Made by a program: the position numbers and the translations under genes
The notes under the pieces: model-generated
Databases searched by the model: none
What the model was told of the DNA's origin: nothing
Seen by the model: only the letters and a program-made list of their open reading frames with translations
From: Polytrichum commune
Taxonomy: Eukaryota > Streptophyta > Polytrichopsida > Polytrichales > Polytrichaceae
Direction: 5' to 3'
Length of the DNA stretch: 64,000 bases
NCBI GenBank assembly: GCA_950295325.1
Contig: OX485804.1
Span: 28,832,001 to 28,896,000 of the forward strand
Shown here: positions 1 through 64,000 of the stretch, piece after piece
Position numbering within the stretch: position 1 is the first letter of the stretch
How the letters are laid out: the number at the start of each line of letters is the position of its first letter

Positions 1-139
1 ATGCCATAAGGTATGACTGGACTATATGCTCAAATATGATACCAACCATTCTACATTCAATATTCAACATCACGTGGGGGGGGGGGGAGGAGGAGGGGAT
101 CTATATGAGCATTCAATGAGCAAGAGAATCAATTCACTT

Positions 140-204
140 TGACAATGAATAAGATATTCATACAAGCTCTGAAAATTATGAGGAAAGTGGCTAATTAACC
201 CTTA
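140..204 (+). repeat. Short dispersed repeat, also at 18270-18345
   Basis: The stretch around 'gatattcata' followed by 'agctctgaaaa' and 'aggaaag' recurs near 18270-18345 in the same orientation with moderate divergence. No coding potential is visible. It is probably the eroded edge of an interspersed element. Confidence 0.35.
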
Positions 205-400
205 TTTGGTCTAGTGTTTGGGAATACGTTTGGGCTTAAGAAGTCAAAATTCCCGTGTTTCCAAAGTTAGTCCGGTGACATGCATGTTTGTGATCTTTCG
301 TACGGTCTTTATTAATTCGACATATGTTCTATAGAATCCTCATAAATGATCAGCCAAATTTCTCTTGAAGTCTTTGAAACTCAACCGCTTATTTTCTCAC
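205..400 (-). repeat. AACCGG-family dispersed repeat, copy 1
   Basis: On the minus strand this matches the family seen better at 43440-43980: a segment ending in 'gagtttga', then 'aagacttca', then 'gaggatt', then 'aatcaata' or 'aattaata', then 'gatg..acatg'. It is the most diverged copy here and has lost most AACCGG motifs. No protein-coding frame is conserved between copies, so this is a non-coding repeat. Confidence 0.5.
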
Positions 401-1200
401 ACCCAATTGGTTCATGTGCAAGTTGATATGGTCTTTTGAAATTGGAGATCCCATTTTGGGACGATGGGGGGCTATTAAGTCACGTGGCATTTCTGGTATG
501 GAGGCTATAATAACAAAAGGGGAGCTTACGTCAGCGAAGGCCGGCGCGGCCTCCCTGAGGCTGCCACGTGGACCAGTAGAGTTTCGTATCCACCTGTCCC
601 ACCTCATCCCCTCGTCAGCCTCCTTCTGGAAGCCCGTTGGTGCCCGCTGCCCGGGGTTGGGCTGCCCGAGCGAATAGAAACGTGCGCCTTCACTTCCCCC
701 CCTTGCCCGCGCGGGGCAGGTCGGAGAGCCCACTCACTAATGAGCTTCTTAATAAACCACTCTTTTTAAAGAAAGTCAGTTCCTTCGGGCAGCCTAAAAA
801 GAAAAAGAAAAAGAAAAAGAAAACTAAAGTGCACGGGGCATCACACTCACATGAGTCATCACTCTTCCCAATAATAAGGGCTGATTCACATGGGCTCTCA
901 AGTCCCAAGTCCCACTCATGTTAGCAAGTCCCGATATGACTTTTAAGCCTCGAGAAACTATTAAAATATATGTTTCGTGTTCATTCAACTCATATCTTGT
1001 GTATTTTATGCCAAAAAGTTACACCAAACTCTTAACACAAGTTTCAAGCGTCGCCTCCAAAAAGTGTTGCCATGTTGGCATCCATGTCATACTTGGGACC
1101 TAGGACTTGGGACCCCCTGTGAAGTGGCAAGTCCCAAAGTTCCATGCTTTCAACGGTTGAGATTGCATGGATTAGACTTGGGACTTGAGATCATGTGTGA
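401..1200. other. Intergenic; no gene seen
   Basis: The 480-830 part is GC-richer than its surroundings, but its reading frames differ by strand and lack known motifs. An A-rich AAAAAG/AAAG run lies at 796-826. I find no RNA gene or recognisable element. Confidence 0.4.
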
Positions 1201-1219
1201 ACCGGCCCTAAGGATGCAC

Positions 1220-3100
1220 TCACTTGATATGTAAGGTATGTGGGTGTTATTTGGTTCATTTTTCATGTTCTTCAACTTCGACTGATTAGATGTACTCAAT
1301 TGAACTTGTGTTGCATTAGTATATCTATGATGAAGCATCAACATGATTCAGATTGAGATTTAGAGCTCCCTTGGTTTAGTTATATGGTTATTGGAGGTGC
1401 ATGTTTGTTGATTTCCTAGTTTGAATGAACATGTCTCCATGATTGTGTTCACTATTGAGTGTGGAGTAGTCATAGATCAAATTGTAAAGAAGTAATCTAG
1501 TTTCTTATGAACATGTGGCCTTTATGGTGTTTATTCTTTGATCCTCACCAAACCACGCACCAATCAAATACCAGGGTACGATTCAAAGAAGTAGATGGAT
1601 ACCTAACACCCGCATACCTTAGAGCATTTTGGCAAGCATTAGCCCAACTGAGATCCAATAGACATTAGGATGCAGACAAACATGTTTTTTTTAGGCAATT
1701 AGGGGTTAAGTATTTCCATGTTTGCAGATCTCATTAAATTTGAAGCAAAAGAAGGCTATTGAATTCGGAATTGCCTCATTTGGTTAGGAAATACAAATCA
1801 TGCAGTTCGTTGTTTCCAAGTTTCATGATCAGAGTTGAGATGCAATAGTTATAGGAGTCCAAGTGAAGATTTCTTTTCTTTTCTTTTCTATTTACCCTTT
1901 GTTGATCAAATGGGTCCTTTCATATTTGTTATAATTGAATCTATAAGGTATGCGAGTGTTATTGAGCTATTACACCTGACCGGACCCTTGCAATTTGCGT
2001 GGTGTGTGGTTAGGTAAGGATCAAAGAACAAACACCATAGAGACACATGTTCAAAAGAGATTGGATCATGTCTTTAAATTTTATTAACTACTCCACACTC
2101 AACAATGAACATAATTGAATAGAAAGAAAGAAGGGTGACTTCTTGAATGGGCATTATGGATCACCCATTTGAATATATTATGGCCTTCAATGGCTTAACC
2201 CCGAAGTTCCCATGGGATTTGGGAGAAGGCCAGGGGGTTAAGCCATCCCTCACACAATTGGGAGGGCACATGTATGCAATTAAGGAGTCAATAAACATTT
2301 GCACTTGCGATAACCATAACTAAATACAAAAAGTCCAAACTTCAATCCAATTTTCGCTAATGCTTCGACAAAGACTTGCTAATGCCACACATGTTTTGTT
2401 TTGTGTAAATTGAATCAGTAGAAAAACAAACCAAATAACATCTACATACCTTAAAGATTGATATGTTTTGAGCATGTAGTCCAATCTCATTGTAACACAT
2501 GTCTTCATGGTTTTCATTACAAACTTTGGTATGTGCCATTCAATCATAAGCGTCCAACTACGAAGAATGGCACAACATAAGGCCCGCATACTTATTTTGC
2601 CTTTGCAACTTGGGTGATATCACTATAGTTCTTCAAAGACGTTGATTGGGAATGAGGTTGTTAACCACATAGAATACTAATCATGCACACAAGTAGCGTA
2701 AGCATATGGTTTATGAGGTAATGCATCAACATGAGTGTCCTTTCACATGTAATATGATATTTGGGTGCTATTAAATTAAACTATCTTTTAATGTTCTATA
2801 TCTTCTCTGATTAGACTAATGTACCGGAACTTGTGTTGCATTACCACATAATTAACGAGGAATCGCAAATAAAAGTTGGACCACCCTTGATTCAATTATG
2901 ATACTCAAAAGTGCATGCATGACGATTCTTTAAATGATGTCCTTCACGTCATGTTGACCATTGAGTCTAGCGTGGTTCATAAATCTCAAGGACATGGTCC
3001 AATCTCTTGCAAGAAGGTGGACTTTTGTGTTTGTTCTTAGATCAACACATCAATTAAGTATAAGTGTCCGATTAAGAAAAGAGTCATGATTTAGGCCATC
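1220..3100. repeat. Cluster of about 340-bp repeats in direct and inverted orientation, with a foldback
   Basis: 1220-1560 and about 2750-3050 are diverged direct copies that share 'gaacttgtgttgcatta', 'ctgattaga' and 'attgagt'. 1430-1640 and 1945-2125 are inverted copies that share 'gaacatgtg', 'atggtgttt', 'ttctttgatcct' and 'cgcatacctta', so they could fold into a roughly 200-bp arm structure with a 300-bp loop. A further inverted fragment lies near 2445-2600. No coding frame is shared. This is probably a decayed non-autonomous transposon family. Confidence 0.5.
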
Positions 3101-3735
3101 ATATCTCACTTGTGGAATACACTAGAAACATTGCACAATATATCTACACATGGCTATTCCTTGCATAGAGTAACCCAACAAACCTATGCGAAATTCAAGA
3201 GTGCATCATGGAAATGTAAGTGACTTTGTGACTCTAATGACAATATTTAAAACAAAATTAACAAGTAATATATTTTCCGTTATGTGAAGAAGAATTAACA
3301 ACTTAAATCTTGAGAGAAAAACAATGAATTACAAACAATTGTAGACGGCACTCCATTTCATCTATAGAAGTGCCGGAATGTAGTTTCCAAACATGATTAA
3401 AGGGGACCATAATATCTTTACCACTTTGGCTATTTATAAGAGAATAACTATTATAGTATATATTTTAGATTAAGCAATCTTGTATTTTAAAGAAACCTCT
3501 TTTTTCCCCATAGGGTAAAAGATGACACATGGTATGAGTAATCATTGTCTTTTATTGGGATAGATAGCCTTCCACTACATTTGAAGTTCTTGTTGGATGA
3601 AGCAAAATGGATCTAAGATTAGTATGACTTTAAGAAGTTGGAGTGAGGAGCACTCGACAGGTCTAAAGATTGCTAGATGGAGTCGAAGTTATCCTTCTAG
3701 AAAGGTCCCGGGCTAGGTCACATCTTCATTTGGTT
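3101..3735. other. Intergenic, AT-rich; nothing recognised
   Basis: No open frame of note, RNA gene or clear repeat was seen. Confidence 0.35.
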
Positions 3736-3737
3736 GG

Positions 3738-3956
3738 GCCCCACCCCTCTGACGCCTCTTTCACCGCCCGGTCTTCCTACCCGCACCTGCGTGAGAACTC
3801 TTCCCCGTTGGGAACCAATGTGACAATACCCGGTCACTTAAGCAATTAAGCTCCTTTGGCATGCGAAGGGGTATTATCACATTGGTTCCCAACGAGGAAG
3901 AGTCCCCATGCATGTGTGGGCAGGAAGACCAGGCAATGAAGGAGGTGTGGGAAGGA
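3738..3956. repeat. Long imperfect inverted repeat (hairpin)
   Basis: The left arm (about 3740-3831) and right arm (about 3870-3956) are reverse complements over roughly 75-90 bp. The shared blocks include 'ttgggaaccaatgtga' against its complement in 'tcacattggttccca', 'ggtcttcct' against 'aggaagacc', and 'ctcttcc' against 'ggaagag'. The loop is about 38 nt. It could be a small foldback MITE or the template of a long hairpin RNA. No target duplication was found at the ends. Confidence 0.6.
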
Positions 3957-4850
3957 CATGGCCTGGTTAAATGAAGACGTGATCTAGCCCAGGGCTTCAA
4001 AAAAGTAAGGACATCTAACATAATTGTGTCAAACACAAAAATCAAGCGAAGCACTACCTCACCAAGTTACGATGAGCAACCATTAACTATCATTTCTTCA
4101 AGCATGGTCATTTTGTGTGTGTCATGTAACCTAAACCCATTTGCTCACATATATTGGTTTCTCTTCGCCATCCCATGCCCAAAATTTAAATGTTGAAGTT
4201 GGGCAAGGGCTAGTATTTATAAAATGGTGTCGGGCCCAAACTTTATTTTTAGCCCACATATGCTCTCATGCTAAGTTATGTAGTTATCGATGGGAACAAT
4301 GAGTCTTTTGGATTAGAATGGCCAAAGTCCCACTCCACATACAACAACTATAGTATCCAACGGTAGTCTATGCAATCAACGATGTAAATGACATCATCGC
4401 CATCAACTCATAGACATTGTAGATTTTGAGAAACCCAAATGACATCATAGGACACCTTCGTACTCAATCCCTCGTTTGGATTTTATCTTGAAAATAGTGT
4501 AGTGAAATTGTATTTTAGGCTTGTGGGTGGCAACAACCACTTGATGAAGATAGAAACACCATGGACTTTTGGAAACATGGAGCGAGTTACACTTCACATG
4601 CAATGATGATACACCATGTGTGGGTGGAACTAGGCGTATATGGGTTGTTTTTAATCAAGTAGTGGGTTTTGAGACATCCTCAAAAGATTGTTGAAAATCA
4701 AGAGAATTTGTAAACCGAGTTTGAATAATATGTTGAGAATTGATCTAGTAACAACAAGTATCCCAGAACACTAGTAAATTATATGAACTCAAACAAAACC
4801 TGATATATGAGTACACGTAAAATACTAGTTGAGAATTCCAACTTTGTCTT
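3957..4850. other. Intergenic; nothing recognised
   Basis: AT-rich sequence with no supported gene, RNA or repeat. Confidence 0.35.
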
Positions 4851-4859
4851 CAAAATAAT

Positions 4860-6120
4860 TCACAATCTACTGATGCACATCATGTCCCGAATTTCAATGT
4901 CCTCGAATATTGTGAGAAAGCACGTGCTCGAACTTTTGAATGTTCCGTACACAATCATTATACAATTGTAGCTTTCAAAACTACAAATATTAGAGATTTT
5001 TTTTGTCAAATCGACTTGCACGTATGGTAATACTCGACAATAATGAACACAAATAGTGATGTAGGTAGCTTCATCACTGATATCTTCCACCTTGTAAATC
5101 CCACTTACATGACATCATAAGTTCCTTCACATGAAAAAAAAGGAACAATCCTTTCCAACCCATTTGGAAAAAAAAAGAAGTGCTCAAATGTTCAAAAGGG
5201 TGGTCGTTTGCCCGCCCGCCCAAAAAATAAACACAATGTGAACCTTGAAAAATTGAGCAAGTCACACTTTGCACTTTGACAATGTTGTACAAACTACTTA
5301 TCTATCTATCTATCTATCTATATATATATATATCAACCGCCAATAAACTACTTACACAATTGGTGATGTAAGTAACATCATCACCCCCCCTTGGATCCCT
5401 TGGCAAAATTATTCCAATGACATCACAATGTCCATCCCTCGGGCTACATGATGAATGACCCTATTTATAGCACGTTTGGGAAAAAGCAAAAACAACGGAA
5501 AAAGGTCGTCAAAGTTTTAGGCGGTTGCCCGGTTGCCCGTGGAAAAAAAAGACATACCGTGACTCTCGAAATTTTGAGCGAGCCATGCACACTCCGCACC
5601 TCAATAGTGTTGGGCATAGTACTTTACATATACCCGCATGCAATAAACTTACACAATTAGTGATGCAACATACTCACGTCATCACTCCCCCTTTTATCAC
5701 CATGTGACATCATAGGTTCTCTCACCCCCCTAAGATCCTTCACCCAAACACCACAAACGGCTCATAAAAGAACGTCCGTTCTTGAACCCATTTCAGGAAA
5801 GAAAAGAAAAGGTTCCAAAAAGACGAAAGTAAATATAAACGATTCCTCAAGAAAGTTTTAGGTGCCCGCCCGCCCGCCCATCTGCCCGTGGTTCAACCTC
5901 CCTCCCCTCCCCTCCCCTTCCCTTCCCTTCCCTCCCTTCCCGCCCACCCACCAATGGGAAAGAGGATGCATCGAGACTCCCGAAATGTCATTGAGCGAGT
6001 CACACTCCGCACCTTCCTTAATAGCGTGGTACATGCTTTACTCCCAAACTCTCTACCGCCGTTAATGGCCCCCGCCCCCCACTAACCTACTTACAAATAT
6101 CACGACATCACCTTCCCTCT
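4860..6120. repeat. Degenerate tandem array, about 4 units of 250-380 bp
   Basis: A pattern recurs at about 4870-5110, 5130-5420, 5470-5720 and 5840-6115: a 'gcccgcccg'-like block, then 'cgaaa..ttgagcgag', then 'cacactccgcacct' or its variant, then an 'aatagtg' block, then 'cttacacaattagtgatg' or its variant, then 'acatcat.acc' and 'tgacatcat'. The units are strongly diverged and lack a common open frame. The array ends just before the GC-rich upstream region of the TGA gene. Confidence 0.55.
5301..5334. repeat. (CTAT)n(TA)n microsatellite
   Basis: Consecutive CTAT units pass into TA dinucleotides. The run lies within the degenerate tandem array. Confidence 0.9.
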
Positions 6121-6784
6121 ATGTGGCTCAAAAACACTTGGCCAAACAATCCCCCACGCCACCCTTAAACTACAATAAACCGCCCGAAAAAGGAAACCCT
6201 TCCTCCTCCACCAGATTCATTCGCAAAGAAGGACGGGCCCGGGGCCGAGGGCAGGGCAGGGCCGGGCCGGGCCGAAAAAACGACCCCCCCTGCCCCACCA
6301 CTGAGGGATGGATTCACAGGTCCGGGCAGTGGGGGCAGCTTCAGAAAACGAACCAAGCCCTTGGCGCCCCCACTGTGCTGGTTGGTAGATCCGGGCCGGG
6401 GGGTGGGGGCAGCGCCGAAAAAATGATCCTCCCCCGCCACGGGCCGCTGGGTTGATTCGGGAAACGGGCAGGGTGCAAAAAGGGGGTTGGGAGCCCAGGG
6501 GTGGTAGATCCGGGCAGGGCAGTAGGCGGAAAGAGGGAATTTTCCCGGGCACGGCCCACCACTCGACGTTGGCTGAATGGGAGGTTCGGGCAGGGGCAGG
6601 GGCAGGGGGGGTCAACCGAGGGTGGGGTTTGACTGTCCGAGGGGGAGAGGGCTGGCTGGGGAGCCTGCGATGCTTCCCGCACACCCTCGTCATCGATGCG
6701 AGAGGGTCGGAGGGGGAGGGCAAAGTAGCAAGCAGGCAGGCAAGGCAAGGCTACCTCCGATTCTCGAATGGAGGAGCCACTATT

Positions 6785-6838
6785 ATCACCATCATCATCA
6801 TCGTCGTCGTCGTCATCGTCGTCATCATCATCATCGAC
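6785..6838. repeat. (ATC/GTC)n trinucleotide repeat
   Basis: An interrupted run of ATC and GTC triplets upstream of the TGA gene. It would encode only homopolymer-like peptides in any frame. Confidence 0.85.
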
Positions 6839-7945
6839 ACCATTGACAGCCGCGGCATCAGCATCAACGCCGCGCCCGCGCACCGTCTCCATCAGGTCAC
6901 ACATCTCGCTGCTGCAGCAGCAGCGGCAACAAACAGGGGAGCAGCGGCGTCCCGCTCGGTGGCTTGCCGATGCACACAAGACAAACAGGTGCAGGAGCGT
7001 GTGGGAGGCAGGAGTGGTGGCGTCACGCGACGAACTAAATCGGTGCCACGGGGCCGGGGTCAGCGAGGGATTCCGTGGTGGTCACCAGCTTTAGGGAGGG
7101 CGGGGGAGGGGAGGGGAGGGGAGAAGGGGGGGGGGGGGGGACATCTGGGAGACAGGGTAAAGGAGGAGGAGGAGTGACGAACAGGGGGTGCGTCACAGAG
7201 GAGCGGGAGGAGGGAACGGCGCGCAGCGGGCTAGTAGGATGATGGAAGAAGAGTCCAGGGTGAAGAAGCGGTAGGGGGAGGGGGCCGAGGATGGCGATTA
7301 GGGGAGGGGAGCGGGGAACAGGGAACTTGCTGCTTCGCCAGGGCCACCGGGGTCCCGGCGGCGTGCTGTGCAGAAGAAGGAGAATCTGACCTCGGAAGAG
7401 CACTTCATGTACTGTCTTAGCTCCCTCGTCTGCTCTGCTTTAGTGCTCCATCCTCACCTTTGCACCGGACTAAACTACTGACTGACTGGACTGGACTGGA
7501 TAGGGAAAGTGCAGGGGAGGGGGGGCAAGGGTGCGAGATTTTTCTCTTTTATTTTTCTATCTCTTGCTTGGCCGGGTGACGATGTGGCTGCGACTAAATT
7601 TGGGACTGGTATTCTTTTGTAACCCTGAATGTGTTCCATTGTTAGGAGTAGTAGCAATAGGAGTAGCACAGTGAGTGCGAGGGACTGAAGCTCCTGCTGC
7701 TGCTGCGCCGATAGTGTCAACGCTCTCGTGATGGCGTCGTGATTCCTTGTAGAAAGACATTGTTGACATTCTTCTTCGTTGACATCAAGCTATGCAGATG
7801 CGGCGGCGGTATTATACTCTGCGTGTCTTCTTAGCAGCAGCAGCAGCTGCTCTTTTTAGTCTTGCCCCCCCTCCCTTGCAGGAAAAGGTGGTGCAATCAT
7901 CAGCTGAATGCTGTTGTATTGTCGACCTGGCTATGGCCTGGCCCT

Positions 7946-7969
7946 CTACTACTACTACTACTACTACTG
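7946..7969. repeat. (TAC)n microsatellite
   Basis: Eight consecutive TAC triplets within the presumed 5' leader region of the TGA gene. Confidence 0.85.
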
Positions 7970-9192
7970 CGTTTATTCGTCCGGGATAACAGTTTTCTGC
8001 ACTTGATGGGAAGATCTCAAGTTCCTGCTATGATAATTTCTAGGTCTTTCAGAGCTGAATACAGCATTATATCGAGCGTTTCGATGCCTACTCGACGTTT
8101 ATGAAGTAAGGGGTTGTCTGGGAGGGAGGAGAGTGTACCGAGCTTTGGAAATTCCATTCAAACGATCCTATTATTATGACGATGAAGGCGAAGAGTATTT
8201 CCGTATTTGATGGTGATGCACAGTCAACCTGCTCTCGGCTTGTGTAAACCGGGCGGTTATACTCTCCCCCTGGCGGAAGGACAGTATAAGTAAGGCTGAA
8301 TCTTTTACCTGGAGTTTCCTTCCTGCCCACGTTCGAGAGGCTGTATTTCATCGAAATGGCAAAATTTGAAGTCGGATGTTACAACTGTTTGGGCTCAAGG
8401 GAGCATGAAGAGGGACCTATGAATCCTGTGTTCTAGTGCTCGAGCTATTTTATTAACAGTCTTTTGACAGAAATGTGTTCTCGATGACTTCTTTTGAGCC
8501 CCACTTCTTATACTAATTGGCCGGAATTCGTTTTCCTTGTTCACTTTGAACAGTGAACTCGAAAATTCTCCATGATTTTCTTACGAGAGTTAACCGATTG
8601 TTCTCTGAGATTGTGCATTTTTTCCATACTTATTCTGGTCAGTTGTCAAGGTCGAAACCACTTGATACGTCTCCTTCGCTCATATCATTTTTACTGGCAC
8701 CCTCTAGACTGGGGCTGGCTGAGTTTGTAATGTTAGCGATGCTCTACATAACTTAATTTAATTACTAGCGTCCTTGGACAGATAGCTGTTGTGAAGAGTG
8801 GATGCTCCTTAGGAATAAGGGGATCTATTTAACTTCAATTATCTTCAAATCCTGAGCACGTCAACTTTTGCGGCTAAGATTTTTGAACGTCTGTGGGCAC
8901 TTGGAAGTCCTATTTGAATTTTGAAGAACTATTAACAAACTGCTGCGCAGTATCCCCTGACCAGGATCTGTTGGGACAGGTGCCACCTAGCTGGGGCGTT
9001 TTGGGTATTCATTATTTCAATATTTTCAGCTTCAATATGAAAATTTTACACCTTTTGGCTGGAAAGGAAACCAATGTCTGCTGGGTGTTGTTTGTTTCAG
9101 GCGACTACTGCTCTCAAAACACACCTTTCAGTCATTAATTGTAGGCGTTTAGAAAAAGAAGCCATTAGCATCAGCCTTGAAGATACCTTGCA

Positions 9193-11907
9193 ATGGGGGA
9201 CAACAGCCCAAGGACGGATACATCTACAGACATGGATGGTGACGCTAAGGTAGGATGTTTTTTGACAGCCCTGGAAAGTGTATGGGTGTAACTTCTTTAT
9301 TTCCTCATTTGCTGAGGCGTGTGTTTGTTATTTGGACAACTCAACATAGAGTTTGACTTCCACTGTATTGTGGCTCAGGATTGTATGTGGTCATTTTTAT
9401 GAGGCATTGGGTGCACGTCTCATGCTGAAACTGTCCTATTTTGCAGGAAGATGGGCACCATGGGACTACTGGAGGTTCTAATATTTCTGATCATGAGGCA
9501 ACAAAGAATGGTGACACAAAGGTATGCGCGGTCCAAGGATAACCATTGTGTTGGCTTCGAACATGCTTTTCATGAAACAATCTGTTTACTTGCTACTCTT
9601 TCCATATCAGTATTTAGACCACAGAGTGTTCTTCTATATTTGAGTATGGAACAATTCCTGAGGAGGTTTCCTCATGTATCTTGCAGGCACTCAGAAGACT
9701 AGCACAAAACCGTGAAGCAGCTCGGAAGAGCAGACTAAGGAAAAAGGTAAGGGGATTATAGGTCATGGAGTTGTTTTTTGTTCTCAAGCTGTGTATTGTT
9801 AACAACCATAGTTTATTGTGTAATTGCAAAATAAGCAAGGTTAAGCTATGATAACTGGAACTGATGGTTTGTGATTCTGTGATGCAGGCATATGTTCAGC
9901 AGCTGGAATCAAGTAGAATAAAGCTTAACCAACTTGAGCAAGAGCTTCAAAGGGCCCGGCAACAGGTTTGTCCTTAAACCTACAAGGTTCTTCATAGTGC
10001 CTGAGCAACATACCTTACATTAGAAAGGGAACTTATCCCTGCAGAGAACAATTTAGACTACATCTACAATGAAGTTGAGCAGAAACTCATATGTAAATTA
10101 TTTCCGGTTATTTAATTTAGATGATGGTAGCAGTAGAGACGTACAGTATGACTGGGTTGTTTTTACTGGAGTCGATCCTCAGTTGATTCGTGATGTTATA
10201 TACTCGTGCACAGATTTTTCCAATCCATTTGATATCTTCTAACTACTCTATGTAACTATATCTTCTTTTATTCATATAGTCCATGAATTAATTAGATGTG
10301 GTTGAAATCATAGCAGGGACTTTACTTGGGCCCTGGGTCCTACAGTGGGGACCAAAATTCTCATCCTGGCGGAGGCGCGGTAGGAACCAATGCAGGTAAT
10401 TCTGGTATGTTAGAACCCTTTCATAGTATTTTTTCATATTTGTTCATCCTGTTCCACCCTCCTGTGAGTGGAGACAATTCCATCGTTGTAATACCAGTAG
10501 TTCTACACTAGAAGAGAAAATGATGTCCTATGGACTTTAGTGCTGGTGACTTTCACCTCTTCTAGAGGATGTGGCTCTACTATTCTCCACTATACTGTTG
10601 CAGTGGGAAGTTGTTCATTGTGCTTGTGTAGATGGTACCTGTCAATACCCAAATACATGCACTTCATGGACCTAGTGCTTTGCCTACATGCTGTTTGGTA
10701 CAATGTCAATGTCTGAAGAGTTTCTTTAGTTAGTGCAGCTTATTTACCATATTTCCAAGTATTTGCTTTGTTGTCTTCTGTCAGTTGCTTAATTGGAAGC
10801 AATAATATGGGTGAGCAGGAGCTGCAGCATTTGACATGGAGTATGGAAGATGGGTGGAAGAACAGCATCGGCAGATGAGTGAGCTCCGAGCTGCTTTGCA
10901 GGCGCATGTAGCTGACAATGAGTTGCGATTGCTTGTGGATGGGGGTATGGCGCACTATGATGATTTGTTCCGGCTGAAGTCTATTGCAGCAAAAGCTGAT
11001 GTATTCCACCTTGTTTCTGGCATGTGGAAGACCCCTGCTGAACGTTGCTTCATGTGGATGGGTGGCTTCCGACCATCAGAACTACTGAAGGTGCCTACAA
11101 TGCCATATGTTACATGTCTCTCATTTTTGGATGCTTGCTTTTCATGTAACGTTGCTTAGAAGATTCAGGCTTGCTGTCATTTTACTCCACAATGTATACA
11201 TTTAGATGATGCAGGAGCAGCTTCAAGCTCCAATGAAGCTCTACTTCTGTCTTTCATTAATTGATGCTCTGAGGTTGTTGGTAATGCTGCAGATTTTAAT
11301 GCCTCAAATAGAGCCTTTGACAGAGCAGCAGATGTTAAACATTTGTAACCTGCAACAATCTTCACAGCAAGCTGAGGACGCTCTTTCTCAAGGAATGGAA
11401 GCTCTGCAGGGAGCTCTTGCTGAAGTACTATCTGGTGGCTCTTTTGGTCCATCGCCAAATGTGGCTAATTATATGGGCCAGATGGCCATGGCCATGGGTA
11501 AATTGGCTACACTGGAGAATTTTGTGCGCCAGGTAACCTTGACTCACTCATAAGCAAGTAGTTTTCCTAACTCATAAGCAAGTAGTTTTTCCTAGGTTGC
11601 ATTCATATGTTTGAAAGGCGCGAACAATGGTCTAGGCCATGGTTAGCGCATGACAGAAAATGATCTGTGTTTTCTGCATAAATGAATTAAACCATGATGT
11701 TCTTAAGTGTCTACTCTTGTCATTCCCACAAGTTTACATACTGTGACTTCATCTTGGCAGGCTGACAATCTCCGGCAACAAACGCTACAGCAGATGCATC
11801 GGATTTTGACCACACGGCAAGCAGCTCGTGGCCTTCTTGCGATGGGTGATTATTTTGCCCGCCTTCGAGCACTGAGCTCTCTTTGGTCTGCCCGCCCTCG
11901 TGAGTAG
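9193..11907 (+). CDS. TGA: TGA-family bZIP transcription factor (clade II/TGA2-like)
   Basis: Coding exons are 9193-9249, 9447-9521, 9687-9746, 9888-9965, 10317-10395, 10819-11090, 11293-11532 and 11761-11907. All introns are GT-AG, the phases agree, and the sum is 1008 nt or 335 aa. The N-terminus has the SPRTDTSTD motif of TGA2/5/6-like proteins. The bZIP basic region lies at residues 45-64 with NREAARKSR (N52-x7-R60), followed by a short zipper at about 65-90. A DOG1 domain spans about 118-325, with the family blocks VDGGMAHYDDLF, SGMWKTPAERCF, QQAEDALSQGMEAL and NYMGQMAMAMGKL, and the protein ends ALSSLW-ARPRE. Known role of the family: nuclear factors that bind TGACG elements and interact with NPR1-like coactivators in defence and detoxification. 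The start was chosen because ATG9193 opens the conserved N-terminal motif. Nothing is missing, so the gene appears intact. Its length fits clade II proteins (about 330 aa). Confidence 0.95.
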
Positions 11908-12350
11908 AAATATAGTGAGCGTGCCTGGCTTTTGTAGAGGTCCTTGACACAGGTGTGGCAGCCACAGCAGTGAACAATCCAGATCAACTACCCAGCTCTG
12001 ATTGCACAAAGTCTGGTGCGATTTCATCTCAGACAAGCTCTAGTGATGAAGGGTTGCGAGGGTGGACGTGTATTGCTACAAGGACCAGTCGCAGCATCGG
12101 GGTGTTGGGGGCAACACAATGTGGCTACGCTACTCAAAAATGGGCTTCAAGGGAGAGAGCAGCTTACTAAAAGGGAACGAGAAGAGTTACAAAGACGCAG
12201 GGCAATCTGCTCCTTACTCGTACAATGTACTCCTTGAATCAACCAGATCAGGATAGATTGCTGCGTCAAATGAACACCCCTTTTTACCGGGTGCTCTAAT
12301 GAACCGACCTCTGTACAACTTATTTATTATTAGGTCCATGTATCAGCTCA
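11908..12350 (+). other. Probable 3' UTR of the TGA gene
   Basis: The sequence directly follows the TAG stop. It is mid-GC like the exons and carries no conserved frame. The end cannot be placed; no strong poly(A) signal stands out. Confidence 0.4.
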
Positions 12351-14770
12351 GGAATTGACATATGAAACACAAGATGCATTCATCTGCATTGACTCTTGAG
12401 TATTACACACCCATGTGGATCTTGCAATCTTAAGAGTTTGCCTCTATATAGACTTCTCAAGGTGTGAGTTTACCTCCCAATCTACACGGACCTATTGGGA
12501 TTCATAAAAAAGTTCTTCTATGAACCTCTTTTTCTTTTCCTTCTCTGAGATGCCATCCTCCAGTCAGTCTCTTTCTGGTAGTGTCTGTTTGACTATGTAC
12601 TTGGGGACCCTTGACACTCCAGATACAGTGCAATGATGACACTGATCACCCTTGCAATGTTTGTGACAGAATAACAGATTGTGCATTCTCGCTTGCAATC
12701 TGGACAGGACTGTGGTACCTTTTTGTTGAAATCTGCTGGTTTGTCAGCCTCTGGAATTCTTGAATTATCTGCATGAGCTGCAAATATTCTGCCTGCCAAG
12801 TCCTGTACATCACTCTTTGCTTGCATAGTGTTTGTGTCATTCTAGCCATACCGGAACTTCTGTGCCTGGACAATTCTGTTCCCTTGCGAGTCAGCACAGA
12901 CATCCCACACATACTAGCCCGTCAGAATCGAAACAAGAATAGAAGAATTTGGGTCATGGTACGGGCTGTTTTCTGCAATACGAAGCCAATAATTGAATGA
13001 ACTATGCTTTACTAATGTAAGGAGGGTTGACTTGAAAATCAAGAGCTTAGGTGACATGTCATGACACATCAATCTAAATATGGCCTTAATGTTGATTTGA
13101 CCCTATATTGCAGATTCTTCCACCCTGAAGAAATTCACGTGGAAGGAGGGTCCCAGGGCGGCCAGAGATGCTGGCATGTGTGGGTGATGCAAGATGACCT
13201 CATGCGAAGATCGGCAAGGACTTCTGACGATGACCTTGACCGTGACACAGGCACATGCCCACCAAAGCCAACATAGTTGTTGAGGATTTGCTGGTGGGGT
13301 CAGACTTCAAGTATCCACTGTCCTGGCAAAAATGGGTAAACAGCATGGAGGGCATGAATGAATATTGGTTATGATGCTGCTGCTGTTTTTCTTTTTCTTT
13401 CCTGGAAATTCCTGCTTCTCTTGGTAAATTTTCTAGTTTGAGAGCACTTTCCTGTTATGAATCCTCCCTCTAAACAATGGCAACTCTATATATGGATTGG
13501 TTGGTGACCTTCGAGATGGTTAGGCCATAGTTTTGTGTTGTTGCTTTGCAATCAAAGCATGTTTTGTATCGTGGGGATAGGTGTACACCAGAACATGAAA
13601 GTACTGCACTCAGGTATCAATGGAGTAGGTGGCCTGCTTTGACAATTCAATGAATACAAAATAATATGCTGTTAAGGAGCTCCACATGGTTAACTGACTC
13701 ATATTACAAGTTTTTCATGTAACGTTTTAAGGGCCAGTGGAGAACCACAATTCGCGGGATTCAAGGCCACACTAATTAAGAGAGAGAGAATTAGCAATTT
13801 TCTAGATACCTTTTGGTTATTTATCTATTTAAATGCTCCAAATCCACATCACTGACCTAGTGGTCAAGCATGTGGCGGGTGTACGGAAGTGACTCCATGC
13901 ACAAGCAGGAGAATCTCAACATCCAGTCGCATATAGTGCGCACCTTTCAAAAGGCTTTCTTTTTTATATATTCACAATTGATATCCAACCCTGCACCTTT
14001 ACTCAAAGCCACCAGGTTGGTTCCAGGCAGGCCCTCTGAAGCAGAGACCTACTCCAGTACGAAACAGCTCTCAAGATTCGTCATGCAGACAGTTACACAT
14101 GCAGCTACCACAGTGTGATATATTGTGTACCTATGTGCTTTCACCCACAACAGTTCGTTCAAAATGCATTAAGTAATTCCTTTTATTGGCAGTCTGCGTG
14201 ACGGTCATACATAGATGGGGGTATAGTTGCAATCCAGATACTTAACTGATATATCTATATACCTACATATAACCCCTCCCCCACGCCAAACAGATTCAGC
14301 AACAATAGGGGGAAATCCATGGGACCCACACTATTAGGAAATTTGAAGGATTCCTTGGCCACATGGCTCAAATGCTTCCTTGTGATTGCACTACGTTGTG
14401 CAAACGAGAAGTTGTCCTCTTCAAGAAGGTTGGTGCTCTCTTATGCGGGTGTCTGCACACAACCGCCTTCCATTTCTTCTGCAGCTAAGTTGTGCGGTGA
14501 CCTACTAATACACCGCTCGCAAACGGCGAATGTCGGATGTTTTGGAGCGTCTAGGACCTTCCCGCAAGTTGGGGAGCCACCTTTTTGATGCTCGAAGTCC
14601 GATCGGGTGGTCTACACAGTCGTCAATCTTTGAGATGTTCAACGACTCTCACAACACAATGAAATGAAATAGCACCGTTATCTTCCTTGTCACAAATCCC
14701 GGCTTGCGATTGGTGATAACTTTGTTGGTTTCCCGTCCTCGTGTAAGTCATGTCTTTCTGTTGAAACAAT
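12351..14770. other. Intergenic; no supported gene
   Basis: Short frames at 12593-13276 show no family motifs. The sequence around 13080-13280 has moderate GC and could be relic transcript or distal UTR, but I cannot support a gene. Confidence 0.3.
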
Positions 14771-14776
14771 CTACTT

Positions 14777-14875
14777 GAACGTTGGACGTTTCAGAAACGT
14801 TGGACGTCTCTGATTTTGCACTCGGCACAATTGAGGCTACTTTTAAAAATGTCAAATGTCCTGAAATGTCCAACG
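14777..14875. repeat. Small repeat with inverted third copy
   Basis: 'aacgttggacgt' occurs twice in direct orientation at about 14777-14810. It recurs inverted as 'gtccaacgtt' near 14866-14875, next to 'ctgaaatgtcc'. It is a modest potential stem-loop with no other context. Confidence 0.45.
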
Positions 14876-15059
14876 TTCTGTGTGTGCGAGTGGTGTAAAG
14901 CCTATTTGGGAGTCAACTCCCCTCCTTGTTACATGTGGAGTCCACATGTTGGTTGATGGTGTCCACTTGCAAGTGGTGCTTCCTCCCTGTCATGAATCAC
15001 ATGTTTAAATGAACCGATGACCAATAGGGGATTGTTCGTTTCCCCGCTTCTAATGCCCC

Positions 15060-15910
15060 TTCTGAAAAAATCGACGTGGGATTTAACATCTCTTGGTTTC
15101 CAGGATTCCTCCGGCACTCGACACTGCCGATTCAAATTTCACAATTGCTCCAAAACTCATCCAATTTGCATCACCTGCCCAACGAATCCAAAGTTCGTGG
15201 GATGCAAAGTTTCTCACGGAATGGGGACGTGCTGGATGCAGTACTTGGAGCATTAACTGTTGCAAAGGAGATCAAACCCAGAACCGGAACAATATTTGTA
15301 ACTGAAATCCTATGAGACCATAGTTTGTTGAACAGGGATCAAACACAATTGCACCAGATGAATTAACCACTTTCTTGCTCTTCAATAATCAAATGCATCC
15401 TAGAAGATCAGCCCTTTTACAGTAATACCCATACACAAACGATTTCCATGAGACCAAAAGTTTGAGGAGTTACAGTCAATCGACGTGGGGTTTAACGCCT
15501 CTCTCAAGTTGCGAGATTAGAGCTCACAGTTGCCCAGAAATGCAGAGTTGGAACACGTCGTAACTCCAATCCTATGAAATAACAGCTTGTCAGAAGCATT
15601 AAGTGCACCAGATGAACAATTAATGCTTCTGACAAACTTTAAGCACTTTCTTGCTCTTCGAGAATCAAATGGAACCTAGGAGAGCAGTACCTTCTACATG
15701 AAACACATACATACATGAAAGTTACGAGGAAATCCACAATTTCCAAGATCATGGACATGGGTTCAACTCAACACGATCTCGCTGTTTCCAAGCTTTCTCT
15801 GGCATCTTTAGGAACCCCAGTTTGCCAAAAGCAATTGCACTAGATTAACTAAGCTTAAGCACTTTCTTGCTCTCCAAAGAATCAAATGGATTCCAGGGCC
15901 TATCTCTGTG
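15060..15910. repeat. Degenerate tandem repeat, 3 units of about 200-350 bp
   Basis: Three units end in closely similar blocks: 'gcaccagatgaa' or 'gcactagatt', then 'cactttcttgctct', then 'atcaaatg' and 'cctagga' or 'ccta.aaga', at 15352-15410, 15605-15690 and 15836-15900. They begin with 'cgacgtggg.ttta' or its variant at 15072, 15481 and about 15745. The minus strand hints at leucine-rich repeats (PEESW-like, with a one-base shift PESLGN-like), but every unit is frameshifted. Possibly a decayed LRR gene segment. Confidence 0.45.
15587..15635. repeat. Perfect 16-bp stem-loop
   Basis: 'ttgtcagaagcattaa' at 15587-15602 is exactly complementary to 15620-15635, with a 17-nt loop. It lies within the second unit of the degenerate tandem repeat and is absent from the other two units. 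Confidence 0.6.
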
Positions 15911-16404
15911 GGTTTGACCCCTAGCACCGTGCATTCACCATCTAATTCCGCGGAGAATCTATTTCCGTGTCTGTGGTCCCTATTGCATTCCCTATGTTCG
16001 CTGTAGGTCCTTTACGTTCACCTGCCTTATTCCCCTGGCTTAGTGCGTTCTCCTCTGGTTCCCAGAGTTCTCCAGTGCGTTCCCAAGTTCTCTATGTTCT
16101 CTACTTCATCTTCCTCCTTTTGCTTGGCTATGGTTATGGCAATGGTTGCTTGCTTGCTAATGCTCGGTGCTTTCTTGTGCACTTCTCCTTGTGATGGTTA
16201 CCTTCATCCTTGCTTGTCTTCAATTATGGCATTCCAGATTCCAAAACCAAGGGTTTATTTCTATAGATGCCATGACCTATTTTAGAATGATGAGATGGAG
16301 AAGGCCATTCATATAATCTCACTAATTAAAGTATTTTACATACTCAATGAGGAACAAAGAATAAATGATGAATACGTGGATAAGAAAATCACCTTCAACC
16401 ATTC

Positions 16405-16600
16405 TGACATATCTTACTCCACCTCAATGTACCGGGAGAACCGACCGCTAGTTACAGATGGACCGGTTGAGTTTGAGAAATAACTGGATGAAGTTCAAAA
16501 GTTTAGGAAAATTATCGATCATTTTAGAGGAATTTAGAAAATAAACCTCAAATTAATAAAGAACAACCGAAAGATATTTATTCATACGATGTTAAAAGCA
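16405..16600 (+). repeat. AACCGG-family dispersed repeat, copy 2
   Basis: Shares 'gggagaaccg.c', 'gttacagatg.accggttg', 'agtttgagaaataac', 'gaagttcaa', 'aaattatcgatcattttag' and 'gaggaattta' with copies 3 and 4. Non-coding. Confidence 0.65.
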
Positions 16601-16959
16601 CATGATTATAGGGTAAGAAATCACATTATAATAAAACAACTGCTATTATATCACAATGATCAACTCTGCATGTTCTACTCGATCCTACCGCACAATCCTA
16701 TCGAAGGATCCCCCGATAGAATTCATCATTTTGTAATTACGGACTTGGACTTTCGGGCTACTTTTACTTGAATATTAGTTCATCAGTTTGTAGGTAAGAA
16801 CTCAGGAAAGTCCCATGATTAGGTAGCTTCCATCGTCTCCTTCTGGATGTCCTCCAAAACATCATTGCCGTGAACCCTCATGTTAATGGTATTTTGGGTT
16901 ACCCCACCTTCCGAAGCTCTACAATGGGAGCTGGTTACTTGTCATTCAAAACACTCATG

Positions 16960-17125
16960 CCCTGATCAAACCAAACTTTCCATTCGGTTCCAACCATGAA
17001 ATTGCTGGAGAGTGGAGACTACGTTGAGAAACAAATGTTGACCCACCACTTTTCACACTACTTCAGCTGGAGATGTTGATGAACGGTGCCAAAACCGGCT
17101 GGTGTGATAACCCCTTGAGCTTCGA
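16960..17125 (+). repeat. 'catgccc-gatca' dispersed repeat unit
   Basis: Matches 43975-44130 and the tandem array at 44816-45800. Shared blocks are 'catgccc.gatca.accaaac', 'gtgaaattgc' or variant, 'ttggcccaccacttttcaca', 'cggagatg' and 'ggctggtgtgat'. It lies next to an AACCGG-family copy here as at 43.9 kb, so both parts probably belong to one composite element. Confidence 0.6.
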
Positions 17126-17129
17126 CTAT

Positions 17130-19390
17130 CAGCTTTAATCGCTCCTTTCGGATGCTCAATTGACGACATGAAATTTCCCACTTTGTCTCATCAACTCTGG
17201 AAAATATCAGTGTAAGGTAGTGCTGGATAGCCTCACACAACACGCCCAGGCTTTAATTTGTGGGAAATAGAGGAGTTTATGAGAGCGACTACGAATTTCT
17301 CACTGTCTGAAGTAAAAAAACAACAGCAACATTCATCGCGGTGACAAGTTCCTCTGGAGACAATAACCCAATTTGTCTCATCACTAAATAAATTACACCT
17401 GCCTTGTGGACTATACATTTTCCACTACAATGGGAACCTCCAGATTTACCATGGACTCCAAATCCAAGAAGTTTTAAGCCCATCTGTTGATACGACCAGT
17501 TTCTCATGAATATGCTCTTGCTACACACACAGAGTGCAATGGTCAGAAAAACAAACACCAACAGAATTGATGGAGTTTACTCAATAAATGTTCAGACTCC
17601 TGAACCTGTGCAGTATTGCAAGGATTGTATTGAACTAGGATTTATGTGTATTTGGATTTATGCATGAATTCCAAACAAGTCCAACCGCCAATATGATGTA
17701 TGCTAGATCATAATACTACACATATATGATGGTTGGCGAACATGGAATACAAAATATTCGAAGTTGTGGTTGTTGTGTTGTTGCTTTTGCTGTTGTCATT
17801 TGATGTTTTTGTCCCCGCAAGTGCAGATCGCTTATTATTTTTGGACAAGTGGTTTGTCTGAATATACTTGAATGTCAAATATTTCTGAAATAAGCTTAAG
17901 AGCAAGGCCAGTGTCTCCGAGATCTACACCTGGAAGTGGAAAGCGGCCTCCATGTGGGATGTAGATCATCCTGCCAGTTGTCTTGCATCCCACTCATTTG
18001 CTTTGCCTAACCATGTCACCCAACAACCAAAACTTCGATGTACTTAGTGCAAATATTTCATTACATAAATGGCGGATGCAACCCACCCCAAACTATTAGT
18101 GGCTGAACCAAAAGTAAGTTGGATGACAACATTTGTAAACAAATTCATAAAAAATGTCATTAAAAAGGTTTATTCATTGTCGTGCTACTTCTTTTAATTG
18201 CAACTTTAAAATGGACACCTCATTTGTTCTCCTATAACTGAATTACAAATGGACATGTTCTTATAAAAAATTTGGACTATCTTCACTTCGATAATAAATA
18301 TGATATTCATATGAGCTCTGAAAACCATCAGGAAAGCAGCTATGGCCTCGATTTACATTTGCCAAGCATTTCGTACTAAACGAGTGTTTCATATCGTAGG
18401 AGTACATTGAATAACATAAACTATGATCTAAGTGATCTTGGAGAAAAATCAGTGCATTCTAGAGATCATATCTTCTTTGCATGGTAGATCAAATAAGTAG
18501 TGTTTTGGTCATGAATTGAAATTTGAAAACTTACCAAGTCATAATGAGTTCTCATAGTATCATCACTATAAACTCATGATACAAGATCAAATGAGTCTGC
18601 ATCAACGAAGTTCTTATGGGAAGACAATTCAAATGTGTGGTTCTACCGAGGCCATTATGGAGATCTTTTGGTCCACCTTGGGAAAAGGATCAGCAAAAGA
18701 AAAATAGTGGCAATAAGTACTCTTGCCGCATTAGTTATAGTTCACCCTGCATTTGAGAGGGATATGCCAGAGAGCCTCCTGCAAACTTTGCTCCATTACA
18801 TCCGAAACTAATGTGAGAAACCAAACAGGATCAAGAAATTAAGTAGCAAACAGAGTGTGCTGAGAAATGAAGTCTTTACTCATTGTGATAGATAGATGAA
18901 TATCTAGAGTTGTATGCATAAGTGAGACATCCTTTGAGTGATGATGTCTAGGAATACTCTAAGCTTAGTCGAAATCATGAATGGAGTAGTCTTGTTCAAG
19001 ACTATCGTTCCTAAGGTAGAATGTGCTTGCTAAAGGGTGATTCATGTTCCGAAATGATCAATTGCGCAACAAATCGTGCAATGCACTAGGTACTACAATT
19101 CGAGAGCGAACAATCATGTCAAGTAACTAACACCACTGCTTAGGAGTAAAGGTCCTTGAAAGAAAAGGAAAGTGAAAACCGTATAGTCCACGATCAACTA
19201 CCTAGGTACGATAGAAGGAACAATCCCCTTCTCCACATTTTTCCACAACATTGAAAGTGATTGATTTCAATGTGCACACTAGCCTACATGGTAATATGTG
19301 ATGTGTTGACTTGACTTTGACTTGTCATCCAAGTTAATCATGTTTATTAATTTTAAGAACTAAATTAATGCAGAGATGAGTGTGGCACTC
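17130..19390. other. Intergenic; no supported gene
   Basis: Only short frames without motifs. 18270-18345 repeats the sequence at 140-204. Nothing else was recognised. Confidence 0.3.
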
Positions 19391-19392
19391 TC

Positions 19393-19700
19393 CTACATCT
19401 GCATTTGCATTGCTGATGTAAATATGTAGATGTAGATGCAGGTTGAGTGGCCTTGCCGTGAACCCCAATTCTGTATTTCTGTGGGTTTCAACATGGTCAC
19501 TTTATAGAAGGTATCAAATACTTCAACCTCAACATGATGAGATACCGCATCAATGTTCACTCCTGAAACACTGACTTCCCAAATGTAGTGCTGACCAGCA
19601 TCAAGCCTCCAGAGTCGTGCACTGTCAAGTCCAGAAATTGCAGTCAAGGCATTGTCGCTCTACACTAGCAGGTCATTGATCTTGTCGTTGTTCTCATTGC
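19393..19700 (-). other. Unrecognised open frame, possible gene relic
   Basis: A minus-strand frame of about 84-100 codons has balanced, protein-like composition (the run SGLDSARLWRLDAGQHY is an example). It is not low-complexity, but I recognise no family and see no flanking exons with splice sites. It could be a fragment of an old gene or chance. Confidence 0.2.
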
Positions 19701-19934
19701 CCTAGAATAAGCCGTGACACAGGGTGAGGAGAAAAACGAAACATTACTTTTCTCTTGAATCGATTCACCAATGCCAATCGATGTGACTCTGAGACCCTGT
19801 AACCGTGAAGAGCCTGCAGCACTAGGAATGAGCCGCTTCGGAAAGATGTACTTTAAATCAATGCACTACAGGATTACAAACGTCCTCTGGAGGAATTACA
19901 AAAATACGTGAGATTCAACAATTTTGGCAACTTA

Positions 19935-20130
19935 TACTCAATGATCGGGGAGAACCGGCAGTTAGTTACAGATGAACCGGTTGAGTTTGAGAAATATCCG
20001 GTTGAAGTCCAAGACTGCAGGAAAATTACCGATCATTGTAGAGGAATTTATAGAATATACCCCAAATTTAATAAAGGAAAACTGGAGTATGTCAACATGT
20101 AACCGGTTGGACTTGCAAACACTAGGATCT
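19935..20130 (+). repeat. AACCGG-family dispersed repeat, copy 3
   Basis: The most complete plus-strand copy: 'gatcggggagaaccggca', 'gatgaaccggttgagtttg', 'aaccggttggacttgcaaac' and 'actaggatctcaac'. Its tail at 20110-20160 matches copy 4. Confidence 0.7.
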
Positions 20131-22440
20131 CAACTGATTATGCCCATAAATCTCCCTGATCACGGATCCTACTTTTCCATGAATGTCGTCACGGGACCCA
20201 AAGAACAACCTTCTCGAGAAACACAGCTCGATCTTCTTGGTGCCCATCAGTACCTATGATTCGGTCACCGGTTCTGGAATGAGCTTTCAAATTTCTTCCA
20301 TATCTAGCTAGGGACTTTAAAACCCGTGCCAACATGGTAGCATTGTAGGACGAATACAAAGATCTTTCTCCTCCCATCCCCATTGTGTGCATGTCTGCCA
20401 TGGACAGACTGGAAAACCCTTCAGGGGACCCTATGTAGATATATATCATCTTAATTTTTCACAATGTCAGTACAAGATCTTGTGTCGGCGAAAGTCCCAA
20501 CATGTATGTGGGCAGGCCCAAGCACCCTTTTAAATTATCAGATTCCTCCGACGTCGCCATCATAGTGGCAACGTGCATTTCAAAACAAATGGAACACGTT
20601 TAAATAATGATTTGAAATGTTTCGAAACAAACAAATTTCATGGGAAAAAAAGCTAGATTGTATTATAAGTTCTAGGATTACAATCCATCACTTTGTACAA
20701 AGTCCTAACAAGGTTAAAGCGTGGTTTCTTGTGAGAATAAGCATGAGGGTCTTCGTAAAGTAGAGGTTTCTTGAAATTGAGATTTATTTGTTGAAGCTGA
20801 AATGGTCAAAACTTCACTCAAATTCTTAGATTCCCGTTTCCGTGGCACATGTTGAGATGGCTGAGCTCTTTCTTCTTACAAGAAAAAATAATGATCTTCA
20901 ATTTCCAACCGAGAAGGCAAAGAAGGAACTTTGGTAATGTCAATATCATCAGGATTTAATTCTTGAATGGCTTCATCAGTTCCCATGCTCTCCAATAATT
21001 TTAAGTTTGTTTGAATGAAAACCAACTTTTTCATTTGAGAGAAGGACAACTTGTTGCATTTTTTCATTTGTTCCAAGTTGAAGGTCGTCCAACTCTGCGC
21101 ATGCACAACCACAATGAAACCCGAAACCCTAAACCTAGACTTTGGTTTCGAAACACCATTTGAAACGAACACCTCCGTTCGTTTCGAAATGGATAGAAAC
21201 ATGTTTCATTGCAACTATGGTCGCCCCCACTTCTAGAGCAATCCTTCAAGCATGTGCATGTTAATCTCCTGTAACTCTACTGCAATGAAGCTTAGGTTAA
21301 GCTCTTTTTTTGGTTTGTCACCTCACTCATGCTTGACAACCAAAACAAAGATACAGACCCACACTCTAGAGCCTTGCAAACTACATTGAATATCCCAATT
21401 AGTGAGGGAAAGGCTAATAGTGAGTGTGAGAAATTAGTGCAGGTGACACGAAATTTCTTTACGCTATGAAATTGGTGCCACCAAAAGATCTAGGAAGCAT
21501 TATTCATCTCTCATCATTATTCATTGAAAAAAAATTCATAGTAGCATTATTCACTAAAAGTATTGGTACTATTCATCTTGGCACTATTCATTCACAAGCA
21601 TGTGTTTACATACATATATTTTTCAATCTCTCTACATGCACTTTCAAACACACACTAATTTTCTTGAAATGTTTGGTAAATGAACATGTATTTATAAATT
21701 TAATACCACGTAATAAAACTTGCAGCCCTCCCTAATTTTGAGACTTGGCAAAATAGTGTGTGTTCCGGGAAATAATACCACAAGCACTGATCCGGATGAT
21801 CAGTGTAACTAGTTGCACATTATAAGAGGCGTTGATAGCTTGTAATTGCTCCATGTGATTGCTCCAATCCAGTGAGATCTGGTATCTCTGATGCCCAACC
21901 CAGCAATTGTCGACTTACATAGACACTGAAGGCCCAGTAAGGGCCACTTCACACACGAGACTGACAGCCCGTGACCATTACACTTCAAGCACTCTCACTG
22001 GTGGAAAAGGCGGAGCCGGTCCAAGTTCGCTTCCCGGTACGCTTGAGGGACCAACAAAGTATGTGAATGCAAGATGGATGTAAAGTCTACATAAATTCTT
22101 GCATGGTATTGAATGGATCATGTTTCATGGTCCCTTGGACTATTTTCAAAAACCACTTCTTGGAGGTAGGCCTAACACAAAACTGGGAGACCATGGCCCT
22201 CCGAACACTCACAACCGCTAATTTATTTTATTTTATCATGCGTGAGGACCCGCACGGGGACCCGCATTAATAAAAATTCATTGAAATCACATTTGGTTGA
22301 AGGCCTAGTCACATATGACTTCACACTACACTTGAGGATCTCCGTGACCACACTACATGATTTTGGAGGTGTCTTGGGACGGCCTTTGCAGACTTTCTTT
22401 TGAGCTCAGACTCATAATTTCATGGTCACATCTCTTGGCT
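20131..22440. other. Intergenic; no supported gene
   Basis: Short frames only. The 20880-21250 region has alternative frames on both strands without family motifs. Confidence 0.3.
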
Positions 22441-22449
22441 CATGTGCAA

Positions 22450-23060
22450 TGATCGGGGACAACTAGCAGTTTGTTACATATGAACCGGATGAGGCACCAC
22501 GGGCCTTGGCTTGGTGGTTAGGGCTCATGGCCCCCAATGAGGAGGTTGTGGGTTCTATTCCCCATGCCGGTGTGGTGCTCACCACCTTAGTCCACCCAAC
22601 TATGGTGGGGGGTCCTTGGACCTTGTTGTATGGGTACCTCAAAGCCCTTTGGGGGGATACCATGTCCGGTATCTTCAAGGCACTAGTGGCTAGCTAGGAA
22701 CTAGTATAGTGTGTCACTATAGTGTCCATCCTCGAAAGGGGAGAGTAGTATTGTCCCAATGTCCCCTTGTCCAGTGGGCATCGGGTCATTGGCATTACGA
22801 ACGGACACTTTATTCACGCCGGTCCCTTGCTAAAAAGGGACCGGAGTTTCTCTTTCTTTCTCTTTTTTTTTTTTTTTTTTTTTTTTGGAACCGGATGAGT
22901 TTGAGAAATAACCGGTTGAAGTTCAAGACTTCAGGAGAATTACCGATCACTTTAGAGGAATTTATGGAATATACCTCAAATTAATATAGAAAAAACAAAG
23001 GATGTCACATTGTAACCGGTTGGACTTGCAAACACTAAGGATCTCAACCGAGTTTGCCCA
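22450..23060 (+). repeat. AACCGG-family dispersed repeat, copy 4, split by a SINE
   Basis: The left part is 22450-22493 and the right part 22888-23060. Removing 22494-22887 plus one copy of the duplication restores a continuous repeat that aligns with copy 3 (19945-20130). Confidence 0.75.
22494..22887 (+). mobile_element. tRNA-derived SINE with poly(T) tail
   Basis: The head has an RNA polymerase III type A box at about 22509-22524 (GCTTGGTGGTTAGGGC) and a B box at 22551-22561 (GGTTCTATTCC) at tRNA-like spacing. The body is non-coding and the 3' end is a run of about 24 T. It is flanked by a perfect 12-bp target duplication, GAACCGGATGAG, at 22482-22493 and 22888-22899. The host sequence is the AACCGG-family repeat, which gives an independent empty-site check. 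Known biology: such SINEs are retroposed by LINE machinery. Confidence 0.85.
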
Positions 23061-23289
23061 AAAATCTCCCCGGACATTGCTCATGTGTGAAGTGACCCTA
23101 AGCTCTGAAACATCAAGGGCTAGCTCCTTAATTAATAAGCTTACGGATTTGAAACTAACCAAGCCATCCGATCCTGGAACTTCACCCGTGTCCAAAGAAG
23201 AACAATTCAGTCACTCTCTAATTTAAATTAAAGCTGCTGAAGACCAGTAAGATCGACAGCTTCGAAAGATGCAGATTACACTTCGAGAT

Positions 23290-24115
23290 TAGTGATTGTA
23301 AACCCACCGAGCGTCGTTGCGGTCTACAAACTTCGGCCAGATTCCAGCAGTGAAGTGTCCTGAGCGATCGATTGTGGGCTTTTCACCCTACTCTTAACCC
23401 AAATCCCTCCTAAGAATTCCAATTCCTGCACTCCGTCAAGGTCCAGAATCGAAAAGTACTTCTTGCAGGGATATACAATTCTTCAAATCCCACGTCCGAT
23501 GCAGAAACATCATGGAGCTTTAGTGTTACCAAGTTGGTGCACAGAGCGAGTATGTCCCGCGCTCAAACAAATCAGGAATGTAGTATGCACCCAACCCTTC
23601 CAGAACTTTGAGTGTTGCTGGTAATCTGATTGTCCCACCATTGGATGATTAATATCTTTAGTATCCCTCGTATCTATCGCGATGTCCACACTCCATTCTG
23701 AGAAAGGTCAGGCTTTCCAGCCCTTCCAAGCACTCGATTGAGTCGAATGTGGAAGGATCTTGGAAATCCACATCTAGTAAGCTTCTCAAGCGAATACGGC
23801 GTTTTGAATTCAAAACTCGACATAAAATCTGAAGACATGTTCTGTAGCTTCAAGACCACAACTTTTGTGCAATAACTCCATTCGATCCTCCCTCGACTTT
23901 GCATGCAGTGGGTTTCTTCATTTGAAACTTCGATCCGTTCTCCAAGTTCCGCTGTCGTTTCATGATCTCCTTCGAAGACTCTGAAATGCAAATTCGTGTC
24001 AAGCGCTCCCAACAACTTCTTGGCTCATCGATCCTCAAGCTCTGGAGTAAATGCGTCCTGCGCATACACTCACGGAGTGCTCTTCTCCACATGGAAGGGC
24101 ACTAATTTCCGTTGC
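23290..24115 (-). pseudogene. Leucine-rich-repeat gene relic (possibly NLR-type)
   Basis: On the minus strand, fragments in different frames read like plant LRRs: TNLVTLKLHD near 23530, LPATLKVLEGLGAYYIPD near 23600, SIECLEGLESLTFLRMECG near 23720, and VVVLKLQNMS and SLEKL around 23790-23870. The frames are interrupted by stops and shifts, so the gene is dead. The 'LPxTLxxLxxL' and 'LESLTxLxxxxC' spacing fits the LRR section of intracellular NLR receptors, but no NB-ARC motif is present nearby, so a receptor kinase or other LRR origin remains possible. Confidence 0.4.
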
Positions 24116-24794
24116 TTCCAATTTTCCGACCTCGCGATAGAGATCATCGATCCATGCGAGCTTCCCTAGAGCTCATGTCCGCATCCTCCAGCAACTGGCA
24201 CTATCCAACAGATGTTGCAACTGCTATTCCATCCCAAAACTATCACATAAGCATCTGTAAACAAAATACTGAAAAATTGGATTTTTGGGGTTCAAAACAA
24301 GTCGTCAAAAGGGAATCTTGCATACATAAATCTTTTCCAAAAAAATTGATTCTCCTTGAGTCCACAAATTTTCAGAATGCTGGCACCAAACGGAAATTTG
24401 AACTTTTTATTCAAAAATTACCAAAGATTTGATTTAAGGGCATCAACATAAATCTCAAAAGCTATCTCTTATACACGGTACGTTTTTTAACAAGAAAGAA
24501 ATTATCTCCCCCTTAATAGTAACCATTAAACATACAATGGTTTTGACTGTCAACTTGCATGTTTTGAATGTGAGGGTTTCCCCCTTGTCCTCATATGATG
24601 ATGACTCTTCAACCCAGGAGCATTCAAACCAAGTAATAAAAAATTTATTGGGGTCCAAATTATGCCCAAAAAGAGTCTCTCCAATGCGAGACACTCTTTC
24701 AGGCATACTTCTGGACCCCTTCATGTTGTTTTATGAAGCTCAAACCCTAAACTTCCAAATCATGAAGCCAAGACACAAGATTCCAGACACATAC

Positions 24795-24796
24795 AC

Positions 24797-24829
<33 letters not shown>

Positions 24830-24848
24830 AATATATATATATATATAT
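24795..24848. repeat. (CG)n(CA)n(AT)n compound microsatellite
   Basis: Consecutive GC, CA and AT dinucleotide runs. Confidence 0.9.
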
Positions 24849-25615
24849 GAACTCTCACATGGAAACTCACTTGAGTATTAGAAATGATAAGATCTTCAAC
24901 GCCTCCCACCATAATTGTTGGGTGCCCCATATCTTCTAAGCTTCCATGGCCTCGATCACTATTAAATGTCTTCCTCCCAACAACCTTCCCTCGACTTGCA
25001 CGCTTGGTCGTTTGCGCCATCTTTGAGACAATGGTTGGGTGGTTGGGTGAATATATCTTTTATACACACTACCCCCAATGGAACGGTGATCCTACTCATC
25101 GTCGCACATGAGCACACATGTCTTTTCCACTAGCATGTGAGTTTGGATGAGGTGACACAAAAATACATCAAACCATCCCTGCAATTTTAGCACAAGCAAA
25201 TGTGCAAAGATTACAAGGATGCGTAGACAATGAGCAATGCGGAAACTAAGTACTATGTGATTTGTTTGTGATAGTTGTCATCAAGAGTTGCCACAAAATA
25301 AGGCTTCCTTAGTCTTTCAAAGTGGTTAGAGGTGTGGCACGTCCGTTACAAGCAACGAGGTGGTCATATGCTATTTGTAAATGCATATCAAACTGCATTC
25401 AAACTTTTGAATCTTTACATTGTTATAAATATGTGTCTTGATTTTCTTAACCCAATACTTATGTCTTATCCACATGATATGACAATAGAAGAACGTGCAG
25501 AAATACCAACATGTAACCTTGCATAGATCAGACACAAGAAATGGCTCCAACAATTCGACAACAACATGATTTGCTTATACGAAGCCACAGTGGACAACAA
25601 TGTCTTCATCTAAAT
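24849..25615. other. Intergenic; no supported gene
   Basis: Short frames only, none with recognisable motifs. Confidence 0.3.
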
Positions 25616-25616
25616 T

Positions 25617-26030
25617 GTGAACTACCAAGCATCGTTGAAAGGGGGTTCTAATGGTAAGGGTCTTGATCTAGTGTCCTTAGAACTCAAAACAGCTCCCGCG
25701 TGTGGAGATCCAAAAGTGTTGATTGATGCCATAAAGTCTTACCCGGGGGCAGAAGACGTTAATATTAGGGATTGTGCATTGAAGGGGTCTAAACTATTTG
25801 GGTCCAACAAACAAAAACTTAACATGCCACACGGTGTTAATTGTGGCTCCCATCAACCCGAGGGAGGCATTGTCCCCTTGCCGTACGTTTTCAACAATTG
25901 CAACCCTCCTTATTTATTGATCACATCATGGGCTACAAAACCCGGACGCCCACCCTACATTCACGTTTGGGAAGACAATGTGTGGCAATCCAACAACATT
26001 GTTAATGAATCACAAAAACAAATGAGATAG
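25617..26030 (+). other. Unrecognised 137-codon open frame
   Basis: An uninterrupted frame with protein-like composition containing Cys-His pairs (GVNCGSHQP near residue 74) and a Pro-rich end. The true start is unclear and no splice partners are visible. It lies about 0.5 kb upstream of the Ty3-type reverse transcriptase relic, so it may derive from the same retroelement, but I see no zinc knuckle or protease motif to prove that. Confidence 0.25.
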
Positions 26031-26194
26031 TGTTGGACTAATGGATCGTTATTATGTGGTTGGAATCATTACTATTCCATATCCAAGCTTTAGAGTGAAT
26101 AGTGTAACAGTTACAGGTGTTGTGCTAAGCCACATGTATAAGAATGTTAGTAAATGACATGTATTGGATTACAAATCAACAATGGATCGAAAGT

Positions 26195-26478
26195 ATTCTA
26201 AATGATCCATGGTTATAGGTCCTCTTCACTCTTGGTTCATTCAAAATATTTCCAATATACAATTAATGTAACGCCAAATCTAGATTATGAACCCTATACC
26301 CGTACACATTCACTAAAATTGGATTCATTGCTCATATTCTAAATGATCCATGGTTATAGGCCCTCTTCACTCTTGGTTCATTCAAAATATTTCCAATATA
26401 CAATTAATGTAACGCCAAATCTAGATTATGAACCCTATACCCGTACACATTCACTAAAATTGGATTCATTGCTCATAT
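26195..26478. repeat. 140-bp tandem duplication
   Basis: 26195-26334 and 26335-26478 are almost identical; I see one base difference (ggtcctc versus ggccctc). The near identity suggests a recent local duplication. Confidence 0.9.
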
Positions 26479-26539
26479 ATTATTGTTAACTACTCATGTG
26501 TTACAACTCACCGCTCATGAGATAGATTCCTCCCTACGT

Positions 26540-27560
26540 ACTCTTTGCTAGTCAAAGAAAAAGTTGACAAATTGTTAAAAGCATGCTTTAACTATATGTC
26601 ACATTTTTGAGAGTGGGTTTCCCCAATTGTTGTATTACCCAACAATAATGGAAAGTGAAAACTTGTCAAGATTTTTGCAAATTAAAGAGTGTCACAAGAA
26701 ATGACCACTTTCCATTTCCTTTCACTAACACTATACTAGATGTGTAATAGAAGATGTTCACTTATGGATGGATCTCGTGTTATAATCAAATTCAAATGTA
26801 TAGATCATTCATCATTTGTTGGGGAATTTACATTCATATATATAGTTATGACTTTTGGATTACGTAATGCACATGCTACATTTCAAAGGGTTATGGATGA
26901 AGCATTTCAGGAATATTTTGGAAAATTCATGGAAATATTCTTGGATGGTTTTGCGGTGTTTGGAACTCTAGAACAACATGCTGATTATTTGCAAAAAAAA
27001 TTTTTTGATAAATGTATGCAGTTTGGTATTTCCATAGTTGCAATTTTTCAATATTTTGCATTACATTTAGAAAATTATTGGGTCATGTTGTTTCTGGAAG
27101 AGGATTAGCCTACAAACCCATATAAAGTGGCAGACATTGCTGCTTAACCAATCCTTATTGCCACTACAAAGGTTAAAAGATTTCTTGGTAATAATGGTTA
27201 TTATCATAGATTCATGTTTAGGTATGCCATAATAGCCATGTCTTTAACCAAATTACTAAAGAAAACCAATTTACCCACAGTATGGACCTCGGCTTGCATT
27301 AATGCATTTAATACCTTAAAAAAATAGTAACAACTCCAATTTGAATTCCTCCGGATTGGGACAAAGATTTCCACATATATGTGAATGTTTCCAATGTGTA
27401 ATAAGGTCAAACCTTAGTCAGAAAGATAAGTAGGGAAAGAACCATCAAATTTATTTTGCTAGTCATTAACTTGTTCAAGTCAAGAGAAATTATTTTGTAA
27501 TTGAGAAAGAGGCATTGGATATGATATTTTTGATGTATAAACTTAATTATATGGCCTCTT
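26540..27560 (+). pseudogene. Ty3-type LTR retrotransposon reverse transcriptase/RNase H relic
   Basis: Fragments in order are: VDKLLKACF, WVSPIVVLP-NNNGKWK (26560-26660), the palm segment FGLRNAHATFQRVMDEAF (26860-26910), IFLDGFAVF at the catalytic-motif site (about 26930-26965), FDKCMQFGIS, then the connection region VKRFLGNNGYYHRF (about 27172-27215), WTSACINAFNTLKK, and RNase H beginnings near 27350-27540. Many stops and frame changes interrupt it. The usual double-aspartate catalytic motif reads LDG, so a catalytic residue is lost. No LTRs were found. Confidence 0.85.
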
Positions 27561-27610
27561 CATTGCCTTGACAACCACAAAAGACCAATTGCAAGATACA
27601 GTCATATTCA

Positions 27611-28116
27611 CCCGGGTACGCAACTCCCGTATTATATGGTCCTGATTATAATCATTTATAATGCGTTTTAGTCCAATATTGAGTGATACAATTTTTTTTA
27701 ATGTAGGAAACCCTTGTAGCCCTTCTAACAAGGAATCCAAAATGTAATTATATATAGGAAATGAATATATTTTGAAGCATATAATTGCATTAAAAACCTA
27801 ATTATATGATTTTTTTTAATACATGTACCATAGGTCAAACTACCCAACTTTTTGGACTTTTTAATAAAAATTTAACATTGTGAATGAATTATAATTTTAA
27901 TGGGAGGCAACTATTCGTGGCTTATAATTTTAATGGGGGGCTTAATAAATATGCAACCCAACTTTTTTTTCATCTCATTTTATTTAATTTGGTCTTCACC
28001 CAACTTTTTGATCATTTTAATTTGATATAATTTGATATAATTTTTACAAAATCCGTCCTCTAAGCCGTTTTAAGTACGATGCCCCCTGCGTATAATATGG
28101 GAGTTGCGTACCCGGG
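27611..28116. mobile_element. hAT-like MITE (506 bp)
   Basis: The terminal inverted repeats begin CCCGGGTACGCAACTCCC and run about 26 bp with one mismatch. They are flanked by an 8-bp direct duplication, CATATTCA, at 27603-27610 and 28117-28124. The interior is AT-rich and non-coding. An 8-bp duplication is typical of the hAT superfamily. The insertion terminates the recognisable Ty3 relic. Confidence 0.85.
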
Positions 28117-28269
28117 CATATTCACTGCTAACCTCGACAACATATACCTCATTAGCAACCACATTTAATAACCATCATACCAATGCAACTACCCCAACAA
28201 ACTATTCATAATAGCCATAGTCCATCAAATCTTATGAACCAAACAATACAAAAAATCAAAGCACATGAC

Positions 28270-28505
28270 TTAGACTTACAGGCAAAGGAATTGTGGACCA
28301 ACTAGCGAATGAACGAAAAACATGCAATAAACCCATCCTACATCCCACATACACACCATACCCTATTGGCTCCATGAAAACCCGACATGCAAACACAAAG
28401 AAGAAATTTGCAAGCAACCTACAAACCTACATAAATAAATCCCACTGTAGACAAGAGCTTGTAGCAACAAAACACGGGGAAGCATTGGAAAAAAATAAAA
28501 CATAA
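28270..28505 (+). pseudogene. Possible LINE RNase H tail relic
   Basis: A plus-strand frame reads VDQLANERKTCNKP and then HPTYTPYPIG and NLQTYINK. This resembles the end of the RNase H domain and the following region of plant LINEs (the A-x-x-LAN motif). It is short and broken beyond 28505, so the assignment is tentative. Confidence 0.3.
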
Positions 28506-28509
28506 AAGC

Positions 28510-31100
28510 CTTCTTGCCAATAACACACCCAACCCCAGATTATACATTGTGCCCAAAACACAAAATTGACACATGGCCACACTTATTATCCACATGCACA
28601 AACCCACACATAAAAGGGCTCTGCATAGCTTGACATAACCAAACCGTAGATAAAATAGACCATACACTTCAAACCAACAAACACACAAGATGCTACACAC
28701 TTGTAAACGCAAGAAACCAACATTCCCGACCCCAAGACATCACAATCTCGAAATGGCTACTACAATGCACATGCCCCAATACCACATGCACATGCAGAAT
28801 TCGGCTAAGCCTCGACACCCTATGTATTCTCGGTGCCCCAACATACAACCAACCACCCATAACCCCAACCCACTAAATACCTTACAGCTCGTAGAATTCA
28901 CCCTATTGCCATGATAGATTCCCCAACACAACCATAAAAGAAAAATCCAACAAATAACCCCCCCCCCCCCCACACACACACACACATTCAAACATTAAAA
29001 ATCATAGGATGGAATGCCAACCCCCTCATTGGCATCACAACATGGGTATGAGGCATTAACCACAAATGATCATAAAAAAACACTAGAAACCCTTAAAATA
29101 CCCCAAGCAAAGCTTAAAAACTTATGAAATGCATCCCATCAAATTGCCATCAAGTATCTCATTTACCTAATACTCAAACAAATAAAAAACTAGACAATAA
29201 CCAAACATTGGTGGGTTCCCTCTCCCCCCCCCCCCCCCCCTCCAAATCTTGGTACACATTTACTTCAAATGGAGCCCACCTTCCGAAAGGAAAGAGGTAT
29301 CCCTACTTTGAAGTTTGGTTAAACATGATCAAGGTAAGGAAGAACGGGCTCCCATTCATGTCAATACAAACAAAAGTATTGATGTTGTTTTATTTTATTC
29401 TTTCCAACTCAACAAATTAACACAATTTATAGTAATACTTTTGGTTATGTGATTCAAACATAGAACAATTTCAACCAATTTCAATACATATAGACAAGTA
29501 TTGATATTTCCCACTGTAGTCAAACTACCATATTATGACACTCAATTATACGGCACCTCGTCTATATGAAGCATTTCCCATCGACCAAACTTTATAGTGT
29601 AAATTTACCTCCATACCACAACAACGATGCCCATAATACATTCTACCCTCTCTAAGCGTTATTTTTCCATAGGTCTTTCCATACTCACTTGAAGAATACA
29701 TTAGTAAGTCATGTATGTTACCATGATATTAAAAAAATTTACTCCTTTCTTTGTTAATTTACATTGTAAAATTGTTGCTTGCACCATAATCCATGAAAAT
29801 ATAATTGATTGTTGTGAGTTTACTGTATGTGATAATCTTGGAAGGTGGATAGTGAGCCAAATCTAGATAGCGTTGGATAGTGGATAAATGCAAAGAGTGG
29901 TGGAGAGTGAGCCTCACCAATTTCACTATCCAAATTGACACTCGTGCAAGCTTATCCATACTAACTCACATGTAAGCCTCTCATTAGGGTCACAAGGAGT
30001 TCTGTTGTCGAAGTCACGATTTTTTTGGGGAAACAAAAGTATAATTTTATTGAGTCACTGGTATGTTTATCACTGTCTATTTCTTACCTTAGTTCCTCTT
30101 CTTGTGACTTTCATTCTTGTGATTGCACATGTGTCAAGTGCTATTCGCTTGGATTGTTGCACATTCCAATCAAGTATTGCAAGTACGAGTTACCAACAAA
30201 CCCTGATGTTGTTGTGAAATAAAGTCTATAAGAGAAATCCATTACTATTTCATGTGTTCAAGAGTCTCATTAAACAACAATAAACTCTTATTTTGGTCAC
30301 TAAGTAAGTGTAAGTTTATTTTTTTATTTGATACATGTGACAATATTTTGTAAATGTTACTAATGACTCAATTTTTACCATGTAAATACTATATTTTTTA
30401 GTGTCAATTTTGAATTGGGCCACCCTCTCTAAGGGTTACTATTCTATAATTTTATAAATGTTACATACTATATATTCTGAAGATGTGACACTAATAGAGG
30501 GTAGACTATATGATATTTTTAAGCATGATATGTCATATACAAAGGTGATTAATGAGCATAAATGATGGGGCCCACATATAGTTCAAGTTTCATATGTGAT
30601 AGGTACTTTGGAATATGTAGGGGAACGTTGTGAACATATTTCTCTGATACAAATGTCCTTTCATACTTATGTATCTTCGTGATGTATACCAATGATAATT
30701 TACATTGAATTGTGCCATTTTCTTGAAAACCCTCGATAGTACAATATTTGAGGTCAAAAATCTCATATTGTCAAAAGTATAACATTTGGATAATACGACA
30801 CTGTCTTGCATGAACAAACATGTCTTACTAAAGAGAGAGAACATGTACTACCATATTACCTACAATTTCCCCACTATGTACTGCAGGATGTAAGTCTTTG
30901 AGGGGACTAGGGATTGGTAGAGTCTTTGTGAACTCATCCAGTAGTGAATTTCATAGTAACCTCATAAGAATATTTTAAGACAATTCGACTCCGGTAATAG
31001 CATCATAGACCCCACTTTAGTCTAGTTGGAATGAATTGGGCTCTCGACTTTGTAGGGGATTGTTTTCACACTAGAGCCCTTTCATCCACGATAGATGAGT
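28510..31100. other. Intergenic, C-rich then AT-rich; no supported gene
   Basis: Long C runs at 28959-28971 and about 29224-29240 and a CA run at 28971-28985. Frames are short and without motifs on both strands. Confidence 0.35.
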
Positions 31101-31104
31101 TTAC

Positions 31105-31215
31105 GGGGGACGTTAAAGTTCCCCCCACGAACTTATAGGGGAGGTACATTCGGGTAGGGGTAGCTGCCTGGCTAGAAATTCCAGATTTTATGGACCGAAA
31201 ACTGTTGCCCGCCCG
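31105..31215 (+). mobile_element. Diverged solo MULE end, related to the 46.8-kb element
   Basis: 31105-31140 matches the 36-bp terminal repeat of the large MULE at about 30 of 36 positions, including the block CCACGAACTT. Further inside, 'gaaattccag' at 31175-31184 matches the inner flank of the right terminus of the large element (58614-58624, reverse complement), followed in both by a GCCCG-rich block. No partner end or target duplication was found, so this is probably the remnant of a truncated relative. Confidence 0.5.
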
Positions 31216-31870
31216 TCCGACTTCGAAAAATTCATTGCCCTTGCATTTTTGAAGGCCACTTATCCACAAATCCCATATTGAGTGCACTTCACCCTCAAGG
31301 TTCAAAATCTAATATATATGTTCACTTCCATTGAGTAAATAAGCAATTGATTGGGATTTCATTTTCAAAGTGAAACCGCCAATAAAGCATATAAATAACT
31401 AGGAAGTCAAAAACATTAGAAAACCCTCATTAGCACCGAGGTTATGATTTTTGTGACTTGCCATTGCAAGGGTCTTTGTCATTCTAAAATGGAACTAAAA
31501 TTAGTGGCTTAAATTGAGTATGTTAAACATAGTAATCTTTTAGTTAATACCTTCTACTTTCACGAAGTTTTCATACGCATTTAAACTAATTAAACATGAG
31601 TTTACTGAGTTTACATCGACGAATCCACGAATCCCAATTCATGGGACCTGCTTAGACTTATTATTAATAGTGACTGAGGACATTTATATTAGGAAGATTC
31701 AATGGCGCATAATCTACACTGGAGTTAGATTTTAGGTTTCACTAAAAGCAGTAAACCCATCATATTGTCTGTAGTTGTCCACATAGTAAACTTGTTTTAT
31801 AGTTGAGTAGGCATCACACACTGACTGGACTGCCACGCAGCACTTGAAGATCACACTAGCCAAAATTCTA
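31216..31870. other. Intergenic; nothing recognised
   Basis: AT-rich with no supported gene or repeat. Confidence 0.3.
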
Positions 31871-31879
31871 TTATCCTAC

Positions 31880-32290
31880 GTGGAGTTACACATGGGACGC
31901 TGTGAGTGGAGGAGACCACAGTGGAGACCCAGAAGCAGTCCACCACATACCGACGGGACTGCTCGCGTGGCGAGTCAGAGGGCCACGTGGATGTGCTGGT
32001 CCACCTAACATGGATCCGACATGGCCTGTTAAGAGAGGTGGAGACCCAAGTGGGGAGACACGCAGGCAAGAGAACTTCATGGGGGAGCAGGACAGATGAG
32101 CTTCAACCAGGTGCAGTAAGGTTAACAGGTACACTTACCAAATGCAATCCTACTTGGCGCTTGTGGGGTCCACGTGGACAAAATAATTTGCACATGTGGA
32201 TCCAGCATGGCTTGTCAGGAGTGGTGGAGACCGCAGTGGAGAGACACGCCACAGGCAACATAACAGGGTGAGCATGAAAGATGAGGTTCA
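31880..32290. repeat. G-box-bearing repeat, units A and B plus a partial unit
   Basis: Unit A (31950-32103) and unit B (32148-32290) share a '.gcg..tggcg' start, CCACGTGG (31983-31990 and 32170-32177), 'acatg.atcc..catggc.tgt' and 'ggtggagacc..agtgg.gagacacgc', and end 'caggacagatgagctt' or similar. A partial unit lies at 31880-31940. A third full unit sits at 32775-32928, next to the TM9 gene. CCACGTGG is the core of plant G-box/ABRE elements. Confidence 0.65.
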
Positions 32291-32368
32291 ATAAGTTAGC
32301 ATAGCCAATATATGGTGATGGTGGTCAAGGAGGTTTAAGAACCATAACCATTAAGGGTGGTTTTACAT

Positions 32369-32761
32369 TGGGGTCCACGTCCAAGAAACTTGGGTTTCAA
32401 AATATCCTTTTATTGGACCTTATTTTTGGACTCAAGATTGGACCCAAGCTTGAAGATTGGTTTCTCAAATTAAGAGGAGTGTTTTTTTAGGTGGGGACCG
32501 TCAATATTTGATGGAAAAATGATGTCACTTTAGTGCTACTCCATTCATGTTATTATAAAAATTTTCAGATATATATATATATAAAATTATTTTTTTGATC
32601 AATAAAATTGCTTGATTTTGGACCCTAGTGTGAAAGTGGTCTCACTTTCCCGTCCCCAGTCAAGAAAAATACTCCTCTGAGTTTGAGTACCCAATCTTCA
32701 AGCTTGGGTCCAAGATTGAGTCCAAAAAGGAAGGTCCATTTAAAGGGGTGTTTTGGGACCC
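32369..32761. mobile_element. Foldback element upstream of the TM9 gene
   Basis: Arms 32369-32505 and 32635-32761 are inverted copies. Shared blocks are 'ggtcc/ggacc', 'tttttggactca', 'ttggacccaagcttgaagat' and 'gaggagt.ttttt'. The loop of about 130 bp includes a TA microsatellite. It separates unit B from unit C of the G-box repeat, so it probably inserted into that array. Target duplication is not certain. Confidence 0.6.
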
Positions 32762-32774
32762 ACCCTACACAGAT

Positions 32775-32928
32775 ACCGACGGCAATGCTGCGTGGCGATT
32801 GAGATTACCACGTGGAAGGAGTAAATTGCCTACGTGGATCCGACCTGACCTGTTAGGAGTGGTGGAGACCCAAGTGGGAAGACGCACAGGAGAGTACGTG
32901 GGGAACAGGAAAGACGAGCTGCATTATG
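32775..32928. promoter_or_regulatory. G-box repeat unit C, in the proximal upstream region of the TM9 gene
   Basis: A third copy of the 150-bp repeat begins about 295 bp and ends about 140 bp before the TM9 start codon. It carries CCACGTGG at 32808-32815 and TACGTGG at 32831-32837, with another TACGTGG at 32895-32901. These are candidate bZIP/bHLH binding sites. Whether the unit is promoter or 5' UTR is not resolved. Confidence 0.45.
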
Positions 32929-33069
32929 ATGGCTATGGCGATGAGCTCGGACAGGAAGGGTTGAAGCAAGTGTGCAAACCCTTGGCGTGCTGGTTCTGTT
33001 TGTTTGCCTCCTCGCACAGCGGCCGTGAGCTCTGGATCGTCCCGCACCGGCCGAGAAATCGCTTTGGCA

Positions 33070-36000
33070 ATGGCGGCAGGGTCGGGAGCTCGCGGTGTGG
33101 CGCTCTGTTGCGTCGTCGCTTTGGTGCTGCTGCTCGTACCCGCGGTGTCTGCATTCTACTTGCCCGGAGTTGCGCCTCAGGACTTCGCGCAGGTGAGTGC
33201 GATGCTGCAAACTGCAATGTGAACTTTTCACAGTGTCTTCATGGCTTCTTGTGCAGTTTTTGAGGATAGTTTCTGCATTAGCCGCATCGGTTCTTGCTGT
33301 CGGTCGTAGTACTCTCACTTTTGCTGATCAATCTAAAGATGAGATTGATTTCCTGTGGACTCTGTGATTCTCGCCTGTGCTGAATTATCCTTCCTTTTCC
33401 GCAATCTCTGATCCTGTCTTGAAGGAGCAAGTACGAGCTTCTCTGTTTTTTGCGATACATTTTGTAATTTAGAGGTCCTCTTTCTGTCAACGCCCATGAA
33501 GGAGTTTCTTAATAGTAGCTCGTTGAGGTTCTTTCTCGATTTTGTAACAGTGCATAAATCTATGCATGCGCTTACATTGTGACATCCTGTCGTGCTTGGA
33601 GGACACGTTCTGGTTTTGTAGATCGTCGTCAGTATAGCTATGGTGTCTTTTCTTGACGTGCTTCTTATTATCGGAGGAAGGCATGCTCACACTTGAACGA
33701 GTGAGTCCTTTGTGACGAGTCAATGACACATTGACTGGCAGATCTGAAAATGTAAGTAGGTGGAGATTATTAGCTCGAAAACACTAGTGTGAGGATTACT
33801 TTGAGATCGCCAGGAAATCTGAGATCATTAAAGGCAACAGAAACATTTGGCATCTTGTTTTGATTTGAAATCAAAAAAAATTTAAGAGATTTCTCAACAT
33901 TGGAAACAAAAAAAAAGGATTCTTGAAGGAAAGTTTTGACTGTGTGACTTTTGTTGAGCATGTCTGCGAGGTTGTAAGTTTCTGTTATGCATCACAGCCA
34001 ATGTGCTACCATAGCTTTTATTTCAGTTCCAGAGTTTCCCGTATCGATTCTGGAACTCCTGAAAGAAGTGTCTTAGAACAATTGCTTCGATTGGTAGAAC
34101 TGGATCTATGTGATCAAAATATCGTCTACAGCCCTGGTAAATCAATATCGCCAAAGTTTTATCCATTTACCGCTGGCAAATGTTCCCATTGCCAACCTCA
34201 AATGCCAATCTGTGTCAACTGTTGTTCTAGAACTTTGTTCATTGACGCATTAGGGTGAGCGTGGATAAAAACATATTCATCTCCTGGATTGGAAGCTCTA
34301 AAAGCACCTGAAAATAATCAAATGTTAATCACAGCAGCAGGAGTAGAATGCAGTAGACTAGGGATGTAAGCAACTATTTTGTGTGTCATGGCTGGTTTTT
34401 GATGACGATCGGGTGGTAATTTGTGAGTTAGCTTTAGTGAATTTGACTGTCAATTATAAGAAATGCACATTTGAGGGTTGTAGTTCCAAGGTTTTGGGGG
34501 TCTTGTGCTTCATTCAGTCATGGAGATTTACATTATTGAATGTGTTGTCTAAAGGTAAGAACCTAATGTTTTGAATCTGCTGAGACAGGGGGCTCCACTT
34601 CAAGTGAAGGTTAACAAGATCACATCTACGAAGACGCAACTTCCATATGAGTACTACTCACTCGATTATTGCAAACCTGGGAAAATTATCAACAGTGCAG
34701 AGAATCTTGGTGAAGTTTTGCGAGGAGACCGGATTGAAAATTCTCCCTATATTGTATGTTACAAGTTTTATTCTTTGCAAATTTTGATGGCGTCAGTGTC
34801 AGGCACTGTGAATGTCACAATGCATGGCATTTTGTGAGTGGTTTGTAACAAAATATTGTGTTCCAAGCATTCTACTCTCGGATGAGACCTATTAAGCAAC
34901 ATGGTAGGGGATGAGTGCACTTGTAGGTCTTAATGGACATTCTAAATATGCGTTTCTCAGGTATGATGCATGGTTAACCTATTTGTTTGATTATTCTTTT
35001 GCTGTTAGTTTTCCAGTTTATTACTGAAAGAATTTGTTCACAATGGATCTGTCTAGCTGAGATGTATTCATCTTGTAAGTGATCTTGGATGCTCATCTTA
35101 GTATCATGAGAGGGGACACATGCTTTACTGAAAACCTCAGGTCTCATTACATTTGTGATATCACTGAGCAAATTTGTTTTCTACCTCTGGCAGTTTAAAA
35201 TGAAGGAGGACAAACAGTGCAGGATTGTCTGTCGAATCAAAAACCTCTCAGAGAAATCAGCAAAAACCTTTGTTGACCGGATTGAAGATGAGTACCGTGT
35301 TAATATGTGCGTTTCTTTTATCTCCCTAAATACATAACTCTCAAGTATGGTAGTGGTTATGGAAGTGTGACATCCACTACTTTGTGATATTTACTTCAAT
35401 AGTTGGTTGATGGACACCTTTGATGTGCTGTATACAACATCCGAAGAAAAATCCCAGGTATTGGGAAATCTGTGGCAATCTACACCTAGTTATATTCCTA
35501 ATGGATGTAGAAGAGGTACTTGTCTCTGATCTTCTGTGACAATTACTTTGGTGAAGTTTCTGAAATCAGGAAAATTCTACTCGTTTAAGAATTTTGAACC
35601 TTGTTGTTTCAAGAATGGTTGTAATGTTCTACTCTTACATGTAATGTCAGGTTGCTAAAATGTAAAGAAAGCTGAGTGCCCAATTATTGAGTGTGATGGA
35701 ATTTGTACAGCAGAAGGCATAATGTGAACATTTGATCTTGTTTATTGTCACAAGAAACGATCTTGCTCATTCGATAACTAACAATGGCGGGTAGCCAGAA
35801 TTTTGTAGTTGACGTGAAAATCTTGTCACTGCGGGTCTAGTACACTGGTGAGTTGTTGCAGCTCTGGATTTGAAATCATGGGGGTTGCTCTTACCATTAT
35901 TTATGTTCAATTCCATGTTAACCTGCAGGATTTTGGATAATTTGCCAGTAGCAGTGGTCAGAAAGAGACTAGAAAGCGGTACTGCACCAGATATGAGGAA

Positions 36001-38646
36001 CAATGTCAAGGGTGGCTCCTCACGTATCACTTATGATCGTGGTTTTCCTGTTGGTTTTAAGGCCTCCTATGAAACTGTGAGTATGAATGACATTAAAGCT
36101 TCCTTTCACAAACTACCCAGTTGCAATCAAAATCTCCTGTTCTTGTCAGAAATGCTACAGAAACTTAGCACTAGTCTGTTGGTACTGTGTGAAATGTAGT
36201 CACTCTACATGTGATTATGTGCTGTAAATCTGGACTTCAAGAAATTGAATGTGGACTACTGGAAACTGGTCAATTTTATCTATTCTACATATTATGGTCA
36301 CACTCCTTGTGACTGGCAGTCACAAGGTTAGAATTGTTGTTGTGTCTATGTGATGAATCCTGTAGTATGTGCATCATCAGTGCAGTACTGCTGTTATTTT
36401 GTAATCAGTCTTTCAGTTCACATAGATACCAAGATTCTATTGTCATTTTTATCAGAGATAAGCCAGTCATGGTCATGAATGACTTAAATATGTGGATTGA
36501 CTGAATATTTTCGTTTTTCTCCAGGGCAATAAGGAGGAGAAGTACTTCATCTTCAATCACCTTAGCTTCACCATATTGTATCACAGGGATCCTGAATCTA
36601 CGACTTCCAGAATTGTTGGATTTGAGGTGACTCCACTCAGGTTAGTGAAACTCGTCATTTAATGCCTCCAGATGCGCAATGTATCTTTTTGACCTTGAGG
36701 AACTTGTCGTAGTGTTGACAATGCTTACTAAGCCTCATCTCTCAATCCTCTTACACATCTAGTTCTAGACTTACACAGGTCTTCAGTTGCTGGATATCTT
36801 GCAGTATGAAGTTCTCATAAACCTGAATGTTTCTTGAATCTGATTAAACTGACCTGTTCACTTTATGCTCTACAAAACCTGTTGAGCACTGCAGTTTGGG
36901 GATTTTTAGCCCTGCACTGTTGCATAACTTAGGATTGTCCTACATAGAACATAATCTGCCAGCTGCATGATAGGTGAGACGTAATCCTGTGTTTTACTTA
37001 AGGAATGGCTATTACAATCTCTATTGTAAATATTGTAGCTGAAAACGATTGCATTTTTCCCTTCCTTATTGGTCCACATGACTTGATTTGTGTTGTAGTG
37101 TGAAGCATGAGTATGATACATGGGATAAAGAACAAACAAAGTTGAAGACATGCAACTCAGCTGCGAAGGTGTTTGTCAATATTCATCAAAAGCCCCAGGA
37201 AGTTATCTCCAATGAGGACATCGTTTTCACATATGATGTGAACTTCCAGGTGAACTTCCTGGAATTAAGATGAGTTCCATTGTCTTTGATACAATGCTTC
37301 TGAAAGATACTTAAATCATCTGCTTTCTGTTCTTAATGCATTCCATCATTCCATCATTTATGCTTCTGCCAAACCGAATGTGGCATCAATTGTTTTCATG
37401 TTTGTATCCTATGAAAGTAGGTTAAGATGGCTTTCATTTACTATATATGTATTTAAAAAAAATTGGTCGACTTCTTTCCAATGTGCAGGCAAGTGAAGTG
37501 AAATGGGCATCCCGGTGGGACACTTACCTCCTCATGCAAGATGACCAGATCCACTGGTTTTCTATCATCAACTCTCTCATGATTGTTCTCTTCCTGTCTG
37601 GTATGGTGGCCATGATCATGATGCGCACACTTCATCGTGACATTTCGAAGTACAACCAGCTGGAAACTCAAGAAGAGGCCCAAGAAGAAACTGGATGGAA
37701 GTTGGTACATGGAGATGTGTTCAGACCACCTAGTAATGCTGGGCTACTCTGTGTCTATGTCGGTACCGGAGTTCAGTTTTTTGGGATGACCATTGTCACT
37801 ATGACTTTCGCTGTTCTTGGCTTCCTCTCTCCCGCAAACAGAGGTGGACTCATGACAGCTATGCTTCTTCTGTGGGTCTTCATGGGTTTGTTTGCTGGAT
37901 ATTCCTCCTCCAGGCTATACAAGATGTTCAAGGGGACTGACTGGAAGCTCAACACCTTGAAGACCGCTTTCATGTTCCCCGGAATCTGTTTCGTGGTCTT
38001 CTTCACCTTGAATGCTCTCATTTGGGGCCAGAAGTCGTCTGGCGCCATACCTTTTGGAACCATGTTTGCGCTTGTATTCTTGTGGTTTGGGATTTCTGTG
38101 CCACTAGTCTTCATCGGCAGCTACTTTGGGTTCAAGAAGCCAGCCATTGAAGATCCAGTCAGAACTAATAAGATCCCCAGGCAGATTCCTGAGCAAGCCT
38201 GGTACATGCGCCCCATGTTTTCAATCCTGATCGGAGGAGTTTTACCGTTTGGAGCTGTGTTCATTGAGCTTTTCTTCATCTTGACGTCAATCTGGCTGCA
38301 CCAATTCTACTACATCTTTGGGTTCCTATTCATCGTGTTCCTAATCCTGATGGTCACCTGTGCGGAGATTACAATTGTGCTGTGCTACTTCCAGCTCTGC
38401 AGTGAGGACTACCATTGGTGGTGGAGGGCGTATTTGACGGCTGGCTCTTCAGCTCTTTACCTCTTCCTCTATGCGGCATTCTACTTCTTCACCAAACTTG
38501 ACATCACAAAAGTGGTTTCAGGTATTTTGTACTTTGGTTACATGGTGATCATCTCCTATTCCTTTTTCGTACTCACTGGCACAATAGGTTTCTATGCTTG
38601 TTACTGGTTTGTGCGCACAATCTACGCCTCGGTGAAGATTGACTAG
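33070..38646 (+). CDS. TMN: Transmembrane 9 superfamily (TM9SF/TMN, endomembrane protein 70) protein
   Basis: Coding exons are 33070-33192, 34589-34753, 35194-35306, 35929-36076, 36525-36640, 37099-37249 and 37489-38646. All introns are GT-AG, the phases agree, and the total of 1974 nt gives 657 aa, a normal length for the family. Residues 1-28 are a hydrophobic signal peptide, followed by the family opening [11 protein letters not shown]. The lumenal domain contains [20 protein letters not shown] and FTYDVNFQ. The last exon encodes [11 protein letters not shown] and nine hydrophobic helices, with the blocks [18 protein letters not shown] and [12 protein letters not shown]. The C-terminus SVKID carries the KxD signal that binds COPI and retains such proteins in the Golgi. 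Known role of the family: Golgi/endosomal membrane proteins that help sort other membrane proteins. ATG33070 was chosen because it starts the signal peptide. The gene is complete. Confidence 0.95.
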
Positions 38647-39130
38647 ATAGGTATAGCAAAGGTGAACTGTCTAGTATTAGACGTGTACATTTTTAATTTC
38701 AAGGGTATAGATTAAGAAGTTTTTGAGAACGGGAGACTCCGGAGGTTGCCATTTCCAGCTCCAAGGCATTTCTTGTAGAATGATGGCTGCTGAGCTGGAG
38801 CAATCTTAAAACCTGACCCAGTAGGTTTCTGGTTTCTGACCAGAATAGGGTGTCAGGAGTGATCGAGCATGTTGTAGGTCTGGAAAGAATTATCTTCCCG
38901 AGCAGTGCAGTTTTTCTCACAGGTTATTGATGTCTTGACTCCTGAGCTTACAATTTACAGAGCCTTGCTGAGCTCTAATTGCCTAAGGATTCGATTTGAC
39001 TGCAAAATGCCATCCGCTCATTTTTCATGTTCATCATTTCGATCTGCTATTTTGTTCATGTACGTGTTCTTGGATTTTCAAGTCCAATGTTGGAAGTGTC
39101 CACAGACCTTATTTCACCTGGATCCTCAAT
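38647..39130 (+). other. Probable 3' UTR of the TM9 gene
   Basis: Non-coding sequence after the stop codon. The end is not definable without transcripts. Confidence 0.35.
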
Positions 39131-41210
39131 AGCCGAGTTCCAATCAACACTCTATCAATGTATAAAGGCATGTGGCACTTCCACTTCCAACTCCAATTTT
39201 GGCTGTTGGATCAGGTCAGGAATCGGCTTATCCAGTTACCAATTGCAAATTAGGGAGTGTCATTTCAAAATTTCATAATTTCGTAGTTGAAGATGCAAAA
39301 GTTATAAGAGGCAAAAGTCACACAGGCTTGCCTCTTATTGCGTTCACTGTTGTGTTTTCACTCACGAGAAAGAAATTAAAGTCACCTCCACCTCAAGGAC
39401 TTTCGGAAGCAACCATTGACACCACCCCAATGCAAAATCATTGTTGCTTACCACACCCCAAATCACTGATGACTAACCCTATCTCCTGAGACAAATAGAT
39501 TATGCTGCTGTTGCTCTAACAATGTAGTTGAAAATGAAACACATTTTGTAGGTTTCCTTCCCTGTTTCAGAATGTACTGCTAGATAGTCTCAAGTCTTTC
39601 TTCCAATTGGATCATCGAGTTGATATTAGCCTCTCTATACATTTCTGTAGGATATTAGCCTTGCCAACACCATCTTGATATTAGTCCATAAGCCTTTTTG
39701 GCTTCCTAGACTCTAATATCAGCTTCATTTCTTTGAGCCTAGAATGGTGTTCATATTTTGAGCATATGTTTCAATCTCATCGTAACGTGGGCTCTTATTT
39801 TGTAAACATGGTCAAAGATGCACTTCAAAGTACTTACGTTCTACTAAGTTGGGACACTTCACAAATACGCACACATGCCGAGTTCAAGCACAATGCTTGC
39901 TCGTTAGAATGTCGTAGATTTGTTTTGAAAGGACACCATAAACACACATAAATGTCATTCTAAGCACAAGTGAACCTTGAAATGTACCCCCCTTCCCTAC
40001 AAGGCCCACTCTATGAATGATGAAGTGAGCACTATTGACAAGAGATCTCATGAGCCTACAAAAGTGTTGCATTTTTATATTCTAGAGGTTGGAAGTGGCA
40101 TTATAAAATACATTGCAAAATATTTCAAACAAAATTGAATGCTTTTTTCTTCACTGAGAATCATTGGAGACATCAATCCGTGAGGTCCTTTATGGTAAAT
40201 CATTGTCGAAAACATTCCCCTCTTCCAGAATCACTTCTTTGAGCTCGTCTCCACCCAAGTATTGATCCAAGATTTCACTTGGATTGTCCATGATTCCAAA
40301 TTCCTTTTGTTCAATGTCACTGTTGTTGTTCTCCATCTTTGGGCTCAAGGCTCATGCACTGCCGTTGAGTTTGAATGTACTCATGCTATATGGTAATATG
40401 GTATAATTTGCCAAGTTGTGTGTGTCTATATTTGCCTTACTGGCTTGGACGAATTGTAGTAGTGAATTTATAATAAAAAACACAATAAACACCTCAAAGT
40501 TTGCAGAGTATTTTTAAATGATTATTTTTAAATAAATTAAAAAATAGGCGTACCCTTAGCATACAAACTCCGTTTGTAAATTTCTTGTTGGTGTTCTTTC
40601 TCATTCGGAATTGCAGGCAAAAAGAGTATTTGGGGCTTGATGTGATCCAACGATTGCATAGGCTTGTGGAGTTGGAATTGCCCACACTAGGCAGTCATAC
40701 GTCAATGTGATCTTTCGAGTAGTATTATCTATTATATTGATTTGCGGTTTCAAGTTATTGTGGTAAAGTCAATTTCACTAGCATGTGGAGAGAAAAATGC
40801 AGTTGTGTGATGGGTGAATTGTTCATAATTCTTACTGAGAGGGAGGGTGACTAGGGGAGGGGGGGAGAGTGAAGATGTTGATTACTTTTGTAAAAGCCCA
40901 TGTTTTACTCTTGTTCAAAGAAATTAACTCCTACTACATCAAGGTCATAGACCTTGAATTAGTCGAGAGAGGTCAAATTGGAATAGATAGGAAAATAACA
41001 TACATTACATGGGGCAAGTTGGTATTATAACCCCTTGGGTGGGTGTTATGAAACCGGGATTCTCATGTGGGTGTGTTTTCTTTACTCAACTATTGTTATC
41101 GATTTCCCACGTTAATATCCCACCTGAAAAAATTATCATAACAAGGGAATGTGGGTTTGCCATGAGAGACTTTGTCCTAAAATGACGTTTTTGAACTATT
41201 TTTAATCACT
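39131..41210. other. Intergenic; no supported gene
   Basis: Short frames without motifs. A G-run lies near 40857-40865. Nothing else was recognised. Confidence 0.3.
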
Positions 41211-41227
41211 ACACTAAATATGACATT

Positions 41228-41958
41228 TAGTGTCACTTAGTATTTGGAATTACACTATGCTAAATATCTATTTATTGTATATCTCATATTCTACCAGCCG
41301 TGTTAAATTGGTAGTTTGGGCAATACAGAACATTCACAACTATACTTGTTAAAAAAATTGACATCGATAATAATAAAATAATAAAAAATAATAAGCGGCA
41401 TTAAGTATTATATATCAATGTATCTATTATCAAATCTTATCCATGAAGTTCTTACATGCATTACGTGAGCCCTGTTACCACTCAAAGACAGTCTCCACGA
41501 TGCCTCTATCCCATGATACGTCGACACGTGTCCATCGTGGGTTGGATGTCATATGTACATACATTCAAATGTACAAGGGGTACTTGGATGCAAAGTTGGC
41601 TTGTTTCTCGGAGGAGAGTAGGCACGAATAGAAATGGGTCCAAGACCAACAAAGATCTTTCTTGTGAGATTTGCTATCATGGGTGCCCATTGGGTGGGGT
41701 CATTAAACAGGTCCATGCAATTGGGCCTCATAATTGGGGCCGGGCTGCTACTACTATCAATAACGTATGGAGTACGTTGGCGAGTTTGTCAGTAATAAGC
41801 TCAAGTCAAGTTAATTTGAGATTGTTGAAAGCATCATTTTTTTTTATAATTGGGTGTTTGGACATTATAGAAGATAAACATCGTTACTTGGTAGAAGAAA
41901 TTACATCAATAGTGAAATGATATGGCATTGTGTAATTCCAAATAGTAAGTGACACTAT
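41228..41958. mobile_element. Inverted-repeat-flanked segment, possible MITE (about 730 bp)
   Basis: 41228-41261 (TAGTGTCACTTAGTATTTG, then GAATTACACTATGC) is repeated inverted at about 41925-41958 with a few mismatches. The interior contains a 154-codon frame at 41456-41920 that resembles no known protein. No clear target duplication was found, so the superfamily is unknown. Confidence 0.5.
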
Positions 41959-41984
41959 GTACAATATTTTCTAAAGTTGCAGAT

Positions 41985-42075
41985 GGAAGTACCGGTTGAG
42001 TTTGAGAAATAACTGGTTGACGTTGAAGACTTGAGGAAAATTACTAATCGTTTTAGAGGAATGTAGAGGATATAG
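41985..42075 (+). repeat. AACCGG-family dispersed repeat, copy 5 (partial)
   Basis: 'gtaccggttgagtttgagaa', 'ataactggttga', 'aggaaaattac' and 'ttttagaggaatgta' match copies 2-4. It begins just past the right arm of the inverted-repeat segment. Confidence 0.6.
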
Positions 42076-42599
42076 CTTTATGTGGGACTCCTTTTAGTTA
42101 TGATGTTTTGTCTTCACAAATTTAACCGTGGAAGTGACATCAAAGACTCCAAATTAGCCTAGTGACATTAAATTGGGATGAATCGACTACAAACCTATAG
42201 GGAGTAGGTTACCTCCACCCCCCCCCCTCCCCCACCAACGTGATTGTTTCCACAAACCACCTTGATTGATTGAACTCCAAGTAGGAGTGCATTCTTCGGA
42301 GTTCATAGTTGAACATACTTTGCAAAATTTGTAGTATTGCGATTCGTGGAGGGAAAAATCGCGCTATACATTCCTAAAAACATGAACATTCTAATCACCG
42401 CATCTCAATGGAATTAGTATAGTGAGAATATGTTGGGATGAATAAATCATAAACCTAGAAAGGGTAGGTTTCCTTCGGTCCATGCTAACATACGAGTCAT
42501 ACACCACACTTGAGTACACATCAAAAGATACGGTCCCAAACAACATGCTGGTAACATTCACATGATCGACCTATGAGGGATCTAGATATAGCAATAGTT

Positions 42600-43445
42600 T
42601 GGAACGTGTTGTTTGTGACCACGTTTTCCACTAGTATAGTAAATGTGAGCTCAACACCACCACCAACATGTTTTAAGGGGTTCGTAACCGAACCCTCAAC
42701 TGTCCACTTCATAAAACCTGTAACTTATTCCTCTTTTCTAATCAAGCAATGGAGAAAAATTCTAGCCATAGATTTTCGATGACCATCTTGAACAGTTGTT
42801 TTTTGTTTGGAACGTGTTGTGTAAACCCACGTCCTTTGTCGCTATAGCGAATTTATCACCTTGACACCACCATGAACATGTTCAAGGGGTTCATATAAAC
42901 CCCACCCTCGGCGTTCCACTTCGTAAAACCCGTAACTTGTACCTATCTACTACTCAATTGATGGAGAAAAAGTCAAGCCATAGATTCTCGATGACATCTT
43001 GATGATTCTTGGTGACCGTCTTGAGCGGTTGTTTGAAACGTGTTGTTGAAAACCATGTTCTCTATTATTATAGTGAACGTCACCTTGACACCACCATGAA
43101 CATGTTGAAGGGGTTCATATAAACCGAAACCCTCGGCTTTCCACCTCCTAAAACCCGTAACTTGGTCCGACTCCCTACTTAAACGATGGAGAAAAAGTCA
43201 AGCCGCAGATTCTCAATGACATCTTTATGATTCTCGATGACCATCTTGAGTGGTTGTTTGGAACGTGTTATTTATTAGGACCACGATTTTCCATCACTAT
43301 AGCGAATGTCATCTTGGCACCATTGCATCATGGGCACATCGGAATGCTTTTTAAAGGCTTTCCACTTCATGCAACCCGTAACCTATGCCGAATTGCTACT
43401 TAAATGATGGAGAAAAAGTTGTCCCAAAGATTCTTGATGATGTCA
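42600..43445. repeat. Tandem repeat, 3.8 units of about 210-226 bp
   Basis: Units begin with 'aacgtgtt' at about 42603, 42811, 43037 and 43263. Each has 'ctatagcgaat' or variant, 'acaccaccatgaacatgtt', 'aaggggttc', 'ccacttc.taaaacc', 'gtaact', 'gatggagaaaaagt', 'agattctcgatgac' and 'gttgtttg'. The last unit runs directly into AACCGG-family copy 6. Confidence 0.85.
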
Positions 43446-43700
43446 TCGTAATACGTTCCCGTTTCGTGTCCGGGGAGGATTTCCGGGCACAACCGGTTAG
43501 AACCCTAGTGTTCCGAGGTCCAACTGGTCACATGTTGACATCTTTCGGTTTGTTCTTTATTGATTCGGGGTATGCTCCATAGAATCCTCTAGAACGATGG
43601 GGAATCTTCGTGAAGTCTTGAACTTCCACCGGTTATTTCTCAAACTCAACCGACTCATCCGCAACTCGTGGTCGGTTCTCCCCGTTCATATATTGTTCCC
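43440..43700 (-). repeat. AACCGG-family dispersed repeat, copy 6
   Basis: On the minus strand: 'ggagaaccgaccacgagttg', 'gagtttgagaaataaccggt', 'gaagttcaagacttcacgaa', 'gattccccatcgttctagag', then 'aaccggttgtgcccgg'. The family is GC-richer and better preserved here than in the 16-23 kb copies. Confidence 0.75.
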
Positions 43701-43729
43701 GCTTAAATTGATTCCACTTCACAAATGGA

Positions 43730-43985
43730 GGAATCCAAAAAGTCGTGCCAAAGATTCTTGATGATGTCATCGTAGTAAGTTCCCGTTTCGTGTCCGTGGA
43801 GGATTTCCGGGCACAACCGGTCGGAACCCTAGCTAGTGTTCCCAAGTCCAACCGGTTACATGTTGGCATCTTTCGGGTTTTTTCCCGTATTGATTCGGGG
43901 CATATTCCCTAGACTCCTCGCGAACGGCGGGGAATCTTCGTGAAGTCTTGAACTTCCACCGGTTGTTTCTCATGCCCCGATCACA
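43730..43985 (-). repeat. AACCGG-family dispersed repeat, copy 7
   Basis: A near copy of 43440-43700, including 'gatgatgtcatcgta' and 'gttcccgtttcgtgtccg'. Copies 6 and 7 are therefore in tandem. It continues into the 'catgccccgatcacacc' unit at 43975. Confidence 0.75.
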
Positions 43986-44130
43986 CCAAACTTTTCGTCT
44001 GTTCCGACTGTGAAATTGCCGGGGATTATGTTCAGAAATAGATGTTGGCCCACCACTTTTCACATTATTACAGTCGGAGATGCTCACGGATGGTGTCAGC
44101 AAGTGGCTGGTGTGATCCGCCCCTCAAACT
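43975..44130 (+). repeat. 'catgccc-gatca' repeat unit, single copy
   Basis: Same unit as at 16960-17125 and in the array that follows at 44816. It ends with 'ggctggtgtgatccgcccct'. Confidence 0.7.
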
Positions 44131-44704
44131 CAACTGCCTCATCTGCAACTCGTGGTCGATATACACTCACTCACTCCCCGCCATTTATTGTTCCCGCTTC
44201 AATCGATCCCTCGATTCTGCTTCGCGATGCACGAAGCCAAGCCAAGCCAAGCCAAGCCAAAGAAACGGAGACAACCGCCTCTATGACCGGGTGGTTATAT
44301 GTGTCCCCAAAAAACCCTCCACGGACACGACGCCGGAGGAAAGCGAAAGGTGAAGAGGAGTACGTAAATGCAACCGCTCCCTCCCACCCACTCCTCACTC
44401 AATGCAAGCGGCCCGTCGTCTTTATGATCATGAGGACTTGTCACCGCATAAGCCATACTATACTACACTACACTACACTACACTACTCTACTCGACTTGA
44501 CTGATCTGACACATGGGATGCCTATACTATTATAACAACACTAATAATAAGGATGGACGGACTTATACACCGACGCCCGTTTGTACTTTGGGCATCTCCG
44601 AGATCCTGTCGGAATATCCTCCTGTGCGGCTCCGGATTCCACTTCCCTGCCATTGCCAAATCATTCCGGCCCCACACTCCCTTACACCCACCACTGCACT
44701 AGCT

Positions 44705-44707
<3 letters not shown>

Positions 44708-44760
<53 letters not shown>
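44708..44760. repeat. (CT)n microsatellite
   Basis: About 26 uninterrupted CT dinucleotides, immediately before the tandem array. Confidence 0.95.
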
Positions 44761-44765
<5 letters not shown>

Positions 44766-44815
44766 CTAAGCTGATCATATCTTATGCCCTATTCTCCCCC
44801 TACTGGCTGGCTGGC

Positions 44816-45800
44816 TCATGCCCCGAGCCCACCCAACTTTCCGTCCGCTTGCGGCCGTGGAATTGCGGGGGATTATGTGGAGGAACCGATGCCGGCCCAT
44901 CATTTGTCACACTATTGCAGCCGGAGATGCCGATGGATGGTGTGGGTGGACCAACCCACACACTCGTTCTTTGTTGGGTGTTTGAAAACCCCTGCCTCCA
45001 AGGAACCGGTGTACAGGTTGTTTCGTTCATGCCCCGAAGGATGGTGTGAGAGCTCGCCGGTGTGGTCAATCCTTCATGCCCCGAACTTTCCGTTTGGTTG
45101 CGGTCGTGGAATTGTTGGGGATTATGTGGAGGAACCGGTGTTGGCCCATCATTTGTCACACTATTGCAGCCGGAGATGCCGATGGATGGGTTTGGGCGGA
45201 CCAACCCACACACTCGTTCTTTGTTGAATGCCTGAAAACCCTAGCCTCCCAAGAAACTGGTGTACAGGTTGTTTCGCCCCAACCTCGAAGGACGGTGTGA
45301 AAGCTCGCTGGTGCGATCAATCCCTCATGCCCCGAACTTTCCGTCCGGTTGCGGCCGTGGAATTGCGGGGGATTATGTGGAGGAACTGGTGCCGGCCCAT
45401 CATTTGTCACACTATTGCAGTCGGAGATGCCGATGGATGGTGGAAGAGATGGCCAGTGTGGTGAATCCCTCGTGTCCCGATCACACCAAACTTTCCGTCA
45501 GGTTGCAGCCGTGAAGTTGTTGGGGATTGTGTTGAGGAATCGGTGCCGGCCCGTCATTTGTCACACTATTACGGCCGGAGATGCCAATGGATGGTGTAAG
45601 AGTTGGCCGGTGTGATCAATTTCTCATGCCCCAATCACACCAAACTCTCCGTCCGGTTGCGGTTGTGGAATTGTTGGGGATTATATTGAGAATCGGTGCC
45701 GGCCCATCATTTGTCACACTATTACGGCCGGAGATGCCGATGGATGATTTGGGCAAACCAACCCATACACTCGTTCTTTGTTGGATGTCTGAAAACCCTC
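44816..45800 (+). repeat. Tandem array of the 'catgccc' unit, about 5 copies
   Basis: Unit starts lie at about 44816, 45074, 45324, 45470 and 45623, so two long units of about 250-258 bp are followed by shorter ones of about 146-177 bp. The core shared by all is 'ccgtccg.ttgcggccgtgg', 'gggattatgtggaggaa', 'gccggcccatcatttgtcac' and 'ggagatgccgatggatgg'. The long units add 'ccaacccacacactcgttct' and 'gtgtacaggttgtttcg'. Open frames here are by-products of the repeat. Confidence 0.9.
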
Positions 45801-45829
45801 ATCCATCTAGCACTCATGATGTTTAGACC

Positions 45830-46796
45830 TCCTCATCTTGCACAACTAATCCTAATTACTTGCTCTATCATTTACACATATATCGCATGCTCAAGTAATT
45901 TAAACTTATTTTGCCATCCACTAGTACAAATGCATACCCTAGTAAAATCACCACTTTCCTTCATTTTTCATTCAATGTGTCATCTTGCATTATCCTTTGA
46001 TTTACACACTTGTATGCGTTGCCCTCTTCTACTGTGCAATTCTCTCTTGCTACTCCATTCAAAAATGTTTCTGCAGTCTGGCCCATTCCACTCCATAGTC
46101 ACCTCTTGGATAAGCATAATCATGCCACTACTTCTCCTCAATCTCCTATTCCAACTACATTCCCATCTCTTCCAAATTTACATTTCTTCGTTGCCCAAGC
46201 CACATTGCACAACACCCACCTCCACATCGTCACTTTGCCAACCGACACCTAAACACGAGCAAACTATGACCAAAAATAAACCAAGCCTTCTACAAACACC
46301 GCATTGCTCGGCCCCCGCATCGAGCTATGCTAATCGATTTCATCCACATATTATGTAGCCACGTGTCCTCACTTGCTCTAACAATCCATCCACACCTAGC
46401 CGTACCACATCCATTCTTCCTCCATACTACCCCTCTTACCTTCATATCGAGCATTTTAAGACCCTACATCTACAAATCCTTACTCAGTTTATATCATCCC
46501 ACCACTTGAATTCTGAACTCCCACCATTTTCCAACCCCCGATCCCCTGACCTTTTCATAACTCAATACAAGATATAATGCAAGACATTACCATCAATGCC
46601 CACCCCATTGAGTCTTTTCAAACACATATCCAAAATTATATCACAAACAATGACATTCCTAATATCAACAAACTCTCACTCCCGTTTCCATTTGCCCCTT
46701 TACCTTTATTCCAAGAAATCCTTATGAGAACCAACCTATCTTTGGTTTCATTCCCCACCCTCTACCCATTGCATCCCCACTCTCAACACCCCCTTC
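45830..46796. other. C/T-rich sequence upstream of the MULE, possible LINE left part
   Basis: Strongly pyrimidine-biased plus strand with composition like the sequence right of the MULE (58681-59010). Frames are Ser/Leu/His/Pro-rich and broken. Joining the MULE flanks continues the same composition, so this may be the 5' part of the LINE relic. No endonuclease motif is clear here. Confidence 0.3.
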
Positions 46797-46805
46797 TTCC
46801 AACTC
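46797..46805 (+). repeat. Left target-site duplication of the MULE
   Basis: TTCCAACTC, repeated exactly at 58672-58680 on the other side of the element. Nine bases is the standard MULE duplication length. Confidence 0.95.
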
Positions 46806-46841
46806 GGAGGACGCTAAACACCCCCCCACGAACTTCTAGGG
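46806..46841 (+). repeat. MULE left terminal inverted repeat
   Basis: Pairs with 58636-58671 at 35 of 36 positions. Partial similarity ('ctgcccg') continues a little further inside. Confidence 0.9.
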
Positions 46842-47014
46842 ATTCCCTCTGACAGCGCCAGGGCTGCCCGCGAGGTGACGACAGCAACGAAAACCTTCTC
46901 CGTCAACTCCGCTTTCACGTCCATACACGTCCGCAGTGAAAGCGTATTCCAGGCAACAGATCCAGATCTGAATATATACGGGACCACGTATATCGTACCA
47001 CGTATACATATCTG

Positions 47015-47295
47015 CATAGCTAGTTCTACATACCCAGTTCTGCATATCTAGTTCCACATACCCAGTTCTGCATATCTAGTTATACATACCCAGTTCTGCG
47101 TAGCTAGTTCCATACCCAGTTCTGCGTAGCTAGTTCCATACCTAGTTATGCATAGCTAGTTCTACATACCCAGTTCTACAAATCAAGATCTACATAGCTA
47201 GTCCAAAAGATATAGTTCCACATAGCCAGTTCTATAGATCAATATATACATAGCTAGTCCTAAAGATATAGTTATACATAACCAGTTATACAATA
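47015..47295 (+). repeat. MULE left subterminal array, about 28-bp period
   Basis: Repeats of 'agttctgcatagctagttcc' followed by 'acataccc' run with a 26-28 bp period. GTTCTGC cores lie at 47037, 47065, 47093 and 47119, with decayed units to about 47290 and two more cores at 47299 and 47331. Likely a transposase or accessory-protein binding region. Confidence 0.85.
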
Positions 47296-47626
47296 GCAGT
47301 TCTGCATTTCTACAGATCTGCACGGCTGCAGTTCTGCACTTCTACAGATCTGCATTTGGCGTGATTTGCGGATCTAGGGTTTAAGGGTGTTGGAGCGACG
47401 ACACACAGTTCTTTGCTCTGCGTGTGGTGGTTGAGGGTAGAGAGTCACTTATTCATTGGGCCTCGCTTTACTGATTTTGAGTTCTTTGCAATGCGATATA
47501 CAGATTGTTGGATCGAATATTGAGGAATGAAAACCTTTAGGGGCATGTGAAGTTCTTTTGTACTCCAAATTGCCGGTTTAGGGCTTGTTCTGAAATTGCC
47601 TTCATTGCACGCACTTTCCTTGCAAT

Positions 47627-48269
47627 ATGTCTCATCCTCCATACATTGTAGAGTCCGACGATGACCTCCATGTACTTGCTCCTGCCACATTTAATGCAAC
47701 GGAGGCTGATCGTATAATTTCGCTGAGAGAGAGAGTCCAGAATCCTCCTCCAGGTCCATTTGCTATGGACGACTTGGTGTAGACCAACCACGTTTCTCAA
47801 GGCCAAGGGATACAGAAAACGTCTAAGCTGGCCGTCATTTTGTGGGATAGACTTGAGGATTTCATAAAGGGGGAGCAACAACATCCTCATTTCCCCTGCA
47901 CTTTCAACAAGAACATAGTCCGTGTTAACTTGCCACACTCATTGCGAGCACCTCGTGCACACAGTCCGGCAATTGTACTGAGGTTTGACATACTACCTAC
48001 ATTGAAATAGGAACCACACAAATTTTAAGTTCTGCAGTTTAGGGTTTAGCATAATGTGCTCGGTAGGAAAATGGCTAAAATATGCATTTCATTGTACACT
48101 CAAAATTTGGTTATCCATGTTACATTGCAGGTACAGGTGCAACTTTGGCCCTGAAGACAAGAGTGATATCGTACCAGATGACATGCAAGCTCTACTGAAA
48201 TCCACGCAAAAAAAAAAACAAATAGGCAATGGTGCACAAGAAGAAGCGGGGGAGGAAGGTAGTACCTGA
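47627..48269 (+). pseudogene. Upstream coding segment of the MULE transposase transcript
   Basis: An ATG at 47627 opens a protein-like frame (MSHPPYIVESDDDLHVL at the start). It runs to a donor at 47982/47983, is broken by a TAG at 47780-47782, and joins in phase to an exon at 48131 (RYRCNFGPEDKSDIVPDD). That exon then runs through an A-tract (48198-48209) into a +1 frame relative to the transposase core that starts at ATG48229. Either this was the original N-terminus, now separated by an A-tract indel, or it is a short upstream gene. The function of the segment is unknown. Confidence 0.5.
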
Positions 48270-50679
48270 ATATGATTCCTTCCCATTAACCACATCAATC
48301 CGTCCCAAGGCCACGCGCATTGGCAAGACAGTAGCAGGCTATTCGGTGAAGAGAGGGTGCCAACGTTGTTTTATTGCGAAGAAGCCCTACCTGGACCACT
48401 CGTTGTGTTTGCTCATTTACGAAAATGCAGAACACCTGAATGCTGCTGGAGAACACTGTCATGGCACCATGGTCTGTGGCTTCAGATATGCTCTCGGTGC
48501 CGGTGTATCGGAGGAAATGAAACTTAAAATTGCTGAAATGCATGCCTATGGGTTATCCCCTGCCCAAATCATGCAACAACACACCAAAGAAGTGAGGGAG
48601 TTGGCACTTTCCAACGGTTTGGTCACACGTGACACCTTCTTGTTGCCGTCGGATATCAAGAACATATGCCGTAAGAGGGCGGAAGACCTTTGGGAGAAAC
48701 ACCCGTCTGACCCCATCAGCATTCGTATGTGGGCAGCTGAGAATCCAGACAGCGTGTTCCACTACCAGGAACACTCGCTAATGGACCTTAATTCTCAAAC
48801 ACAGGACGACTCACCTTTCACCATTGGCATACAAACTGAATGGCAACTTGAAATGATGGCAAAGTTCGGTCACAACAGCGCTCTTTCCATTGACGCAACA
48901 TTTGGCACGAGCCAGACTAGGGTGAGATGTTCTCCATGGCCTTCAGTGGATATAATAGGGACGCTTGCTACTACATGTTGCCATTGTAAATTTGTTATCC
49001 TATCTGTATGAAACATTGTTTCACCACTGTTGTAACAATTATGTTCCACGTTTTCTACAGTACCCACTCTACACTGTGATGGTGTTTGACGATTGGAGGA
49101 ATGGCATACCTGTGGCCTTCTTTGTCATTTTGCGGACACGTGAACAAGACCTCCGCCCAGTTCTGCAAGCGCTGCATCACAGGGTCCAAACAGTCAACTC
49201 AGACAGGAATCCATCATCTATTATCGTTGACAATGCTCAAGCAAAAATTAATACGCTGGGGTAAGATAGTTTTTTCCCTTTGTTCTGCATTCATTAAGTT
49301 GTATTGTCAAGTCGTGACGTACGTCTTTGACCACCTCATCCATCTGACACCTTCATATGCTCTGTGATTTTTGCAGCCTGGTGTGGCCCCAATCCAAAAT
49401 CTTTCTGTGCTTGTGGCATGTCAGAAAGGCATGGGCAGAGAATGCAGTAAAGAAAATTTCCAACACTGCAGAACGCACCACTGTTCTGCAAATGCTTGGT
49501 GATATAATGTACGGCAAGGGTTGCAATGTTGACGATGATCCTGTCAACTAGGCCCTTTACCAATTGGACATGATATCAAACAGTCGTCCATTGGCAACTT
49601 CATTCATGAAATACATGAACGAGGTTTGGCGAGCCAAGACACCAATGTGGTGTGTTGGAGCTCGACGGATACCACATGCAGGACAGAACACTAACGCTGC
49701 TATTGAGTCTTACCATTGCAACTTGAAGAGTGTTCTAAACTCTGCCAAAGAGAGGTTTGTGGGTAGGCGCATGGATTGGCTTATATATCATCTGACGGGG
49801 GACGTTTTGACTCATTATTGGTACAGTGTACAGTGCAAGGCATTCGGATTCATACGCAACAGGAAGCAAGAAGGTATTGTTGCATCTGCAATTATAAGAG
49901 CAAATGACATACCTGACACAAACGTCCTCATTTGTGAGGACGAAGATGTTGCATACGTTGGGTCTGTGAACAACCGCCCGAAGGTGTGGACCGTCAAGTG
50001 TCCGAACTCCGAATGGGCACAATGCGACTGCCCAGTCGCCAATGAGGGCATGATTTGCAAGCACACCATCAAAGTCTTCAAGATGCTCCACCCTGGGATT
50101 GAGGATGGTGCTATAGTTCGTGAAGCAGGTACAAGACACGGAACCCAACGCGATACTCCTATGAAGCATGTGTACGCGAGGCTCTCGCAACAAACAACTC
50201 AAATCCATGTTCCGGACGGCGTGGGCAGCCCCTTCGAAGTTGAAACTGTGGTGCAGGACAATGTTCTGCAGTTGGATGTAGATGCAGAACACACCCCTCT
50301 AACTCCTGTGAAGCCTCTGTTTGTTGACTATGAGAACCCCTCCCAGTTCTCAGCTCATGTTACACATGTTGACCCCAACGCGGTTACACTTTCCCAGGAG
50401 AGTTCTTCACATGCAGTTCCTGCCGCAATTGCGCGATGCTTATACAATTCCCTTGCTCTGAAGGCCGATCAGCACCATGTTCTGCAAAATCACTTGATTG
50501 CTGGCCTTAGGCACATTAGGGGCAAGCAGAACCAGCTCATAGCACAAGGTGTTGCACATACACCACTGTCTCCTACGACGACCTCGTTCCCGGAGCGGTC
50601 TGGGGACAACTCTTTAAAACGCCGTCGAGGTTTTCTGGAGTACCCGTTGAGGAAGAGAAGACTATCCTGCTCCAAATAA
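48229..50679 (+). pseudogene. MULE transposase core (MURA-like), one in-frame TAG
   Basis: Exons 48229-48921, 49061-49260 and 49377-50679 join in frame with GT-AG introns. The total is 732 codons, with a single internal TAG at 49549-49551 (codon 356). The N-terminus has a FLYWCH/WRKY-GCM1-like zinc motif (C44, C47, H76, H78). The DDE catalytic residues are visible as SIDATF (D222), IIVDNAQ (D288) and AAIESYH (E408), with the MULE CLWHVRKAW block (C309-x2-H312) between the last two. A SWIM zinc finger follows at C514-x-C516-x8-C525-x-H527. The known family function is cut-and-paste transposition through binding of the terminal repeats. The stop makes this copy probably non-autonomous unless read through. 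The tail after residue 560 is unrecognised. Confidence 0.9.
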
Positions 50680-51682
50680 TACACCTTCCCTCTGCCATTG
50701 TTTGGATCGTTATTGTTATGCCCACTGGAGTTCTTATAGGGAGCTTATCGATTTACAATAATTATAGCATGTATTGTACTTATGTTCTGCTATATCAAAC
50801 TATATGTCATAATATGTGTGCAATATAATTATACATGTTATTTTAGTTTATATAAAAAGTTTTTCCCAATCACTCATCGCGTCCAAAGAGTCGCCTTCTC
50901 CTCCGTCAAAGCTCCTCGCCAACTCTCGTCTAACCACATCATTGACAAAGATTTTTGTGTAAGTTTATGTTCATAGAACGTGTGTAATAATATATCAGTT
51001 GGCGATGTTCTGTAGAAGACCGGTATGTGTTCTGCGTTTAGTGTGTTCTAAAAAATATGTTCTGTATACAGAACATCGCCAACTGATCCATCATAAGGCT
51101 GTTCTTAATAAACAAAATTGGCAGACAATGTTCTACAGAACACACTCATGATGGTACCTAAAACACAATGTTGATCCTAATAATGTTCTATATACATACA
51201 GTAAAGAATACTTCAGAGTCATAGCATGGTTGGGACATACCTAATATCGTGGTGCATGATGTCCTCCAACTCTCCTGTTTCCGGCTGCACTCACGAAGAA
51301 ACAATGTTAATCATCTCTCCAACAGACAAACATCCTCCCCAAATTGTAACAGCTATGCACCCCTCACAACTGCCAGAATGTTTCCAAAATGAAAATGCTT
51401 TATATAAAAGTGTCACATTTTCAGTGCAGTACAAGTGGTCTTTGACCATTCAATGCTATGTGTTTCAGGCTCCTTTGTATGCTAACCTCTGTATCCTGAC
51501 CTGTTTGTGCTAGCATATATACCATGATCTTCATCATGTGTTCTGTGTTCTGTGTTCTGTGTTCTGTGTTCTGTGTTCTGTTCTAAACATGTGTTCTGTT
51601 CTAAACAACTATACACTATCTGGAGTTGTACAGTGTAATTTTCATTACACTTCCATTATACAACATGATACATATGTTACGA
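50680..51682. other. MULE intergenic region between the convergent genes
   Basis: AT-rich spacer holding the 3' ends of both genes. It contains scattered GTTCTG/CAGAAC motifs (50784, 51007, 51029, 51059, 51069, 51136) and the GTTCTGT microsatellite at about 51538-51580. No gene was seen. Confidence 0.6.
51538..51580 (+). repeat. (GTTCTGT)n heptanucleotide microsatellite
   Basis: Five consecutive 7-bp units at 51540, 51547, 51554, 51561 and 51568, with a further GTTCTG at 51593. The unit is a one-base variant of the GTTCTGC motif spread through the element. Confidence 0.9.
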
Positions 51683-54600
51683 CTACACTCTACCGCTGTC
51701 GACTAGCTTTCGACTCACTTTAAACCTTGTTCTGCGATGACGTTTGCCGCTAGGTTTTCGGCGTTCTGGACTCTTAAACACAACTTTGACGTTCCACTCG
51801 GTCTTGTTCTTTCGTCCCTTCTCGATGACGTCAATCAATGCGTTCCTGAAAACCTTCCTTGTACGCAAAGCATCGCTTCCACTATACTTCAACTCAAACG
51901 CCTGCAAGAACATGGTGAACATCAGAACATAGGTTGTAGAACATGGTCACCCCCCCTTATGGAGGTATTATACTTCATCTACGTATGACTTTCTAATTAT
52001 ATAAGTAGGCTCTATCTTTATGTTGGTCTTTGGAGAGTTCTAAGTCCGAATTACCTCACACAATGATTGGGGACTATCTCTTACGGTCTTTGTGTACTCC
52101 ATTATGTTCTTCAGCATGTAGAAACCGCAAGCCCAACCCGAGTTTTGTTGGGGCACTCTTGTTTGTATCCACTCATGCGAAGAGCTAATAGTCTGCCAAA
52201 GACCTTCGTCACTGTCGTGGCCACTCCATGCAGCCCACAACTTCGCGAGTCTCTTCTCAAGTTTGGTGTCGGAATGGAGTTTAGAGCCTACCAACGAGTC
52301 CATATGGAAAAACCCATGTTCTCCTACTACGTACACTGTCCAGTGTTTTCCGCAGGTGTAAGGAACTATTAGGGTTTTAGTATCCTGTGAGGGAAGCGAA
52401 CCATACTTGTCGTGTATGAACGTTACATAAATCCCTAATGTTTCAGACTTTAATTCATCCACATGCGACATTAGTAGTGGACCAAGATAAGGACTGCAGA
52501 TATGACATCCGTATTTCTCTATCTGGGGATTCAGCCACGCCGCAATCCACTCCATCATGTAGTTAGTCATCTCCCCATGATGTTGCACCATTGGCTTCAA
52601 GTCCTCTTTCCATTGCAGACTCAAAGGATCACCACGATACTCAAACTCAAAACTTTTGACTTTCTTCGCACCTGCTTCAGCGACGATGGTGGCCACGAGT
52701 TCTTCAAGTCTGCAGATCACATGTCATCGTGTCAGGTGCGTTGTCAACAACCATGCAGAACACGCCAAGAAATTATACCTGAAGTAAAGAAGCAATAAAT
52801 AATTTACCTTCCATCAGTTCTATGTGTGGTCTTTCTCAGTGTGTCGTCCATAATTGGGATGGGAGACTCTTCATTCATTGGTGATACGTGGTCCTCCTCC
52901 TCTGGTACTTGGTCGTATGCGAGGGGAGTCGAAGGGGACACGTACTTATGGGGGGAGGAACCTTCACCCAAGTGACTCACCGCGTGGTATGCGTCATTGA
53001 AGAGGGTGTCGGTTTCGGTCGATTGTTCTGCAGTGCCAGGCGAGCTATCGGCGGAGGCCATTGGTTGGTCGACTGCAGAACTGGGGGGGTTGCAGTCGTC
53101 AAGATTGAATTTCCGAGCAGGCGACACCATAGTCCTGTCACCCGGAGGCCCTATTGCAAGCGTGAGCGACGGTGTCCTGTAAAACCACGATCCTTGAGAT
53201 AAACCTTAACGTGCATGAGGAACATGCAATTTGCATAACACAAAGGACGGTCAGTGAGTGGGACGAGACGTGAACCTGTCTGTCGTGTTCTGCAAATATT
53301 TTGAAAGCTGCGTTAGTGAGAGATCATGAGTGCTAATGCCTTCGACGCCCTCAAAGTCGCAATGCATGGGTATTGCGTCCAAGGTGTCCAGAGTCATGGC
53401 TTCGTTCACCTCGGCCACGAACCCCATAGCTGTCTCTGGTTTCTCGACTGGCATCACCACCTCCTTTCCCAGCAACGCCCTGGTGCAGTGTACGTCTGGG
53501 GCAATGTCGTCTGTTGCCTCCTCCACTCCTATTCCACAATTGAACAGTCGCAATTGTGTGGCCCTAAACTGATACAGGCTCTGTAACACCTCCTCCACCC
53601 GCAACTGCACGCAGCGGCTCTTAGTGTGCAGGTCGCCCAATGTCCATGAGCCTACGTCAATGTCTTCGCGGAAGACCATTGCCGAACACAATACCTGCGT
53701 CGCAGAGCGTTCACTTAGTTTGGTGTTCCCAGTTCCCAGTTCTACAATCGCTGTTCTACAATTCCAGTTCAACAAGCAAAGTTCTACCAAACCAAGGACG
53801 TTTATGAATTGGGTCAGGTCCCAACCTCTTCGCAATCCCGTTGACGCTGCGGCTCGATGTCTGCGTTGAACCACATGTCCCCAAGTTCTGCTGCACGACG
53901 CATACGAACCATGTCTGCAAGGGCTCGCTGCGCGATCTTGCCGATGAAGGACTCCACCTTCACAATCACTGCATTTTGCACTGAAGGGTCGCATCCTAGC
54001 AGTGCTGCAACGTCCTCGAACAATTTGTCCATGTGTTCTGCTGCATTGTGGATGCCAGGGAAGGTGCTCCACCCAGTCGTAGACAAGTTGGTCGCAATTC
54101 GGTTGGTCAATGCGGCTGAGTGCTGCGGATGTCGAGCAAGCTCCATGATATATTCGCCATGCAGACCTCTCGTTGGGTGAGAGAGTGGACGATTGAAGCC
54201 CTCCAGACTCCTCACCAAATACAACAACGCCCTCAAGATATATGGGCATTCGCCTTCAAGAGACGGGGGCTCAATTCTTGTGTTCTGCAGCAGAACAGCA
54301 GACATGTTCCGCCACTCCGACTGCGTATGGTCCCATGGAGCAGCCCTAAAGTTAGGGAGAGGCCACTTCCTTAGAAGTTGGTACACGGGAGACCACTTCC
54401 ACTTGGTTTCCTCCTCCTTCTCCTTGTTCGCGCGGTTATAATCTTCTAACGCCCTATCGACGTGCTTCCTCCGCAATCCCTCGAAGTTCACCCTTGCGGC
54501 TACGACCTTCTCCTCCCACTCCTTCACTGCTAGCTTGTGAAGTATGTAGCTCCTCAACTCCTTGAGCTCCTCAAACACGCACATCTCCTTGTTCTGCTTA

Positions 54601-56907
54601 AACACCCTAACCTGTGCCTTCACCTTCTCGACCCATTCGCTGTCTTTACCAGTTTTGTCTGCCTGCATCCACTGCAAAATAAAACATGGTTTATAAGTGG
54701 CTTCACACAATACCAATAAATCCCTAAACACTATAAGAACACAGTAGCAAACCAACAACCAGATCATGCAGAACACGATAACCTTGCAGGACTACATAAC
54801 TGCAGAACTGTACCTTAGCGCTGCCATACAAGTACCACTGCCCGAATGCGCTCCACATACGGGCTCCAATTGTGCCATCGTCCAATTGTTTCTTAAGGAA
54901 TTGCATGCAGCCGTCCGGGTCCTCTAATAGGTGTTTGGGCACCCACGGCTCCTCGGTCTGCAGGATGAGGATGTACAGGCCGTTCACTGGTTTTGGCTCC
55001 GGAGAGGGCCCAACCTGATTCTGCACACTATAAATTTCTGTTGCCTCCTCGTACGTTTTTTTCTCACACTCCTCTCGCGTGAGGGGTTTATGTTGGAGGG
55101 GTGCAAGATGAACATTAGGTTGTTCCTCTGGCGGAGATTCGGACTCTAGCACAATTTTGTGGACGTAATATGGATGCTGCATATTGGCACTATGAGGACT
55201 GTGAAGGACAATACCTTCGTGCGCAGTGAGAGCACCAATGTAGTTGTATGCTTCAGCCTCTGGTTGGCGCAGTTCTGCAACCGGTGGCTGGCCTCGTTCC
55301 ACAACCGGAGTCTGGCGCAGTTCTGCAACAGGTGGCTGGCCCTTTTCTACAACCGGTGGCTGTCGCAGTTCTGCAACAGGTGTGTGGCCCTTTTCTGCAA
55401 CCAGTGGCTGACCCTGTTCTGCACTCGCAGGTGTTGCCTGCAGACGGTCGTGCTTGACAACACGGAAGTCTTTGTCTCCACTCTGCTGCGAATCTGGCGT
55501 TCCATCTGCAGAACTTGAATCGGACTCGCTACGCGAATTGCCCGAAGTCAGTTCCTCTTCGCTGGAGACGATGATAGTTCTTCGGGCTGGCTTATTCATC
55601 TTCGTTCGTTGCCTTGAGCATGTGGGTGACTTTGGGACTTTCGGCGCTGCCTTCACTGCCAGGTTGTATGCCTTCCGAGGTGGTGATGATGGGAGAACTC
55701 AACCGACGGGGTCCGTGTTCTACCAGCCACAGGAGGAGCTGCCGTCCTCGTTGGTAGCTTGCGTTTTTTTGATCCTGTACCCTGTTCTGCAGGGACAGCG
55801 GCCAACTCAGGGACAGGGACCAACGCAGAACCACTAGCCCCCCCTAAATCCAAAGGCGGAGGGAATGTTGACGGTGACTGGGACCGTGCAGCATTTGGGG
55901 ACAACGCCTTCCCGTACTTTAAAGCAATCCTCTGCTTCTCACCGTGATTGCTTGGCTCCCAAGTAGGATACATCTTCAATGGTTTCGCCCCCTTGTAGTC
56001 CTTGCACATGTTGAACATCCTGTGGTGGGAAATCGTGTTCTTGTCTTTCCCGGACTCCCTACAGTGAATGCAAATAAACCTGTACCTGTTGTTAGCATGT
56101 TTGTGCGTGTCCTTGGCCTGCCAATATGCCTCTAGCACCAGTTCTTCATACTCTTCCTCGGTGTAGATTGCTGCACAGTTCTTCCTGTTCTGTTTCATCG
56201 TACAGCGAAAAATCTTGGAAGTTCCTTTAGGGCCACCGAACACCTACAAAACATTATCAATGCAGAACATACCAATATGAACTACGCACGCTGGAAGGAA
56301 TAAATGGCATAAATGGCACAAACAACATGGCATAAATTCACATTCTGACCACACTTATACCAATAGCATAACGATGGTTGTGTTGAAGCAGCAATACACT
56401 AAAACCGATGCTAGAGAAAACAACAAAGAAAGAAAAATCAATAATAAATTGCAGAACTGTCTTCAAGTGTGCATAATGCAGAACATGGGAGTGTATGTGG
56501 GTGGGCCTGTGGGTGACTGACAATGTGGATGTGTGCACCAGAAAATTGAGCAACAAGAACAAGAACAACACGTACTGGCTGTGCACAATGACATATTCAG
56601 GCGTTGAGAGTAGCTCATTTGCGAAGGAGCAGTAGTAGATAGACAGTTCTGTATGCGAATTTCTAAACACATAAAATAGGCCAATAAACATAAACAATAA
56701 GGGAATGTATGTGAAGGCGCTTACCCCTTCTTGAAATCCTGGCTTCCCATGTATACACAAGTCGACGAATTTTTCCCTCCCCAAAGACCTGATCATGTCT
56801 TCGTACTCTACTACGTGCAAATCCACTGCAAGCGCCTCTGGCAGGAATTTCGCACCTGATTTATGCCTAGCAGATTTTGGTGTCGCTTTTCCTTCGGTCG
56901 ACGCCAT
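51683..56907 (-). CDS. MULE accessory protein with C-terminal ULP1-type cysteine protease domain
   Basis: Eight minus-strand exons join with consistent phases and GT-AG introns: 56907-56725, 56243-55724, 55655-54814, 54671-53826, 53694-53276, 53176-52808, 52709-52055 and 51901-51683. They total 4053 nt, about 1350 aa, with no internal stop. The 68-bp second intron (55656-55723) is the least certain junction. Visible parts are: a zinc-finger-like cluster (C119-x2-C122-x11-H134H135-x5-C141), a basic KKRK patch at 220-223, an acidic Ser-rich stretch, a 16-aa repeat (PVAELRQ...PVVEKGQ), and a charged, probably coiled-coil segment near 545-600. The ULP1 domain follows at about 1060-1278 with H1182 (GKHWTVY), D1197 (HMDSL), Q1248 and C1254 (WACGF). 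The basic C-terminus is RRKPSGKRHRR. Known family: SUMO-type proteases, also carried by MULEs. The host or transposon target is unknown. Confidence 0.8.
55260..55440 (-). repeat. Coding 48-bp minisatellite carrying the GTTCTGC motif
   Basis: Within exon 3 of the accessory gene, four diverged 48-bp units encode the 16-aa repeat. GTTCTGC (plus strand) occurs at exactly 55272, 55320, 55368 and 55416. Confidence 0.9.
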
Positions 56908-57600
56908 TTATTTGTAGAGGTATTACGCAGGAATTGTACCCAAAAAACACTCAAAACTACACTCAAAACTACACTCAAAACTGAGAATGCACTCAATAAA
57001 CCCTACTCAATGAGTGTGTGAATTCAATGCGAGCGCATTTATGGTGTCTTAAATTCTACAATGCAATGGAACCACTACGATGCTATACAACAATCATCCG
57101 CACTAAACACTATACTGCAAACCCTAACAGTTTCTACGCAGTGTATCTTCGCCACCACAATGCAACTACAAAAAACGCCCTCAACCCAACAAAAACAGAG
57201 TGCAAGAACGAAAACCTGCTGCAGCGATACCCTAAAATTGCTTAAAGAATCTTTGAAGACGGCCATAAACAAACCGCGCGGAAACAGTTGTAACTGCTTA
57301 AAGCATTTACTGCGTCCACACTCAAGTGCCACTCAAAACTCAATTGCCACTCAAATGCCACTCAAAACTCTTTGATTCACACTTACACCTCTACGAAACA
57401 CACTCAAAGCGCTTCGAAACCGCTCGCATTCGCACACCATGCACTCAACAATCGCTCAAACCCTAATCGAATCCTTGCCTCACACACCTGAGAATGAAAA
57501 TATGCGTAAATGAACCTGCTGCAAGCGATTGAAGCTCCTGACGACATCTCCACGACGTAGACAGGAACCCTAAAGGTCGCTTCACTCGAATGCAATCAAA
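56908..57600. other. MULE region upstream of the accessory gene (presumed promoter)
   Basis: Contains 'actcaaaactac' repeats at about 56950-56980 and 'actcaaa' repeats around 57300-57370. No gene or GTTCTGC motif was seen here, so this is the longest motif-poor stretch in the right half of the element. Confidence 0.4.
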
Positions 57601-57624
57601 TCGTAATGATAGTTGGATCCACCA

Positions 57625-57870
57625 TGCGTAGAACTAGCTTACCAGAACTGACTAGTTATAAGGGTATGTGCAGTACTAGGTTAGCAGAACTGACTAGTTA
57701 TAAGGGTATGTGGAGAACTAGCTACGCAGAACTGACTAGTTAGAAGGGTCTGTGCAGAACTATATTACCATAACTGACTAATTAGAAGGATCTGTGTTGA
57801 ACTAGCTAAGAAGATCTGACTAGTTAGAACTGGCTCAGAAGAACTGCCTGTCTAGATATTGTTGTGCAGA
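57625..57870 (-). repeat. MULE right inner array, about 42-bp period
   Basis: About five decayed units of 'gcagaactgactagttata' followed by 'agggtatgt' run with a 41-42 bp period. The GCAGAAC orientation is opposite to that of the left array. Cores lie at 57643 (CAGAAC only), 57684, 57726, 57754 and 57866. Confidence 0.8.
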
Positions 57871-57909
57871 ACTGGAGGTGGAGAAATGGATATGCTAAAT
57901 TAAAGTTCT

Positions 57910-58460
57910 CATTAAAGTTCTGCCAAAATACCCCCTGGAGTTCTGTTCAAATACCCCATGGAGTTCTGCAAATATACCCCCTACAGTTCTGCTGCCATAC
58001 CCCCTGCATTTCTGCTACCATGCCCCCTGCAGTTTTGCTAAATTACCCCTTGGAGTTCTGCAAAAATACCCCCCTGCAGTTCTGCTCAAATACACCTTGG
58101 AGTTCTGCAAATATACCCCCTGCAGTTCTGCTACCATGCCCCTGCAGTTTTGCTAAATTACCCCTTGGAGTTCTGCAAAAATACCCCCCCTGCAGTTCTG
58201 CTCAAATACACCTTGGAGTTCTGCAAATATACCCCCTGCAGTTCTGCTACCATGCCCCCTGCAGTTTTGCTAAATTACCCCTTGGAGTTCTGCAAATATA
58301 CCCCCCTGCAGTTCTGCTACCATGCCCCCTGCAGTTTTGCTAAATTACCCCTTGGAGTTCTGCAAAAATACCCCTTGGAGTTCTGTAAAAATACCCCCTG
58401 CAGTTTTGCAAAAATACCCCCTGCAGTTCTGCTAAAGTATATCCTCTTGTTCTGCTAAAC
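57910..58460 (+). repeat. MULE right outer array, about 23-bp period, about 24 units
   Basis: Units such as 'agttctgctaaattacccc' plus 'ctgc' recur every 23-24 bp from 57917. Exact GTTCTGC cores lie at 57917, 57963, 57986, 58055, 58079, 58102, 58125, 58170, 58195, 58218, 58241, 58287, 58311, 58357, 58426 and 58449. Intervening units have GTTTTGC or GTTCTGT. A higher-order repeat of several units is also visible. The open frames through it are artefacts of the repeat. Confidence 0.95.
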
Positions 58461-58635
58461 ATATCCCTTACCTGTACTGCTAGTATTCGTACGTCCTACC
58501 GATACTCATGGGAGTACGTACGAGTACCACATACAGAACTAGTACGGTATACCGGGGTTCGCAACGTCCGTCCGTGACAACCGGTTCGACCGGTACCCCC
58601 GCGACGGGCAGCACTGGAATTTCCTTCCAGGTGCC

Positions 58636-58671
58636 CCCTAGAAGTTCATGGGGGGGTGTTTAGCGTCCTCC
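58636..58671 (-). repeat. MULE right terminal inverted repeat
   Basis: Reverse complement of the left terminus with one mismatch. The exact target duplication TTCCAACTC follows at 58672-58680. Confidence 0.9.
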
Positions 58672-58680
58672 TTCCAACTC

Positions 58681-59016
58681 CACCTCAATACCTGCCGCCC
58701 CAATTTACATACCAAAAGGAGAAGGTTGGTACTTTAATAAAGGCATCCTCATGATTGGACGGACCAATCAAGTCGTCCTCACCCCACCATAACAAGTTGA
58801 TGAAGACTGGCATTCCTTTACACACCACCTACATTTGGTCCCACTCACAAACCATTCCACATCTTCTAAACAAGGTGGTGACAATAACTCCTCGACCATT
58901 CTTATTGACGGCTATTACTCCACCATTAACATATAAACAACATTCTCATGCAAAACAGAAGTTCACATGCACCTTAACTCCGACCATTTTCCAATCTCAT
59001 CTACACTACCACCTAA
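58681..59016 (+). pseudogene. LINE endonuclease C-terminal relic
   Basis: Broken plus-strand frames contain STILIDGYYSTI and then LNSDHFPI (about 58890-58995). The S-D-H motif closes the apurinic endonuclease domain of LINE ORF2. It is cut at 59017 by a MITE. Moderate support only. Confidence 0.45.
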
Positions 59017-59362
59017 GAGCATCCTCAGTCGGACGACCCGTTCTCCCGGCAACAGTAACTGCCGGGATTAGTGAGCCCGGGGTTCGGGCCAACGGCCTCG
59101 CTACCCGTCCCGTTATGGAGCGGGTCCTGTCAAAAGTACTCCCGCTCTCGGCATTTTTTTCGAGTTTGACGTGAGAATTTGTCCTCCCGCTACTGCTAAT
59201 TTGAGAACCCTATCTGCTAAACCCAGGATCCACTTGTGTGCCGGGGGCGCTTGCCGGGCGCAGGGCTGGACCCCCCTCCCGCCTCTTCCGCCCTCCCATT
59301 CGCAGGGCTCCCTGCAAACGGGGCTGCCGGGAGCGAGTACAGGGAACGGGCTGAGGATGCTC
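59017..59362. mobile_element. PIF/Harbinger-like MITE (346 bp)
   Basis: The termini GAGCATCCTCAG and CTGAGGATGCTC are inverted, and a 3-bp TAA duplication lies at 59014-59016 and 59363-59365. The GAGCATC... terminus and TAA target are typical of Tourist/Harbinger-type plant MITEs. The interior is notably GC-rich (runs of CCGGG, GCCGGG) compared with its AT-rich host. The internal open frames are not recognised proteins. Confidence 0.8.
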
Positions 59363-59883
59363 TAAGTCAATTGTTTGTAGATCTCATAGAGAATGCCCAC
59401 TCCCTAAACCTCGAATAATTTACCCCATTCTTGAATCCAAACTCCAAACCTTGATACCACATTCATAAATAATCATTATCTCCCCATTACACACCTCATC
59501 GCCACTCTTCAAAATCGATAACCACATTCACCCCAACAATGGCAAGCTACTCAAGAGTCCGGACCTTACTACCCTTATAACAACCTCAATGATAATGTTC
59601 TAATTATATCCTCTCAATCCCCCACCCCCATCGCCAAATTAATGGGTGGGTACTTACCGTGAAAGTTACAAAATTAGTTGAAACGACACCTCAGGCTTCA
59701 TCACACAATACACCAAATCCTATGTACAATCCACGGCCTCCCCATCTTATTGACTAAAACCAAGCCCACCACATAACTTTTAAACATTTTACAAAACACA
59801 TGTATTAAAATCGTAAAACTATAAAAACAATTGTTTGACACCAAACCCCAAGAAAGGTCACAAACGAATATTCACCCTCAAGA
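59363..59883. other. LINE relic continuation, no conserved motif
   Basis: C/A-rich sequence like that of the LINE fragments on either side. The frames are broken. Confidence 0.3.
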
Positions 59884-59891
59884 CTAGCCCG

Positions 59892-61165
59892 CTCAGGGGG
59901 GGGGTAGTCATAGCAATTACGTGCGAACAAATGATAGGGTATTTTAAAAACATGGGGACAATAAATTATAAATGGACTTAAGAGTAATATAGGGTATCAA
60001 AAATGGCACTAGACATCTTTAAAGTACTATAGGGTATGGAATAATAGGTAATTTGGAATTATAAGTAATGCAAGCCATTTTCTATTAACCCAAAGTAGAA
60101 AATTTTATAATGATAGCATGTGAAAAAAAAAAGAGAATTGAAAGTACCGTAGTTTACTAGCAGGTTCGGCAACTTGCTGCCTAATATTTAATTAAAGTTC
60201 AAAAAGTAGGTTCGGCACCTAAAAATAGTATATTCATATTTTCGGCATTTTTCTCTTGTAATTTTTAAAAATTCAGCTTAAATTCATTTTTAATTTTCTA
60301 TTTAAGCTTATATCTTGTACATCTCTCTTGCATTGAATGACAAGTAAGATGTGGGTGAAGAGTTGAGAATGCTCTGTGCTTTATGCAAGTAGAGTGGAGT
60401 TGTGTTCAACAATGCATATGGGATATGTAAACTTTGAGGTGAAGCACCTTGTTTGACTTCATTTTTATAACACACATAACTTTTGCATAGAGTCTTCAAA
60501 TGACATAAAATTTGTTGGAGGTGAAAGATCACTTGATTTCTAAACTTTTCTTAGACCAACAAAATTCCAAAAAAGTTGATCTTCTATGCACAAATGAGCT
60601 CCGAAAAAATGTAATGAACGCATTTTAATTTTTTGATCTTTACACGGCTGTAATGTTTTGTCCATACCTTTTGCATAAAGACTTATTTTGACACAAACTT
60701 GTTGGAGGTGGAAGAAGGATTGAGTTCTCAACTTTTGTTAGTTGGACAAAATTCTATAAAACTTCATCTTCTATGCTCAATTGGACTCCAAAAATTTGTG
60801 TACAACACATTTGAAAAGCCTCACCTAGAGTCTTGCTACTTCTTAACCCATATTCTTTGTGGACTAATGTAAGTGAGCTTGATTACAAAAGGAGCACCTT
60901 CTCTCCTTCAAAATTTACATATGCTTCCACTGTAAGTAAGACTCTAGTGGGAAGTAAAAATTTCTTACTTTTCGGCAATTTTGAAAAATAATTAATTTTA
61001 TATTAGGCAAAAAATGCCAAAAAAATTCCAAAAATTTAGGCATCTATTTTTAGAATTGTTTTGTGCTGAACCTGCTATGAAACTACGGTAATACCCCCCC
61101 ATAAAATAGTGGTTGTTCACACCTATATCCTTAACTTTTTAACACACTGCCCCCCCCCCCCTGAG
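59892..61165. mobile_element. hAT-like MITE copy 1, interrupted by a TA-inserted element
   Basis: The ends are CTCAGGGGGGGG and its inverse ...CCCCCTGAG, flanked by 8-bp near-duplications ctagcccg (59884-59891) and ccagcccg (61166-61173). 59892-60146 and 61089-61165 align with the uninterrupted copy at 63587-63926. Confidence 0.8.
60147..61088. mobile_element. 942-bp non-autonomous element inserted at TA
   Basis: The terminal inverted repeats start CCGTAGTTT, followed by 'tagcaggttc.gca', on both ends. TA is duplicated at 60145-60146 and 61089-61090. The empty site is visible in the sister MITE (63.85 kb: 'gaaagtaataccc'). TA targets fit the Tc1/mariner (Stowaway-like) group. The interior is AT-rich, with a tandemly repeated segment ('cttttgcata' and 'ttgttggaggtg..aga' near 60482-60530 and 60667-60720) and no gene. 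Confidence 0.85.
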
Positions 61166-61173
61166 CCAGCCCG

Positions 61174-62075
61174 CCTTTGATTGCCTCTAAGATCATCATA
61201 GTCACCTCCACACCCATCCCAATGCTATTTCTAGAATTATTTACCGATCCCAACTACTCTCATTCCAAAGACAAGCCACGCTATGTCACCCCTCCTCAAT
61301 GTATTTGTACAATTCGCAAATACCTATGGCTCACCCACAATGGCTCTATACTTGAAATTAGATGTCTATCTCCCTCTCCCTTAACTTCTCAATTCACTCG
61401 CCCTCTATATACAATTCATGCCTTAAACGCCTCTCTAAAGGCAAAACCTGAGGCCCACACTCCATTTCCAATGGTATACTAAAATCCCTCACCTTAATTT
61501 GTCATAACATGTTGTTTTCATTCCTTAAACAATGCTACATACATAAATCCATTCCAATATCTTAAACACATAGTGCCACCATTCTCCTGTTTAAAAAAGA
61601 TGACCTCACCATGATTAATAACTACAAGCCTATAGCTTTAGCTTGCACAATTTGGAAACTCTTCACTAGCACCCTCACACCCCTTCTAACCTCTCATGGT
61701 GAAAATTACCAACTATTACACCATAGCCAAGGAGGCTTTCGCCCAATGTGCAATACAACTTGCCAACTTCAAGCCATTGTTGCAACACTTCACATGCCAA
61801 ATGCACTAAAAAAAACATATAAATTACCTATATTGACTTGAAAGATGCTCCTGGTTCCATTGATCACGCTTGACTCCTAGTTATCATGCTCAACCTCGGC
61901 TCCTCCCCTGATGCCATTCAACACATTAGAAATATTTGTTCACACTCCTCCACCTCTTTCCAAGATGTACACTTCACAAAAACACCGCCCATCCCTATTA
62001 GTAGAGGCACAATCCAAGGAAACACCCTTAGTCCTAATTTATTTGAGATTTTCCTAGAGGCTCTCCTCTGATGGC
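61174..62075 (+). pseudogene. LINE reverse transcriptase relic
   Basis: A plus-strand frame at about 61575-61840 reads TILLFKKDD, NNYKPIALACTIWKLFTS and HHSQGGFRPMCNTTCQLQ, the first conserved blocks of non-LTR retrotransposon reverse transcriptase. After a frameshift near 61840 it continues as YIDFKDA (the first catalytic-aspartate block, about 61827-61850) and RGTIQGNTLSPNLFEIFLE (about 62002-62060). It ends before the second catalytic motif. Earlier sequence (61174-61560) is a weakly coding LINE remainder. The element is dead. Confidence 0.8.
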
Positions 62076-63578
62076 TTGCCCATGACTCCTAGATGACTTC
62101 AAAATCCTCACAAATGACATTTCACACATCCAACCCTAGCCAGGGATGTGTAAATGGACGTGATGTGGCCATTGGCCATCACGTCATGTCACAAATGATA
62201 TGATGTCATCACGTTGGGACATGACGTCCGCGGTTGTGGTAAAAAATAAATTATTGCATCAATTTTTGTAAAAAAAATTATTACTTGCTTGGTTGACTGC
62301 TCTACTCAATTGCAACTAGTAGTCAAATTCTTAAAATTGAATTAAATCTAAAAATTATTCATAAAATCTTGATTGTTAGGTCTTGTTAGATGCAAAATCT
62401 AATTGTCCGTAATTATTGAAACTATTGTTTTCCTTTGTCCCTAGAAGTCAATTGGTAAACCATAAACTAAAATTCCCAAACACCCCCCCCCCCCCAAAAA
62501 AAATGGACCATTAGATCTTGCAACCAACAAGATCTAACGCTTCAAATTTCTGGGGATTTTTAAAAAAAAAATTGTATTTCTTTTGTAGTTGACTACCATG
62601 TCGATTGCAAAATAGCAATTGACATGGGAGTTGACCATGTCAGTTCACCCTTGGGTACATTGTCAGATTTACCCCCCGCCAATGTGATGGACTTGGACAT
62701 GAACATGAAATCCTTGACTCTAGGTTACCATACTACAACACTTCCTAGATTGGGCAAAGATGGACATGGGCAACTCTAAAATGTGCACTTACTAGATGCC
62801 CCAACAAATCTAAACCCATATCATCAAACACCATCAACAACACCTTTCTATTCTCTCACAAAACGACCTAGATATGTATCTTGGTATTAAACTAGTGTTC
62901 TCCTTAAAATAGAATCTCCAACAAACATGTCACTATTGAAAGTCAAAACCCAAAGCACACAATTCCTATCCTCTCCAACATCACTCATTGGTATGATATC
63001 ATTCCATGTGCGTAGATTTAGAATCTTCTTACTACAAAGTCTTTTTAAATTAAGAAGACAAATGCTAGGCGGATTAATGTAAGAGCTTTTATGGAATTAG
63101 AGAGAGAGAGAGAATTGGTGATTCATCTTTAGGATTTGGTGGTACGTAGTATCTACATTTACTACCTTTGTAAGGAGTTCTATCTTAACTTCCATTGACA
63201 TTTGTGAGTTTGTAAAGTTGGGAGTTTATGAGATTTGTTTGCCAACTCTTTAGAATAATTTGGACGCCTTCATCTTGGACAAGAACAATGATTTTTATTT
63301 CAAGTTTTCAAGAGAGTTGCATTGGCTACAATTATTGAAGTGATGAAGCCACATATGGATGAGAATATAACTTTCATAAAAAAGTATGCGCTATCATCCA
63401 AAAGTTGGTGATCTCGTCCCATTTTCATGCTTCTTAGGGATATTTATGGCTATTTCATTCACAACTCATGGAATAATCAAAAAAATTCAAACTTCTATAT
63501 TTAAAATTGTAAATCACCAGCGTAGAGCCATATTAAAATCATTGAGCGAGAGGGGATTATTGCACACGAGTGTATCTC
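62076..63578. other. Intergenic, AT-rich; no supported gene
   Basis: Contains a 24-28 nt near-palindrome at 62157-62184 ('acgtgatgtggccattggcc' then 'atcacgt'), a small inverted repeat 'ttagatcttg...caagatctaa' at about 62511-62537, a C13 run at about 62482-62495, and an (AG)n run at about 63100. The frame at 63386-63616 has no motif. Confidence 0.4.
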
Positions 63579-63586
63579 TCATCCAT

Positions 63587-63926
63587 CTCGGGGGGGGTAG
63601 TCATTGGTTGGAGTAGCAATATACGTGCGAACAAATGATAGGGTATTTTAAAAACATGGGGGCTAAAAATTATAAATGGACTTAAGAGTAATATAGGGTA
63701 TCAAAAATGGCACTGGACATCTTTAAAGTACTATAGGGTATGGAATAATAGGTAATTTGGAATTATAAGTAATGCAAGCCATTTTTCTATTAACCCAAAG
63801 TAGAAATTTACATAATGATAGCATGTGAAAAAAAGAAGAGAATTGAAAGTAATACCCCCCTATAAAATAGTGGTTGTTCGCACCTATATCCTTAACTTTT
63901 CAACACACTGCCCCCCCCCCCCCGAG
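63587..63926. mobile_element. hAT-like MITE copy 2, uninterrupted (340 bp)
   Basis: The termini are CTCGGGGGGG and ...CCCCCCGAG, with a perfect 8-bp duplication TCATCCAT at 63579-63586 and 63927-63934. It is closely similar to copy 1 outside that copy's insertion. Non-coding. Confidence 0.85.
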
Positions 63927-64000
63927 TCATCCATCCATGTGAAAAAAATCAGTCTCCTCTATGTTTGTAGTTGATTGGTATATGCTACCTAGCTAGCGTG

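Follow-up and report, generated by a model that had tools for sequence, protein, structure and literature searches.

A short DNA word dense in the exons, introns and ends of a Polytrichum commune MULE, suggestive of self-recognition by an element protein

Why does one heptamer, GTTCTGC/GCAGAAC, saturate a single transposon of Polytrichum commune within a 64,000-nucleotide stretch of DNA (the window)? Exact counting places 60 copies in 46806-58671 (11,866 bp): the left subterminal part holds 6 of them, the right one 20 and the core in between (47361-57599) the other 34. This agrees with a preliminary description, which had estimated about 60 copies in 11.9 kb and about 34 outside the terminal arrays, and all ten of its example positions occur in the exact listing. 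The resulting density of 5.1/kb far exceeds the 0.042/kb of other DNA from the same genome (8 copies in 190 kb, taken as 19 other 10-kb stretches). The other 52,134 bp of the window contain no copy, as had been claimed; this absence, previously set against about 6 expected copies, is ordinary because the genome background predicts only about 2 there. Host avoidance of the heptamer was considered and rejected on the same 8 copies per 190 kb.

With tandem repeats masked and both strands counted, GCAGAAC ranks first among all heptamers of the core (30 in 9,813 bp), with a log-ratio score of 152 against 22 for the next non-overlapping word. Markov models of orders 0-3 expect 1.2-7.4 copies in the core, while orders 4-5 expect 18-30 because they are trained on the same core and the motif then predicts itself. 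Outside simple repeats, the 30 exact heptamers are accompanied by 40 one-letter variants in total across the 21 possible (19.3 expected), an enrichment of only about twofold in which the largest class is GTTCTGT (n=7). The fuller word is W-GTTCTGC-A, with T or A preceding 31 of the 34 core copies and A following 25 of 34; beyond this single base on each side the flanks are unrelated. The terminal arrays also contain altered units, the exact word being missing from 8 of the 24 units of the 23-bp array. Helical phasing, a feature of VANC targets, was not found among the heptamer copies of the element.

The element, assigned here to subfamily A, is a MULE with terminal inverted repeats (TIRs) and a 9-bp target site duplication, within the 8-11 bp of MULEs. 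In the genome searched (407.8 Mb; 64 contigs, among which C1-C7 measure 42-78 Mb and C8 0.15 Mb), six other copies have left ends 98-99% identical to it. Its features are as follows.

46797..46805, no strand: left 9-bp target site duplication TTCCAACTC, read directly
46806..58671, no strand: whole MULE, 11,866 bp
46806..46841, plus: left TIR, 36 bp, 97% complementary to 58636-58671
47008..47354, plus: left subterminal arrays of 14/28-bp and 16-bp units; heptamers 47037, 47065, 47093, 47119, 47299, 47331
47612..48007, plus: probable 5' exon of the transposase, a block 75-84% identical in sister copies; no heptamer
48229..48930, plus: transposase exon, splice site called by eye; heptamer 48427
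49061..49262, plus: transposase exon with MULE domain (PF10551); heptamer 49160
49378..50679, plus: transposase exon with SWIM-like finger; heptamers 49468, 49483, 50263, 50284, 50479, 50526
51683..51901, minus: last accessory exon; heptamer 51729
52055..52708, minus: accessory ULP1 (peptidase C48) exon, PF02902 at E 3.5e-6; no heptamer
52808..53191, minus: accessory exon; heptamers 53025, 53075
53290..54671, minus: accessory coding region; heptamers 53885, 54035, 54282, 54290, 54591, with 53287 at the edge
54814..55698, minus: accessory exon with 24-bp coding repeats; heptamers 55272, 55320, 55368, 55416, 55508
55699..56243, minus: accessory exon with C-x2-C...H...C finger-like module; heptamers 55784, 55825
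56725..56907, minus: first accessory exon
49282, 52755, 54768, 54802, 56262, 56451, 56478 (intronic), 48029, 50784, 51029, 53287: the 11 non-coding core heptamers
57630..57895, minus: right 42/28-bp array; heptamers 57684, 57726, 57754, 57866, all GTTCTGC on the minus strand
57916..58470, plus: right 23-bp array, 24 units; exact heptamer in 16, from 57917 to 58449
58636..58671, minus: right TIR, 36 bp, pairing with the left TIR
58672..58680, no strand: right 9-bp target site duplication TTCCAACTC, read directly

Two genes, a transposase and a facing finger-plus-ULP1 gene, point inward, with arrays upstream of both. The transposase is assigned as MULE-type by E-value and through its MULE domain alone, the PF10551 match (E 6.1e-6, 27.0 bits) lying slightly below the cut-off of 27.6. 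The genes of this copy are broken; in-frame TAGs occur at 47780 in the probable 5' exon, where the A copies L023 and L027 have none, and at 49549-49551 in exon 49378..50679, and the accessory frame changes near 53.85 kb and at the end of exon 55699..56243. The minus-strand ORF 47537-47938, considered as a third gene, was rejected as the antisense of a transposase exon. Genome matches number 109 for the transposase exon, 152 for the ULP1 exon, which also matches PDB 6dg4 (E 0.0031), and 128 for the finger-like module, a candidate DNA reader recognised by eye for which no Pfam family scored above its cut-off. The 24-bp repeats encode an 8-residue peptide repeat (55261-55423). Searches of a viral collection with transposase and ULP1 pieces, of a prokaryote collection with a transposase exon and of Rfam at gathering scores returned no relatives or matches.

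The enrichment acts at the level of DNA. Exons hold 23 of the 34 core copies, a density of 3.4/kb (5' exon counted) compared with 3.2/kb for the remainder of the core, and the copies occupy both strands and all codon phases. In synonymous shuffles, which rest on exons called by eye, the transposase coding sequence yields 1.31 heptamers against 8 observed and the accessory gene 3.04 against 15, and in neither case do any of 1000 shuffles reach the observed count. The coding repeat at 55261-55423 supplies four non-independent heptamers; without the exon that contains this repeat the accessory count is 10 against 2.12. Specifically, Ala-Glu-(Cnn) sites are spelled GCAGAAC in 11 of 11 cases (0.20 expected; 4 of the 11 within the coding repeat), and Val-Leu-(Cnn) sites are spelled as the heptamer in 5 of 8 (0.06 expected). 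Orientation is mixed in exons (8:15) and uniform in introns (7:0; Fisher 0.006), all seven intronic copies reading GTTCTGC on the sense strand. Taken by itself, the intronic bias would fit a signal in the transcripts, acting in splicing, stability or processing. Such a reading is scarcely credible, being disfavoured because exon orientation is free; the word also lies in spacers and ends, and the intronic bias is expected if GCAG on the sense strand would create false splice acceptors.

The same distribution bears on whether the word is a binding site for the transposase, with end arrays serving transposition and internal copies recruiting, storing or titrating the enzyme or preventing self-insertion. 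Transposase sites of plant DNA transposons are subterminal, as for TnpA of Spm and for Ac, and so are the arrays here; the transposase, moreover, holds a SWIM-like segment (E 0.098, below the cut-off) and a CxxC...HxH stretch seen by eye. In maize Spm/En, TnpA is an element protein that reads short subterminal repeats and also affects methylation; the subterminal repeats of a short word are alike, whereas Spm/En belongs to another superfamily and its sites are limited to the ends. End sites, however, need no 34 internal copies, 23 of them exonic and beyond synonymous expectation, and the two right-end arrays point in opposite ways. We therefore consider this explanation unlikely, and the earlier proposal that the motif is more than a transposase end site is upheld by a word that acts at the level of DNA and lies in exons, introns and spacers alike.

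Comparison with sister subfamilies reveals a shared scaffold. Among all patterns of the form XYNZWNV, GTNCTNC ranks first in the A core and in stretches of B (L043), C (S1) and D (L044), at 5.8-8.2/kb against 1.44/kb, with other letters at scaffold positions 3 and 6 in B, C and D. The commonest fillings are GTTCTGC in A, GT[T/C/A]CTGC in B, GT[C/T]CT[A/T]C in C and GT[T/C]CTTC in D; they overlap, as C also uses GTTCTGC (5 in 5 kb) and B also GTTCTAC and GTTCTTC. A single word TGTCCTACA for subfamily C proved too narrow and was rejected: C uses several fillings, and the pair pattern of GTCCTACA, which occurs at 42 places (8 for its reverse), falls in listed MULE copies at only 6 of them. Patterns labelled as a subfamily's own were kept out of the evidence, having been picked from the same data. 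When the ends of ten sister copies are pooled, GTNCTNC is again first (110, 6.8/kb). Six of these ends formed the initial pool, picked partly because the word was already visible in them; the four left out also place it first (31 in 6.5 kb, 4.8/kb). Taken singly, the ends rank it from 1st to 53rd, first in 5 of 10 (L029 53, L033 16, L036 47), and the repeat-rich ends of B rank it only seventh. Subfamily H (44% transposase identity) retains a weak trace at rank 7, and the stretch S2 (L032 with L042) was dropped past the left 1.8 kb, where similarity is lost. The coding excess is weak in the sisters, shuffles reaching the observed count in 18 (B), 142 (C) and 45 (D) of 2000. By comparison of places, subfamilies A, B, C, D, E, G and H each include one or more copies in which the transposase has finger and ULP1 modules next to it.

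Individual sites turn over. Positional conservation had been expected and was rejected: the retention of scaffold sites between subfamilies is 0.290, and 373 control patterns average 0.285, so that only the density of sites, not their place, can be under selection. Where A reads GTTCTxC and T is shared by B, C and D, the letter in A is G at 3 of 3 sites; such columns, with T in B, C and D and G in A, number 11 of 732, these three included.

Functionless copying, in which slippage, templated insertion or gene conversion scattered pieces of the arrays, finds some footing in the tandem arrays themselves and in the listed heptamer pairs, 16 in this copy against 22 in the other A copy on C2. It was already disfavoured and is very improbable: core copies share no flanks, take both orientations and draw on synonymous codons, the introns show strand bias, and single-base differences run in parallel at the three aligned sites. 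A host DNA-binding factor, for which the elements amassed sites for transcription or opening and in which no element protein takes part, would suit the arrays upstream of both inward-facing genes and the heptamer pairs elsewhere in the genome (among 100 of 272 places listed, two A copies account for 38, the vicinity of other MULE copies for 8, and 54 lie elsewhere). We regard it as improbable, as sisters in one nucleus would share the factor, yet they prefer different fillings. Among the matches listed, the heptamer pairs elsewhere include a 27-bp repeat at 9 places and cluster near one end of C3.

The closest likeness is to Arabidopsis VANDAL21 and VANDAL6, whose words (YAGTATTAY; AGTTGTCC/AGTTGTAC) are dense in their own family and for which binding and hypomethylation by VANC21 and VANC6 are demonstrated (PMC5735166). 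As far as the available part of that source goes, the systems share a MULE with an accessory gene, a short word peculiar to the family and packed into dense arrays, variation of the tandem arrays from copy to copy, different (here overlapping) words in related families and an accessory protein with tandem peptide repeats (PMC5735166). In the same part, the VANDAL word is mainly non-coding and its arrays keep one orientation, whereas here exons contain 23 of the 34 core copies and both orientations occur; binding and hypomethylation are shown there, and would be predicted here (PMC5735166). The present element also differs in its clear 36-bp TIRs and in its accessory exons, which, searched exon by exon, gave no DUF1985 or DUF287 match at E up to 10; a genome search for DUF1985 gave no match, nor did its positive control. 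The element may work like a VANDAL, but as no VANC domain (DUF1985) was found it is not classed as one. The VANDAL-like logic proposed earlier gains partial support: the sister families are rich in altered words, as for VANC21/VANC6, whereas DUF1985 is not detectable in the accessory gene. To call self-recognition novel for a MULE with ULP1 was too strong, since a review states that in some VANDALs the VANC gene includes a Ulp1 domain, and that these elements recognise their own motifs (PMC13317346, citing Sasaki et al. 2022). KI-MULE and Kaonashi (KIU) elements, ULP1-bearing MULEs of melon, rice and grapevine, have a ULP1 gene facing the transposase, as here (PF02902 on minus, transposase on plus); they are described as non-TIR, in contrast to the 36-bp, 97% TIRs of this element, and their descriptions, in the parts available, mention no saturating exonic word of the kind found here (PMC2528002, PMC13317346). 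Among the papers available for search, there was none in which any two of GTTCTGC, GCAGAAC and transposon co-occur as whole words. What is new here is the strict word written into exons.

Collectively, these observations suggest that every MULE family labels its DNA for recognition by a protein that the family itself encodes. We give about an even chance to the proposal, drawn by analogy with VANC, that this superfamily marks its DNA with a short word read by its own protein, the reader most likely being the accessory protein with its finger-like module and ULP1 domain. The word would fill in the scaffold T-GTNCTNC-A, and since each subfamily has its own commonest fillings, word and reader appear to have drifted in concert. 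Reading would open, or keep open, chromatin of the own subfamily alone, in the manner of VANC and VANDALs, and we infer an anti-silencing outcome; the strongest dose may come from the arrays, which lie upstream of both inward-facing genes, and exon and intron copies would extend it along the element. Altered words in sisters together with site turnover are the trace that a coevolving VANC-like self-recognition would leave. The finger-like module evolves no faster than the rest across the genome matches compared, which counts against a changing reader, as that might be faster. More tentatively, and with rather less confidence, the system may be a VANC-independent self-recognition code of a large MULE superfamily: a scaffold T-GTNCTNC-A with two letters retuned per subfamily, a candidate finger-ULP1 reader and, in A, a word written into coding exons.

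Sequence-specific anti-silencing by a transposon has been worked out for VANDALs, as far as the sources available extend. The four sister subfamilies sampled here share one scaffold that differs at two positions, each with transposase, finger and ULP1 modules, and thus offer a natural set of reader-word pairs in which co-evolution of reader and address is testable by swapping. If the proposal is true, coding DNA can be made to bear an address of this kind, and in subfamily A the element proteins would have been shaped by the need to carry it.

The element is a MULE of subfamily A, 11,866 bp in length, bounded by 36-bp TIRs (97% complementary) and a 9-bp duplication, TTCCAACTC. Within it, a transposase gene and an accessory gene face each other from opposite strands:

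47612–48007, forward strand, probable 5′ exon of the transposase
48229–48930, 49061–49262 and 49378–50679, forward strand, transposase exons, borders placed by eye
56907 to 51683, reverse strand, accessory gene, exon borders placed by eye

The MULE domain of the transposase is recovered at E 6.1e-6, slightly below the curated cut-off, and the accessory gene combines a finger-like module in exon 2 and 8-residue peptide repeats in exon 3 with a ULP1 domain (E 3.5e-6). In this A copy, stop codons interrupt the frame at 47780 and 49549, and the frame shifts near 55.70 and 53.85 kb. The last transposase exon has a longer open frame in all five other A copies listed (one with a stop), as does the finger exon in four of six (one with a stop), being shorter in the other two; at the level of sequence, these longer frames indicate that less damaged A copies exist. 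Elsewhere in the window, an ORF at 37426–38643 encodes an EMP70/TM9SF membrane protein (PF02990, E 5e-165) and is evidently a host gene, and 26740–27108 holds a fragment resembling, by eye, a Ty3/gypsy reverse transcriptase. Tandem repeats with long periods (225, 251 and 154 bp) adjoin the element at 42654–43269 and 44835–45746.

The heptamer GTTCTGC/GCAGAAC, hereafter the word, occurs 60 times in 46806–58671 and nowhere else in the window by exact count on both strands, bearing out the preliminary description, in which it saturates one transposon and is absent elsewhere. Six copies lie in the left subterminal part, 20 in the right and 34 in the intervening 10.2 kb, in agreement with the roughly 34 first claimed outside the terminal arrays. 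In the masked core (47361–57599, between the arrays), the word ranks first among all heptamers. It is enriched relative to Markov models of orders 0–3 and to synonymous shuffles, and its density is far lower in unrelated DNA of the species (8 copies in 190 kb, from 19 other 10-kb stretches of the genome), a background exceeded ~120-fold by the whole element and ~80-fold by the core. Neither of the outcomes that the preliminary description named as refuting was therefore observed. Every GTTCTGC includes CTG/CAG, a CHG methylation site, which in part accounts for a C[A/T]G density of 39.4 per kb in the element versus 19.8 outside. A microsatellite-like TGTGTTC run between the two genes (51537–51607) ends in GTTCTAAACA repeats, near-variants of the word.

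Genome-wide, pairs of GTTCTGC 5–30 bases apart are found at 272 places, versus 43 for the reversed pattern. Among the 100 of these 272 places listed, two A copies account for 38, the vicinity of other MULE copies for 8 and other DNA for 54, in a section of the genome where all MULE anchors together occupy ~1.1 of 185 Mb. The word thus characterises these elements without being exclusive to them. Clusters of pairs at C3:75385–113094 and 312656–312859, close to an end of this chromosome-size contig, lie outside known copies.

The 34 core copies have no flanking sequence in common beyond a preceding T or A (31 of 34) and a following A (25 of 34). Outside simple repeats, the exact word is present in 30 copies, and its 21 one-letter variants together number 40 against 19.3 expected. 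Exons, spanning 6,450 nt, contain 23 core copies, and 11 lie elsewhere; the resulting densities, 3.4 per kb in exons (5′ exon counted) versus 3.2 in non-exon sequence, are nearly equal, so the word is distributed without regard to coding status. Coding copies occupy all three codon offsets. Specifically, the transposase contains 8 copies versus 1.31 in synonymous shuffles and the accessory gene 15 versus 3.04, numbers reached by 0 of 1000 shuffles in either case. Ala-Glu-(Cnn) tripeptides are spelled with GCAGAAC in 11 of 11 instances (4 inside a coding repeat), and Val-Leu-(Cnn) tripeptides with GTTCTGC in 5 of 8. All seven intronic copies present GTTCTGC on the sense strand, the split in exons being 8 versus 15 (Fisher 0.006). 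This bias is read as filtering by splicing, because an intronic GCAG would act as a false splice acceptor, and it fits a reader indifferent to the orientation of the word.

The left end of the element has 40 scored matches in the genome, comprising seven copies at 98–100% (this one included), 27 at 74–84% and six to the outer 41 bases only. The transposase exon yields 109 matches, with identity groups near 93–98, 78–80, 71–73, 62, 58, 55 and 44%, the ULP1 exon 152 and the finger module 128, some matches being pieces of one copy. A comparison of positions finds transposase, finger and ULP1 arranged in the same sequence in one or more copies of A and of each of the sister subfamilies B, C, D, E, G and H. 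At its left end, each of the seven A copies holds 7–11 words within a 3.2-kb locus. At C1:17395122–17396284, two perfect 41-bp ends face each other across 1,163 bp, probably forming a small non-autonomous derivative; no close GTTCTGC pair lies there among the 100 of 272 genome-wide places listed, which cover this contig.

The scaffold GTNCTNC, with free letters at positions 3 and 6, ranks first among patterns of its type in B (L043, 5 kb), C (S1, 5 kb) and D (L044, 4 kb), at 8.0, 8.2 and 5.8 per kb versus a background of 1.44 (242 kb), mostly preceded by T and followed by A. The pooled ends of ten sister copies (L029–L038) likewise have it in first place (6.8 per kb), as do 5 of the 10 ends taken singly; it is seventh in the repeat-rich ends of B and in H. 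At the first and second free positions, A favors T (76%) and G (61%); B uses T, C or A, then G (47%); C uses C or T, then T, A or G (A 51% in six ends); and D has T (78%) at the second. These leanings overlap, GTTCTGC occurring also in C, and GTTCTAC and GTTCTTC also in B; none of the 4 kb of D contains GTTCTGC. The H copy L045 (44% transposase identity) carries 7 instances of GTAGTGC/GCACTAC in 4 kb, against 25 in 242 kb of background. This may be a further filling or a displaced form of the scaffold; chosen as the top heptamer, it is a lead only.

Nine A words lie in the aligned transposase region, two of them exact in B (48427, 49468), one in C (48427) and none of seven where D aligns. Overall retention of scaffold sites is no better than that of controls; most sites were therefore gained or lost lineage by lineage. 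At 49160, 49483 and 50284, A has G at the sixth position where T stands in each of B, C and D. Counting these sites, T-to-G differences of this kind make up 11 of 732 comparable columns. Judged by the reading frames, one of the three changes is nonsynonymous and the other two are synonymous; at a fourth site, 50402 (D missing), A keeps T. The pattern resembles directional retuning of A, on a small set of sites picked for their GTTCTxC reading in A. B, C and D show a weak coding excess of the scaffold, so heavy exon use is documented for A only.

The best explanation of the word is an address recognised by one of the element's own proteins, because the word is strict, strand-free and indifferent to coding, is densely packed into the arrays upstream of the two genes, and differs in its leanings between sister families that share a nucleus. 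The preliminary description regarded self-recognition in a ULP1-bearing MULE as potentially new; this is too strong, since the kind is already known from ULP1-bearing MULEs with a reverse-oriented ULP gene (PMC2528002) and, in a review, from VANC genes bearing Ulp1 that recognise their own motifs (PMC13317346). In the open-access literature searched, no precedent was found for an exon-imposed word, for the retuning of a scaffold at fixed positions, or for such a self-recognition system without DUF1985.

The main rival for the role of reader is the transposase. The accessory protein is the candidate proposed here, because the finger and ULP1 modules accompany the transposase throughout. Short family-specific words are bound by VANC21 and VANC6, which demethylate their own families (PMC5735166, PMC10398659), making VANC, the anti-silencing protein of Arabidopsis VANDAL MULEs, a precedent for an address-reading element protein. 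With the accessory protein as reader, the ULP1 domain might, at a guess, desumoylate silencing proteins where it is bound.
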